A stretch of DNA of 64,000 bases from Pezizomycotina sp. ARF18 (taxonomy: Eukaryota > Ascomycota): contig AZLU01000017.1 of the NCBI GenBank assembly GCA_002224055.1, forward strand, positions 161,142 through 225,141, written 5' to 3'. Below, piece after piece: positions 1 to 64,000 of the stretch (the stretch's first letter is position 1; the number at the start of each line of letters is the position of its first letter). The position numbers and the translations under genes are program-made. The notes beneath the pieces were generated by a model that was not told the DNA's origin, ran no database searches, and saw nothing but the letters and a program-made list of their open reading frames with translations.

Positions 1-3000
1 TATTCCCACATGCTGGCTACAGGAACGGGAGAGCAGATTGTAGCTGTCCATGCGAGAAGAAAAAAAAATTTTTTTTTTGCAGTAATATTTTCTGTCTCTT
101 CCAAATAACCGAACTTTCATGAAACGGATCGAAAACGAATAAAAAGCATATCTAGCTCACTGTGGAGCGTATTTGGCATCTCTTGAAGATTTGCTTGCGT
201 TTGGTGCTTTAGCTCTGCCGTTGGTCCTCACTGAACTCAGGTCAAAAGAGCTATCAAAGTGTATGGCACTTTGGCCACAAAAAAAAAAAAAAAAAAGGTA
301 CAGAAAGGTATCCACGATCGGGTAAGGGAGATTGTATCTCTGCTTGCTTGGTATTCCTTCATAAACACCATGGAAGTGTTCTGGTGTGGTGGCTGAGAGT
401 ATCGCGTCCACCGTTTATTTTTTTGGTCGTTTCAACTCCGTCATTTTGCGTCACGGAAGTGGCTTTTTTTTTGCAGCCAATAAGAAACGCCAATTCCTGT
501 TGTAGAATCTCGCGAGCGAAGCAGGAGCATGGAATATTTTTGAAAATCAAGATTCGAGGTGGGAAAGATCAAGCGCAACCGCATGCCCATGCCATTTTAG
601 GACTCTCATCGGAGAAAGCAGCTTCCAAGCAAACGAAAGAGAGCTTCAGGACGTGAGTAAATGTTGCCAAAAGGAGGAGCGGCATAATAAGCAGCACGAT
701 TTAGCAGCTGGTGGATACTCGGCCATTGTTGCGTTTTTTTCTCGTAGAGTAATGATTTCGAGAGATTAACAGGTTCGATGAGCACTTGAACCGAGAAATT
801 CGAACCTAAGCGTTGATCTACTCAAAGAATTTGCGGCTGATCGTCATTACCTTATCGATCATCCAAATGCTCGGTTAGCTGCTCTTATAGACCAAAGGTA
901 AGAAAAGGGAAGAACAGACACAAGGATTTCCGTTGGAGGCAATTGATTAACAGTGATTGACAACACAAGTTTCCTGAGGGAAGTATTGCGGAGTGATAAT
1001 CGAATAATGGCGATTTACTGTTGCTGTTTGCTGATGATGAGAAGAGCAATCGGCGGGGTGAAACGAAGAATAGTAGCTGTAAGGAAAAGGATGGTTTAGA
1101 AACTGGTATGTGCCCGGCAGCAGCTTGGTCGAGAGCTACTAAAAAAAAAAAAAAAAAAAAGCGAGAATAATAAAAAAAATAAAACAAATAAATATTTACT
1201 GCATCTTACTCTACATCATCATTATCATCTGCAAATCTTCAAGCAATTACTATTATCAAACAAAAGCTACAGACAGTACACACGTAATATCATTGGCATT
1301 ACGAGGCAGAACCATCCTTATCAGTACTAGATAGAAGCCGAGGGAAATTTAATACCAAGTAATGTAAGCCCCCCTTCTGCTCTTCTGTTTTCAAATTTCA
1401 CGATCTGAAAAACCTGTTTATTGAAGAACAGCGATACCTGAGCTTGGTCTATTCAACTGCAAAATGAAAGTTCGTTCTCTTGCAGTCTTCCTTAAACGCT
1501 TTCATGTTTTTAGCTTGCATGGGTTATGTGTGAGTGGGGCGGCTCACCTAATCCTAAGTAGTGCCACAGACAACCCGTGACCCAGCGAAGAATAGACGGA
1601 AGGGATATGGCCCACTCTGCCAGCACCGGCAGAACTGCCCTTCGTCCGTTCACCCTTGAGACGCATAGAAGCATCTTCACTTTTCATCTTAGGGTGAACT
1701 TCCCACGTGGAGTATTAATTCTCAGACTGTGGTACCTCCTGAACGGGATACTCCCGAACGGAGTAATCTCTAGTACGTCGAGATGTTCCTTTCGCTTAAT
1801 TTCATTAACGATCCCCTCTGCGTTTATGCGCATATGCTACTAATAGTACTCTAGATTTAACCCTTCAACGCAATAGGCCTGAACTTCTATTGATCGAGAA
1901 TAAAAATAGGTACCCTGCAAGTGCGGGATGAAAGCTGTATCCCCGCTTACCACGTTTTGTTTAAGACATTCTGCCACACCGAAGCACGGATCCTGAGAAG
2001 ACTCGACTCTCCTATGGGGAGAGCCGGAGACGAGGAGGTAATCTACGCTAATTGGAAGAAGCTTTTCAGAAAGTGAGACACTGATGTCTCTTCCTTGACG
2101 TTATTCGTTTTTAATTTGGCATTCGAGGAACTACTGACTGGAATGTTGATCATAAACTTTTTCAGGTTAGGATGGAAAACTTCAGGCTTTGCGGGAATTG
2201 AGCAGACGGATATTGTCAGCGACTTTCGAACCGCAATTGAGCAAAGCTTTGTCGCTCACTGCCCTGCATTTCAACGCGCGCTGGCAATACGGGCCCGTCT
2301 CTTGAGACTCATATGGAGCTTGGAACTTTGCATGAAGCTCTGTTTCGCTAAATCGGAGTGAATAGATCACGATCGCTTTTCCTTTTCAGGTGCTTCGAAT
2401 AATATATCAAAGGTGCTTCTTCCCATCGAACACAGCATCCCATGCTTCCCTACGACATTCGACTTTTTTTTTCTAGAAACTGGGCTGCATCACGCTTCAT
2501 TCCGAGGAATGCATGGAAAGCCATAATTTCCCCTTTATGAAATAGGACGTATACTTAAAATGCAGTAGTATTACTAATGAGACGCCATGGAGCAGATATC
2601 CATATGTGTATCTTTGTATTTCCCCTCTGTAAAATTTTAGGAATGATGAATTATACACACTAATGATCTCAGGGAAGATCGCCGAACTACGCCACAACAC
2701 CCTTCTTACTCTTAGGAAAACGCCGAACAAATGCTGGGACGATAGACATCGCAGGCGGGTCGAATCTTTTACATACTCGTTACCTTTAATACCTAACACC
2801 CTGCTTTCCAATTATCAGGGATACACTTCTAGAAGGGCTGATACAAGAAAGGTGAGAGGGAGCTAAGGCGCGATGGCCGTCGTTAAACGATCACTAAGAC
2901 ATCAGCGGCTTTTACTTGTGTTGAATTGAGCTTTCTCTAACTTAGACGCAGAAGACGCCTGAACCAATATGAATCTAGATCGCTATCTATATGATAAATT

Positions 3001-5411
3001 AGACGCGATACACAACATGACATCAAACAAGGTGACAGACCTAATTCTTTTTTCTTTTTTTTTTTTTTCAATCTCTTCCAGAAAGAGACGCTTACCGTCC
3101 TCTTCGGCCCCTTCGTTTCTTTATTAGTTTATTGATTCCTAGCTATGCGGTTTTCAACCCAATTTAACCGCTAGTATAATATATTCGCTGTCTTTAGCTC
3201 ATTCGAAGGTGTATTAGCTTTCATAAATATTCAGAAGAAAAAAAAAGAGAGGAACGGAATAAATTCCGAAATGAGGGTTTCTTCGCTCAGTGAAAATAAA
3301 TATTGGTCTAGGCGTCTACGAATACCCTGCTTGGTAGATAGCGAGCCAGACTAAATGATTCAGTGATACTTTCGATTCGTTTTCGACTAAATTACCCTGA
3401 ACAGCAGATTTCTGTAACCCTTTCAAATTTCGAAGCTCAGTCTCACTGGTTGACCGCCAGCTCATATGAATGTTGGAATGCTGCTTTTCACGACATCGAA
3501 TAAATTCTATATTCCTCATTGGCTCACTCTCCTCGCTAAGCTATCTAGGGCTGTCCTGCATGACGCATTGGCGCAGTAGCTCGGCGACCATCACACCCCA
3601 CCAATTCCTTGCCAATCAGCGTCATCCAGAAATTCTTGACGGCTTTCCGTTCAACCGACCCCTGCTTTTCCGTTATGAAACAACAACACCATCTCACCAA
3701 AAATACTGGGGCTCGGATTCCCATGTGGCCCGTGCTTCAAATATACCTTCTGACAGCCGTAAAGGCTGAACATTGATTTCGAACGCCTTGCTGAACACGT
3801 TCCAATGGTAGAGACAAGGTTAGAGGCGCTCGCGGTAATGCGTAGCTTGAACTCTCCTTCAGCTTTTGTCGTTTCGTTTCATGGTGTCGATCAATACCGT
3901 GTTTTGCTCTTTCGGACGCATCGAACAACCTTGTCGAAAAAAACGTGGAGAAAACGTGCTGACGGGCGTATTTTAGCTTTTCCAGGGTTCTTCCCTGTCT
4001 CAAGCTAGACAATGTCTCTATGGTTGAGCTTGCTGAGTATCTACTGCACTAGCTATGGCATTTGACTTCAAAGCTACTCACTACGCTGATATCTGGCTTG
4101 GATGCTCAGAAAATCTGAGAGAGCAAGGCCCAAGGCAGTAGTGAAGCGAGCAGTAAATACTTTCGAAATTAAGAGTCCGCTTTCGGCATCCCTCGTAGCG
4201 ATATCAAAAATATGTTTATTCTGATGTTCAAGCTACAATCCTCTAACGTTATAACGTCCAAATCCAAATACCACTTATCAAGACTTCGATCCGTTAAGTC
4301 TGCAAGGATACCCTAGTTTAGATGTTTCAGGAATCTTGACACGATGTCTTACCGAGAAGCTAACGCTTATAATATGACATATGCAAGAATTATGTCTCAC
4401 TCGCCCTTCTGCGCTTCGCTATCAAAGCTGATGCTTCCCGTTTTATCGTGCATGGACGGAAGGGTATAGGACTACATTACTTCTATTTTAAAACATTTCC
4501 TGTAATGTCCGCATGTGCAACCCTGCGGTAGCGTTAAGGCATCCGCCGCAAGGGGGTATCGTATTACTCTTTCTTCCTTGGTGATATCAGGCATATTAGA
4601 TTCATCTATGGTTTTTTTTATTATTGTATGCTTACATTTTTAAAAATGCCACCAAACGGAAACGTTAACGAAAGTAATTGCAGACAACGGATCAACAAGG
4701 GACCGCCTCTCCGCACACGCTTGCATCCTGAAAATTTTTTTTATAAGGAACTAGTAGTGCATACATAAGCAGCCTTTCAAACAAAGAGGACTACTTAAGT
4801 ATGTTTTAATAGTGTATAGTGTGTGTGCAATCGATCAATCGGAATCGCTTCTCGCCCGCGTCCGAAAGGCAGCGCGGGAGGCACAAATATAAAAAACGTG
4901 GGCTGAATGGGGAGCGTTCCGTTTTCCGCTTTATTACGAGTGTATTAAATATTATTGAGAATTCATACTAATCGTAATATAGAGGTATTTTACTCGTTCG
5001 AATGTTTATCTTTATATTAATTTAATGATATTTAATGATAGTTTATATATATACATATAAAAGAAGAAAAGGAACGCTCCTCATCGAACAAAGTAAAATC
5101 AGCAGTGTAAAGACATAAAGAAAAACAAAAATTCATACAAACACGTCCTGCTCTGAATAAATAATAAATGCTGTTTTAGCAAAGAATGGTATATAAAAGA
5201 AAAGAGAAAAAGAAAATGAGGAATACTTATTTACAGTAGTGAAGATAGTCATCTGAAATACAGGAGCTTGTTTAATATTCCGGCTTTGAAAGGTGGGAAA
5301 GCCTGCGTGCGTTGTTGTTTATAGTACAAGAGGGTGAAAAAAAATGAAAAAAAAAAAAAGGAACAAAGGAACAAGGAAGGAAAAACTGCAATATCGTACT
5401 GTGTATCCATT
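1..5411. other. Gene-free AT-rich stretch
   Basis: No reading frame here looks like a protein: all are under about 105 codons, low in complexity and overlapped on both strands. The sequence has many A/T homopolymers (for example runs near 280-296 and 1141-1160) and scattered decayed-looking DNA. I see no tRNA, rRNA or transposon domain. The last few hundred bases before 5412 would be the 3' flank of the DUF4050 gene. Confidence 0.6.
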
Positions 5412-7011
5412 TTATAAGGAACGTAAAAAAAGAAAACGTGAAGGAGAGTGAGCTCGTATAGCGGTGTGCTGGAATTGAGGGAGCATGTTGAATGTAAGTT
5501 TTATATGGTCGTTTCCGCTTTGAAAGAAGGGAAGAATAAGTCGTTGAGGGAAAAAGCTCGTAATTCGTTGAAAATTTAATTGATTCTCTTCGTTCTTAGC
5601 GCATTCGTGGAATGAATTCATGAATGTAATATAGGAAGTTTTGGTAAAAATGATTGGAATGCTGCAAAGAGTCCTGAAGTTCTTTAGGTTCTTGCTACCG
5701 GAATCCAACACTTTCCGTAGCATGGTGTCGCCGATACTCGAGCCGCTGTTGGGTCTGCGCTTGGCAAACATTGGCTCTGGAGCTTGGGGTTTTGGTGGCC
5801 ACTGGTTGTCCGCTTTCCAGCCGAGAACTAAGGCTGCAGTCTGTATTTGAATGAGGATCGGTCGTTAGCGAATCAAATGAATAGAATCATTTTGTATGTT
5901 GATAACCCGCAGGAAAACTCAGCTAAATAAGAGCAAAAGAACGAGGTATACGTACTAGGTCCTTCAGATTGATCGGGATAGGCGGCTCAGCGGCGCGGAT
6001 GATTACCCTCGAGTATATTTGCGGGTACTGGTCCGGTTGCACCAGTCGTCGCAGCGGATTCTAAATATTACGGGTAAAGTTAGCATTCGCATCTCCGTAT
6101 TTGAATCAACGACAAATAAAGAATGAATGAATGTACTGACATCCTCAAACTTGCTCTTCGCAACCTTTATCCGACCGTCTTTATCCGCTCTCGTCCAGAC
6201 GTCCCGCTGTTCCACCCAGTTCCTCAGCCCTTCGTTCCACTCTACTCGTCCCTCTGCGCCTTCGCCCGCCTCTCGCGCCTCTCTGCGAGCGTGAGCTTCG
6301 CCCCACGCTATCGGGATCGTCGAACCGGTACGGCGACTTCACGCCGTCGTCCGCGTACACGATCACGCCGGATTTCTGCTTATCGACGGGAGCCTGCTTC
6401 GGCATCAGCGACTGCGGCGCCGAAGCGTCGGAATCCGATTCCTCGCGGTCCCGCCACTCGGCGTTCTCGTCTTCATCGTTTTCGTTACCGTCCTCTTCAT
6501 CGTTATCGTACCCGTCGCGTATGTGCTCCTGAGAGTCCTCTCCGTCGATGTCTGCTTCTATCCGCTGGATGGTTTCTTCCAGCGACCTGTTCCTCGAAGG
6601 TTCGGCGGTGACGGGGTTCTCCCGGGCGGGCTTCTGCGGAGTATTCTCAGTCGTGGTAGGTGCCGTCGACGGCGATGTGGGAGCGGAAGATATGGACGGC
6701 GTTGTTTCAGAGGAGGTTCGACTCTCCTTCTCTAACTGCTCCTGGTCATCTTGCGACGGCGGTGGTACCTCCGCGGAAATTGACTTCCGTTTCGAAGCTG
6801 TCGAGGACGACGTTTTGGGACGGAACTGCCAGTCGTTCTTCACCGTAGCGAGTATGGCTTTTGCATCCTTAAGTGCAGCGGCCCTTGCTTCCAGCGTGAG
6901 GTGGGGTGGCGGCGCTGCTGCTGTTGATGACGAAGCCGAACCGGCTTCATTTGTACCCGTCTGCGGGGGCGAGTTGTTGTGCCGACTGGACTTCTTAGAA
7001 CCCGTTGGCAT
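5412..7011 (-). CDS. DUF4050 (Gag1-like clamp) domain protein
   Basis: Function is unknown; I recognise a fungal conserved family from its C-terminal part. Three exons are readable: 7011-6141, 6060-5956 and 5840-5412. The introns have GTCAGT and GTACGT donors, and the first has a GCTAAC branch point and TAG acceptor. The N-terminal ~200 residues are disordered (Ser/Pro/Thr-rich, then an acidic Asp/Glu tract). The conserved part follows: RNWVEQRDVWTRADK, then QPDQYPQIYSRVI, PIPINLKDL and LGWKADNQWPPKP across the exon junctions, which is the typical core of this family. Exon 1 needs two single-base corrections near 6310 and 6230 to join the acidic tract to KLTLAERRE and EWNEGLRNW. The start at 7011 opens the frame, but an overlapping upstream ORF makes a longer N-terminus possible. 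Confidence 0.72.
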
Positions 7012-7411
7012 TTTCGCGAGAAAGGCGGCAATATAGACTGCTTGTGTTCCGGTGCGCTCTTCGTGGCTGGTGTTTCGACTTTCCTCGGAGGCCGCCGGTT
7101 GGAGATGGAGGAGTGACGGCCGAAGCGGTGGCGGTTGAAATCGTTGTTACCGGAGGAGCAGATGCTGAGGATAATGCCCGATTATTCCTAGCTTCTTTCG
7201 AAAGCGAGGCTGTCGGTAGAGGATGCGAATCTCTCTTCTTATGGACGGCAGCGTTGTTGTTGTTGCTGCTGCTGCTGTTGTTGTTGTCGTTCTTGTCCTT
7301 TTCTTTGTTGTTGCTGTGTGAATGAGTAAGAAAACGTTCAAGAGAAGTTCGAGACAAGGCAAACGACCTCATTGTGTGTGAGTTTTGTGTGAGAGAGAAA
7401 AGGCTGGGCAA
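6995..7411 (-). CDS. Asn/Ser-rich ORF overlapping the DUF4050 start
   Basis: This 138-codon frame lies directly upstream of the DUF4050 gene and overlaps its first codons in another frame. It is rich in Asn, Ser and Lys and contains the TTG/CTG trinucleotide run. It may be a 5' leader with an upstream ORF. Since single-base losses are common in this window, it may instead be the true N-terminus of the DUF4050 protein. It could also be non-coding. No domain is recognisable. Confidence 0.25.
   Translation of the reverse strand: MPSLFSLTQNSHTMRSFALSRTSLERFLTHSHSNNKEKDKNDNNNSSSSNNNNAAVHKKRDSHPLPTASLSKEARNNRALSSASAPPVTTISTATASAVTPPSPTGGLRGKSKHQPRRAHRNTSSLYCRLSRENANGF
7252..7290. repeat. TTG/CTG trinucleotide repeat
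   Basis: An interrupted run of TTG and CTG units. On the minus strand it would encode Asn/Ser-type homopolymers in the leader ORF of the DUF4050 gene. Confidence 0.8.
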
Positions 7412-9782
7412 AAATTAAAAAAGCCTCGCTAAGAAATTTTTCTCCCTCAAAAGAAGAATATACTATTATAGTAGCACTATTCTAACACGCAACAGAATTC
7501 CCTCTCTTTCCTTGCTTTCTTCTCTCTCTTTGTTCTCGACAGAAGAGGAAGATCAAAACAGCAAGCGAATTAAATGAGTTGATTATTATTCAAGACTGCT
7601 AATCCCTATTCGCAATATCCTTCTAGAAAGAATAGTAATGACGGCAAGAACTGTTATTCAATTTACGATCGAGATCTAATTCTTCGCCTCCTATGTTCAG
7701 GCCAGAAGATCATGCTATCGATCTCATTGATTTCCCCAAAAGTTCCAATTGTCGTCTTAGAATATCTGATCCAAAGGATAGTTTGTGAGGTTCGTCTTTT
7801 GTCTATCAGCTCGTTATGATTGGCGGTCGCTTCAGTTAATAAGGAGCAGATGGATGAGTTGATAAAACCTCTGCGATGCAAGGATGTTATATAAAAAATA
7901 ATAAGAAAAAATGACTGGGAAGTCTGGGATATAACGACGGCAAGACGGGTGACAGGAGCACTCGTTTTCTGGACTTTTGCGGAGTATTTATTATTTTTTC
8001 GATCAGACGAGCATTAACCTGAAATCAAAACATTCCTGCATGTGTTCCCCCGGAAAATGGAAGCTGGGCATTGAAAATTATCATTGGCCCCCTAAGAGAG
8101 CTGATAGAAACGGGAAAGAAGGGATTAGGATGCATGTTTCTATTGGGCAGAAACCCGATTTTTAAAAAAAAAAAATAGAGAGGCGAAGGGAAAACCCTCC
8201 CTACCCTTGCGGAATAGAGGGTTCAGTTAAAAACAAGCACTTTTTCGCGCCTAACCCAGAAAAGGAACAAATTTCCAGTCCTAGCTTGCAGTCCTTGCTT
8301 GCCGTGGATCCCTCCCAAGCGCTGGGCAGTCCTCCCTCGCCTTCCTCTCCGGCTACCGGATGAATAATATATTTGTATATCACGTTATTGATCCCCAGCG
8401 GGACAGAGCGGGGCTAGAACCCAAAATTTTAATTTTTGCCCTTCTGCCAGGTAACTGGAAGCCACATAGAAAAGGAGAACTCCTCTGTTGGAAGGCGCTG
8501 GAGTGGAGAAAAGAAAGGCATGTAGAAGGACGTACATGGCTGCGAGACTTTGGTAGGAAGAAACCTTAAAAGTACGCCAAATTTAGCTGGCGGGCTTGGG
8601 GTGTGGTGTCAAAAAGGAAAAAAAGGGTGTGGGAGAGGAAAAAAAAAAAAAAAAACAAAGTTAAGCTGCACCGAGGGAAAGGACCACGAGAAAAAGTGGA
8701 GACACGATTATTCCACATCTTATTCCGCCAATAGACCACTTTTTGCCGTTGGGCGCTTCTCCTCTTTGGCAGCGACTCAGTGTTCAATACAGGGCACCAC
8801 TATCGGTCAAGGAGGAGAAAAAAAGTCCTCACGTGCGTAGCGTTTATACGTGAGGCGTTAAGATTGGCAGAGGCTTTTACTCAGTAAGGACGACGTGGAG
8901 ACTTTGGAGACGTGCCAGCGCGAAAAAAAAAAAGAGAGAGCTATGAACGTAAGGCACGCTAGCACGACATCTAAACTAGGGTGAGAGAGAGATTAGAGGT
9001 CTCTTTAGGTTTGTTTCTGGCAAGCAGCTTGACCTATTCTTGGCATACTAGTTAGCAATTGGGTTAACAAAGCGATATTAAAATTGGGCAAAATAATCCC
9101 CTTCTCCTAAATCACGGCGTACAGCGCTGAGGAGCGTCAGACCAGCCACCGAAAAAGGGCATCCATGGCAAATTAAGGCGGAATCCAGGAGAGGTGGACA
9201 AAAACTCGTGCGACGAAACATGTCCTTTGGTATATTTCGCGCTCTTTGTTTATTTTTCCCGATAAGAATAACAATCCAAAATAGTCCGATGCAGCTTTGT
9301 GTTGCGAGCAGTGATCCGTGGGCACCTTCCTCGGTAGTTCTGGCCGATAAATCCCGAAGAGGCCCCTTTGAGCTTAGCCGAGTCGGGTTCCTATCCCTAT
9401 TACCTCTTATTCCAGACGCAAACAGGGCAGTTAGTCAAAATTCTGCGTCTTCAAGGATTTGATAGCCTCTTCTCCAGCGATATAACAACAATTGAACAAG
9501 GTACAAAGAATATAGATTCAATTGGAATACTTGCTACCTGAACCGTCGCTCGCAATTGTTGCCGTAGGTATCCAAACTTTCACTCTTTCTCCGTGATCTC
9601 GAAGTTGAGAACTCGTTGAATACTTTAGTTGAGCGAGGACGGAATTCGAGATACCGGGTTCGTGGAACCTACCGATATGTTTTATTTTTTTTATTTTTTA
9701 TTTTCGTCTAAAATATTAAGAATGCCAAGAGATTTAAACGAGTAGAATATTTTAAGTTCTAACCTATACTGACGTAATTGCC
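7412..9782. other. Intergenic, no gene recognised
   Basis: Short frames only, with no conserved domain. The stretch includes purine-rich runs (about 8620-8660 and 8930-8950) and A/T homopolymers. It would contain the upstream region of the minus-strand DUF4050 gene. Confidence 0.5.
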
Positions 9783-10172
9783 CTACGAGGAGCTGTTGCC
9801 AAGAGATCCATAAACGACACGCTTCATAGCACGCGCCTCATCTACCGCCGTTTTCAGCTGAAGCTCTATACTCAATACATGCTCTCCACTTTTCAGCTCG
9901 ACCTCAACACCTTGTCTTCTATCGTCTCTCTTATATCCATTATTAGTCTCGAGATTTCTTCTTCGAGCTACTTAATCAAGGCTCGTATCGTTGAGAATCG
10001 AGATCGTTGTTTCATAAGCAAACGCGCCGTTTAGAAGGCTTTTTTGGTAGAGCTCGCAGTTACCCGCTGTTGGCTTCAGAGCTTCAAGACAGCTTATACT
10101 TATAATTTTGAACTTCCACCTAAATCGATAACATTCGAAGACAAGTCTTACATCAAAAGAGTTACCGAACAC
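9783..10172 (-). pseudogene. Coding-like remnant, charged C-terminal segment
   Basis: On the minus strand a frame from 10172 reads through an aromatic and charged segment to NDTSLD, meets a TGA/TAA region near 9975, and resumes in a shifted frame. It then continues with VEVELKSGEHVLSIELQLK and TAVDEARAMKRVVYGSLG before a TAG at 9783. Its amphipathic, Glu/Lys/Leu-rich composition is protein-like and unlike the surrounding DNA. It is divergent from the DUF726 gene, whose start lies 18 bp away. It could be the 3' part of an intact gene damaged by indels, or a decayed gene. I do not recognise the family. Confidence 0.35.
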
Positions 10173-10189
10173 TTTTATCTCTTTTCAAG

Positions 10190-12624
10190 ATGATGCACAA
10201 AATCCAACAAGGAATCGGCATAGAAGAGAAACCGAAGAAAAAAGGGCAAGATTCGGACCTCATCTCCTCCTGACGCACGACCAACTGAAAGACCTGACGC
10301 TCCTCGTCACCGCGGCTACGGAAGTACAGAGAAATGGCTGCTGACTTCATTTGAGGAAGCTCCGAAGAAATCTTTCAAGGAGAAGTTGGGCTTAGGCGAT
10401 GGAGGAAGTAGCACTAGCAGCAGCGACGACGAAGATGTATGCACAAGGATAAAGGTGCTCTGAAGCTACCACTGCGGCCGGTAAAGCCGCAGGAGAAAGC
10501 TGAGCAGGCCAAGGTCCGGTTTTAGAAGATAAAGAACACCAGGACGCTGCGAAAGAAGGTGGAACAAAGGAGGAACTGCGCGACAAGTTTCACCATTTAC
10601 AGATGAAGTACGAGAGAAAAATCCGAGCACGAGAAACATAAAGAAGAAAAGGAAAAACAAAAGAAAGAGAAAGAAAAACAGAAAGAGACCGCTAAATTCG
10701 CTGAAGCTGGTCGGAGTACTCCAGACTCAAGCTGGCGAAAAAGCGGAGCTCGATAAGCCGAAAGTAAACATCAAGCAGAAAGAATTAGAAGCTGCCGTCG
10801 TCGGTTCCTTTGACGATTGGCAGCAGAAGACGCTGGCTAGGATCGCCGAAGTAGTCAACGATAGGACAAGACCGGCGGGAACGGATGCGTATATTCAGGC
10901 CGAAGCGCCGGAGAACGTAAGCGCAGCTAAAAAAGCTGAAGAACACGCCGTTGCGCAAGAAGAGCAAGCGCCGCAATTACCGCCGCGGCCAAAACAAGTA
11001 GACGACCCTCGGGACGTACACAACCTCCTCTACCCTCCCATCGACACAGCACTGAAGAAATCCTATCCCCAGCCGCGAAGCCGATGGTAATCCAAAGCCT
11101 GCTATTACTCCTCCTTTCCCTAGAAACATACGACGCGAGATCCCGTACTCTATTACGGTTATGCGCCAGTTCTATAGGAGTGAAGAACTCCGTCCTGCTT
11201 CAGCAGGAGATATCCGTCGCGCAAACACTCGTTAAAGCCGCTAGGGGATGAGCGGTGAGGCGGAGCGCAAAAGGCGGAAGAGGAAGGTAAATGGGGCCGG
11301 CGCCTTAAAATTGGGCTCGCTGGCGTCGCCGGTGCGGCGGTCATAGGGCTTACTGGCGGTCTTGCAGCGCCTTTGCTCGCTGCGGGAATAGGTACGTGAT
11401 GTCCGGTATCGGTCTCGGCGCAACCGCTGCGGCGGGTTATCTTGGGGCTCTAGCCGGCTCGAGTGCCCTCGTCGGCACACTGTTCGGCGCGTATGGAGCT
11501 AAGGTCAGTCTGTCTTCAATATCATATCTGTTCAGAAATGGTTTTTATTTTAGTTTAATATCATTTGAGCCAATATCAACCCATTTTTCTTTTCGACTTT
11601 TTACAGATGACAGGCGAAATGATGGAACGCTACGCCGCCCAAATTAAAGACTTCTCCTTCCTCCCCGTAAAACCCCGCTCAAAGGACGAAAACCGCCTCT
11701 CCGTCACAATCGGCATAAGCGGCTGGCTCACCGCCAAGGAAGAAGTACTAGAACCCTGGCGCACCCTCTCCGAAAACTCCGAAGTCTACGCTCTACGCTG
11801 GGAAGTCGACGCGCTAATGGACCTAGGCTCCACACTACATCCGTACTAAAAGCTACGCGTGGGCATTCGTTAAAAAGGAACTCATCGCACGGACGATATT
11901 CGCTACTTTGTTTGCAGCATTGTGGCCGATCGGGCTACTTAAGATCGCGAGGACGATCGATAATCCGTTCGCGATCGCGCAGACGAGGGCTATGAAGGCG
12001 GGGAGATTACTTGCCGACGCGCTTATAAATAAAGCGCAGGGTGAGCGGCCCGTTACGTTAATCGGATACTCCATCGGCGCGAGGGTGATATACTCATGCC
12101 TACAGACGCTCGCGGAGCGGAAGGCGGCGGGACTAGTGGAGAACGTGTACATCATGGTACGCCCGCACCCGTAAGCAGCGCGAGGGAGTGGGCCGCGATG
12201 CGCAGCGTCGTTTCGGACGGTTGGTAAACGTGTACTCCGAGAACGACTACATCCTCGCTTTCTTGTACCGCTTCGGCCGCGGAGCTCGGTGCCGCGGATT
12301 GCAGCCAATCGAATGGCCGCAGGCTGTAGAGAACGTCGACGTTAGTAGCGACGTTGAGGGCCATTTGCGGTACCGCCATCTAGTGGGGAGTATATTGGGT
12401 AAAGTCGGAGGCTCTGAGCTCGTAGACTGGAATATCGTCGGCGAGGAGATGGAGCTAGCTGAATTGATGAGGCAGGAAGAGAGGAAGAGGGACGAAGAAG
12501 CTGAGAAGGAAGGAGGAGGAAGGCTGATGCGGAAGTGGAGAAGGTTGTCCAGAAAGTCGAGAAGGAACAGCAGGAGCGGAAGATCGAGGTGCTCGCGAAG
12601 GAACAGAAGGAAGAGAAACATTGA
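10190..12624 (+). CDS. DUF726/TMCO4-like membrane alpha/beta hydrolase
   Basis: Member of the DUF726 family (TMCO4 in animals, Mil1/YFL034W in yeast), membrane-associated predicted serine hydrolases. The order is: N-terminal helical part with LTHDQLKDLTLLVTAATE (about 10270-10330), a long charged linker, a Gly/Ala-rich hydrophobic hairpin (LAGVAGAAVIGLTGG and following, 11310-11500), then the hydrolase domain with SVTIGISGWL, the nucleophile elbow LIGYSIGARV (about 12058-12090) and VENVYIMG. An intron at 11504-11606 (GTCAGT...ACAG) lies between GAYGAK and MTGEMMERY. The C-terminus is a Lys/Glu-rich coiled coil. The reading frame breaks at least six times (for example near 11848, 12150 and 12216), each repaired by adding one base to a short homopolymer, so I treat the gene as intact. 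The start is the first ATG ahead of KIQQGIGIEEKPKKK. Confidence 0.85.
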
Positions 12625-14818
12625 GAGATAAAACGACTTATTACTGATATATGAACGCGTACAGATACTACTAAATAGCTTCTTAGAGAGAAATAAACGA
12701 TCTCATTCCGTTTTCCTCTTGTTACACATGTATTACCTTTGATCTTTATAATATTTCTCCGTTTCCGTTACATCCTCTTTCAAGAGCGACTCTAGTAGAA
12801 GTATAGAATTCACGTACACAAGTCTATACGCATTGTACTAGATTACCCCTAATGAGTGCTTCTAAACGCGTCGCTAGATTCCTCTACGAGGTAGAAACAA
12901 GACCAGATTTGATCTCTTAGCTCGGACCTAAGAAACTACTTTGACGAGTTAACACATTATCCACTACTTGATCTTGCGGTTATAAATCGCGATCCAATAG
13001 GTGTCTGCCACATCGTTCTCGTCACCAGAAAGACTTTTGAGACTTCCATGGCGCATCACGCTTCATATCATTGGAGAACCCTACGATGATCCTTTAGTTT
13101 CCAAATCTGACTTACCCTTTTTGTAATATACAAGGAGAAGCTTCAAAAAAAAAAAAATCTAAGATTGTCCAGCTGCATTCAACTGATTCCCACTTTCATT
13201 ACTTGAGAAGCTGTTGATAGAAATGTTCATAAATTGGTAAAGAGGAAGTACAAACTTAAGGTCTCTATGAAGCTTTTTATAATGGATAGCGAATGTAACT
13301 CTCAGCATTCAATACAGATAAAACCGCAACATCTCAGGTTCAATAAGCTGTGGAGGTAGTAATGGTGATAGGAATCACCCCTGCGTGACGTCAAGTTACC
13401 TTGTCCATGGCTAAGTAGGTTTATCAAGACATGTGTGGTCTCTTCCACATGTGTTCATACGTATATCCTCAATATTATTTTTGAAAGAGGGTTAATGAAG
13501 TGACTCTTGAACAGTATTAGGGCTATAGAGGCCTTTACAACGTCTTTTGCGTAACTCTGACGAGGGTTTCTTCATGCATGGTTGTTATAAAACTTTGTGT
13601 AATGTGAACAAATGTATAACAGTTTATATATAAACATGTTTTTTTTTCTATATATATTGTATGTGTACATAGTATTGTATGTGTACATAGGGATGTTGAT
13701 GTCATAAAACCCAGTGTGCACATGCCCTAGGAGTCACCGTTATCGGGGAGACGAAGCTATATAGAGATGGGGGCCACATGCTCAATCACAGGATGGAGTT
13801 TATATCTGTCACCCCGGTACATACATAGACCCACATCATCGAGCCACAAACATCGAATAATCACATTCAGGGCACGCTAGAATCGGTTTGCGTATTGCTC
13901 ACATTAACCCCGGAGCGCAATACCCGGGGAGGAAACGGGGATCCGGGTTCCTAAATCCAGATTCCCATCCACTCATTCAGTTCATCTCTGTCAAATCATA
14001 AGACGTTCTTTTGGATTTCTCGTTATGAGTGATTAAGTTACAGTAGTCAAGACGGAAAAAATCAAGCGCCACCTCCCAAAAAGCAAAGGAAACAGTAGAG
14101 AGCAGGAAGAGCAGGTACATCAACAAAAGTCGCTAAGAAAAAAAAGAGACAAGGAGAAACGGAAAAAACCAAAGAAAATGCACCCATTAGTACAAAATCC
14201 GAAAAAAAGCCATCAGAAGTAACTTTTTTGTGTATGACCCATATATCGACCCGAGCCTGTGTTCCTTGTGCTTCTGCCGGGGTTTCTCTAGCTCGGTCCC
14301 TCCCGGGCAAAGTATACCCTCGTTTTTGCTTTTTTTTTTTTGTTCGTGAAAGAAGGTCATAAGACGGTTGCAGAAAAAAGAAAATATGGTGAAATGGGGG
14401 TCTGAAAAATAGCGGGAAAAAAACCGGGCATCAGGAGGATGTACCGCAGATGCAAAACACGCATACATGCAGGAAAAAAGGTACAAGTTGGCAGGAATGT
14501 GGGGAGATGAAGAAAATGGAAGGAAAAAGAAATATAGTCCAGAAAAATCTGACGTATCAGATCTTCCGCAGCCACGTGGTAGCCGATTTTTTGACTTCCA
14601 TGCATAAAGACCTTAATTGACGACTAGGCGAAAGCGGCGAGATCGTCATCGTCATTGACAATCCTCAGCGTTTCCTCTAGGATCAAAAGGTCGTTCTATC
14701 ATCTCAGCCCAGTTTTGGACATCGCAACCTCCTATTTTGATACATTAGCAAAATTGCTGTAAAGTTATATTTCTTGGATAAATGGTATCTCACCTTGAGC
14801 CGGCCCCTGGCGCTTCAG
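12625..14818. other. Intergenic, no gene recognised
   Basis: AT-rich, with several A/T homopolymers and a short TATA-rich stretch near 13620-13690. No coding-like frame on either strand. Confidence 0.5.
13655..13690. repeat. Perfect 18-bp tandem duplication
   Basis: The unit TATTGTATGTGTACATAG occurs twice head to tail. It is a small local duplication in non-coding DNA. Confidence 0.9.
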
Positions 14819-15116
14819 CTAGAGAACTCCACTGGCGGAAGTCTTGCTCAGCTGCTGAGTTCTTGTTTTGAGCTGCTTGCTCTGCGCGTCTAGCGACTGC
14901 GCATTAGAATGGATGTTGGAGATGCGATCTTTGAGATCGACATCGAGCGTATCACCGAGAGTTTGAATCTCGTGATTTAGCATCTTTCGCGCTTCGTCTA
15001 TAGCGTCTGTCAGCAAAGCTACAGTCTTCACGATACATAGACGAGTGGAAGCTTACCTGCACGTTTGATGCGCTCATTCCTGGCAGCACGCTTTCCTTGA
15101 TGATACGAGAGGCCAT
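14819..15116 (-). CDS. Small coiled-coil protein
   Basis: Exon 1 (15116-15057) reads MASRIIKESVLPGMSASNVQ and ends at a GTAAGC donor. Exon 2 reads ALLTDAIDEARKMLNHEIQT and continues with DRISNIHSNAQSLDAQSKQL before a TAG at 14819. The second part has regular heptad-like Leu/Ile spacing, so it is probably a coiled coil. The product would be about 90 residues with no signal peptide or membrane segment. The frame-preserving acceptor gives an intron of only 31 nt, so a few bases may be missing from the sequence. It resembles small coiled-coil subunits of lysosome-biogenesis (BLOC-1-like) or tethering complexes in size and style, but I cannot name a family. Confidence 0.55.
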
Positions 15117-15483
15117 TGTGGAGAGAAGGGTATGATGATACGAAAGTAAGAATAGGGAGGAATGAATGGAGTTTTGTTCGACCTTAGAGAGGTAAGGACA
15201 GGAGATAACTCTGATAGTATGATAAAGTCCAGTTTAGATATAAAGGAGGAAAGGAGGAGAAGGGAGGGTTTCAACCACGAGCTCCTGAATTTATACAAAT
15301 TTTTTTCCACTATCAGGTAGCTCTCACACTATCCCTCCTAGCTCCCCCTCCCCTCCCCTTCGAGCTCCGAGATGAGGGATATCTCCCACACACCCTCCAA
15401 GTTTTCAATTTTTTTTTCAAAAAAAAGGATAGATGCTGACTCCTAAATCCTCCTCATGCACGAGATCGAGAAACCGACTGATT

Positions 15484-15951
15484 TCAAAGGGAGAGACAAG
15501 GCAACAAACTGGGATTAGGAATGCTGATTCGTCGACGAGTCCACAGACTGATGCACGAAAAGAGAGCGGCTTGCAGGAAGAAGACTCGGGGAGGTGGCCA
15601 AAACGAATAGGAAAAGGGCAATTCACGCCGAAGTTGACAAGGTCCGAGTGCTTCCACTGGGAGGGATGGGGACCCACTAGCACTTTTTCTTTTCTGCAGT
15701 ATCAGAGCTAGAGCCGGTTTATGATAGTTGATAAGGCGTCGAGGCAAGGTAGTAGTGGCTAGGGTGGCCGATCGACTGAATCCTGCTTTCCTCAATTGGC
15801 GGGACACTTCCGAGTCATCTGAGGAGGGCGACGAGGACGCTAGAACAGATATGGCGGAGTGAACCCGGCCTTCGGAATTTGCTTTGGAAGCTGAGGGTGT
15901 GAGACAAAAGTGCTTTGTTCTGTTGTGAGTTGTGTTGAGGTACTCGGGCAT
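15484..15951 (-). CDS. Hypothetical protein, doubtful
   Basis: A frame starting MPEYLNTTHNRTKHFCLTPS contains a Ser-rich, moderately charged stretch (SASKANSEGRVHSAISVLAS). After roughly residue 85 the translation becomes Pro/Ser/Phe-rich and less protein-like. The same frame opens upstream to 16236, but that extension is low-complexity Phe/Ser. No family is recognised. It may be a short gene with an unseen intron near 15710, or chance. Confidence 0.25.
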   Translation of the reverse strand: MPEYLNTTHNRTKHFCLTPSASKANSEGRVHSAISVLASSSPSSDDSEVSRQLRKAGFSRSATLATTTLPRRLINYHKPALALILQKRKSASGSPSLPVEALGPCQLRRELPFSYSFWPPPRVFFLQAALFSCISLWTRRRISIPNPSLLPCLSL

Positions 15952-18900
15952 ACGTGTGATATGCGTGTTCGTTGAATTGTATGACGATGGCGGTATGTAA
16001 GAGAAAGGATGTTTAGGTGTAAGAGAGGTGGCCTGGATACACCGTTTCAGGGCAATAGACAGCAAAGCTCTGTTTCTCAAAGTAATTAATATGTCAGTTA
16101 TAAGAAGCAAACCAAATATAAAATACAAGGGTGGAAAAAAAGAAAAAGAAAAGGAAAAGCAATTTTCGCCTTGTACTGAATGGAGAGAAGAAGAAAAGAA
16201 AGAAGGAAAAGGTAAAAAGTAAAAGGCAGAGAGCAAGTTTAAAAACTCAAAAAGTGTTCGATTAAATATGCGAGGTGTGAGAGCACTGGTTACGGTTGAA
16301 AGACGAACAAATCAGAAGAAAAAAGAAAAAGAAAAGGACCAAAGAGCACAAACGGAATAGCTAACAAATGGCGAGGGAAGAAAAAGCTGGAGCTTAAAGT
16401 GGGAATGAATTCGTTGGCAAGGCGTCTTGAAAAAAAGTGTGTGGGAATTTTAGGAGCAAATAATAAATTTGGATTGAATCAATAAATCAGAATAGAGGTG
16501 GAAAAGGGAAAAAAAGAAAAGAAAAGGATGGTCTGGGTCATGTTTTTTTTGGCCTTTCTTGCTTCCAGGGTGCTCAGACAGAGAACGATACCTCAATGAT
16601 CGTCATGTCGTTAACTTCCCCGAAGCAATTGGTTTATTTGCTCTTTAACTCAATGGATGATATATCGTGTACAGAGCATGTTGCGAGTGAACAGAATGGA
16701 AAGAAGAAGAGCTAGGTTTAGGGCAAGATAGGGCAAAATGGCGTGCGAAATATTCTGAGAGAAAAGGGGGAAACACCAACAGGTACTAGTGGTAGTACAC
16801 TCTCTGTTCAGAGAGCTATCGGAACGTCTGATATCAAAGCGCAACCTGGGGCTTCCCGTATTGGGATATAATTGAAGACGAACGCGTTTCGCACAATAGC
16901 TTGCGTATACGAGGATCGCACTGAGTCTAGATGCTCGGCACAGCAGAGAATTTTCGCAACCGCTAGCTAGAGGGATATTTCCGCCACTTTTTTCAGCCTT
17001 TTCACGTTTTTCTCCTTTTGTTTTCTATGTGTTTTTTTCTTTACCGCCCTTTTTTCCCCTTTCTATTCTTTCAGCGGATATCGAAGCTCCCTTGCAGCAA
17101 TTGACCGATAGGCGAACGGCTATCGTACTCGAACACGAACGCGATCTTAGAACGATCCAAAACGCTTCTGAAGCATCAACAATGGACTTTCCACGATATT
17201 GATAATGTGGAATTGTGTTCAACGAGCTTCAAGCTTTGCCCTTTGAGATGCAGAGCTTGAAAAATCGAGCTATCTGAGTAAGGTAACAGATCGGTCAGTA
17301 CATGCTTCAACGCACCACAGGAGAGAAAATGAGGTAGGGAGCACGTAATAAACACGAATGGAATTGAGAGAAAAAAAAATATGCAAGCCCGGCAGAGGAC
17401 AGCAAAGCAACAGATCTGAGCTGCAATTACTATTCTTGATTGGGAATATGCAGTAACACAACGTGTACAACCTGTTTAGTATAAATGACGGGCTTCTGCA
17501 GCGCTGAGAAGATGCACTGGGGGGCAGCTTGTAAGGAATGGAAAGAGAGAGGGGAGAAAAAGAAAAGAGGAGAAGAAAAGAAAACGGTTCTGGGACTTTC
17601 GGCTCGGGGGAGAAGGATTAATCCACGCCCGTTCGGAGAGGAGGATATATGGAATAACCAACAGGGGGCGCATCTGGAATTGAATATTATGAGTGAGAAG
17701 AGAGGGGAATTGGGTATATTAAGCTTGCCTGTACCTTGAAATCGGTAAGGAATAGCAGCATTGGGGAAAGTATTCTTTTCTTTTTCTTTTCGTCTTCTTT
17801 CTCACTTTTTTCGACATGCAGAACGGTACAGCTCATCCACCTGCAAGTAATTTTTTTTTTTTTCCTCTCACGTTGTGGGTATTCGCTCTTCTGTTAATCC
17901 CTATCTTCCTGGTTTTTCTCTTTGCCTTTCCTCTTCCTTTTCAGATGCAGGTAACGCGCAGTACAGTCGAACGTTAAAAAAAAAAAAAAAAAAAAAAAGC
18001 GCTCTAATGAGAAGGCAGTGGTATATGGTATGAGGGTGTATTATTCGTACTCAAAATGCTCGGAAGTCGTGGTCTATTTCCATTCGCTCATCTGGCAAAA
18101 GTGCAGATTTCGTTAGAATCAAAAGAGCCGAAAAGAACAATTGAGAGAAGGAAGGGGGAAAACTGGACCCAACGAACAAACTGTTAGGACTTTGCCGAGA
18201 AAGAACTCCTCCGGCTGGAACAGCCGTTTAGAGACGGGACATTTAACTCGAAGTAAAAGAAGAATGAAGAAGGATAGAGACGTAAGGAGACAGGATAGGA
18301 ACTAAAAAAGGACGCAGAAGGAAATGTCGTGAGCTCGTAAACGTCGTTAGGACATGATGATGATGATAGTGAAGTGGTGAAAGAAGGAAAAATAATAAAG
18401 AAGAGGAAAGAAAGATTGACAGGTTGAGGAGATGAGATGAAAAATAATAATAAATTTCTTTCCCTCTCTGCGCTGAGCAAAAATTTCCTCACATGCCTTC
18501 TACAAGAATAGCGAGAGCAAAAAGAAAAAATAAAAAATAAAAAATGAAAAATAAATATTTTTGGCTGCTGACCCTCAAATTCCGCTTCTGGAGGCTTCAA
18601 AAGCTATTGGCTGTGAAGAGACAGGTGACCGTGATGTCCTGGTATTAGATCATGAAGGATGCAGGCATGCTGACTCATCATTGAACTAGGCAATCACGTG
18701 ATAGCGGCGCGTGTAGCTAGGAAAGAAACCCTTTTCTTTCTTCACCGTCACGAACCTTGCGACCGGGACGAGGGTTCGAAGCAGCTTGAATGATTCACTG
18801 TAGAAATCTCTAGGTGAAAATCTGCAACAATACTCGAAGTTCTTTTCAAATGTAGAGTCCTGTGGATACTCGAAGAATGCAAGGCTTACGGAAACTTGCA

Positions 18901-19345
18901 TCGACTCGGACGTCACGCAAGGGATACATGGGATATGCACCGAAATAAATGAAGAATGTGCCAAACAGCTTCTTCTTCTTCGAGTCCAGTAAAGAGCGAT
19001 TGGTATATCATGAAACAGACTATCGTGCCCTCGATAATCAGCACAGGCGGTAAATTAGTTTAAACTCCCCTACTCGTTGAACTCTCCTCAAACTATTAAT
19101 GTAGTTTGCTGCTGATCACCTTTTCCAGGCTGAACTTGAGACTTTCTTCCTCGCTTTTAAGCTCTAGTGAAACCGTGTTAAATTCGCCCTGCAATAACAG
19201 TTGGAATGTTTCCACGGAATCTCCTTGCTTTTTCTTCTTCTCTTTCAGGTGTTATCGGACAATTGCTCTCTCGCTTGGGGACTCACTTCTCGAGCTTCCG
19301 CCAGAAAAATGCGAAAGAAGTTGACATATAAGCTCTGAACCTTCG
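15952..19345. other. Long intergenic region with purine-rich DNA
   Basis: More than 3 kb without a recognisable gene. It holds long A/G-rich stretches on the plus strand (about 16130-16220, 17540-17590, 18390-18600) and A/T homopolymers (23 A at 17976-17998). Frames here are low-complexity Lys/Glu or Phe/Ser-rich shadows of this composition. The last part should include the promoter of the GT15 gene. Confidence 0.5.
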
Positions 19346-20981
19346 ATGGCAAACCCTTCGAAAAGTATAAAACCGCACGGGATGGGCTTCGGTCTCCAGC
19401 AAAAATTTGATACCGGTATGTTGGGTATCGGTACCGGATCTTACGACCGTACGGCTCCAGCGTCGCACGGAGAGAGGAGAAGAGTAGCAAGAATGTTGTT
19501 TTTTGTATTGGTTTGTGGGCTCGCCTACTGCTTTTTCGTGATAAGAGACGTCTCGCCGATGTCCTGCTTTTTCGTGATCGCAACGGAGAGAGGAGAAGGA
19601 TAGCAAGAATGTTTTTTGTAGTGGTTTGTGGGCTCGCCTACTGCTTTTTCGTGATAAAGACGTCTCGCCGATGTCGATGGATGTTCCAGGATCAAGACTG
19701 AGGCAACAGTCCACTTTAGTCCCGCCCGATACGGATGGTGTGAAGACGGCTGGAATGTGGCGGAGCAGACTGCAGATACCAAGGAAGAATCTCTTATTTG
19801 AGGTTTGCGGATCCACGAGAACAAGTAGAGAGGAAAACGCAAGCTTGTGAGCTCGTCATAAGGCAAAATCTATCTATTACAATATTTGAAAGCATTCATG
19901 CTGATAGATATGCAGGAATGGCGATCTCAAGGAAGCGCTCAAGTCAATGAGACAAATAGAAGACCGCTTCAACCGCGTGTACAAGTACCATGGACGTTCC
20001 TCAACGACAAAGAGTTCACCGAAGAATTCAAGAAGGAGACCACCAAGATGCATCTGGCAAAACCGAATACGCTTTATCCAACCTGAACAGTGGGGTACCA
20101 GAAGCGATCAACCAGACGCATATGAAGGAGACTTTAGACGAGATGAAGAGGAAGAACGTCATCTACGGCGATTCCGTAACGTATCGGCATATGTGTAGGT
20201 ACAACTCGGGTTTCTTCTATCGCCATGAGCTGATGATGAAGTACGATTGGTAAGTAAAATTCTCCAAAAAAAAAAAAACATTATCTTTATTATTTCGCTA
20301 ATTTTCTTCAAGGTACTGGCGTGTCGAACCGTCGATCGGCTTCTTCTGCACCGTCAACTACGACATCTTCACGTTCCTCGATCTCTGCACCGTCAACTAC
20401 GACATCTTCACGTTCAGGCGCACGAACAACAAGCGGTACGGCTTCGTCCAGACCCTCCCCGAATACATCGAGACCATCCCCACCCTCTGGCCCGAAACCG
20501 TCAGCTTCCTCAAAGAAACCCGCAATTCCTCGCGAAGAACTCATCCTTCAAGTTCCTCATGACGGACAACGCCCCCAAAACGTGACCATAACCTCCGACC
20601 CGACGCCGGAATACAACAGGTGCCATTTCTGGTCGAACTTCGAGGTCGGCGACCTCCGCTTCTGGCGCGGGAGGCGTACAGCAAGTACTTTGACCATTTA
20701 GATAAAGCCGGCGGCTTCTATTATGAGCGCTGGGGCGACGCGCCGGTGCATTCGCTTGCCGTCTCGCTGTTTTTGAATAACGAGGAAGTGCACCACTTTG
20801 CGGATTTGGGTTACTTCCACCCGCCGTGGGCCGGTGCCCACAGCCTGACGAGTTTTACGAGACGGCGAGGTGCGTGTGCCCGTTCGAGAAGGAGAAGAGC
20901 TTTGACCTCGACCATTACAGCTGCCAACCGCGCTGGTGGAAGCTCGCGGGAAGAATTACGGGGCGTAATAGACATGTTTGA
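19346..20981 (+). CDS. GT15 alpha-1,2-mannosyltransferase (KRE2/MNT1 family)
   Basis: Golgi type II membrane enzyme that adds alpha-1,2-mannose from GDP-mannose to O- and N-glycans. A basic cytoplasmic tail and the membrane anchor LFFVLVCGLAYCFFVI (about 19490-19540) precede a short stem. The catalytic domain shows the family landmarks in order: RNGDLKEALKSMRQIEDRFN, WTFLNDKEFTEEFKK, VIYGDSVTYRHMCRYNSGFF, YWRVEPSIGFFC, YGFVQTLPEYIETIPTLW, NRCHFWSNFEVGDLRFW, GGFYYERWGDAPVHSLA, and a terminal CPFEKEKSFDLDHYSCQPRWW. Introns are inferred at 19863-19915 (GC-AG) and 20250-20312 (GTAAGT...CAAG). The frame is broken at several points, and two in-gene tandem duplications (116 bp over the anchor, 39 bp in the catalytic domain) disturb it. 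The stop is TGA at 20979-20981. The start at 19346 gives a long tail; an ATG at the anchor is an alternative. Confidence 0.9.
19469..19676 (+). repeat. 116-bp tandem duplication over the membrane anchor
   Basis: The segment beginning GGAGAGAGGAGAAG at 19469 recurs at 19585 with about 90 bp of near-identical sequence, including the anchor codons. The copies differ by single-base indels and a few substitutions. The first copy also has an extra CTGCTTTTTCGTGAT segment at its end. Confidence 0.85.
20345..20415 (+). repeat. 39-bp in-frame duplication in the GT15 catalytic domain
   Basis: The codons for CTVNYDIFTF occur twice, 39 bp apart, separated by LDL. Other GT15 enzymes have this segment once. 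Confidence 0.85.
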
Positions 20982-22307
20982 TATTCAGGAATGGTTTATT
21001 TCTTTGCCGTGGAGTTTGTCGTTTTATTTTTGCGTTTCTGGTCCTTGCAGATATAGATCTTCTCTTTGTAGTATAATGCGTAATGCAAATATAATTTATT
21101 CTTCTGAATGTTGATGGACTTCCCAGTTGGTTTAGGTCTACTACCGTAAGATATCACTCATAAGCATATTCGGCTTCTTCAATACAGCTAGCCGGTACAT
21201 TTACCGCATCCGCTATTCTTATTTACTTATGTCGGCGAGAATCTATCAGTATCCCTAAACCGACCACGTCTTCCATATAAATTATAAAATAGGGGAGGTT
21301 TTCTAGTTGAAGATCTTGCGTGCCAATTTTTTCGATTGAGGATGGAACCTCCAACCATATCTCGCAATAGTCATGTACCAATCTCACTCAAACAAGTCTC
21401 GTGTTGAGCCGTCATGTCATTCAAAGCTCAAACCTTCTGAACAAAAAAAAAAAAAATCGCAGAGAACACATGTATATCATCATCACTAACAACAATCAAA
21501 AAAAAAAAAAAAAAAAGGAGATAATCTACAAGAGCCGTTATTCCCACTTTGTCTCCAAACAGTAGTACTAATCGACCGACATGAGGCTTAAAGATATCGT
21601 AGAGCGGACGGGTTACGTCGTTTTCCTCATTCTATGCTCGTAGATGCCTGGTTATCGCTAGTTTATAGTATGAGAAGCGTGAGTGGATGACTTGTACGCC
21701 TTGAGCGAATATTTCATCTTCCTTGGCTTACGGCGATATATCGATAAGGGTAGGGCTGCAGGGCTTATGTAACCCTCGCAAGGGAAAAAAAAAAAGAATT
21801 TGAGGTGCAGTAGCTGTGTGATTATAGGTGCGGACGTGCAGGGTGGCTTTCTTCATGAAGCTAGGATAGTGGAAATGGGAAAGCTCAGAATGATACGTGT
21901 AACATCATGGGTCTTGATTGATGGTGTTTATGCGAAATTTCTTATTTCTTATGTAAAGAATCTGGGAAATCTTTCAAGCTCCTATATACATTGAAAAAGA
22001 AATGCCTCGTACTTCTTTGCGACTGGTAGATATGAGTGAATAAAGGGTAAGTGGAGGTGAGTTAAGGATAAAGAGAGGCAATGGGGTAGAAGGGATAAAA
22101 TTCATCACGGTCGTTGATTTGATTACAAAAAGGGGGGGGGAAAGTCTGGTATACAGGTAGTTACAGAAACTAAAGAGCAGCCAAAAAAAACAAAAAAAAA
22201 AAAAGCTATTTATGAAAAGCACGAATGTCAGAAAAGTATGTATAGTAATTATATGACTTGAGTGAAAGTATTAATGCTTATGCCAATGAAAACCGCTTCT
22301 TTTCTCT
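20982..22307. other. Intergenic between convergent genes
   Basis: Lies between the ends of the GT15 gene and VPS39, so it holds two 3' flanks. Contains A runs near 21441-21454 and 21499-21517 and a G run near 22131. No coding-like frame. Confidence 0.5.
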
Positions 22308-25300
22308 TTCAAAAGAAACCCCTCCGTTGCGTCCTCATCGGATCCTCCTGCGACAGCTTAACGCCCATCTGTCCCGCGCAGCCGTAATGTATTACCCTAC
22401 CATCCGGTAACACCGCAATAGTATCGTCCTTCCCAACCTCTTGTGGCACGCCGGACACACCCTCTCCTCCGGAATAACGACGTGCCGGCTCCTCTCCTCT
22501 ACCAGCCGTTCCCCCGCATTCAGCAGCTCGCTCTTCCTGAGCTGCACCATAATACGGCTGCTGTTGAGCATCTCGTTGGTCCGGCGTATCCCGCGCTCGA
22601 AGTAGTCCTGCAGGTCACTTACTTTTAGAGATTCGGGGATGAGCTTCATCGTCTCGGTGGGGTCGAGGCGGGATCCGTGTCGCGAGAGGAGCTCCACGGC
22701 GGGGCCGATTTGGACGGGGTTCGGTTCCGGCGGGGTTAGGTAGAGTGATAGGAGGGTGTAGTATACAGATTCGGTTTTCGGTGCTGGGGAGCCCTCCTTT
22801 GAGATGCGGGGAGACTGTATCGGTACTTCTGAGAGGTGAACGCGGTTGCAGTATCTGAGCAATGTTAGTTAATGCAAGGAATTTAGAGGGAATGTTTTAA
22901 ACTTACTCTTCTGCTTTCGCGTGGTCAAGAAGTTTGAAGACGTATATCTCCAATGCAGATCGATGGCGACCCATCCGGCCAAGCGTGAGAGCACGTGCTT
23001 CGTAAAACATGGGTCTATACAGTATTAGCTAGAATTATCTCGAGTGCAGATGGGTTTAATTACCATTATTTGGAAGCCAGCCAAGGACCTTTTCCGGCCA
23101 ATACTGCCGACTGTCCTCGAGGAAAGATAACAGTTTCTTGACCAGCTCATCCGCTCATTAGGTGAAAGCTTCCAATCGTCGCCGTCCTTTTCCATAAGCA
23201 GATCCATATAACCCCTATTAACCAGTTGTGAAAATCGGGGCTGTCGTCCTTGAGCTCGTGGACCACGTGTTCGACGTATTGGACGCCGAGAGTCGTGCTT
23301 ATTTTCTCAAGGAAGCGCAGGACGCTGATTCTCGGAAGAGAAAGTGACTGCGGCGAGTCGTCGACAAATATTTGCATTGCCAATTCGGGGTCCTTCTTTA
23401 GCACCCATTCAGAATATTCGAGTATCAACGGTAGCTCTTCGGCATCGAGCTTCTGAAGAAACTCGACGGTCGGTTTTGTGCCGTGGAGTTCTGGTTCCCG
23501 ATCATCTGGCTCGTCGCGGTCACCGAGACTGTGTATGTCAGTGAAAGTTATATGAGTGAAACGTTCGGGGACTTACTCTTTCACTAGCACAAGGGCATCC
23601 CGGTAGAGCTTCTTGCTCCACAGATAATCAACCAACTCCTTAAAGCGGCCGGTCTCGACGAGCTTCTCGTGTACGAGGTGAGGATCGCAAAAGTTTTCTA
23701 TCCGCACAAAGTGCTTGACCAGACTTGTGTTTGTTAGCATGTACGCGCGGAGCATAGTGTTATCCACTAGCTGCGCCATGCTATAAAGCTCGGCGATTTG
23801 ACTTCTCGGACTGCCAGTATTTTCTCCAGATAACAACGCCGCAACCTCCGACGCGTCGTTGAGGATGTTGGCGCGCGTGTCATCATTGCCAAAAGTTGGA
23901 ACGACGAACTCTTCCAGCTCCGGGTACGAGTCTACGTCAGTATCCGGCTTAACGAACTTTGATAGCCGCCGTCGCATGTCTGCGAGATACGCCGATAGTT
24001 CTTTCACGGCCATTTTAAAAGCCATCCCTTCCAGGCGTTTAAATTTCGGCTCATCAACTTTAACGTCTGATTCGGTCCGCCCTATTGGAAATTTTGGAGT
24101 GCCGCCGTTTTCTAACTTTCGCGGCCCGGATCCGGTTGTGGATGATGGCCCGCTAGGCACGCCCTCACTCTTTGTACTCTCGTTCTGTTCGCCGGGAGCA
24201 TCTTGCACCTCGCCGTTCGTCTCGCCATTCGCTGTCGCATCAGGTTCCGCATCCGGAGGATATCTCGACAGCTCGCCTGCGATCTGAGGAGGATACAGTC
24301 GAATAACCCGTTCCGGCGGTGCCGAAACTTCTGCGAACAGATCCATCGATTGTCGATACTTCCCAGCCTCAAAGAGCTTCTCGGCTTTGAGCATTCTAAC
24401 CTCTTTTAGCCGCCGCTCTTTCGAATCTATGGAAGAAGAGTCTAGTTGTTCCAAAATACTGATCGCTTCGTCGTGCTTAGCCAGAGCGCAAAGTTCTTCG
24501 ATCTGTACCTCGAAACTTTTGAGGTCCAGCTTCCATAGCTGCGTAGCGGAGAGAACGTAAAACCGGGGTGCATAGTAGGGGAGGGATGATTTCGGAGTAG
24601 GGACGTGTACGTGAGTTGCGTTGGGGAGGGTGAAGGTTTGGAGGATTGTTTGGGTCTGAGGGTTTCGTACTTCGATGACGGATTTGGGGAAGAGGCAAAC
24701 GAGTATGGGAACGAAAAGCATAGCGATTCGGGAGCGCTCTGCCAAGAGACGGCCTGTTTATTCTCGACCTGTTCACCTTCGTGATTAATGAAAGCAGACG
24801 CATCTGCGAAAGTTAGCGATGATATAATTTAAAAGGTAGGAAAGGCGGCGCACAATCTCGAGTGATTAATATCTCCTCTTGTCCGACGGGCGTCGCAATT
24901 GGATTCCTAGCGCCCCAGCTCAAATAACTACCCGCGGCGCCTGCTGCCGACCCGACGCACTCGGCAGTTGTATCTCTTTGACGGCTTCGCTGTTTACATC
25001 TATTATAGCGAACGTACTATGCAGCCCAGCACACAACTTCCCATCGGCGACCCACGTCAGGCAGCGCAGTGACGAAGACAGCGTCATTTCGGTCGGCTCC
25101 TGCAGCTCTCCTCCCTCCCACCGGAACAACAGCAACTTCCGCTTTATCGCCACTGCCATCCTCGAGACCGTCGTCGCCATCCCCGAAGAATCCCTCTCCC
25201 CCTCGTACTAACTGCGAACAGCGTAGCCCCTTTCGTCCGCGTCAGTTGCTCCAGATGCTCGTAGGTCTTCATGTCGTACAGCGAGACGTAGGCGTCGGCG

Positions 25301-25658
25301 AGAACGATGACTACGGAGAGCTCCTCGATGCAGTCGAGCTGTGTTATCGAACGCTTCGTGAAGTTTTCCATCTCGCGCAGGCATTCCATCTTGAGCGGTG
25401 TTTGTTTGGTGGGCTGGCTGGCGATTCATCCCTCGAGGTCGTGGTCGTCGGGCCGTCATCCGTCGGAGGTGTTCGTAGACGCGAAGGGTGCCATTGTTAA
25501 GGCCGACCAGCAGCTTGTCGCCTGTAAGCTAAAAGTTAGAGAGGGCTGTTAATATAGGTGTAATAGGGTGCCTTACCGCATGCTAGGATGGCTTCATGTT
25601 TGGACCTGTCCCTGACGCCGAGCTCCTTGATTAAGCTCGGAGAAAATGCTGTGAGCAT
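22308..25658 (-). CDS. VPS39: Vam6/Vps39, HOPS tethering complex subunit
   Basis: HOPS subunit that binds the Rab7-like GTPase Ypt7 and tethers vacuole/endosome membranes for fusion. The N-terminus MLTAFSPSLIKELGVRDRSK and following KLLVGLNNGTLRVYEHLR start the citron-homology (CNH) beta-propeller. The propeller continues through SVVIVLADAYVSLYDM and ends near FTLPNATHVHVP. A helical clathrin-repeat region follows (CALAKHDEAISILEQLD; YLWSKKLYRDALVLVKE; LEYSEWVLKKDPELAMQIF). The C-terminal zinc finger reads CPACHKRLG, then a frame-shifted DDTIAVLPDGRVIHYGC. Introns are visible near 25590-25530, 23576-23529, 23065-23010 and 22907-22862. A ~130-residue acidic/Ser-Gly insert lies between the CNH and helical parts. 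The frame breaks in the propeller and at the zinc finger are single-base. The stop at 22308 follows TQRRGFF. Confidence 0.92.
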
Positions 25659-26465
25659 CGCTCCGTGGAGAGAAGAGGATCTGGCAGGCTACGACATCCA
25701 AATGATCCGACGAAGACGCGCTGAATATCGAGAGAAGGATGTCAGAGAGATCGTGGTCGATGAAGAGACGGGGTAGACTTCGGGGGAGGCTGAAGATGTC
25801 GGGAAAGGTGGTTGCAGAATAAAGGAGCAAGAAGGAAAACGGGGTGAATTTCTTGTGTGTGTTTATTTGTTTGCGAGGTGTGTTGGTCGCTATGACATGT
25901 CGCCGTTGTGGAATTTGCCAACCTCAACGATTTCGGACACACGTGAGCCTCATGATTATATTGCACGTCCTAGAGTAGCACGCGCTTTAGCTTTTTATGG
26001 TCGTATGCTGCCGATTTAAGCTCCGCCGTACAAATAATATGGGATGCGTTTAAGCTCCAGCTAACACTTGTATTCAAAGACCTCCATTCCCGCATTCGTC
26101 GATGCTCTTGAGCTTGGAGAGAGGAGCAGGAATGAAATATACGACATCGAAATCGCGAATTCTGCTTGTATCATGTATGTATTGATCCTGCAATTAATAG
26201 CGTACAATGCAAAGCAGCTACCTGCTTTAAAGATTTATGAACAATGCAGCGCTCCATAGACCTTTGAAAACCGTCGTGTTTTGTGCCAATAAAAAGAAAA
26301 AGATTGCAAGCCATAGGCACCTCTCCGAGGATGCACCGGCCTTCATTTCTGAACTTGAAAGGTTCGTAAATCAATTGTATATGATAATGCAAAATCACCG
26401 CTAATTATCGAGTTATTTCACCTTCTATTTGCTCTCCTTCATTCCCTTCGCCGTCAAACTCCTTA
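25659..26465. other. Intergenic, VPS39 upstream and GON7 3' flank
   Basis: No coding-like frame. Both neighbours are on the minus strand, so this holds the VPS39 promoter and GON7 terminator. No distinct element is recognised. Confidence 0.5.
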
Positions 26466-26942
26466 TCAACCATCACTCTTCTTCCCCTTCTTCTTATCCG
26501 CCTTCCTCTGCTGCCTCTCCTGTATCTTCTTCTTCTCCTCCTCTTCCTCCTCCGCCCTCTCCCTCATAACCTCCGCCTCCAGCGCCTTGGTCTCCTCATC
26601 GTACTCTTCCTCCTCCTCTACATCCTCCGCTACCTCCTCCTTAACCGCTGCCGCCGGGGCAAGAGGCTTTTCGATCTCCATGCACTGCGTCAGGTGCGCA
26701 TTCAGCTTATTCTGTGCATCAGCCACGCTAGAGCGTAAGAACGACAGCTGGTGCGTGACGCTGCTGAATGCGGGCGCGGTATGTAGCGTGCTATCGTTTG
26801 GGTGGGCGACGGCGTCGGCGGGGGAGGGATCTCGTAGTTTAGGAGAGAGGGGGATTGTTTGTCGTTTGTTGTCGGTGTCGTTGGAGGTAGGTGGGGTGTA
26901 GGAGTATGAGACCGAGAATGCTGGTGGCTCGCGGGAATGCAT
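26466..26942 (-). CDS. GON7: Gon7-like KEOPS/EKC complex subunit
   Basis: Small fungal subunit of the KEOPS/EKC complex, which makes the t6A modification of tRNA and affects telomere maintenance and transcription. The 158-residue frame is uninterrupted. Near the N-terminus is FSVSYSYTPPTSND, matching the family's opening xLSxSYTSP-type strand. A central helix follows, FLRSSVADAQNKLNAHLTQC then MEIEKPLA, which corresponds to the helix with an NxFLTxxMEEDK-like pattern. Then comes an acidic EEVAEDVEEEEEYDEE region. The last ~40 residues are a Glu/Arg/Lys-rich tail ending KKKGKKSDG, longer than in most family members. Identification rests on short motifs in a fast-evolving family. Confidence 0.65.
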   Translation of the reverse strand: MHSREPPAFSVSYSYTPPTSNDTDNKRQTIPLSPKLRDPSPADAVAHPNDSTLHTAPAFSSVTHQLSFLRSSVADAQNKLNAHLTQCMEIEKPLAPAAAVKEEVAEDVEEEEEYDEETKALEAEVMRERAEEEEEEKKKIQERQQRKADKKKGKKSDG

Positions 26943-29900
26943 CGCTGCTTCGGTCTATAGGGATAAAAGGACAGAAAAGAGGATAGAGAATGGGAGTCGT
27001 AGGTGAGCGATAGGGTATAGGAGGGAGGGTCTTAGTTATTATCGACGGAAGAGCATTGGTATTTTGAGATGTTTAATATTTGTTTGCGTAGTGGTGTTGC
27101 ACAAAGAAAAATATTTGAAAAAGTCGTTTTTGAGCTGCAGCCGACAGCTACCCTTTGCTTATTTTGTTACTCAAAGTGCACATCGGATGTGAAGATCTGG
27201 ACACACTGGTGCCGAGTCACTTCGCGGAGAGCGTGTTGCTGCGTGCATATTCAGTGGTTACACGACTTGTCGCTTAGGGATCGATGTTCTCTATTTCAAG
27301 GCGGGTTGTAAACGGCATTCAGACGCCTTTTTCGTGATGTTTATTTTGTATTTTAGCTTAGAGAAAGCAAACAGTATAGTCTCTTCTTAGAAGTGACGGT
27401 GATGTTTTGCTTCGAAAACTATTAGTTTGGTGTACAAGTTTAACATGATGGATAGTTAGTTTCTCGAAACTATATTCGGTAGCATATGAAAGTACTCCTA
27501 GCTCACGGTTGTGATCATGTATGCATTTCCTGTATACACTCTCTAATGGCATTAAAGGATACTGATTCTCATCTTTTAAACACAGTTCTAAGATATTTAA
27601 TAATAATATATTAGCCAATATGCGATCTTGAAGTGGTTCTACTTACGTTTGCTTGTGGTGATTATCAGGAAGGGTTTCAGTGAAGGCGTGTATTACGCTT
27701 TGTAGTACTCGAACCAGATATACAACAAAAGAATGTGAAACTTCATAACACAAACCACGTATCTTAGAAGCTATATCATGATAATAATAGTGCAATATCA
27801 GTCAATTACTCAATACTAGCAACCAAATGAACCAACAGTAAAAAAAAGGAACTCTGGAGTCGTGAATTGAATGAACTATTACGAAAAAAAAAAAAATTTA
27901 GTGTGTTTTCGAAAAATTTCATGCATGTTATAGAGCGCTGATGAAGGCCTATAGTATTGAAGAAACACGCTCAGTAGACCACCCCCATACACCATCGGAA
28001 GTTATTCTAGGAATAACCACTGGATGGTGAACTGACTTCGAGAGATGCAGTCACGGGAGCGACTGGGTGCTCTGTCAGGTTCAAGAGGTCTGCTCCCCGA
28101 TGGGCGGTGGGGGATACAACAACTTACCCTCGGCATTGTTATAACTTGTGGGTCTGTAATAAACCGCCAGCGTTTATACAGGTGGGCCACATGCCCGGGA
28201 GGATGGCTTACTGATCGTGCTGGAAGATGGGGAGAAAGGGCTATATAAAGGGATAGCGGTAAAAAAAGTAAGGGAAAGAGCCCGGATCGGGCGGGCACGT
28301 GAGAGGGACCAGAAAATAATTACTGAGCTGTAACGGGGTACCGGGTAGGGAGGGACTCCTGTTAGCTAAAAAAAAAAAGAAATTAATTACTGGGCGGTAA
28401 CTGGGTACTGCTCGAGGAGGACTCCTGATCTTCCTGATAGTCAGAGAGATACCCCCTCGAAAAGAGAATCTTCTAGGATCTTGCTGATTCGGAAGTAGCT
28501 GGTGACTTACATGATATTGTATTCTGAGTATCCGCTCCCAGCTCCCTTCTTCGTTGCGTTTCCATTGGCCTCTTAACCATGATCTGTTATCGCAAGTCGC
28601 GTATGCGCGCCCGTGGTTGCGTAGCAGCTGCTTAATACTCTGTCCTAGAAGGAAAACATCGATCTTGATTCCACGAGCAATATCTCTGATATTTACCCGC
28701 GGCTTCTCTATTCTCTAAGCTCTAGCGCTTCACATGCTACTCTATACTTAGCGGGAGTCAAAGATATCGATAGGATTATATATGAGCCTGATGCAAGAAA
28801 TACGCTTCTTCTTGTCGTTAATGCATGGCACTCACCCTACTCCGGTCTTTCAAAGAACAGATATAATTCATAAAGCATACGTCAGGGTTCTTAAGCTAAA
28901 GCTCTCAGACGGCCGGATATCCTTTTTTTTTTTTTTACAATTTTCATTTTTCCGTAGCGGTTGCTTGCACATCTATGAGCCGGCCGTTGAACTTAAATAG
29001 TTTCGATCCTCTAATGCTCATCTAGATACCTAGTTTGCTTCGATCGGCATTGGACTCTTGCTTGAGAGTATTAGAATAATATATGTACGCAAATGTACGA
29101 AATATATGCATTACTCGAGCGAAATGGAGAACTTTGCATTCTAGCAGTAGCGAAGACCTGATGGAAAGAACGAGATACACACGATTTTATAGAATAAGTG
29201 TATTGATTGCATTCTTTAGATAACATAGAGTAACTTTTGTAACTTGGAAAACCGTGAAGAGTTTGTAATCAATACATTTGCTTGTCATCTTTGTCTCTCA
29301 TAAAAAAGCGAATGCTTTCGGCCTGAATGGGTGCACGGCTTGTAATAACGCTGGAGATTTTCTTCTAAATGTTTTTTCACCTCGAAGTCTGCGTTCCGCA
29401 GGTATACGTAGATAACCGTTTGCTTGGATACCAATTGATATCAGGAAAGTAACTTTTGAATAGGTTGGGTTGATCTATTCAAATAATTGGACACGAACAA
29501 TTCTTCTGCCTTAAAGATTTTAATCCGATCTCTTTATTACTTGTACCTGCTAATAACTGTTGCTCATAACCGTTGCTTTGGTTAGGAAGGATGAATTTCT
29601 AAGTCTCACTAGCTAGTTTTCATAGGTGCTTATATCGGCGTGTTACACGGAAGAATACGGAAATACTTAATTATACATAGTCATGATATAAGTCGATCTC
29701 GCTAATTCTCCTCCTCTTCTCACCTCTCCGCTCTCCGGCTTTTTCTGACCGTTCTGGAGGTTTCACCCAACAGTAACTACCGGATTCTAGTCCCAATCTT
29801 TCTGCCCATGTGCTTGAGATACAAAATCCTATATATTTTGACTGCTATAAATAAGAGGTGAAACATTTAAGTTTTAACACGTAAGTTTAGGGATAGATTT

Positions 29901-32900
29901 ATGAAATATCTATTGAATTATTCAACTTAACGCATCAGTTTTTCGACACTCTCCTTGTGGACGATATGCCATGTTGAATATTCTGTCATTATTTTCACGA
30001 CCTTGCCTGCATTTCTATCCCTCCATATTAACTTGGACAACTAGCCACTACCACAAATGGGTTTACGTAAGACTGGAAGATTTCTATATATTTGTTGGGG
30101 GTGCTTGTGTAGATTTCTGGTGTTTTAAGCCCTTCTTAGCGTAAACTTGATTGGTCGATCTTATGGTTTTGTTTTTCGCCTCTGGCGAATTAAGTATCTA
30201 GAAAATTTGGGGCTTCTGGTAATAGCGTTTCTCTGTTTTTGGTTTCCGGCATGTTCAAGGGTCTTGCAAGTCATTGAAAAAGTAGTATCGAGCCTTCGAC
30301 AGGGTTGCAACGCGGAGAGACAGAAACCTATGGGTGGTCAGTGGAAGTGTCCGGATATTTCTTTTCTGGCCTGTTAGGATAAGCTCAAATCAAATTCAAT
30401 ATGCCTTGCGCTTCGCGTTTTTATGTTACTTAATAAGTCTTGCTGTGACGGTAAAAGCCCACAGACGATTCTTCTGTGGTTGAGCAATATGGCGTGCACG
30501 TATGGTTTCCCCACGCGTCCAAGAGCCGGACTATGGTGCATCCGGTATTGGATCCAAGCCGTCAATAGCGACAGAAGATATCCAGTCGTCAGTGTCGATA
30601 GCGGATGTGCGTTTTGTCTTGATTGAAAGAATTCGTGTCGTTTAAATCCGTTATTTTATAGACTCTCGTGGATACGCTAAGAGGATTTCTAGGTTGATTT
30701 AGTATAAGCTTAGGCTATTCTGGTAAAGCAGCACAGCTCCGATGACCTCTGGCGACTTCCATGTATAATTTTTTTCATTGATAAATATGTGCTCCCTCCG
30801 TTTTTGGCAGCTCTCTTTGGCAGTATGAGGGGGTTCTTGAAAGATCATTCCTACGTTCATCTATTCTATCGTAGGGGGGTAAGTGTGGTAAAATTATGTT
30901 AAAGCTACGGGATTGCTCGATTCAAGACTGGAATACAAATATGCGTTCTAGGAGGTTTTTCCATTTAAATTGATAATAAGATACCACCGTTGGATGAATG
31001 TCTTGAGATTTTGGCCCTTATGTAACCAGACGCAATGCAGGGGTTGCTTATGCGTAAGCAACCTTGTTCGCCCACACAAAGTGAATATCGGACTTGGGGA
31101 ACATTATGGGCAAAATTTGTCTTCAGAAGAAAACTCGGATACGTTATGAAGTGTTTGTTGTCATGGCAGCATTTATCTACTGCCACTGCCATATTTCGCT
31201 GCTTATAGGGCGGGAGCTCTGTGGGATTTACGTCGCGATTCGTCAGGAAATATCCGTGCTATCGATCCTTCTTGCCCCTCTTCGCGTCGCGTTGGCATTA
31301 CTATCATGCATTCGAGTAAGGCGGATTAGTGCTCTCCGAAAATCCTCGCAGTCGTATGCTTCAGCGGATCTGGCGTCTGTGACAAATGAAAACACTGATA
31401 TGAGGGGTTTTCGCCATAACGGTGGAGGTTGATAAGACCAGACTATTGTCGGGACTTGCTCGTCTGGGCTATAAAAAGCCGGTGGTAGTCAGCAAAAGTA
31501 ATAGGCGCCTCGTCGTGACGACATAGGAGGAATCGGAAAATTTCACCGGGTTCTATCAGATAGGACTGCGGCGCTCTTCAAACTGTCGTTATGACATGTT
31601 TCTTCAACTTTCTTGAGAAGCTCGTCGACAGTACATTCGTCGGGGAAAACGAGCTTTATGGAATTTGCACCTTGTATCCGGATAAATTATTAATTATCTC
31701 AACTCTGAGTCCAGCTTAAAGCTGCGTAATAAAGGAGATTATCCCTCGCGTTCTCTGCTAAATTCTGATCCTCAGATTTATTCATATGCTGACCTGAAGG
31801 CATTTTAGACATCATTTTGATACCTTGAGTTAGTTGATCGTGTAGAAAGAAATATGGACTTGGTTTCCTTGCGCAGCACTGTGCGGGTAAGCCAATAGTG
31901 GTAGATTATCAAATGGTTTGAGAATTGGTGGTAGTGAGCTGGAGTATCTGAGCTCTGCAGGCTCTTCAATTCGACTTCGAGTGCTAAAGATTCGTATGTA
32001 CGGAGCTTAGACATATTTGAACTTGGCAATTTTTCCTTAAAAACTATATGAGATTTTCATTGTTTAGATCGTCTGTAGACCACTAACAGCCGCGTTGATC
32101 TCAAAATTGCCCGATACCTTGCAACTGCCTTCACTAATAATTTCAAGGTGGAAAGGCTGCGGCGCCATACTGCTATGAAACAAGGTCCGTACTAAGGCTG
32201 AGTTTTAGGTTATACGGGGTCAATGATCTATTAGATTTCTTTACGCTGATAATGAAGTCTGGACTCCATGTACATGACGCTCTGAAAGCATTCGTATCCC
32301 CAGTCCACTTAAACCCAATGTAAGCTTCGTTTGTGAAAAACCACGTGCCGATCACGTACTGTTATGAGGTGCGACGGCTTCACCTAGTGCGAGAAGAACT
32401 TTCAAGCCTCATTTTACGGACGCGTTGGTGTGATTGAACTAGAAACGATAATGTGTCGGTTGTGATCAGTAGTAGTAGTAGAGATTTTAAGAGAATGTAG
32501 TAAATGAGGAAGGCTTTATGGATTGCTTTCGATCTGCTGCGGTAGTTTAGGATAGCAATAGTCACAACGATAAAATAGGATTGGGCACGGTGAAATATGT
32601 TGATCTATATCATGCAGATAGGCATTGACGGAATTGATTTCTTCAGCTGACGAAGGGTAAGGATGTTTTTTTGCAAGAGTGAGACTACGACTCAAAATGG
32701 CTATGGTAGTCGTTATGAAACAATAGGTCTAGTCCACGTCAACTATGAACCGTACCTTCTGACTGGATTCTCATGATTCACCTTTGGCGTTCTCTCATAA
32801 GTACTATATCGATTCGGCGTTGTTTCCTCGCGGAACAGCGTAGAATGTCATCAGACTTTTATATTCTAAACAACCCGACGACTTTACTAAGAAAGAGGCT

Positions 32901-33439
32901 ATCTTATCGAAGTAAGTTTCGACTAAATTCTATGCGTTGCGGATCCTCGGAGCTCATATCTCCCACCTTCGTTCTGAACGTTCCTGGTCAGTATTGAAAT
33001 TAGGTAGTCCTTGATCCAGATCTGTTTACGAGGCGCAAAGTCCACTGCGACTTCGCTAGACGATTCTTTAAGCACTCCTCTTGCCAGAATTATTACATCC
33101 TGTCAACAGTATCCTAGAGGCTCTCTCCTTTCTTTGTCGTTTTGTGAAAAGCTTCACTCTAATTGCATCAAGTCAGATCTCGAAGCGTATCCGTCTTGCA
33201 CCACCTGACAGCCAAAGAGAACTTATACTTATCAGTCTACGAAGGGTCTAGAATCTAGCATTTTGAGTAATTTGAGCCAGCCTTTATGTCAAGAAGTCCG
33301 AGAGGCTTTTCAAATTGGTTTAGTTCATTCATTTACCCTTACTTCACGCACCAGAGGCCCCTAGTAGTATCGGTCGTGGTCGACCGTTAGCAATACATAG
33401 AGCTGCATAGAACGCTCTATGTTCGTTTCTCCAGGTGCT

Positions 33440-33472
<33 letters not shown>

Positions 33473-34695
33473 GCTCTTTGAGTAGAGCCTTTAATTCGTA
33501 TAGTTACTAGACCGGCGGTGGCTGTTATCGTTTTGCGTGCTACGAGAGGCGTGTCTGCATCGTGTATCCTGCGAGAAATTTTCTCTCCTGCTGCCTGTTC
33601 ATAGTATGGGCTAGGGAACATCGACGTAGGTTTTTCCACTTGGGGGCTATCGCTTAGAAGAGACAAACTTTTGTAGCTGTGACTACGGGGAATAGACTTA
33701 TTCAACACCTTTCGCTGCGGAGCTTCTGTATGAAGATTTATAATTACTCTGAATACACGCGAGCCTGATTATATATTATTCCTCCTGTATTCTTGACGAG
33801 TTTGATGCGTGTAAATTTACGTGCGAGCAATGTCAATTTAGATGAGATACAATAACGGGCAAGGTATTTGAATGGAGGTTGGAATGCAAGAAGGGGTAAC
33901 ATTGAAAGCTTTTACATTTGATTCTTTAAAAAAAAATTTTCTTATTTTATTTTTTTGATTCAATTTTATTTTCCAGCAACTGATGGAAAACTTCTGGAAA
34001 CCTCCAAGCCAGTAGAAGATTTTTCAAAGAACTCGCCTAATCGGGGAGCGATACAGGAAAGAGCGATTTCAAGTAGTTTCGTTTGATAAACTAAAGAACT
34101 TTAGAAGTATAATATACTTAAGTGGTAATCTACTGTGTTTTGCCGTCAACATTCTAGATCGCAGGTAACTATATCTAATGGCTTCATATTAAGGAGTAAT
34201 TTGAACAAGAAAATGCATTGAAGACATATTCATAGATCATTAGAACAATAGTATCAAGAAGGGCCTCATTCGATTGAAATACCTATTTGAGAATTACAGC
34301 GTTCTGTATTTTATTAATATGTTTTCATTTTGATGTATTTTTTTTCTTTTCTTTTTTTTTTTTTGATAGTGTTTGCCCTAAAAGTACTGCTTTAGTTTCT
34401 TATATATATATCTCATCACATATATATAACTGGAATATCAATATCACCAAACTACTTAAAGATACATATAATCCCCTAATCGTTCTAGATCTTTTTATCC
34501 TTCCTCCTCTCTCCTCTCCTATCTTTCTTCTTCCCTTAGGTATCATCATATTTATCAGGCTTTATAACAAAAAGCTTCATTATCTAGATAGCAGTATATA
34601 TACCAACAAGCACTTATTACGTCTGTAGACCTCTATATACCCATAGGTATTAAAACACAATCTCCTACTTGAATTCTCCTAGGGCTTTCTGAAGG
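26943..34695. other. AT-rich gene-free block
   Basis: Nearly 8 kb with no intact gene. Frames are short and none carries a recognisable domain. The DNA is TA-rich with abundant homopolymers, including 28 T at 33442-33469. Its composition contrasts with the GC-richer exons on either side. I infer a repeat-derived, mutated compartment, but no element can be named. Confidence 0.55.
33442..33469. repeat. Poly(T) run of 28
   Basis: Uninterrupted T28. Other runs of 22 or more in the window are at 17976-17998 (A), 38501-38523 (A), 40518-40539 (T), 47831-47852 (T), 52592-52613 (A) and 63730-63753 (T). Confidence 0.9.
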
Positions 34696-34870
34696 CATGG
34701 AAGACGCGACTGTGGGCTACATCAAGAGGTAAGAGAAATACTTTGCGTGGCGAGTGAAATTCGTTCTGACGTGGAGCAGACATGAGAGTGTCCAAGAAGT
34801 CCTTCGAGCGGGACTATCGCAGGTGTGCCTACCATATTGAAAAACTGGTCTTCGGTATGCTCACCCGCTG
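34696..34870 (+). pseudogene. Relic related to the LAGLIDADG/zinc-finger gene
   Basis: About 110 bp align closely with part of the minus-strand gene at 42610-42740. Both encode TV(G/E)YIKR, then a GGTAAG followed by KY(F/L)AWRVKFVLT, and after the inferred intron SKKS(F/V)ER(D/S)YRRCA. Many differences are synonymous in that frame. Downstream the relic reads YHIEKLVFGMLTR and stops. No LAGLIDADG or finger motif is present nearby, so this is a truncated fragment. Confidence 0.7.
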
Positions 34871-35495
34871 AACAGCCGTACATAGTTAAAATTAGAATCA
34901 AATGAGGGAGACCTCATTATCTCTCAAAAATGCAGTAAACGTAAAACAAAGTGTGTTATGGCGACACGTCCCAAATATAACTATAAAGATCCTAACGGTA
35001 TTGTAGATGCGGAGTATTGCTTGGAAGCTATCAGCGTTAGGCGAGATTTTAAGCCTGTACATATATAGCCGCAAAGCTTTACGAGGTGGGCTTAAAGGGT
35101 ACGCTGAATACTTATTCTCCAGAGTTTCTTTCTCGATTACAGGCTAAAAGTAATTGTTGAAATAATCTCAGATTTAATGAAACCAGCCATCCGAGGATAG
35201 TTGGCGTCCTGATGGTACTAGTACTATCCTCCTTTCCCCGTCACTAAAGTCTTCTTACTAGCTATGAATTGATCTATCAGTCGTGGGGTCTATTTATTGT
35301 CCAACAGGCAATCGAAAGAGAAAAATGCCTCGCGCGGTTACTTCCGATAAATACCAAAAAAAAAAAGAGCGTTGTGGTAGTTTAGGTAGGCTTGTGGTTC
35401 TGTTCTTCCACATTGAGGTGGCTTGTAGAATTTTACTCTTTTATAATAACTCTGTCCTCTGAGGCAGTAGCCCACTCCGTACCGAAAAGAATGGT

Positions 35496-35680
35496 TTTCC
35501 GCTTCGAAAGTCCATCTGGTGGAACGAACAAATGTATGCTTTCCGCGGCGAAAAATCGTACGATCGAACAGACATATTCATGCTCTCTGCGGGCGAAAAT
35601 TCGTGGGATTGAACAGGTATATTTGTGCTTTCCCGTTTCGAAGGCTCGCATGATGCTGGCAGAACTCGTAGATATACGCA
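35496..35680 (+). repeat. 44-bp minisatellite, four copies
   Basis: Diverged tandem copies start at 35496, 35540, 35584 and 35629, each opening with TTTCCGC- or TCTCTGCG-like sequence followed by CGAAAA and ending in TGTATGC/TTCATGC/TTGTGC. A fifth degenerate copy may follow. The phase is not a multiple of three except through indels, so it is probably non-coding. Confidence 0.75.
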
Positions 35681-36299
35681 AAGTCTTAAAGGTTCGCATA
35701 TCGTACGCACGCCAAGTCCTGAGCATACCTAAACATCAGAATTTGCCAATACGAAACTGTTACTAATTCTAAAAGTTAAGAACTAGCTATAATAACTTTA
35801 TACAAGCTATGCGCTGAGCGTACACAAGAATCACAGTTCGCTATGGTGTTTCCCTTCAGAAAGTCAAGGACGAGTTATAGTGGCTGGCATGCCCTTAAAC
35901 TAGCATAGGGCCTTGTCGCCTTCAAGTTGCGTGCGCGTGATTGTAAGCCTAATTTAGGTTGTGTACTTGTAGGACCCTTCCGAGTCTTGCTTTATACCTG
36001 TAGTATCTCTAGTGCTCCATCTGTAATGAGGTATTATGTTGGGTATAGGGCCTCGCATGTCTTGTATGGTTCCTTGGCCCTAGTTCTAACCCTTTGGTAA
36101 GACTAAATTTCTTATTTTTATTTCAAGGCGGCCCCAGAAGTCGTCATGAATGCGATACAGTTAGTTCCGCCTCGAATTTGCACAACTGTGGATAGTGATC
36201 TCCGACCGTTTCCTCGAATAATCTGTCTATTGTATGTAACGCTAGCATTTCAGGCAATCCGTTTATTACCGCGCTTTATTATTGCCCTTGAGACAATCA

Positions 36300-36560
36300 G
36301 CGGAATTCAGCTATCCTCTAGCTGTAGTTCTAAGTGTAGACGTAAATTAAATTCACGTTTCAGACGGTGTACTCCAGCTTCAACTCAAAAAGCTTTAAAC
36401 CTGAACGGCTGTCACGTTCCATACGATATCCCGATGCTTCTTTCAAACACCAGGCGTAAACTACGTAATTATTTCCGTGTTTCATATGATATCTTGTTAA
36501 ATGACGGAATAGTGTTTATATTCCTTGGATCTTCTTACGCTTCAGAGCTCTTATACTGCT
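36300..36560 (+). repeat. Weak internal repeat
   Basis: GTAGACGTAAATTA, near 36337, and GGCGTAAACTACGTAATTA, near 36452, are followed by related TTTCAGACG and TTTCATATGATATC sequences. CGTTCCATACGATATC also lies between them. They look like diverged copies of one unit with irregular spacing. Confidence 0.35.
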
Positions 36561-37329
36561 AATTGGTGCTGAAGTCTCTAACTCGCTTGTTTCACGCGAT
36601 TGAGATTACTTTTCTCTTATTGAACTCATGACGGTTGTAGGCAATTAAGCGATCATCGTGCGAACGCTTGTGTCGAAGCGAGATTATCCTCGAGCTCCTA
36701 GCGTTTCCGAATTTGTCGAGTGTAGAAGCTTGGTCTTGGAACGGTGGGGTGACGGAAGATCTTTGGAGTATCCAACGGAGGTAGAACCACGCATATGGCT
36801 GCTGAATCGCGTTTTGGGCTGTTGACTTCGGGTATCGTGACTACTCCCGTGCTGGTTTGGTTTGTAAAGTCTAGATATTACTATTGCAATTTCCTACGAA
36901 TATTACATTGCGTCGAATCTTGTGACGAGATTTTCGTAAGACGCTTCAAGCAGAAAGAAGGAACACGGGTATGCCTCATTTCCCGAAATCGTGTCCATAT
37001 CAGACTAGTATTCGGTAGATAATTATGAAATTGGAACAATCTAAGGAGTTCAATAAGCTGTGGGAGCACCCACCTGTCGGGTCATTCTCGATTCACTCTA
37101 AGATTAATTATAGAGGATACGAAAAGCGTCATACGCTGCGATATATTGTCTGTTCCCGGCTTGATCCGAATTGCGATGTCTGCTTACACCTCAGAACAGC
37201 ACCAAGCAGTCTACGTTAGACCGGAGATCGATCCTATACGGCCTGGAAGTGATAAAATAATTGAGATAACTGATAAGCATGTGGCCATGTAGACAATTCC
37301 TCTGCGATTCAATGTTCATAATGGCCAGA

Positions 37330-37815
37330 TTACAATAATCACCGTCTCGGCTTTGATTCTTGAGAGAGATGGTAGTGATAGTTTGATTATGTCAGCTGTA
37401 AGCAGGCTGGGCTTTTGGGAAGAAAAACGATGGATACTTAGATTATAAATGGCGCTCGCGCAATCTCGATTCTTAACAAGAAGAACCACGATAGCGAAAC
37501 TATATGATACGCCTGTGTCATGTTAATTTTTGGGAAGAAAGAAAAAATAATGGCTGTAATATTATACAAATAGCGGTATGGCGTTCATCTCTAGCAGGAC
37601 GATGATGGCGACATCATGTATGTCGCGGCGCAGTCTTAATTCTTGAGAAGAAGAACCACGATAGCGAGATTATATGACACGCCTACGTCATGTAAACTTT
37701 TGAGAAGAAAGTATAATGGCTGTTGGGTTATGCAGACGCCGTTATGGCATTCCTTCTTGACAAGACGATGATGGCGACATTATGTATGTGCGGCGCAGTC
37801 TTAAGTCTTAGTATG
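37330..37815 (+). repeat. ~170-bp tandem repeat array
   Basis: The marker AAGAACCACGATAGCGA occurs at 37481 and 37651, 170 bp apart. The surrounding ACACGCC..GTCATG, GAGAAGAAAG..ATGGCTG, GACGATGATGGCGACAT and GGCGCAGTCTTAA blocks recur in the same order. A more diverged copy precedes (about 37330-37445) and a truncated one follows (37792-37830). The copies are about 80% alike by eye in the central pair. Confidence 0.85.
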
Positions 37816-38500
37816 GAAAGAACGCTAAGACGCAGTAGCTTTTGTAGAAAAGACCGCCGATACAGGTCGGCTTGCAATTCGTCGTACCCTCTTTGGTCTC
37901 CAGACACAAAGGCTTTACTCGGCATGTGGTATGTAAAAGCGATATAATAATCCTTACTCTACTCGGAGTGTGTTATGATATCAAACGTAAAGGTTGCGAA
38001 AGTTCAAGGAGTTTATATTGCGCGACGCAAGTTGGCTAGTTTGGCGGTTTATGGGGTATATGCACGCCCATGTCGTTCATGGAATGGGAGCTCTTCAATA
38101 TGACCTTAGAATCCGCTCTGCAGCCGTAGTATTCAGGTCAAAAGCTTTTCCTACGATCTGTCCTGTCGATCATCTGTATTGAGACTGAGTACTTCGAATA
38201 AAACCTGAATAAGTTCATGTTCTAAGCTCGGAATTGTAGCTATCGATATCGTTGTCCTGGGCGTTACTCTCTTCTAGAAACTCGCTCCCTCCCTTGACTG
38301 CGAAACGAGCAGTTGCGCTTTTCGATAAAATAGTATCTTAGCATGATCCGGAATTACTTGAAATCCTCCGCATGATAGTAATCTCACAGGTCAAACACAG
38401 TCTCATCATATCTTGAATCCTCGACAGCTTACACTACAATTCTCCTGCTTAAAATGCCATCGAGTATAGCCTGAATTCTCCCGCGAACATTCATCGAAAC

Positions 38501-38523
38501 AAAAAAAAAAAAAAAAAAAAAAA
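38501..38523. repeat. Poly(A) run of 23
   Basis: Uninterrupted A23 in the AT-rich block. Confidence 0.9.
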
Positions 38524-39162
38524 TTAAGCTGTATTCACTTCTTTAAGGAGGTTCGCTGGATCCATTGAGGGAAAGAGTGGAAATATTCTAGATTATGAAG
38601 AGAAAACCGTTATCTCCCACGATTGCTGAACACGGCGTTGCCTGTATGATTTTGCTCAAAACGGCTCCAGTATTCGTGGGCATACGTACGTGCCAATTGG
38701 ACGATATGTTTTAGTAGATCAAACATCTGTTATATTATTGATGAGCGCGGTCGAGCCTGGTTATCCATGGCCACTTTCAGTTAAGCTAGAGGCTGTGGCA
38801 GAATGGTTATTGCTATGTTAGAATTTACTTTTATAAAGGGTCGATTATCTCGTTCAGCAAATCGCGGCTTTCATTTGCTTCTTCCCTATTCCGTTCATCT
38901 AGTTTGTCTCGTGGATTGCAATTGACGCGGAGGATTTGGTCTAATGATATTTAGACTTAATAATGTTTGTTTGTCCGTTTTTTTTGGTTAGGAAGCTTTT
39001 TGTAGAAAAAATGGAAATTTTCAACCATCTCTGATCTTTCACCCTAGTTTATAATTAATTATAGTTACTACTTAACTAAGTAACTACATTAAAACGAGTA
39101 AACCTTAGCTACACAAAGATTGCTAATTTTTATTTTTAACCTCCGAACAGTAAAAGCCTTTA

Positions 39163-39210
<48 letters not shown>
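39163..39210. repeat. (ATT)n microsatellite
   Basis: About 16 perfect ATT units. Confidence 0.95.
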
Positions 39211-39868
39211 TATAAAAGCAGCATAAGCATAGAGGGACAAAGTGCTTCTACGCCTTCCCTATTCCCCTCGCCGGTATTAAACAGACGCCTCGCTTTGGAA
39301 TTCGCCAAATGGGTGAGCTGAAGTCGCGTATGTTCGGGTTGTTTCCAGATCCACACCAATCGACCATCCTACCGTGCTCATCCATAAGATATATTGTGAT
39401 GAGTAGAGAGGATATTGGCATATCCGAAATTCAAGCTATATATACGCCAAGCAGAGCTCGTATAGTGATAGTTCTGTTTGAGTGTAATTTTTTTTATCAT
39501 CCTACTTTCGCCTTTGATTTTTCTTTTCTTGCTAGTATCTACTCGTATATAGTGTGAATGTTCGGGGAAACAATCTGGGTTTTTGACCGTTGAGCGTCGT
39601 TCGGGAAGCGGGGCCGAAATCCCTAGCTGAAAGGGCCCATTACATTCCTAAACACAGAGCCAGCTGGGAAACAACTGGCCAGGACCGTAACTTTTATATA
39701 GCTAACTATTATTCCTTTCCCTTTAATTATTTTAATTATGACTATAAATTAAATATTATGAAAATATAAAATACAAAATTAGTATACCGGGTTCGTTCCC
39801 CGAGTATGAAAAAAAAAAAAAAAATTTTTTGAAAAGAAAAAGAAAGAAAAAAAAAAAAAAAAATCAAG

Positions 39869-39940
39869 CGTCGGCTACATGATTCGAACTTTTAACAACT
39901 TCAAGTTAGAATCCTATCATCTTAGAGCGAATAGACAACG
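39869..39940 (-). tRNA. Degenerate tRNA-like sequence
   Basis: A 72-nt minus-strand segment has near-complementary ends (CGTTGTC against GCCGACG, six of seven pairs) and a good B box, AGTTCGAATC, at the right place. The D and anticodon arms do not fold convincingly, so it is probably a mutated tRNA relic. An AAC triplet falls at the anticodon position. Confidence 0.25.
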
Positions 39941-39944
39941 GGCT

Positions 39945-40042
39945 CGTCCGGACTCACCATGTGCGGGCGAACCCATTTGATTGCGATGATCTTTAACAGA
40001 TCGTTCGAGTCAAACTCCTTAACCACTCGGACAAACTTTATA
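39945..40042 (-). tRNA. tRNA-Ser(CGA)-like relic with intron
   Basis: The minus strand has a perfect serine-type A box, GTCCGAGTGGTTAAGGAG (40032-40015). It is followed by anticodon stem TTTGA (40014-40010) and loop CTCGAA carrying anticodon CGA. After about 23 nt that would be the usual intron comes the complementary TCAAA (39980-39976), then a short variable arm with GGG/CCC pairing. The T-loop is damaged (GGTGAGTCC instead of GGTTCGAGTCC-like) and the acceptor stem does not pair, so it is likely dead or affected by sequence errors. Confidence 0.4.
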
Positions 40043-40517
40043 ATTACGTTAGAACCTTGCGGTGAAGCTTAGTAATGGAGATGGCGTTACATACCCGACT
40101 CCTGTTTATCATGGGGTGAGGCGATGAAGGAGCTCTGGAGAATTTTCATTTATAAACTTGAGTGAACTAGCAAGTAGTTTTGGTTTTGGTTTGTGGCATG
40201 TGACGTAGCCTAGGTAGGTTGTAAACAGTCTCACCTATTATTACATATTTAGTGTTGAATAAAGTATAGCCCGACCGACTTGAGTATTAGGCTCTATAGC
40301 TGAACGATATATCGTGCATTCTTATAACTAACTGTACGATAGATATCATTAAAGATACTCTATTATAGACGGTATCATATATAGTTAATCAGGATCGTAA
40401 GATATGGGAAGGTGAATTTGATATATGTGAAGCTTTGAACTCGTCGAGGAGTCCCATTTGTACTTAATTTACCAAGCTCTCGTCGATTCTCCGATCGTGC
40501 CATTGCTTTGCGGCGCG

Positions 40518-40539
40518 TTTTTTTTTTTTTTTTTTTTTT
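40518..40539. repeat. Poly(T) run of 22
   Basis: Uninterrupted T22 about 320 bp downstream of the endonuclease gene's 3' end. Confidence 0.9.
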
Positions 40540-40615
40540 ATAACAAAGTCCAAACAAGAACGATAAACTATAACGGCTTGAAGCAAGGTTGCATATGTAT
40601 ACAACAGTAAAAATC

Positions 40616-40641
40616 ATAATAATAATAATAATAATAATAAA
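40616..40641. repeat. (AAT)n microsatellite
   Basis: About eight ATA/AAT units. Confidence 0.9.
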
Positions 40642-40855
40642 ATATATAAATAATTTGGTTTTTACCCTTGGACGCCGCGGTTCCTGTGTCTCCCCGGCGC
40701 GCTCCTCCGAAGAATCTATCTTCTAAAACCAAAAAACAACAAACAACAACAACACGAGGAGAAAAATGGTCAATTATTATTAATCCCTATCATTATCCTG
40801 TATTCCGAATTATGCTGACGACGCGACCCCGCTTGGTAATGCAGCAAAGCAAAAT

Positions 40856-43192
40856 TTAAAAGAAAGAGAGAAAGAGAGAAAGAGAAAGCAAAGCGATCAA
40901 CCCGGTAGGCGCGCGTTTAGCCCTCAGATGGACCGTCAAGACGCCCCTCGGCTTCTCCAGGTTGACGTCCTCAGCCGACTCGACCCCCTGGTAGCCCTAG
41001 AACGACACCCGGGGAACGGACAGTTATGCCCTTGCCAATGCTTGCCCAAGAGATGGCCGACCCAGGCATCGACGTCACCGGCCTTGTAATTGCAACCAGG
41101 CTGATAAGGGCAAGGCAGGGAGAGCTTCGGAACGCTCTGCGGCGCGGAGGGTGTCGATGAGGACGCTGTGGTTGCCGCCGAACCTGCCCCCGAGGAGTCG
41201 TCTTTCAAATGTTTGCTGCGGATGTGCTGGGCGATGAAAGTCTTTGCCTGCACAAGGTGTAGTTGCCATTGTAATACTTGCCGCAAACAGGACACTTCCT
41301 CTCCCTCTCGGCGTGCGTGGCGAGATGGGCAGCCATCAACTTCTCGTCATCAATGACCTTGTCGCAGAGCGGACACTTTCGCTCTACCGCCTCCCCGGAA
41401 GCGCAGCTCCTCTTATGCTGACTTATCCCCTTGGCGGTAATGGCCCCCCTGTTGTAGAATCCGCCGCAGATATCGCAAATGTTGGCCGGATCCGCGTCGG
41501 GCGGAGGCTCTACCTAGCGGGTGTGGGGCTTCAATGGTCGTACCGATACGGTGAGGCCGGTCGGCGCGACTTCCGTAGCTTCTCGGGGACCTCGTCGTCG
41601 CCAACAAGAGCCCTGATAGCTGGAACATCTGGAAATCGGGATCAAGGTACGGCCCCGACTCCGAATCCCACTCCGGACCCGCACCGGATCATCCTCGCCA
41701 TCTACGAACCGCCAGCGAGGAGGTTCGTCTCTCAAGATGGCCTTCATCTCCCAGAATTTACTGTGATTCGCCATTCCGAGCATCCCAGAAGCGGCCAAGT
41801 CGCGGAGAAACAGCATGAGCGCCTTGAGTTGCAAAGCCTGATCTCGAATACGGGCAAGTGGTCGGGATTTTCGGGGTCGTACGGCGAATGGGGGACCTCG
41901 CCGGCGTCTCGTCTTCCTGGCGAACTCATCCACCTCGTAGCACAAGGCGTGGGTGTGACGGATTTCTGCTTCGGACGCACCGGCAAACACAATTCGCCTA
42001 TTCCGGTCGATCGAGCCGTCGCTGTAAAAGCTACCTAAGAGGAATAGGCTGACAGCGATGATGTTATCACTAAATAGAAAGTTGGACTCTTTAGTGGTCA
42101 TGTCGAAGCCATACTTGTGCGAGGATGCAAAGCCGCACGCAAGATAGTTCTTCCTCATCTTTTTACTAACCAGGTAATACCACAGTTCATCACCGCGTAA
42201 TTGGAATTACCGCGGTCGGCATAGAATCCTCCGCGGAGATGGTAGTTTCGGAACGATTCTTCCAGCAAATCGCGTAACCCACAAATCAAAGGCAACTGCC
42301 AAATCACCTGCGCAAACACGATATCCCTCTTCCCGGTGCAGCCATCTGTCTGGAAGAGGCCTGCGAGGTAATACTCCAACAGCGTGGCGAACTTACCATC
42401 CTCGCTTTTCAAGAACAGACGATCTAGCGGTTCGGGATACCCTGAGGACGTGAAACGAGCGGTTCAACCGGAAGCTGGTTCACCCCGGCGAGGCTCCTGA
42501 AAAGGTTGGCCGCCCTGAAGATTACCTGTCGTCACGGTTGGAGAGGAGTTCGTCGGCGACTTCTTCCATCTCCATAGTGTCGCAATCGAGCAGGTAGCTA
42601 AAGCCGCGAGGCCGGCGCACCTGCGATAGCTCCTCTCGACAGACTTCTTGGACGCAGTCGTGTACCTGCTCGACGTCAGAACAAATTTCACTCTCCACGC
42701 AAGGTATTTTCTTACCTTTTGATATACTCTACGGTCACGTCCTTATCCTCCGGAGGCTCGGGCGACTCATCAAACCGGCGCTGTTGACGATCGAATTGGT
42801 CTTGCATCGCGAGCTGGTACTGTTGCCTCTTCAAAGTCCTATGCCTTGACCGTGCGGCCTTTCCAGCCCCTCTTCGAGGCGGTGTTGCGTTGTCGGAAGA
42901 AGACGAAGAAGAATCAGACGGCGACCACGACTCGTCGGAGTCGTCTCTGGCAGCTGGCCTCTTTAACGTCCTGCGTCTTGACGGTGCGGCGGGCTGTCTC
43001 CTGTTGGGGTTGGCTGGACTGGTCGTGCGGCGATTGCATCGCGGCCGGCTGGTCAACGGACCTGTTCTGCGGAAGGTTTGGAGCTAATTGCGGAACCTTT
43101 CCTCATAAGCAGCATCGACCTCCTCCGTCGTAGCGTTAGGAGGAGGGTTCGAGCTGTTTGCTGCTTTCTTCGACTGCCGCATTGAGAAAACG
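40856..43192 (-). CDS. LAGLIDADG endonuclease - C2H2 zinc-finger fusion
   Basis: Predicted sequence-specific nuclear DNA endonuclease of about 750 residues. N-terminal ~150 residues, from MRQSKKAANSSNPPPN, are disordered and basic with acidic/Ser patches and a repeated RTLKR motif. An inferred 50-nt intron (42715-42666; GTAAGA, CTGAC, CAG) follows VEYIKR. Two LAGLIDADG motifs come next: YYLAGLFQTDGC (42341-42367) and FLLGSFYSDGS (42015-42044), about 110 residues apart, as in single-chain enzymes; each keeps the acidic Asp. Then C2H2 fingers: CDIC-H-C (41403-41477), CPLC-H-H (41313-41375), CPVC-H-H (41209-41294), CX5C-H-H (41038-41112) and a partial CPFPGC (41005-41022). Yeast HO has a similar order but an intein Hint domain in front, which I do not see. 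Single-base losses break the frame (for example AAAAAGATG near 42165). The stop may be at 40856, or 40936 in another frame. The gene is GC-richer than its AT-rich surroundings. Confidence 0.8.
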
Positions 43193-43250
43193 AAAAGGCA
43201 GAACTCAAAGGGACGAAGATAAGTTGAAAGATTTGAACGACAACGAACTG

Positions 43251-43664
43251 GTTCACCTTACCCAAATTAGGCCAAGAAGAACAAGACGAAGTTGGGGGAA
43301 ACGACGGTGGGGAGAACGAAGGCCGGAAAAAACGAATTGGATTCACCTTAACCCCAATTGGAGCCAGGGAAGCAAGACGCGAACGAAGGAAACTATTGGA
43401 TTCACCTAAACCCCAATTGGGGCCAGGGAACGCAACACGATACTAGAGGAGGGGAGAGAGGGAGAGAGAGAGAGAGAGAAACAAAGAGACCGAACAACGA
43501 GGAAACCGACGAGATGATTCACCTTAGCCCCAATTGGAGCCAGGGAAAACAAGACGAGGGCGAAAACTGTAACCGAAAACCACGAAACCGCTTAGAGCGA
43601 GGACGGAACCACAAACGAAATAGTAAAACCTAAGCCCTAATTGGAGCCAGGGAAAACAATGACG
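43251..43664. repeat. Five direct ~40-bp repeats upstream of the endonuclease gene
   Basis: Plus-strand consensus is about ATTCACCTTARCCCCAATTG followed by GAGCCAGGGAAAACAAGACG. Copies lie at 43251-43289 (most diverged), 43341-43379, 43400-43440, 43517-43556 and 43625-43664. They begin 59 bp ahead of the endonuclease start codon, in its likely promoter. Spacing is irregular (59-117 bp) and a GA-rich run lies between the third and fourth. On the plus strand some copies read IHLNPNW(S/G)QG, but the frames do not connect. Confidence 0.88.
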
Positions 43665-46600
43665 AGATGGTAAGACTTGACGCTGCGATGCGGGGTGGGT
43701 TATCTTCGGTTTTCGTTGCACGATGGCCTAATTGCTACTTTGAAGGGGAAAGGGAGTTTTTTTTTTCACTCTTTTGGAGGACTTCGTGGCAACAGTCAGT
43801 GTGTTGGAAAGCCTTCGAACTCGGTGTTGAAAAACAAACAGCCCGCTCCCCCCCCCCCCCCTAATATCCCAATATTGCGGTTAAAGACCTAAAAAACGCA
43901 CCATCACCACCACAGCACGATCTACCTTTTTGGTTTAAGGGTTAATCAATTATAAAGGCGTTTTAACATCGTTGAATCGAGAATTTGGTCGTCACAAGTC
44001 AGCAATATTGGATTTTACACGGAAACGATTTTGGAGTATTAAGCACAGGCCCTAACTGTAGCTTCCAGGACACACCGCATTCTCGTATACCCAGGATTGA
44101 GGGTCGCTGCATAGACGGCGAGTTTGTTTGTAGAATGACATTAAAAATATCTATCTTGCTACGGAAAGTGTCTACACAGGTTTTAATGGTTTTGAGAGGC
44201 TGGATCAATGCTCCTCCAACCCTTGGATGCTCACGCGGAATTACTGGTGCGCGAATGCTCACCTCTGATTTGCAATTATATAATTTCATCGTGTTTGATG
44301 ATATTTCGTTCCTATTAGGAACGCGAGTGCATGTAATGGCATGCGAATTTTGCAAGAACATGTCGTAGTAAATAACGACATGGAGCACTCATGAACGGTA
44401 CACTAAGTGTCGTTGGTATGGTAAGATTTGTCGTTCATTGAACAGACCATGAAGACGATTTTCGCCCGGATCTATTGCTTCAGAATTTCAACGCAAATGG
44501 GAGCTCTGCTAATAGCAGCTGTGAACTTGAAAAGCATCCTTCGATCTCCGTAGGCTGCTTTTTCTTATTCAAGTCCTAAAAATTACAAATATTTCTAGCC
44601 ATGTTTCCTGCTATGCCAGGCTACTTTGGCATTTTTTTTAAGATTTTTTGGGAGCTGTCCCAATTATTCCTCGTTACTCGGGATTCTACAACAGCGAATT
44701 GAGAGGCTTCTGTGATTGAAGCTATTGCTTTTTGCTACGACTAATAAGCCAACTATTTTCGCATTTGAGACTGTACTAATATATATATGACATTATATGG
44801 CATATCAGCCCGCGGGTTTCTGAGGGAAAACGAAAATTACCTCGCAGAGGTCTTAGCGAGTTGACGTTGAAGTTTGAGACGGGTTCGCGCTTATTCGCGC
44901 TTAAATATGCACGCAGCGCACAGATAAAGTATAGTCTACAGACATCAGCATAGGGTGCCCAACTTTTTTTTTAAATTTGAGAATCATCAGGCTACTGTGA
45001 ATCATTGATAGCAGAGGTAAGCTCATACTGTTAAGAATACTCTTGATTTTTAATATTACAGTTTATCCCTTGCATCTTGGGAATACGAATGAGAATGTTC
45101 GGGGTTAAAGTCCGCTGACCAGTCTGTCCGAGTACTTTTAAGGAGCGATGCCTTGCTGCTTATCATCACAAGTACCTAGGCGTTTATCTAGAAAAGGGGT
45201 GTATAATAAGGAATAAAAAGCGGGGAATCGGGAATACACGTAGAAAAGCCCGGGGCGGCTATGTTCATAGAAAGGAGCGACCTCCTAGTACAATATACAA
45301 TATGCCCGTGTATTCTTAGAAAATAATATCCGATCTAGAGACTAGAAGCTCAGTATATATCTTAATGTATCTGCCTAGGGCGTAGGCGATGTCTTTAAAG
45401 CTCCTATTTACAATACAGATTCAATCTCAAGCACGTATAGCGGAGAATATAAGACGGTAAATCAATGATAAAAGCAAAAGGTTTCAAATCGATTTCCTAA
45501 TTCACTTATTCTTCGGTATCAAACCAGCATATAACGTCTATACAAGTTATATAAAAAGTTATCTCCCCCGTACCAGATATCAACAATGATAAGAAGATCC
45601 GGCTTTACTTTCTACGATATGCGCAATCTTTTCTGGTGTCTGGACGTGTGGTTACGTGCCTTGATATAATTTTCCTTAGAATCGTACTCTCGTGGAATCA
45701 GGTTCTCCGGGGTTATAATGTGTAAATTACTTATACGGATTGTAATATCAATTAATTAAACGATAACTGGAGATATAAGTCAACTTGCTACTCAGCGCAA
45801 GCGATGTCAAAAGGCGGATCATGCGCGTCACAAGTCGGTCAAAGAGATACGTTCTTAATGCATGTATTGTAAATATATTTACAAGGCTATAGTAGTTATT
45901 CACACGACCCTGGAATAGTAGTTAATAGCATGTAACTGCAAATTGTCTCTAGCCAATCTGTTTTTCTTGCAGGGTTTTGGGTGGCGAGCATGTAACCGCA
46001 ATGGGGTTTGTTTCAGACATAAATCTGTCAAGCTCTCGAGCTCTATGACCTCGTTCCATATTCTCGTTTGCTGTTTGTCGCGAGGGTCTATGGAGGCATC
46101 TAGAACGCTCTGAATAGCATCCTTCTAAACAATATACCAACCATTTTCTTACCGGATTGTTCGTGTGTACCAAATTGCAATAATTATCCGTCAATCCTCG
46201 ACCCGTCTCGAATTCGAAGCCATTCGTCAAACTCGAATCATAATGATCACGTGTCCATGAACAAGATCGAAATCATCATCAATCCCCTTTTGATCGCCAA
46301 GGTTTGATAAGCGATTGGCTGTTTCTTACCTTTTCACATGTCAGAATTTCCAAAGACGCAAACAAGGGGGATCCACCTTTTCTTTTTTTACTCCACACGG
46401 TTTGAAGTAAGTGTTAGCCCTATTCCTTTGGGTCCCTTTTCTTTCGTCACCGTCAAAACGCCGTGTTGGTGTCTGTACTCCTGCAAGAGGTTGCATTGTG
46501 TTTCTGCGTCTTTTTTTTTTTTTGGCACTTTACTCGAGAAAACTGTTTTTTGCCTGACGCTCCTGCTTTTGATGTTTGGCACCGGATGCATTCGTATTTC

Positions 46601-47992
46601 TTCCGGGGATTTTGGATCGCAAATAGTGGCTGGCTACGCAGCTGCAATGCAATGTGTTCAGAAAGAGAGTGAATTCGGAAGCGCTTGCTACAGGCTGCTT
46701 CCAGCGATTCGGTTTTCCCGGCAAAAGAGCAGCAGGTGACTATAAAAAACCGCAGTTATTGCTTATTACTTTTGAATACTTGGGGAACTCCACACTTTTT
46801 TTACGCCCTGTGCATATATATATATATATACACACGAACAAGGGGAAAAATCGAACGATACATTCGTAGTCCTTGTCCCCTGGTGTATACTATACGCTGA
46901 AACTGGAGCTGCTGTGATTAGTTAGAGCATTTGTACATTGTACACCATGTCCTTGGATATGGCGTTGGGAGGGTCTTCTACCCCTTCATAGGTTTTTTTT
47001 TTTTTTTTTTTTAACTCTCCTTTCAAATGCTATGGTTTTATAATCGTGAAGAGTTCCTCCTTTTTTTTTTCTCATCGTGGTTGGTGGTTGTGATATTTTT
47101 TTCTTATAACTGAAGTCACCCCCTTGAGATTTTTACTCTGCCCAGTTTATCTTATTTCTTTCCTTCTTCACCTTCCCCAAATTTTCAAAAAATTTCCGCA
47201 ATTCCTTCATCATCAATCCCAGCCATCATCAGCTTTTATCGACGGCCCCATCGCACATCGCCATTCCTCTTTCATTGTTGTCGTTATCATCGTCATTCTT
47301 CAGCTACAGAATCAACCTGATTGCGAACAAATCCCACCCTCTCCGCCTAAATCTCACTTCGCTTGGGGTGATTCGATCTAGAAGCTCGCGGACCCACACC
47401 GAACACCCTCCATCTTCTCCTCTCCCGGGGACCGGGGTAGACCCGCATTCGACGAAACCGGAGCCAAAAAAGATTAATTGGGGGAAAATATAAGACAGGA
47501 CTTTGCCGAATAACAAAGAGCCTTGTGAGAGGAATCCGCCAATCTTCAAACGACCTATCCCCCTTGAATCATTGGGTGGATAAGGGGGGCTTGGAGAAGA
47601 GTCGAAAAAGAAAAGCGAATATAGCAGGCAAAGCCTATTCGCATCGTCAGAAAACCTGTCAGATGCATGTGATTTCCTTGTCGGCCCTATAGGGAGTGAC
47701 GGATTTCCCACTTCCCCGTTTGAATTTTATGAAGCGATTCTTTTTTTCTGCAAGTTTCTGGAAGCTCGTTAATAGACATAAAAACGTGGAGCGATCCCCG
47801 TCATTTTTCTATTTATTCTTCGAAAAAAAATTTTTTTTTTTTTTTTTTTTTTACGTGGATTGAGCGTGGGATAGCCAAAGATATAGTCATCACTGTTGTG
47901 AGGAATTCTGAGGTTTAAGGCGTTGTTCGACGGCCCTTTCTTTTACGTTTTTTATTTTTATTTTATTTTCATCCTTTGGACGAGTCACGACC
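43665..47992. other. AT-rich intergenic block
   Basis: No gene recognised. Frames of up to 133 codons (such as one near 46338-46739) are low in complexity and match antisense frames. It contains a C run near 43850, a TATATA run near 46818 and T22 at 47831-47852. The last part, CT-rich from about 47140, is probably the promoter and leader of the hydrolase gene. Confidence 0.5.
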
Positions 47993-50260
47993 ATGATAGG
48001 TAAGTTCTTAGAATCGCTCGATTCCATTCTATTTCGCGGATTCTAACGCTCTATTTCTAGACCATGTCGTGGGCCGTCCTTCAAACAAATTCCGCAAGGT
48101 GCAGGTGCTCATGGTGATGGCTTTCTGGTCACTATACCTCGCCAAGTAAGCCCCCCCTCAATTGTAGTCTTATCGCTCTAATCGACGCTAACAACAACTC
48201 TTTCTAGGGGAGATAAACACGGCCCCCTCTCCTCCGCCGAATATCAAAATCCCTCACCCCGCGACTGACAGGATGGCAAACCGTCGTCATCACGATGATG
48301 TGGCTGTACTTTGCCCGCAACTTCGGCAAAGTAATGGGCCTCGAATGCCCCGAACCGCTCGCGAACCTCTACACGAAGAGCTACTTCGCGCGACGTGGGT
48401 GCTCACCGCCCTCGACGCCGGGTTCTGGACCGCGATGCCGATCAGGAAGAAGTGGCTGAGGGATATCTGCGGGCCGGTGTTCACGATATACTACCTCTTC
48501 GCAGCGGAACAGGCGGACGAAAAAGTGCGCAAGGTGCGCGCGACAATCACGCTCGACCACTTGCGCGTTTCGTGGAATAAAAGCACGGCGCCGTATTTAA
48601 AGACTATATCGTCGGTGCTGTCGCCGAGGCTGGGCGTTACGCCGAGGGCTATTAAAATCGCGAGGCCGCGGAGTCTGCGTACCGCGAGCCGATTAATGCG
48701 GTGCTGTATTACACTGGCACGCGCGCGCAGCTGTACGATTGTAGGAAGATCGTGTTGGATTTCTCGGCGGTGGGTTCGTTGCGATGTCGCCGAGGAACCA
48801 CGACGATAAATTGGGTGCGTGGGCGAGGAAGCTAGGTTACCCAATCATTAGCGTGGATTATAAGAAGGCACCCGAGTACCCTTACCCGTATGCGCTGAAC
48901 GAGTGCTACGACGTATACCACAGCATCGTCTTTACGAATGGACGATGCGTGGGACTGTCGGGGGAGTTTAGCCCCAGGATAGCGCTTGCTGGTGACTCCG
49001 CGGGTGGGAACCTGGTTGTTGGCGTCACGCTGATGATCCTTAATACGATCGCACGAACGAGCGCTTTCGCGAGCAGCAGCTGCACAGCCTACCGCTTCCG
49101 GACGGGTTGGTGCTGGTATACCCGAGCTTGGACATGAATCGGCTCCTGGATGTCGGAAGAGCAAATGGGCTGATCCGCGACCGGAACTCTAGAAAAGTAA
49201 ACCGTAACGTGGTCCGAAGGAAATCCGAGTACTTTGCTCAACGTCCGGGATAAAACCTACGACCCGCCAGTCCGACACGGCAGCGATGAGGATGCCGACC
49301 CTGTTAAGAAGTCTGATGCGCTGATGGCTACTAGCCCGACGAGACGCGGCACGCGACATGGAACGTCGCAGCGGCGGAGTCTACGGAGAGGAAGGTTATG
49401 AGCACGAAGCTGGCGACTACGTCGCGGATCAGCTACTTCAACGACCGCATATTAACCCCGAAATGATGCGCGCGATGGTCATACTGTACATCGGTCCCGA
49501 CAGGCGTCCGGATTTCACGACGGATTTCTTACTATCGCCGATCGTAGCGCCGGATTCTTTACTCGCGATGTTCCCGAAATGCTACTTCTTAACTGGAGAG
49601 CGCGACCCTCTCGTCGACGACACGGTTATATTCGCGGGGAGGCTGCGCAGGGCGAAATTCGACGTGTGGAGGCACAGGCGTGAGCTTGGCACTGAGCGCG
49701 GCGACTTCGACGAGAAGAAGTTCCTCGAGGTCAGCCTTATCCCCGGCATCAGCCACGGATTCCTACAGATGGGCAGCGTATTTCCCGCGGCGTGGAGGGA
49801 GATCGATAAGTGCGCCCGCTGGCTGCAGGAGATCCTCGCGGACGAAACAGTCCCCGACGCACTCTGGGACGACCCGACTCCCAGCCCCGCGCTCGTAAAA
49901 CCCACGGATTACTTTAGTCGGAAGGCCAACGCGTCCGCTAAAATGAACGGTAACGGGAAGCACCACGTCCGCGCGCGCACGGCTAGCATGAGCGGCGACG
50001 AGGAGCGGCCGCTGGAGATTGGAATGTCGAAGGCCGATGGCGTCGAGTCGAAATCCCGGAGCGACGGTACGGGCATTCGGCGACCACGACGTGATCCTAC
50101 GAATGGCAGTAACGTAGTGGGGAAGTCGGGTGGTATAGATCATGATGGCAGGAGTAAGAGTATGATTTCGCTTACGAGCGAGGACGACCTTGTGGGTAGG
50201 AGGATGGAAGGGCTTGCGGCGGGATTGACTGGTACCGGTGCCGGCCAGGATGATCAATGA
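47993..50260 (+). CDS. Membrane-anchored HSL-type alpha/beta hydrolase
   Basis: Predicted lipase/esterase of the hormone-sensitive lipase group. Exon 1 is only seven bases (ATGATAG, 47993-47999). Introns are 48000-48060 and 48146-48207, both with good GTAAG donors and CTAG acceptors. The encoded start MIDHVVGRPSNKFRKVQ is followed by hydrophobic VLMVMAFWSLYLAK and TVVITMMWLYFAR, which are likely membrane segments. Catalytic landmarks: oxyanion loop LDFSGGGFVAMSP (about 48755-48795), PIISVDYKKAPEYPYP, nucleophile GDSAGGN (48991-49011), acid in GERDPLVDD (about 49591-49620) and histidine in ISHGFLQMG (about 49747). A Ser/Gly/Asp-rich C-terminal tail of ~130 residues runs to GAGQDDQ. Several single-base frame breaks occur between 48640 and 49400. 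Substrate unknown; a role in neutral-lipid or steryl-ester hydrolysis is only inference. Confidence 0.88.
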
Positions 50261-51219
50261 TTTATACTGTTATTATTATAACGAAACATGCCTGATGTAT
50301 CCTTAAGGCAAAGATTTGATGACAAGAGTTTACGAATCCATTAGAACTAGCCTTTTGATTTTTCATTCTTTCTGTATAAGAATATTATACCCAAATATAA
50401 CACAGTTATTTTTACTCACTACTTATTTGCATAGGTAGACATTGCAAGAGTGAATGGAATGGAATAATGACGAATATAGACACGCATGTATAAATGAACT
50501 ATCGGGTTCTTTCAGAAGAGATGTGGAAGGGCCTGCGATGAACACTCTTAAGAATACGACGTCCCAAACTTCTAGTGCACTAGGATCCGGACAAGACAGA
50601 GGTCGGCTTGCTCCTGAACAGCTCTTTATAATGGTACTTTCAAGCTTCTAGAATTTGCCTAGTAGAATACCCTATTGCAATTCACAACTGGTAGCGCTTT
50701 CTTCAGCTAAGTTTTTTTTTTTTTTTCCCCACAAAGTCTCTCATGTTAAAAAAATAAAATAAAAATAAAAAAATACACACACACACACACATACATATAT
50801 TCAACCAGTGTTTTCTTCCCCGATAATAAATTCCTGAAAACATTTAAAACATAAATTCTGTTAAATTTCAGACCTCCTAGTACGTATACTATTAGCTTTC
50901 CTCCTAACCTTAGTACAAATCGTTCATAATAGCCATCAAGCCGTCAAACTCATCACGAATATTCCGCGATTCATAGCTCCCTGAATCCTTTATTCGCTGT
51001 GTCCCATTTGATATATTCCTTTCTACCATAAAAGCTCGATCAAGACGGCGAGATATATGAAAAAATAAGGCCGGACACTATCAAGTGATAATGTAGATCT
51101 TTTGGTGCGAAAGAAAGATGGATACCGTTGATATCGAAGAAACAAAACGTGCTGCGCCTATCAGCACTTACTACAGTGTATTCCGTATCGCCTCGTGAAA
51201 GGCCAAAACATAACCGAGA

Positions 51220-54200
51220 GAAAGAGGGAAGGCTCAGTCGTTACATCTCTAGCTCTCTAGCTTTCGCGCGAACAGCATATATTTCACGAACGTGATCACA
51301 CGGAAACACGCACAGCTACAGGCTCATATGCATGAGCATTTAGTTTACCGCGTGAGTTATTGAGAAAGAATACCTCTGGTGTTCGATACTTATGTTATGC
51401 TATCGTCGACGAGCTCTCTTATATTTGATCAAACCGAGTAAAGACGTCACGTCGAACATTGAGGATGCGATAAGTCGACCGTAGACTCTCTGTTCGTCAT
51501 CCGCAGAATGCATACATCGCCGTCAGTTCATGACCCGTATGAAGTAGACACCCTGGATATTTCTTCAAGCAGCGTTTAGAACGAGCAGGTGCGACGTCGA
51601 CAACTTCATAACTCGCGGGATGGAAGTTTCCAGGATTCCAGAACCAGATTTTGCTTGAATGCGAAGGCTCGAAAGGAATGTATAAAAACGGTACTTCAAA
51701 ATATCGAAGACTTTTATGGCAGAATGATACAGAATCTACAAGGAATCGTTTATTCGAGATATTAAATGTCGCTTTTTAACGAGTATCGTAATCACTAAGC
51801 TGTGGATCGATAAAACATGTTTCTTGAGCCTAGCATCTCTGCAGCTGGCGCGGGCATTATAATGAAATATCTATCATTTCCGTATAACTCCGTCGGGACA
51901 TAATATGGGTATGAACAGTACAGCAACTTCAGTTTAGACGTTTGAGGGCAGTAGAGGAGAAGGGATACTACAGCTACGCTTGATCACCGCAGTTCACCGC
52001 AGGAGATAGTTTAAGAAACAACGGACTTTGAATCTGTCGAGAATTCGAAAGGATAATGGAGGCAAGACAAATACATGCTCTCTACCTTTACTACAAGCAA
52101 CGGCATCAATATAAAACATCCCGACACCTATCTAACGGTCTCCGTATATTCTTAACAATCATCAAACTCATTGCTAAACCTCTTTTGAATCTTTTTTTAT
52201 CGTTGTGTTTCTCAGTTGGTGCTCCTTCCTACCTTAGCAAATATCTTAACGGCGTAGTTTATAGCAAACGAGACGTTCTTGAACGATAAGCTCGATCTTT
52301 GACGTCGCATAATTGGCGCCTTTATTGGTGATATTAGCAAACAATAGGAAATGGTCACAGGTATTTTTTAATGCAAGGTGAGCTGAATGAAAAGCCTCAG
52401 AGTGTAATATCAACCGAGAGAAAGCCAGCGATGTGAGCCTTTTTGCAACAAAAAACAACCTACAGGAGAGATCGTGATATTCTCTTTCGCTAGGACTTTC
52501 ACGAACGTAGGAAGCGATCGCGAAGCTTAAGAACCATAAGCCAACTTATAAGCTTGTAGATCTGGTTCACCGCGGAAGCCACTGAATTATTAAAAAAAAA
52601 AAAAAAAAAAAAAGACATTGCACGCGCTCGATAGTTATGTAGTACTCACCTTCTCCAATATGCCATTGAACCAAGGACATCACACGATATCGATATTGAT
52701 GACGCCCGCGATAGCCCGATTGCAGACTCCTTGTGCCTCACTTACGCTAGATATGCATCACCGCTAGTTCATTAGCCGTGGTAAAGAAGACTTACGTATA
52801 TTTTGGAGCGGTTATTAGAACAGGTAGACACGATGTGGAAGCTGTCATAGCTCGCATGATAGAAGTTTCAGAGCTAGATTATGCCGAAATGTGGGAATGC
52901 CGGAGAAATGGTATAACATTGTACTTCAAAGCATTGACGGGATGTGGTCAAGAATGATAGAGAATATTCACGAACTTGGTTAGAAGAATATACATGCCGT
53001 GTTTCTCACCAACACATGACAACTTACTCATGGAAGACCCGTGGAACGCGCAAATGGCCTCGGTACTACTCATAGAGGAAAAAACTTTATCATTAACTAT
53101 CCGCTACGAACCGCCGATAACTTCACCTTAGTTTTAGGCATTTGAACAAGACCCAAAGCGATGGATACTACCGCTATACCGAATCTGTTGTAATTTACCA
53201 CGAGCGATAGGTCCGAAAGACAACCAACTCAAATCTTTCGAGAATGCGCAAAAACGAGCCTGAAAGGACCAACGAAGGCAGCAGTCCCACTCGTCATATT
53301 GAAAATGATTTCTTATTGAATACTCAGCGCTTGGACTCTCCGCAGTCCCAGCCATGATATTAAAACTTCCCTGTATTCTAATGGCGGTGGCGTCCCACCT
53401 ATTTTCCACCACCTCCAAACCCCCATACTCCGTAATTTACACGATTGAAGCATTCCGATAACTGATGGTCCCGCTTCATGTTCTTGCAAGCCCTACATCA
53501 CACCGATTCAATACTGGCAACCCACTTCGGCTTATAAAGAGCATGGTTCCCACGGAACTTAAGAGTGGGAGTACCAAACAAAACGTAAAGCTTGTAGTTC
53601 TCTCAGCACAGCGTATATTTAAATCGCATGGGTCCACTCAGAGTGATATCAATAGAGGCTAGGACCAGTTGAATGAACAAGTAGGGGCTATAAAAGGGTC
53701 CGCCAACCCTACGAAAACAAAGCAGTTGCAAGCGATACTTGCAGCTGCGAACCATGCCATCGGAAGAAACCCAGATAAAGAGAACAATCAAAGCGCTTGT
53801 ATATCTCCACTTCGTTTTATCGTAAGGAGACCGAAATAGAGAAGGTCGCATCGATATCGGCTACCGAAGAAGCTACAATAAGCTCATCCAGGATGATATT
53901 ATAGGAGTGGGCGACGAATTCGTAAAAGAAGTAGAAGGCGTTACGAACTCCTTCGAACTGATAATCTTTCACACACAGAGCTCTTAATTGATATGCTTCA
54001 CTGTTATTTAGTGATCTAAAGGAACCCGCTTGTTCATAATCGATTCTATTGTTTCCTAGAGCGAGATACCTACTAATGCTTGAGAAAGCTAAATTGACTA
54101 GTCAACCGATAATTATTATAATCAAAGAATAGCAAAGAACGTTCGGATACCGGATGTTACTTTTTAATCGTAGTGACTTTCTTTTACTGCGTAATACCTA

Positions 54201-55590
54201 CCTCAAGTCGTGTAGGAACGGACTATAAAGTGCGGTGGCACTACCGCTCGTATTGGTAAACCTAACTAACCCCGTATAAGGGCGGTGCTTTCAGACCGCG
54301 TCCGATAATTTCGTTTTCAGGCGTTTAACGAAGACGGAGAACTTCGGATAATCCGCCTTCGCTAAATTCACTATGTAGCGCCGTGAGGCGTAATTCCAAG
54401 AGTGAACGAGAGCTTAAAACTACGAGATACGCGTCAGTTGTCATTCACGATACCGCAGCCGGCCACTTCGTGTATTAGAAATGGGCTCTATCCACGGCAA
54501 CGGCTTCGCGGATACGTAATTATCACCCCAGAGTGGATGTAACACTCCCATAGACAAGTCATCAGAAACTCATAACGTATTTGCAAAAACCGTTGGTCGT
54601 ACACTCAGAACGAGTGCACTGCTGCATAAACGATACAACTAGAGTCCGGTTGGATCGATCAAAGTCTGACAAGCCAGTTAGCGCTATCTAGTCAAAAGCC
54701 CGCTTATAGTATTCCATTTCGTGATTCGGTTTAAACGAATAGTAGATGATATACTCGCCGTTTTTCTGTTGACCCTAACGCCATTATCCTAGAGTTATTA
54801 CCCAAACATTATAAGCTGCCGTTCATGCAGAGCTTGTCAGCACACATAGCGATGACGATCTCGGTATTGTACACACAACTACCGAATATTGATATTGCAA
54901 ATACCAAGAGCACATATAGTGCTAGACGAAGGAAGAAAAACGGTGATCCTATAAAAGCATTAATACTTTCCATTGCTCATTTACATACTTAATTATTGTT
55001 CTACCGCGAAGAACTAGCCTTGTATCGATACTTTGATTAACAACCGATCCGAACTTCTCCCTATCAATATATATAAATTCATCCCGTGCCCGAGAGTTGA
55101 ATTCATATACGTGTGAGACTACAAAGAATCTAGGGGACGCTTTCTTCACAGATTATCGTCGACGGAATCTGTCGAATTGGATCGGAACCCGACATACAGT
55201 TTCGAATGCGGGCACAAAAACGCAGCGCTCGTAATACCAAGAATGGCGCGGAAATGATCGACTTATAGGGCCCCACTCGAGTGCGATAGATTTATTTCGG
55301 TGGCGAACAAGACCGTCGAACTTAAATCAGACTACCTGTGTAGTTCAACAGAAATATCGTAGCCGTCGACATATATCGACTACACCCATTTAGATCAGCT
55401 TTAAAACTGTCATCACTACAGACTACTCCGGATAACTTCATTTTTAGGCGTTTAAAAAGAATCGAAATCTTTGGATAATACCGCACATTCGGTACCAGCT
55501 GACCACGGGGTATAAACTTGAGAGGCGCCAAAAGCTCAAAGCTTCGAATGTATATCAACGCGACTTGAAAGAATAACGGAGATAGCAATT
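51220..55590. repeat. Diverged direct repeats spaced ~1.2 kb
   Basis: The clearest anchor reads AACTTCA-TTTTAGGCGTTT-like near 51924, 53114, 54303 and 55431, each followed 25-30 bp later by GGATA(C/A)TACCGC-like sequence. Between 51.22-52.1 and 52.45-53.3 kb, similarity extends further (TTTCACGAACG; GACGTCACGTCGA against GACATCACACGATATCGA; AGACTC...GTTCAT; GAGCAGGTGCGACGT against GAACAGGTAGACACGATGT; TCGAGAAT.CG). On the minus strand two copies share an (A/P)RG(K/Q)LxxxxRY-type peptide, so the unit may once have been coding. Confidence 0.65.
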
Positions 55591-56874
55591 ACATCCGTTA
55601 CATAAATAGATCCTTTTCATTGCCTAGCTTTATAGAATGTAGTTCTGTAAGCCCCTAGCATCATAGATTTGGACGCTCTTAGTAGACCAAAAGTCAAAGT
55701 TCATAAACGCAGGGCTCTACAAACCCGAGGATAGGCTATGAAACGAGGTCTTTCGACTCAGTGATATATTGATAAAACTCTAATCTAGTGGACTAGGGCT
55801 GTAGAATAGGGATGTTACAAGAGAAAAGAGCACTGTGTAAGAAGGTTGAGTTCCTTCCATAGACTGCTCTTCATGCTTCACCTTAATTATTACCATCTTA
55901 TTGTACTCGATGCCTGTTCTGACGCCGTCGCAAAGCGAGTATAATAGAAACTAGGAATATCCAAAGTGGATAAGCAAGCGTCGCTCTTGAAACATATAAT
56001 ATTGAAGCTCTGTTTCCTGACCCACGCTATTCTTAGCTGCAAGAGAAAACGCTACATAGTGCTAGCTATGAAAGCAACAGACTCTTAAGGGGTATGATCG
56101 GACGAAGCAGACCACTCTCCCATAACCTACTCGCAACCGCCGCAAAGGGGCCATATTTGGACAACGTCGTTGTCTAGGCTACGGAAGTAGAATGCTATGG
56201 GCATACGTCTCCCTACAAAATCATACTGCACTTCATATAAAATTGAGCCTATCAGCCAGGAGTTAACACTCATCCCCTATACATTCTATGTAGGGCGCTA
56301 CGACGTCACGAAGATAAACACTTTCTACAAGTCAAGCAAAATCAATGAGCACCCCGACTGGCCGATATTGCAAAAGCTTAATTGTGAAAGCTTAGACCCA
56401 GCTAAAGCACGATATTTGGGGGGTTGAAGCCAGAATACCCTACTCGCTAGCCGAGAACCCATAAACCTAGTATTTACTAAACTGAATATTCGCAACATGG
56501 AAGATCAAAATTACAGGCGGTTGCTTCCTTCTACATGTCTGGAAACATACAAAACCGCGAACCTCGGCGAGATTTATAAGCGCAAATAATCCCATAGAAC
56601 GAACTTTGGTCGTTTTATAAACGGGGGCACACAGAAATTGACTACAGCCTTTCGCGCACCATCTTCATAAATGTTAGATGCCAGCCGGATAAACGGTGGG
56701 TGGTCATATCAGAAATGACAACGCCCCGATCCAAGTAGCCCTAACCAACCAATCGCGATATCGAGGGAATTCACTACGCAGATCAGAAGACCCGATAAAT
56801 GGTATGCGCGTCCATCAATGTTCAACTGCTAATAAAGGACAAGCTCTGTATAAAAATCTAATTCATTAGCACTA

Positions 56875-57060
56875 AAAATGCCACTCAACATACAATGCGC
56901 CCATCTGCGTCGAGGATAAACACTCCAGAGGTTGAGACAAGGTTGGACCTATGCATGTTTTGCAATTTGGGTAATCACGGAAAAAATGCGAAGAATAACC
57001 GAAACTACATACCGATATATATCGTGAATGTGCGTCAAAATTCCTCTAGAAACATAACGT
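56875..57060 (+). pseudogene. Possible gag-like zinc-knuckle fragment
   Basis: In one frame the sequence reads RPSASRINTPEVETRL, then CMFCNLGNHGKNAKN, which is a CX2CX4H knuckle missing its last Cys. A knuckle after a charged linker is typical of LTR-retrotransposon Gag. No protease or polymerase motif is seen nearby. It is short and may be chance. Confidence 0.3.
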
Positions 57061-57629
57061 AGTACCGCCTAATAACGTGGTATTCGTCCATAGAATATCG
57101 CTTCATAATCTTGTTTTTTTTAAGAATGTAGACAAACAATGACATATATACATACATTAGAAAGGACTGTATTCTACTCTTGACAGCAACTCCCTCCGCT
57201 CATACTAGTCTCCGCGCGGGACAATCGTCAAGGATATGTATTCAATCACGAGCAGAAAAAAAAATAATGAAACTTTAGAAGCGTAGATTATTCAAGTACC
57301 TATACTGGCAACATAGATTGCTAGTAACTCTCGTAGACATGGTATTTCCGCACTGACTATCCCCGATATTGTCAACCACAATGCCCCTATGGAAGGATAA
57401 CGGAACGTCGTTAAGCGCCCCATCGACGCATCATAGACAATCCTCGGAATAGCCACTAACTTTCCGAAGATCGTTTGATAACTGCAGAGCTCGATTTCCA
57501 ATCTTCGGATATTACGAAGCTAATGAGGTGTAATGGGCCTTGTAAACCTGAGAGTTCATGTCGCGTTCACCAGAGCCCAAAGGGTGAGCAGCGATCTCAA
57601 TATAACATCCAATTGATATATTGTTGCTA

Positions 57630-57810
57630 TAAGTCCTTTACTCGATACATAATACCCTCGTCTACCTCTAAGATAAACACTTCAGATGTTGAAGAGGAGC
57701 TATATAAAAGTCGCCGCCGCAGCTTTCAACGTGGTCGTTCAAAACGGCAGACGCACAGGCCTAAATCCCCACGTGAAAACTTTACAAAACTCCCCTAGGA
57801 ACAATGTAAT
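57630..57810 (+). pseudogene. Second copy of the SxINTxxVE fragment
   Basis: STSKINTSDVEEEL is encoded here about 757 bp after the similar SASRINTPEVETRL. The underlying DNA shares GATAAACACT.CAGA.GTTGA. The downstream part is basic (RRRSFQRGRSKRQTHRPKS). Relationship to a Gag protein is inferred only. Confidence 0.3.
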
Positions 57811-58802
57811 GCTTTTTCTCCGGCGTTATAACGTGCAGTGTAATACCCACATGGAAGATAATCTGATAATCAGTTTTTTTTGAAGGACAGCGACGGTGAA
57901 CGTTTCATATTTGAGAAATTACTGGACACTAGTCTGTCTACCAGCTTCCGTTCATATCAATCTCCATGCTGATTAATTTGGTGTACCCCAACATATTCAA
58001 CGTCAAGAAGAGAAACGACATAAAACAAACATTTTGAAAACGAGTAGATCGACAAATATTAGGAGGTCCGATAGCTTACAAAGCACCCGTCTCTCAGGTC
58101 AGATATTCCAAGATCTTCTGCCTTGCCTATATTGCACAATCACGTTTATGCTAAGGCAGGATAGCAGAATAATTTCGAACGCCTGATAAACCAGTTTTCA
58201 AGAAAGCTGCTAAATCCTCAGTTAGACCCTGCACAAGGACATGACAATGTCGTCGGATATTACGAGCTTAAGTACTACCACCGGATATTGCTAGCAACAT
58301 AAAACCCTACGCGCATACGTGAAGACTGCGTTTACAAAAGAGTTGATATTGATGAAGATTGAATTGGTTAAGATTTTAAGGATTACATAACGGGAGATAA
58401 AATGCATTTATGTGTCAAGAGATTTTGGTCACTGTGCAGTGATGGATTGATAGTAACATCACTTAAACGCTCCGGCACGAAGGTTGCCTAATTGATAAAA
58501 GGTTACAGTAATGTCTTAGCGAGATGCTCCTGTCGTATATTGAGTATGAATGAGAGGATTGGAGTTGAGAAATACTGGAAGAAGAAGACTGAAGGATGTA
58601 GCGGCTATAGATGTGAGGACTTTTAGTACTGTTTGGTTTGCACTGTATATATCGAGAGAATATAAACGTAAATTAATTTCTTTTTTGAATACAAACTCCC
58701 TGATGTTCTTTCTATATATCTACAGAAACATTAAGAATATAATCTAGCCAAAATCGTTTCTTTTTTCGTTCAATCAATTATCGCAGCTCAACATGAGACG
58801 TA

Positions 58803-61800
58803 TTAGTTATCAACTTTTCCCCCTCCGCCGGAAAAAACATAAATAAGTAGAGAATAACTGAATTCAAGCACCCTCTCAACATTCTCAAGAAAAACGTCGG
58901 GATCCCGGCACAGCACTCTCCGCCGCCGGATTAAGCCCCTCAAGCGCCTTCCATCATCCTCCCCACCAAACACACTCCCCTTCTTCCCCCCTTCCTCCAC
59001 AACGACAATCTCAATAACACTACAACCAGTAGTCCTCTTCACCGCCGGTAAAACCTCATTAAGCGTCTTCGCCTCATCGTACAGCAACTTCCTATTAAAC
59101 ACGACGTCCGGATTCTCCTTGTTGAAAACTAAGCGTTCTTCACCGTATTAACGAACGGCATAGCGCGCTTCATATCCTGCTTGGGGACTTCGGACAAAAT
59201 AGCTTTATCGTCGACAGATATTTTGAGGGCGTCGAAGTGCTTCCGGACTAATTCGAGGTAGAGTCCTGCCAGGCGGGGAACTGAGGGCAACGTATATGGT
59301 GAGCTTCTTGGGCTTTTAGGGTCGTAGGAGAGTTTTTTGCCCTTTGATGCTTTTTTGATTTGGGTTGCTTCGTTGGATGTTATTTTTCCAGAGAGGGCGC
59401 GGACGAAGTCGAGGGCTGCGGAGAGGGATGGGAAACTTCTTGGGAGGGTTTGGGGAAGAGTTCGTTGTGGACGCTCGTTGTCTATTAAAAAATATTGATC
59501 ATTAGATTAAATAAGAAACGATCATTAAATAGTAGAATGAATAGTGTGCTTACGTTTCGAGGAGGTCTTTCCATATATACTCGGCCCAGTGAGGAGCGAG
59601 CGGGTGATCATGAGGGCCTGGACTTCGACCCATCTGAGAGCGAGGTCCTTGTGCATCTTGATGTCCGAAGCGATGCAGGCTTCCCTGTAGGTATCTCTCG
59701 CGCTCTGGAATTCGTAGAAGCTTCCTTCAAGGCGCTCTTGAATTGCGTTCTGTAAAATTTCCATACCATTATTAGCTTGATTATCACGTGTAGAATCCTG
59801 ATGTGATAAGTATTCTTACGCTTCGTATTCTTTCCTCGTCCTCTCAATCTTCTCGTTGATCTCGTTTTCGAAGACCTGGTCCCACCAGCTATCCTTCGGG
59901 CCCTCACGGAGCTGACCTTCTTTAGCTTCCTTGACGACTTCCTCGCACCACTCTTTCAAGGTGTGTAACCTGAGGATAGCCGCGTTCGCGACCGTCTCCT
60001 CAAAGTTAGCATCCTCGACGGCGTCACCGGCATCCGCCAAAGCAATCCTGCTAGCATCGGCACCGAATTTAGTGACGATATCCCTGAGGGTAAGGAAGTT
60101 TCCGGTCGACTTGCTCATCTTGGCGCCGTTGAGCATCAAATGTCCGTTCGCCCTGATACCGCGCGGCCAGTACTGCGGCGGGAAGAGGGCGATATGGATG
60201 TACATGAAGAACGTCAAATGGTTCGGGATCAGATCCTTTCCGGAGCACCTAAAGTCGAGCGGGTAGAAGTACTCGAACTCGCGCCTCATGGCCTTCAGGT
60301 GTTCCTCCTTGATGCCGCTGGCGAGGAACCTCAGGAGATATATCGCGGCGGGTGAAGATGTAATCCAGACTTCGTCGGTCATCTGCTCGACGGAGATCGG
60401 GAAAATACCGGCTGCTTCCCGTCGACGGAGCTGTGGAGGTAGTGCGCGATGGTATATAGTACGCCATGTAGATCGTACTGTCGCTCAGACTCTCGACGAG
60501 GAACTGAGGATCCCAGGGCAGCTTAGAGCCGAGACCGTAGCTCCTCGCGCAGGCCCACTGGTTCAACCAGGCGAGAACACCCTTAAAGGCGTGCCTGTCT
60601 CGTCGTGGTAAAGCTCGACGTTAGAGAAGAAGTGCTTCTCGGTGATCTCCCTCCAGCTCTCCTCGCCGTAGTCGAGTACCACTGTCGCAGAGGGCGACGA
60701 CGCAGTCGTCTCCGGAGCGGGAGGTGACTTTACCCTCGGGCTCGTTGTACACGAAGGCGAGCCGTCCTTGATCAGCTGCTCGCGGACAGCGGCTTCGCCT
60801 TCTCGACCTTCTCGCCCTTGTAGTCGCCTACGAGCATGGTACCCTGGTAGAAGCCCTCCTTGTACGCGAGTTCCTTGGCCTGCGCGAGCTGATCTTTATC
60901 TTCGGAGAGTGATCTTCATTTGCTCGACGAGGCCTTCGCCGTGAGCTTGCCGTACGTTGGCGTCTCGATGATAGGTATTATTTCGAGCTCCGCCATTCTT
61001 TCTTGATCTTGTAAAAGTCGCCTTCTTGGCGAGGTCGACGACGGTAGCGTAATCGTCTGGCGAATCAGAGGGTACGGAAGTGACTACACCGGTTCCCTTG
61101 GTCGCGACGACCGTTTCCATGGGAAGGATCCTGACCTGCTTGTGTACGGAGAGAGGAGCGTTGACGAGGTACCGATGATGGCGCTTCCCTGAAGAGTAGC
61201 TAATTGAGGGAATTCACCTTCCTTGGGGAATATTCTCTGGTACGCCTATTCCGAGCAGCCTGTACGAGCAGACGATCGCTTCCTTGTCGGAAAGCTTGAA
61301 GATGCCGTACTCGAGCTTTGGAGAGACGAAGCAGCAGGTCTGGCCGTACATCGTCTCAGGCCGCAAAGTCGCAGCGACGAACGAGACCTTCAAGCCCTCC
61401 AGTTCCTTGACAGATTTAAGAGCTTCCGCAGCGTCGGGGGCCCACTCGGCAACCTCGAGCTTAATACCAACGTACTCTTGTGGTCCTAGAGCTTCTCCTT
61501 CACTCCGGTCGTGGTCCATGCACGCTGACCGTCCTTCGGCGAGTAGATGTATACCGCTCTCGAACTGATCTTGTTCAGCTCCTTGAGCCTGTTCATCTGC
61601 CACCTGATGAAGCGTCATAGTACAGAATTCGCGTCCGTGGTAAGGAACTTCCTCCGCCAGTCGATGCGCGCGCCGAAGGAAACGCAGTCGTCGATGGCCT
61701 GAGCGGGAAATACTTCAGCCAGTACTGCGGGTCCGCGAACTCGGCGATTTCCTCTTTAGGTACGCCGACGGCTTCCATGATCTGGAACTGGTACTTGAGA

Positions 61801-62401
61801 GCGACTTTTTTACCCGCCGCTTTACCCTTTTTCGCGACGAATTTTGTGGGATCTTCCTTTTGCTTCGAGGATGTCGGCGGGGGTACTCGTCGGGTTGGAC
61901 GTCGAGCTCGGCGCGGCTCCGGCGAAATCCTTGCCGAACATTTCGATTTCTCGTACGAGTTATCCGCGCACGCTTTGATCGGCATACCCGTGCAGTGGAA
62001 CCCAGCGGGAACAGAGCCCTCTTCCCTTCCATGCGGGCGAAGCCACTGGAACTCAATCTTCGATAAGGTGAAGCAGTGGCCAGCGTGGAGGACACCGTTC
62101 ATGTACGGGTAAGCCATCGTGCCGAAGAACTTGGATTCCGCTTCCGTAGCTCCTCTGGATCCGTCGTGGGGTCTTCCTCCACCGTCGGAGGGTTGACCTC
62201 GAACACTTTGTCCTCCTGCCATTGCTTTGGTATTCTTCTCAATGGCCATGAGGGAGTCTCTTTTGTCGGTCTGTCGTTGTAATAGCAAATGGAGCTTTGT
62301 CAGTTTTTGGGAGGGCAAAAAGTTTGTGCTCAAAATGTTATATGTGTACTTACGTTTTCAAGCTTCATGAGCTTGCTCGCATCTTCGCTGGTAGCCGCCA
62401 T
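58803..62401 (-). CDS. CDC60: Cytosolic leucyl-tRNA synthetase
   Basis: Class Ia synthetase charging tRNA-Leu in the cytosol. Exon 1 (62401-62354) encodes [16 protein letters not shown] and ends at GTAAGT; exon 2 starts about 62270 with [12 protein letters not shown]. The HIGH motif is in [19 protein letters not shown] (about 62045-62110). [13 protein letters not shown] and [18 protein letters not shown] follow. The editing (CP1) region includes [17 protein letters not shown] and [15 protein letters not shown] (about 61350). The KMSKS motif is in [18 protein letters not shown] (about 60075-60135). The C-terminus reads [31 protein letters not shown]. Introns include 59819-59750 and one near 59550-59485. 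Ten or more single-base frame breaks occur (for example near 61958 and 59130), yet both catalytic motifs and the C-terminus are conserved, so I regard the gene as functional and the sequence as flawed. The 3' end is approximate. Confidence 0.95.
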
Positions 62402-62636
62402 GGTGTAACCCTTGAAGTGCTAGACTGATTAAAACTTCAAAAGGTGGAAATGGCGACAAGCAGCGAAGTGGCAGCCTGTATTCTTTATAAATAGCTTCTA
62501 CGTTCAAGCTTGAGGTGATTCACCGTTAGCAATGCCTGCTCCTTGTAGTGTATGTAGAAAGAGACGACTGAGGTATTATATATGAGTCAAGCAGTTGCAA
62601 GCTGCAGTAGGAGAGCAAATAGTAAGGAATGTGGGT

Positions 62637-62679
<43 letters not shown>

Positions 62680-63332
62680 GGAGTACGAGATGACAGTGGA
62701 GACAATGAATAAAAGAAGCTCAGGCGATATAAAGAAGGTAAAGCGGTCTAAGGCTAAGAAAGCAACAAAGGGTCTCTTTATAGCTCACAAAGGTCCCCTA
62801 TTTATAATAATACCCTTCTTCTCAACTCCTCCGTGAAGAAGCTTCTATTAATAAGAAAAACACTCTGTCCTTGTTCCTTTCTGTCCTCTGGGTAGGCGAT
62901 GACAAAGTTTTTTTTTCTCTATTTGGTTGTTGTTCTGCGAAGAAGAGGGTGGTAGGAGAGCTCTCTGTTCTTTTGGTGGTTAAAAAAAGAGTTACTCAAC
63001 TACAAGTAGCTTATTTTTTTTTTTCGGCCGCGCTTTTTTTTTTATCCAAGGCCGCTTAATTTATTTTTTTTTCCAATTTTTATCGGACGAGCTTATCCCA
63101 CTTTCCCTTTCCCACCTTATCTCACCCGCCAATCCATCCTGCCGCCGCCGCCTTCAGCCTCCCCACTACGTATCCTCCCGTCGAAAACCCGCTCGCAAAT
63201 TGCAATTGTAACTTGTTCAACGATTACACCAAACTATAACATCCCTGAAGGCATTTTCCGATTTTACAAACGGTTAAGTAACTTTTTTTGTTGTTTTTGG
63301 AGGGGGAGGATAATACAAGCTTCGCAAAAAAA
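62402..63332. other. Intergenic between divergent genes
   Basis: Holds the upstream regions of the synthetase gene (-) and the partial gene at 63333 (+). Contains a (GA)n run, several T runs and CT-rich DNA near 63090-63170. No coding-like frame. Confidence 0.5.
62638..62678. repeat. (GA)n microsatellite
   Basis: About 20 GA units, roughly 240 bp upstream of the leucyl-tRNA synthetase start. Confidence 0.95.
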
Positions 63333-64000
63333 ATGGAGCACCACGGTCGGTTCAAGGCGAAGCACCCGTGGCCCCCGAGCTTCGAAAACCTCATCCAGTC
63401 GAACGCTACAGGTACGAGAGGAAGTACAAGAGGCGGGAGGCTCGTGACGGCCAGGCCGGCGTGGTGGATGAGGACGACGGGTCTGCTGCAGCTCGCGACG
63501 ATCACAGGTAGCGTTTTGGGCCTTCAAAGAGAAAAAAATTTACTCTTTTCCTGCGCTAGTACCGCGCACGGAAGTAACCTTTCGAAACTAAATTCGCTAT
63601 TATTGGTCAAGTTTCCCGGTGTACTTCATATTCTTCCACGACTACGGCGAGAAGGAGGATAGTAATCCTTTCAACCTGTACGATTCCCATTGGCTCATGT
63701 GCCCTTCGCTTGCTTTGGACTGACTCCTCTTTTTTTTTTTTTTTTTTTTTTTTCAATAGGCGAAAGCTATGGTTGCGGCGAGCAGCTGTACGGCGTGAAC
63801 GCCCCTTACCTCCCCGTGGCGATGTCAGTTCGAAACGCAACAGGAGTCGAAATAATCCGGGGGGATCCTGATCTCATTCACCGCGAATACCTGCCGAACC
63901 GCGTTTCAACTGTCTGCCGTGTTTTTCTAAAGCTTATGAAAGATCACGATTTTGTATCATACGACATTTTTCTAAGTTTTAACTTTTTTTTTTTTTTTTG
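63333..64000 (+). CDS. Unidentified gene, 5' part
   Basis: The first exon starts MEHHGRFKAKHPWPPSFENL and continues IQSNAT; a shifted frame then gives YERKYKRREA, and the first frame resumes with LVTARPAWWMRTTGLLQLA, a basic segment leading into a hydrophobic one. Downstream, FPVYFIFFHDYGEKED (about 63610-63660) is coding-like. A likely intron ends at 63759 after a CTGAC, a T24 tract and CAATAG. The next exon begins GESYGCGEQLYGVNAPYLP and continues VAMSVRNATGVEIIRGD towards the window end. I do not recognise the family. Exon borders are uncertain because of single-base errors, and the gene may run on beyond the window. Confidence 0.5.

Follow-up and report, generated by a model that had tools for sequence, protein, structure and literature searches.

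A putative nuclear LAGLIDADG endonuclease gene with C-terminal C2H2 zinc fingers in Pezizomycotina sp. ARF18

Introduction

Does a stretch of the Pezizomycotina sp. ARF18 genome carry a nuclear LAGLIDADG endonuclease joined to zinc fingers, and if so, is it a homing element, a nuclease taken over by the host, or the remains of either? The stretch, called the window below, comprises 64,000 nucleotides (contig AZLU01000017.1, positions 161,142 to 225,141 of the forward strand) of a genome of 46.4 Mb in 408 contigs. A preliminary description proposed a stand-alone nuclear nuclease with two LAGLIDADG motifs, four to five C2H2 fingers and a disordered N-terminal region in place of a Hint domain, comparable in plan to the HO endonuclease of yeast. 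Our analysis, which draws on sequence comparison and on analogy with known systems, favours, at slightly less than even confidence, a nuclear, divergent LAGLIDADG endonuclease of the single-chain kind that carries an array of C2H2 fingers at its C-terminus, lacks a protein-splicing domain and would behave as a stand-alone homing element.

Results

The whole coding-like region of this gene, referred to here as the nuclease-finger gene, was delimited at positions 40889 to 43182 on the minus strand by open frames, a codon scan and a codon model, and it contains frame changes. Its neighbours include a gene for a Vps39/Vam6-type protein (best E 1.9e-37) and one that matches cytoplasmic leucyl-tRNA synthetase (E 4.3e-25), and a 5S rRNA gene also lies in the window. 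The preliminary description placed the gene in an AT-rich, repeat-decayed block. The flanks are indeed AT-rich, with a GC content of 0.36–0.45 at 29–41 kb and 0.39–0.43 at 44–48 kb, but the gene itself has 57% GC, and TA/AT ratios of 0.64–1.09 across 32 bins give no clear sign of RIP-type decay. Recent movement or selection, which had also been suggested, found little or no support, as there is one related fragment of 129 bp and the composition resembles that of the neighbouring genes.

Upstream of the gene, the repeat search of the window found a 36-nt repeat in four copies (43336–43654, plus strand), the 20-nt core of which occurs nowhere else in the window when up to 3 mismatches are allowed. 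A sequence of about 180 bp is present in two direct copies, 80% alike, in a gene-poor stretch at 37458–37809. A promoter scan of the sigma-70 type is inapplicable to a nuclear gene.

Both LAGLIDADG motifs were located on the minus strand, YLAGLFQTDG at 42370–42341 and FLLGSFYSDG at 42044–42015, the latter in a frame other than that of the former. They are 326 bases apart, about 109 codons, a spacing that fits a single-chain enzyme as judged from the sequence, and both retain the acidic residue D, as had been described. The acidic residue of the LAGLIDADG motif has a catalytic role. The first half (42191–42442, minus strand), read in one untouched frame, matched PF14528 (LAGLIDADG_3) with 15.5 bits and an E-value of 0.021, below the cut-off of 22.5. 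The end of the first half and the second half occupy 41706–42191 on the minus strand. After the frames of the nuclease part were joined, the match rose to 23.8 bits (E 5.3e-5) in two stretches, and a longer join scored 22.8 bits (E 1.1e-4), also above the cut-off; both scores carry a built-in bias, since the frames to be joined were chosen from codon usage and by eye, which favours the score. Hom_end (PF05204), which we take to be the PI-SceI/HO-type family, gave a weak match to the joined sequence (14.0 bits, E 0.055, cut-off 21.1), and searching the genome with it at E 10 returned nothing. In a search of the whole genome with PF14528 and unjoined frames, the nuclease-finger gene was not found at E 0.001. 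Of the families that had been proposed for checking, PF14528 (on the joined sequence) and C2H2 matched, while PF00961 did not, and no profile search of the draft sequence placed the domains in an unrelated family. Nor was a LAGLIDADG motif missing from the draft, or the fingers found to be split off into another gene.

It could be argued that this is a zinc-finger gene in which two LAGLIDADG-like motifs occur by chance. The single-frame profile score is marginal, the second half by itself has no Pfam match, the nuclease part has no sequence match in PDB or PHROGs, and an alignment of one half with the other spans 24 columns at 42% identity, with an hhalign probability of only 4% (P 0.01, single sequences). 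On the other hand, the two motifs stand at single-chain spacing, and a loose LAGLIDADG pattern, written to fit both of them, hit nothing but these two places when all six frames of the 64 kb were scanned. In addition, the joined score exceeds the curated cut-off, and against a phage-contig LAGLIDADG profile the joined sequence scored 6.7 bits, in the first motif only, compared with 2.2 for the best of 200 shuffles. This profile was built from 49 of 51 loci, L030 and L066 being dropped under a 90-residue minimum. We therefore regard chance motifs as very unlikely.

The zinc-finger part lies downstream on the same strand. Four to five C2H2 fingers had been proposed, of which three fit loose finger patterns, each within a single frame: finger 1, of C2HC type with a longer loop (41403–41477), finger 2, which is canonical C2H2 by profile and pattern (41313–41375), and finger 4, with the spacing CX5CX12HX4H (41038–41112). 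Finger 3 (41209–41294) runs across a frame break, and the region at 40889–41022 appears to hold a half or decayed finger 5 with the C-terminal tail; these two were recognized by eye. A strict C2H2 pattern has one match in the window, and it lies in this gene. In a single frame, zf-C2H2_4 (PF13894) matched with 27.8 bits (cut-off 27, E 3.2e-6). Joining the finger part lowered this score to 19.8 bits, under the cut-off, and gave zf-C2H2_jaz (PF12171) at 26.3 against a cut-off of 22.6. Zinc-finger proteins in PDB also match the fingers, the best being Aart (E 3.8e-10). Other C2H2 loci in the genome gave weak matches at 3 places (best E 0.025), and the LAGLIDADG pattern is absent from the 9.9-kb regions around these three loci and from two regions bordering the window.

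The N-terminal part (42715–43182, minus strand) is of low complexity, in line with the disordered region described previously, and is probably disordered as judged by eye. At E 10, no Hint family matched the joined N-terminal part, and Intein_splicing (PF14890) had no match in the genome at the same threshold, which agreed with the proposed lack of a Hint domain. Within the N-terminal region, a basic segment at 42614–42741 on the minus strand has a related copy at 34703–34829 on the plus strand, identified by window and genome searches. The two agree in 105 of 129 columns; they lie 8 kb apart and are inverted relative to each other. The segment peptide matched only the nuclease-finger gene and this fragment in the genome search. 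The fragment may be the relic of a second copy, and its position 8 kb away is consistent with repeated presence at one locus.

A 50-nt intron at 42715–42666 with GT...AG signals was considered and dropped as doubtful, because the stretch is the better conserved one (the relic agrees with it in 46 of 51 columns, compared with 59 of 78 beside it) and the codon signal runs partly through it. The substitutions over the fragment, counted as synonymous and non-synonymous, are 6/12 in frame f1, 7/11 in f2 and 2/15 in f0, which is weak evidence at best. A second possible intron, upstream of the first LAGLIDADG half, was noted by eye only.

The gene does not form one open frame; its coding frame shifts repeatedly. 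The codon model, trained on 1141–1535 codons from other stretches of the window with the own stretches of each tested gene excluded, called 43182–42307 and 42164–41040 coding. The latter is one unbroken coding block that starts with the second motif and takes in the fingers up to finger 4. The model called 42307–42164, which lies within the first LAGLIDADG half, non-coding, and likewise all positions below 41040. We infer from the sequence that the fingers and the nuclease would belong to one protein.

Over the 1999 coding bases of the nuclease-finger gene the model counted 9 frame changes (4.5 per kb), compared with 8 in 2907 of the leucyl-tRNA synthetase gene (58800–62300; 2.8 per kb), 6 in 1846 of an esterase-like gene named by eye (3.3 per kb) and none in 1824 of Vps39; these changes may include introns. 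The absence of frame changes in Vps39 indicates that the assembly is not uniformly bad. Leucyl-tRNA synthetase is expected to be essential and hence intact. Nevertheless, its N-terminal alignment to the cytoplasmic enzyme, followed in the three-frame translation, switches frame inside a conserved block; a 222-residue piece, taken as this enzyme by a KMSKS-type motif recognized by eye, had one genome match. As a gene expected to be intact is also frame-broken, indel errors in the assembly are likely, and for this reason the frame breaks of the nuclease-finger gene are not readable as decay. The draft is too error-prone to tell whether the gene still works.

These counts bear on the view that the locus is a decayed relic, that is, a former nuclear homing endonuclease-finger gene from which the whole protein is no longer made. 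Its rate of frame changes is higher than that of the three measured neighbours, Vps39 having none, and a decayed related fragment lies nearby. However, the leucyl-tRNA synthetase and the esterase-like gene have frame changes too, the counts may contain introns, and the gene retains the two acidic residues along with most of the finger ligands. We consider such a relic unlikely, though well worth bearing in mind.

The nuclease-finger gene was also compared with the LAGLIDADG genes of the host mitochondrion. All 99 PF00961 (LAGLIDADG_1) matches of the genome search lie on a single contig, C50, up to position 228 kb; many of them have in-frame TGA and some have several internal stops. This contig appears to be a large fungal mitochondrial genome. 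PF00961 has no match on the nuclease-finger gene, either in a single frame or joined, and the GC content of the gene is 57%, whereas 8 LAGLIDADG loci from the mitochondrion, about 3.3 kb long, have 26–31%. In Pfam family and GC content, the gene is thus unlike the mitochondrial LAGLIDADG genes of its host, and its nuclear-type composition bears out the nuclear location claimed earlier.

LAGLIDADG domains are also used as RNA maturases or as DNA-binding proteins that are not nucleases, and the mitochondrial contig of the host is rich in LAGLIDADG genes, so a nuclear-encoded maturase or a DNA-binding protein devoid of nuclease activity might be envisaged. Both acidic residues are kept, however, and C2H2 fingers suggest binding to DNA, which makes this explanation highly improbable.

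Relatives outside the host genome were not confirmed in the collections searched, which are almost without fungi, so their absence says little. A tblastn search of phages yielded no relative, and the pattern stretches found in viral_contigs (3 and 6) and in genome_contigs (54) were not confirmed as relatives. Within the own genome, nuclease searches, including those with a frame-joined query, matched the nuclease-finger gene only, and neither an empty site nor a target nor a second intact copy was seen; the DNA searches are no proof of a single copy because they missed the relic inside the window.

Domestication of the nuclease for a function in the host, for instance a programmed rearrangement like that of HO, would account for the host-like composition and codon use, for the retained acidic residues and for the presence of only one other related fragment in the genome. 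The available portions of the literature on unidirectional mating-type switching gave no lead to a mating-type link, and we consider domestication distinctly unlikely. Among the open-access papers surveyed, as far as their text was available, a natural LAGLIDADG-C2H2 fusion was not found, which is weak evidence of novelty. Both terms occur in the available parts of PMC5987419 and PMC3203195, but the LAGLIDADG genes there are mitochondrial, and those of PMC13405050 and PMC5784728 do not mention a zinc-finger fusion.

Discussion

If the locus encodes a stand-alone nuclear homing element, as we favour, the two LAGLIDADG halves would sit on the DNA as a saddle and cut it at a specific site, and the fingers would contribute binding to the sequence beside the cut. 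The chromosome with the gene would then serve as the template for repair, by which the gene would spread. By analogy, we infer a target extended by the fingers, cutting and homing.

The homing endonucleases of the LAGLIDADG_3 family (PF14528) resemble the gene in that the joined sequence passes the cut-off of their profile, but the score is marginal and the fusion to fingers sets the gene apart. In Ustilago maydis, a GIY-YIG homing endonuclease gene of mitochondrial origin and codon usage is described in the nucleus in the accessible part of PMC7593156. Both cases concern a gene of the homing endonuclease type that resides in the nucleus of a fungus; the present one, on the other hand, is of LAGLIDADG type, has a host-like GC content and does not match PF00961. 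Composition and family therefore disfavour a route from the mitochondrion to the nucleus.

The WHO genes of Torulaspora and Lachancea, according to the part of PMC7282813 that was available, are stand-alone genes in which a nuclease is joined to zinc fingers, and relics of further copies lie at their locus. They have CX2C fingers (3–5 motifs), an intein-like part ahead and an adjoining duplicated fragment of the target gene. The nuclease-finger gene likewise stands alone and has a probable relic at its locus, but CX2C fingers, an intein-like part and a target-gene duplication were not seen. Its zinc region has C2H2/C2HC spacing and C2H2 profile matches, which differ from the CX2C (Ash1/GATA-like) type, and tblastx of 27–48 kb against the window did not reveal a target-gene fragment duplicated in the manner of WHO.

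HO of Saccharomyces is described in the same portion of that source (PMC7282813) as a stand-alone nuclear gene with LAGLIDADG followed by a C-terminal zinc-binding region and with an intein-like part. The analogy with HO drawn in the preliminary description applies to the overall plan, a stand-alone nuclear gene with the nuclease part before the zinc region, but not to the details, as the fingers are of another type (C2H2/C2HC), the intein part is missing, with no Hint match, and the Hom_end match is only weak. Since defining features of HO and WHO were looked for and not found, we do not file the gene as a member of either, although by analogy it may work like them.

The possession of C2H2 fingers instead of the CX2C fingers of HO and WHO makes the gene look like an independent nuclease-finger fusion. 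It is possible, albeit doubtful, that this is a LAGLIDADG-zinc-finger fusion which arose independently outside yeasts, in a filamentous fungus, and without an intein, and which is a working homing element or a domesticated nuclease with a target set partly by the fingers. If that is true, the plan of HO would have evolved more than once. With a second LAGLIDADG-finger fusion of different construction, it could be tested whether homing nucleases generally come by nuclear targets through the gain of fingers, and such a fusion would offer meganucleases guided by fingers a model from nature.
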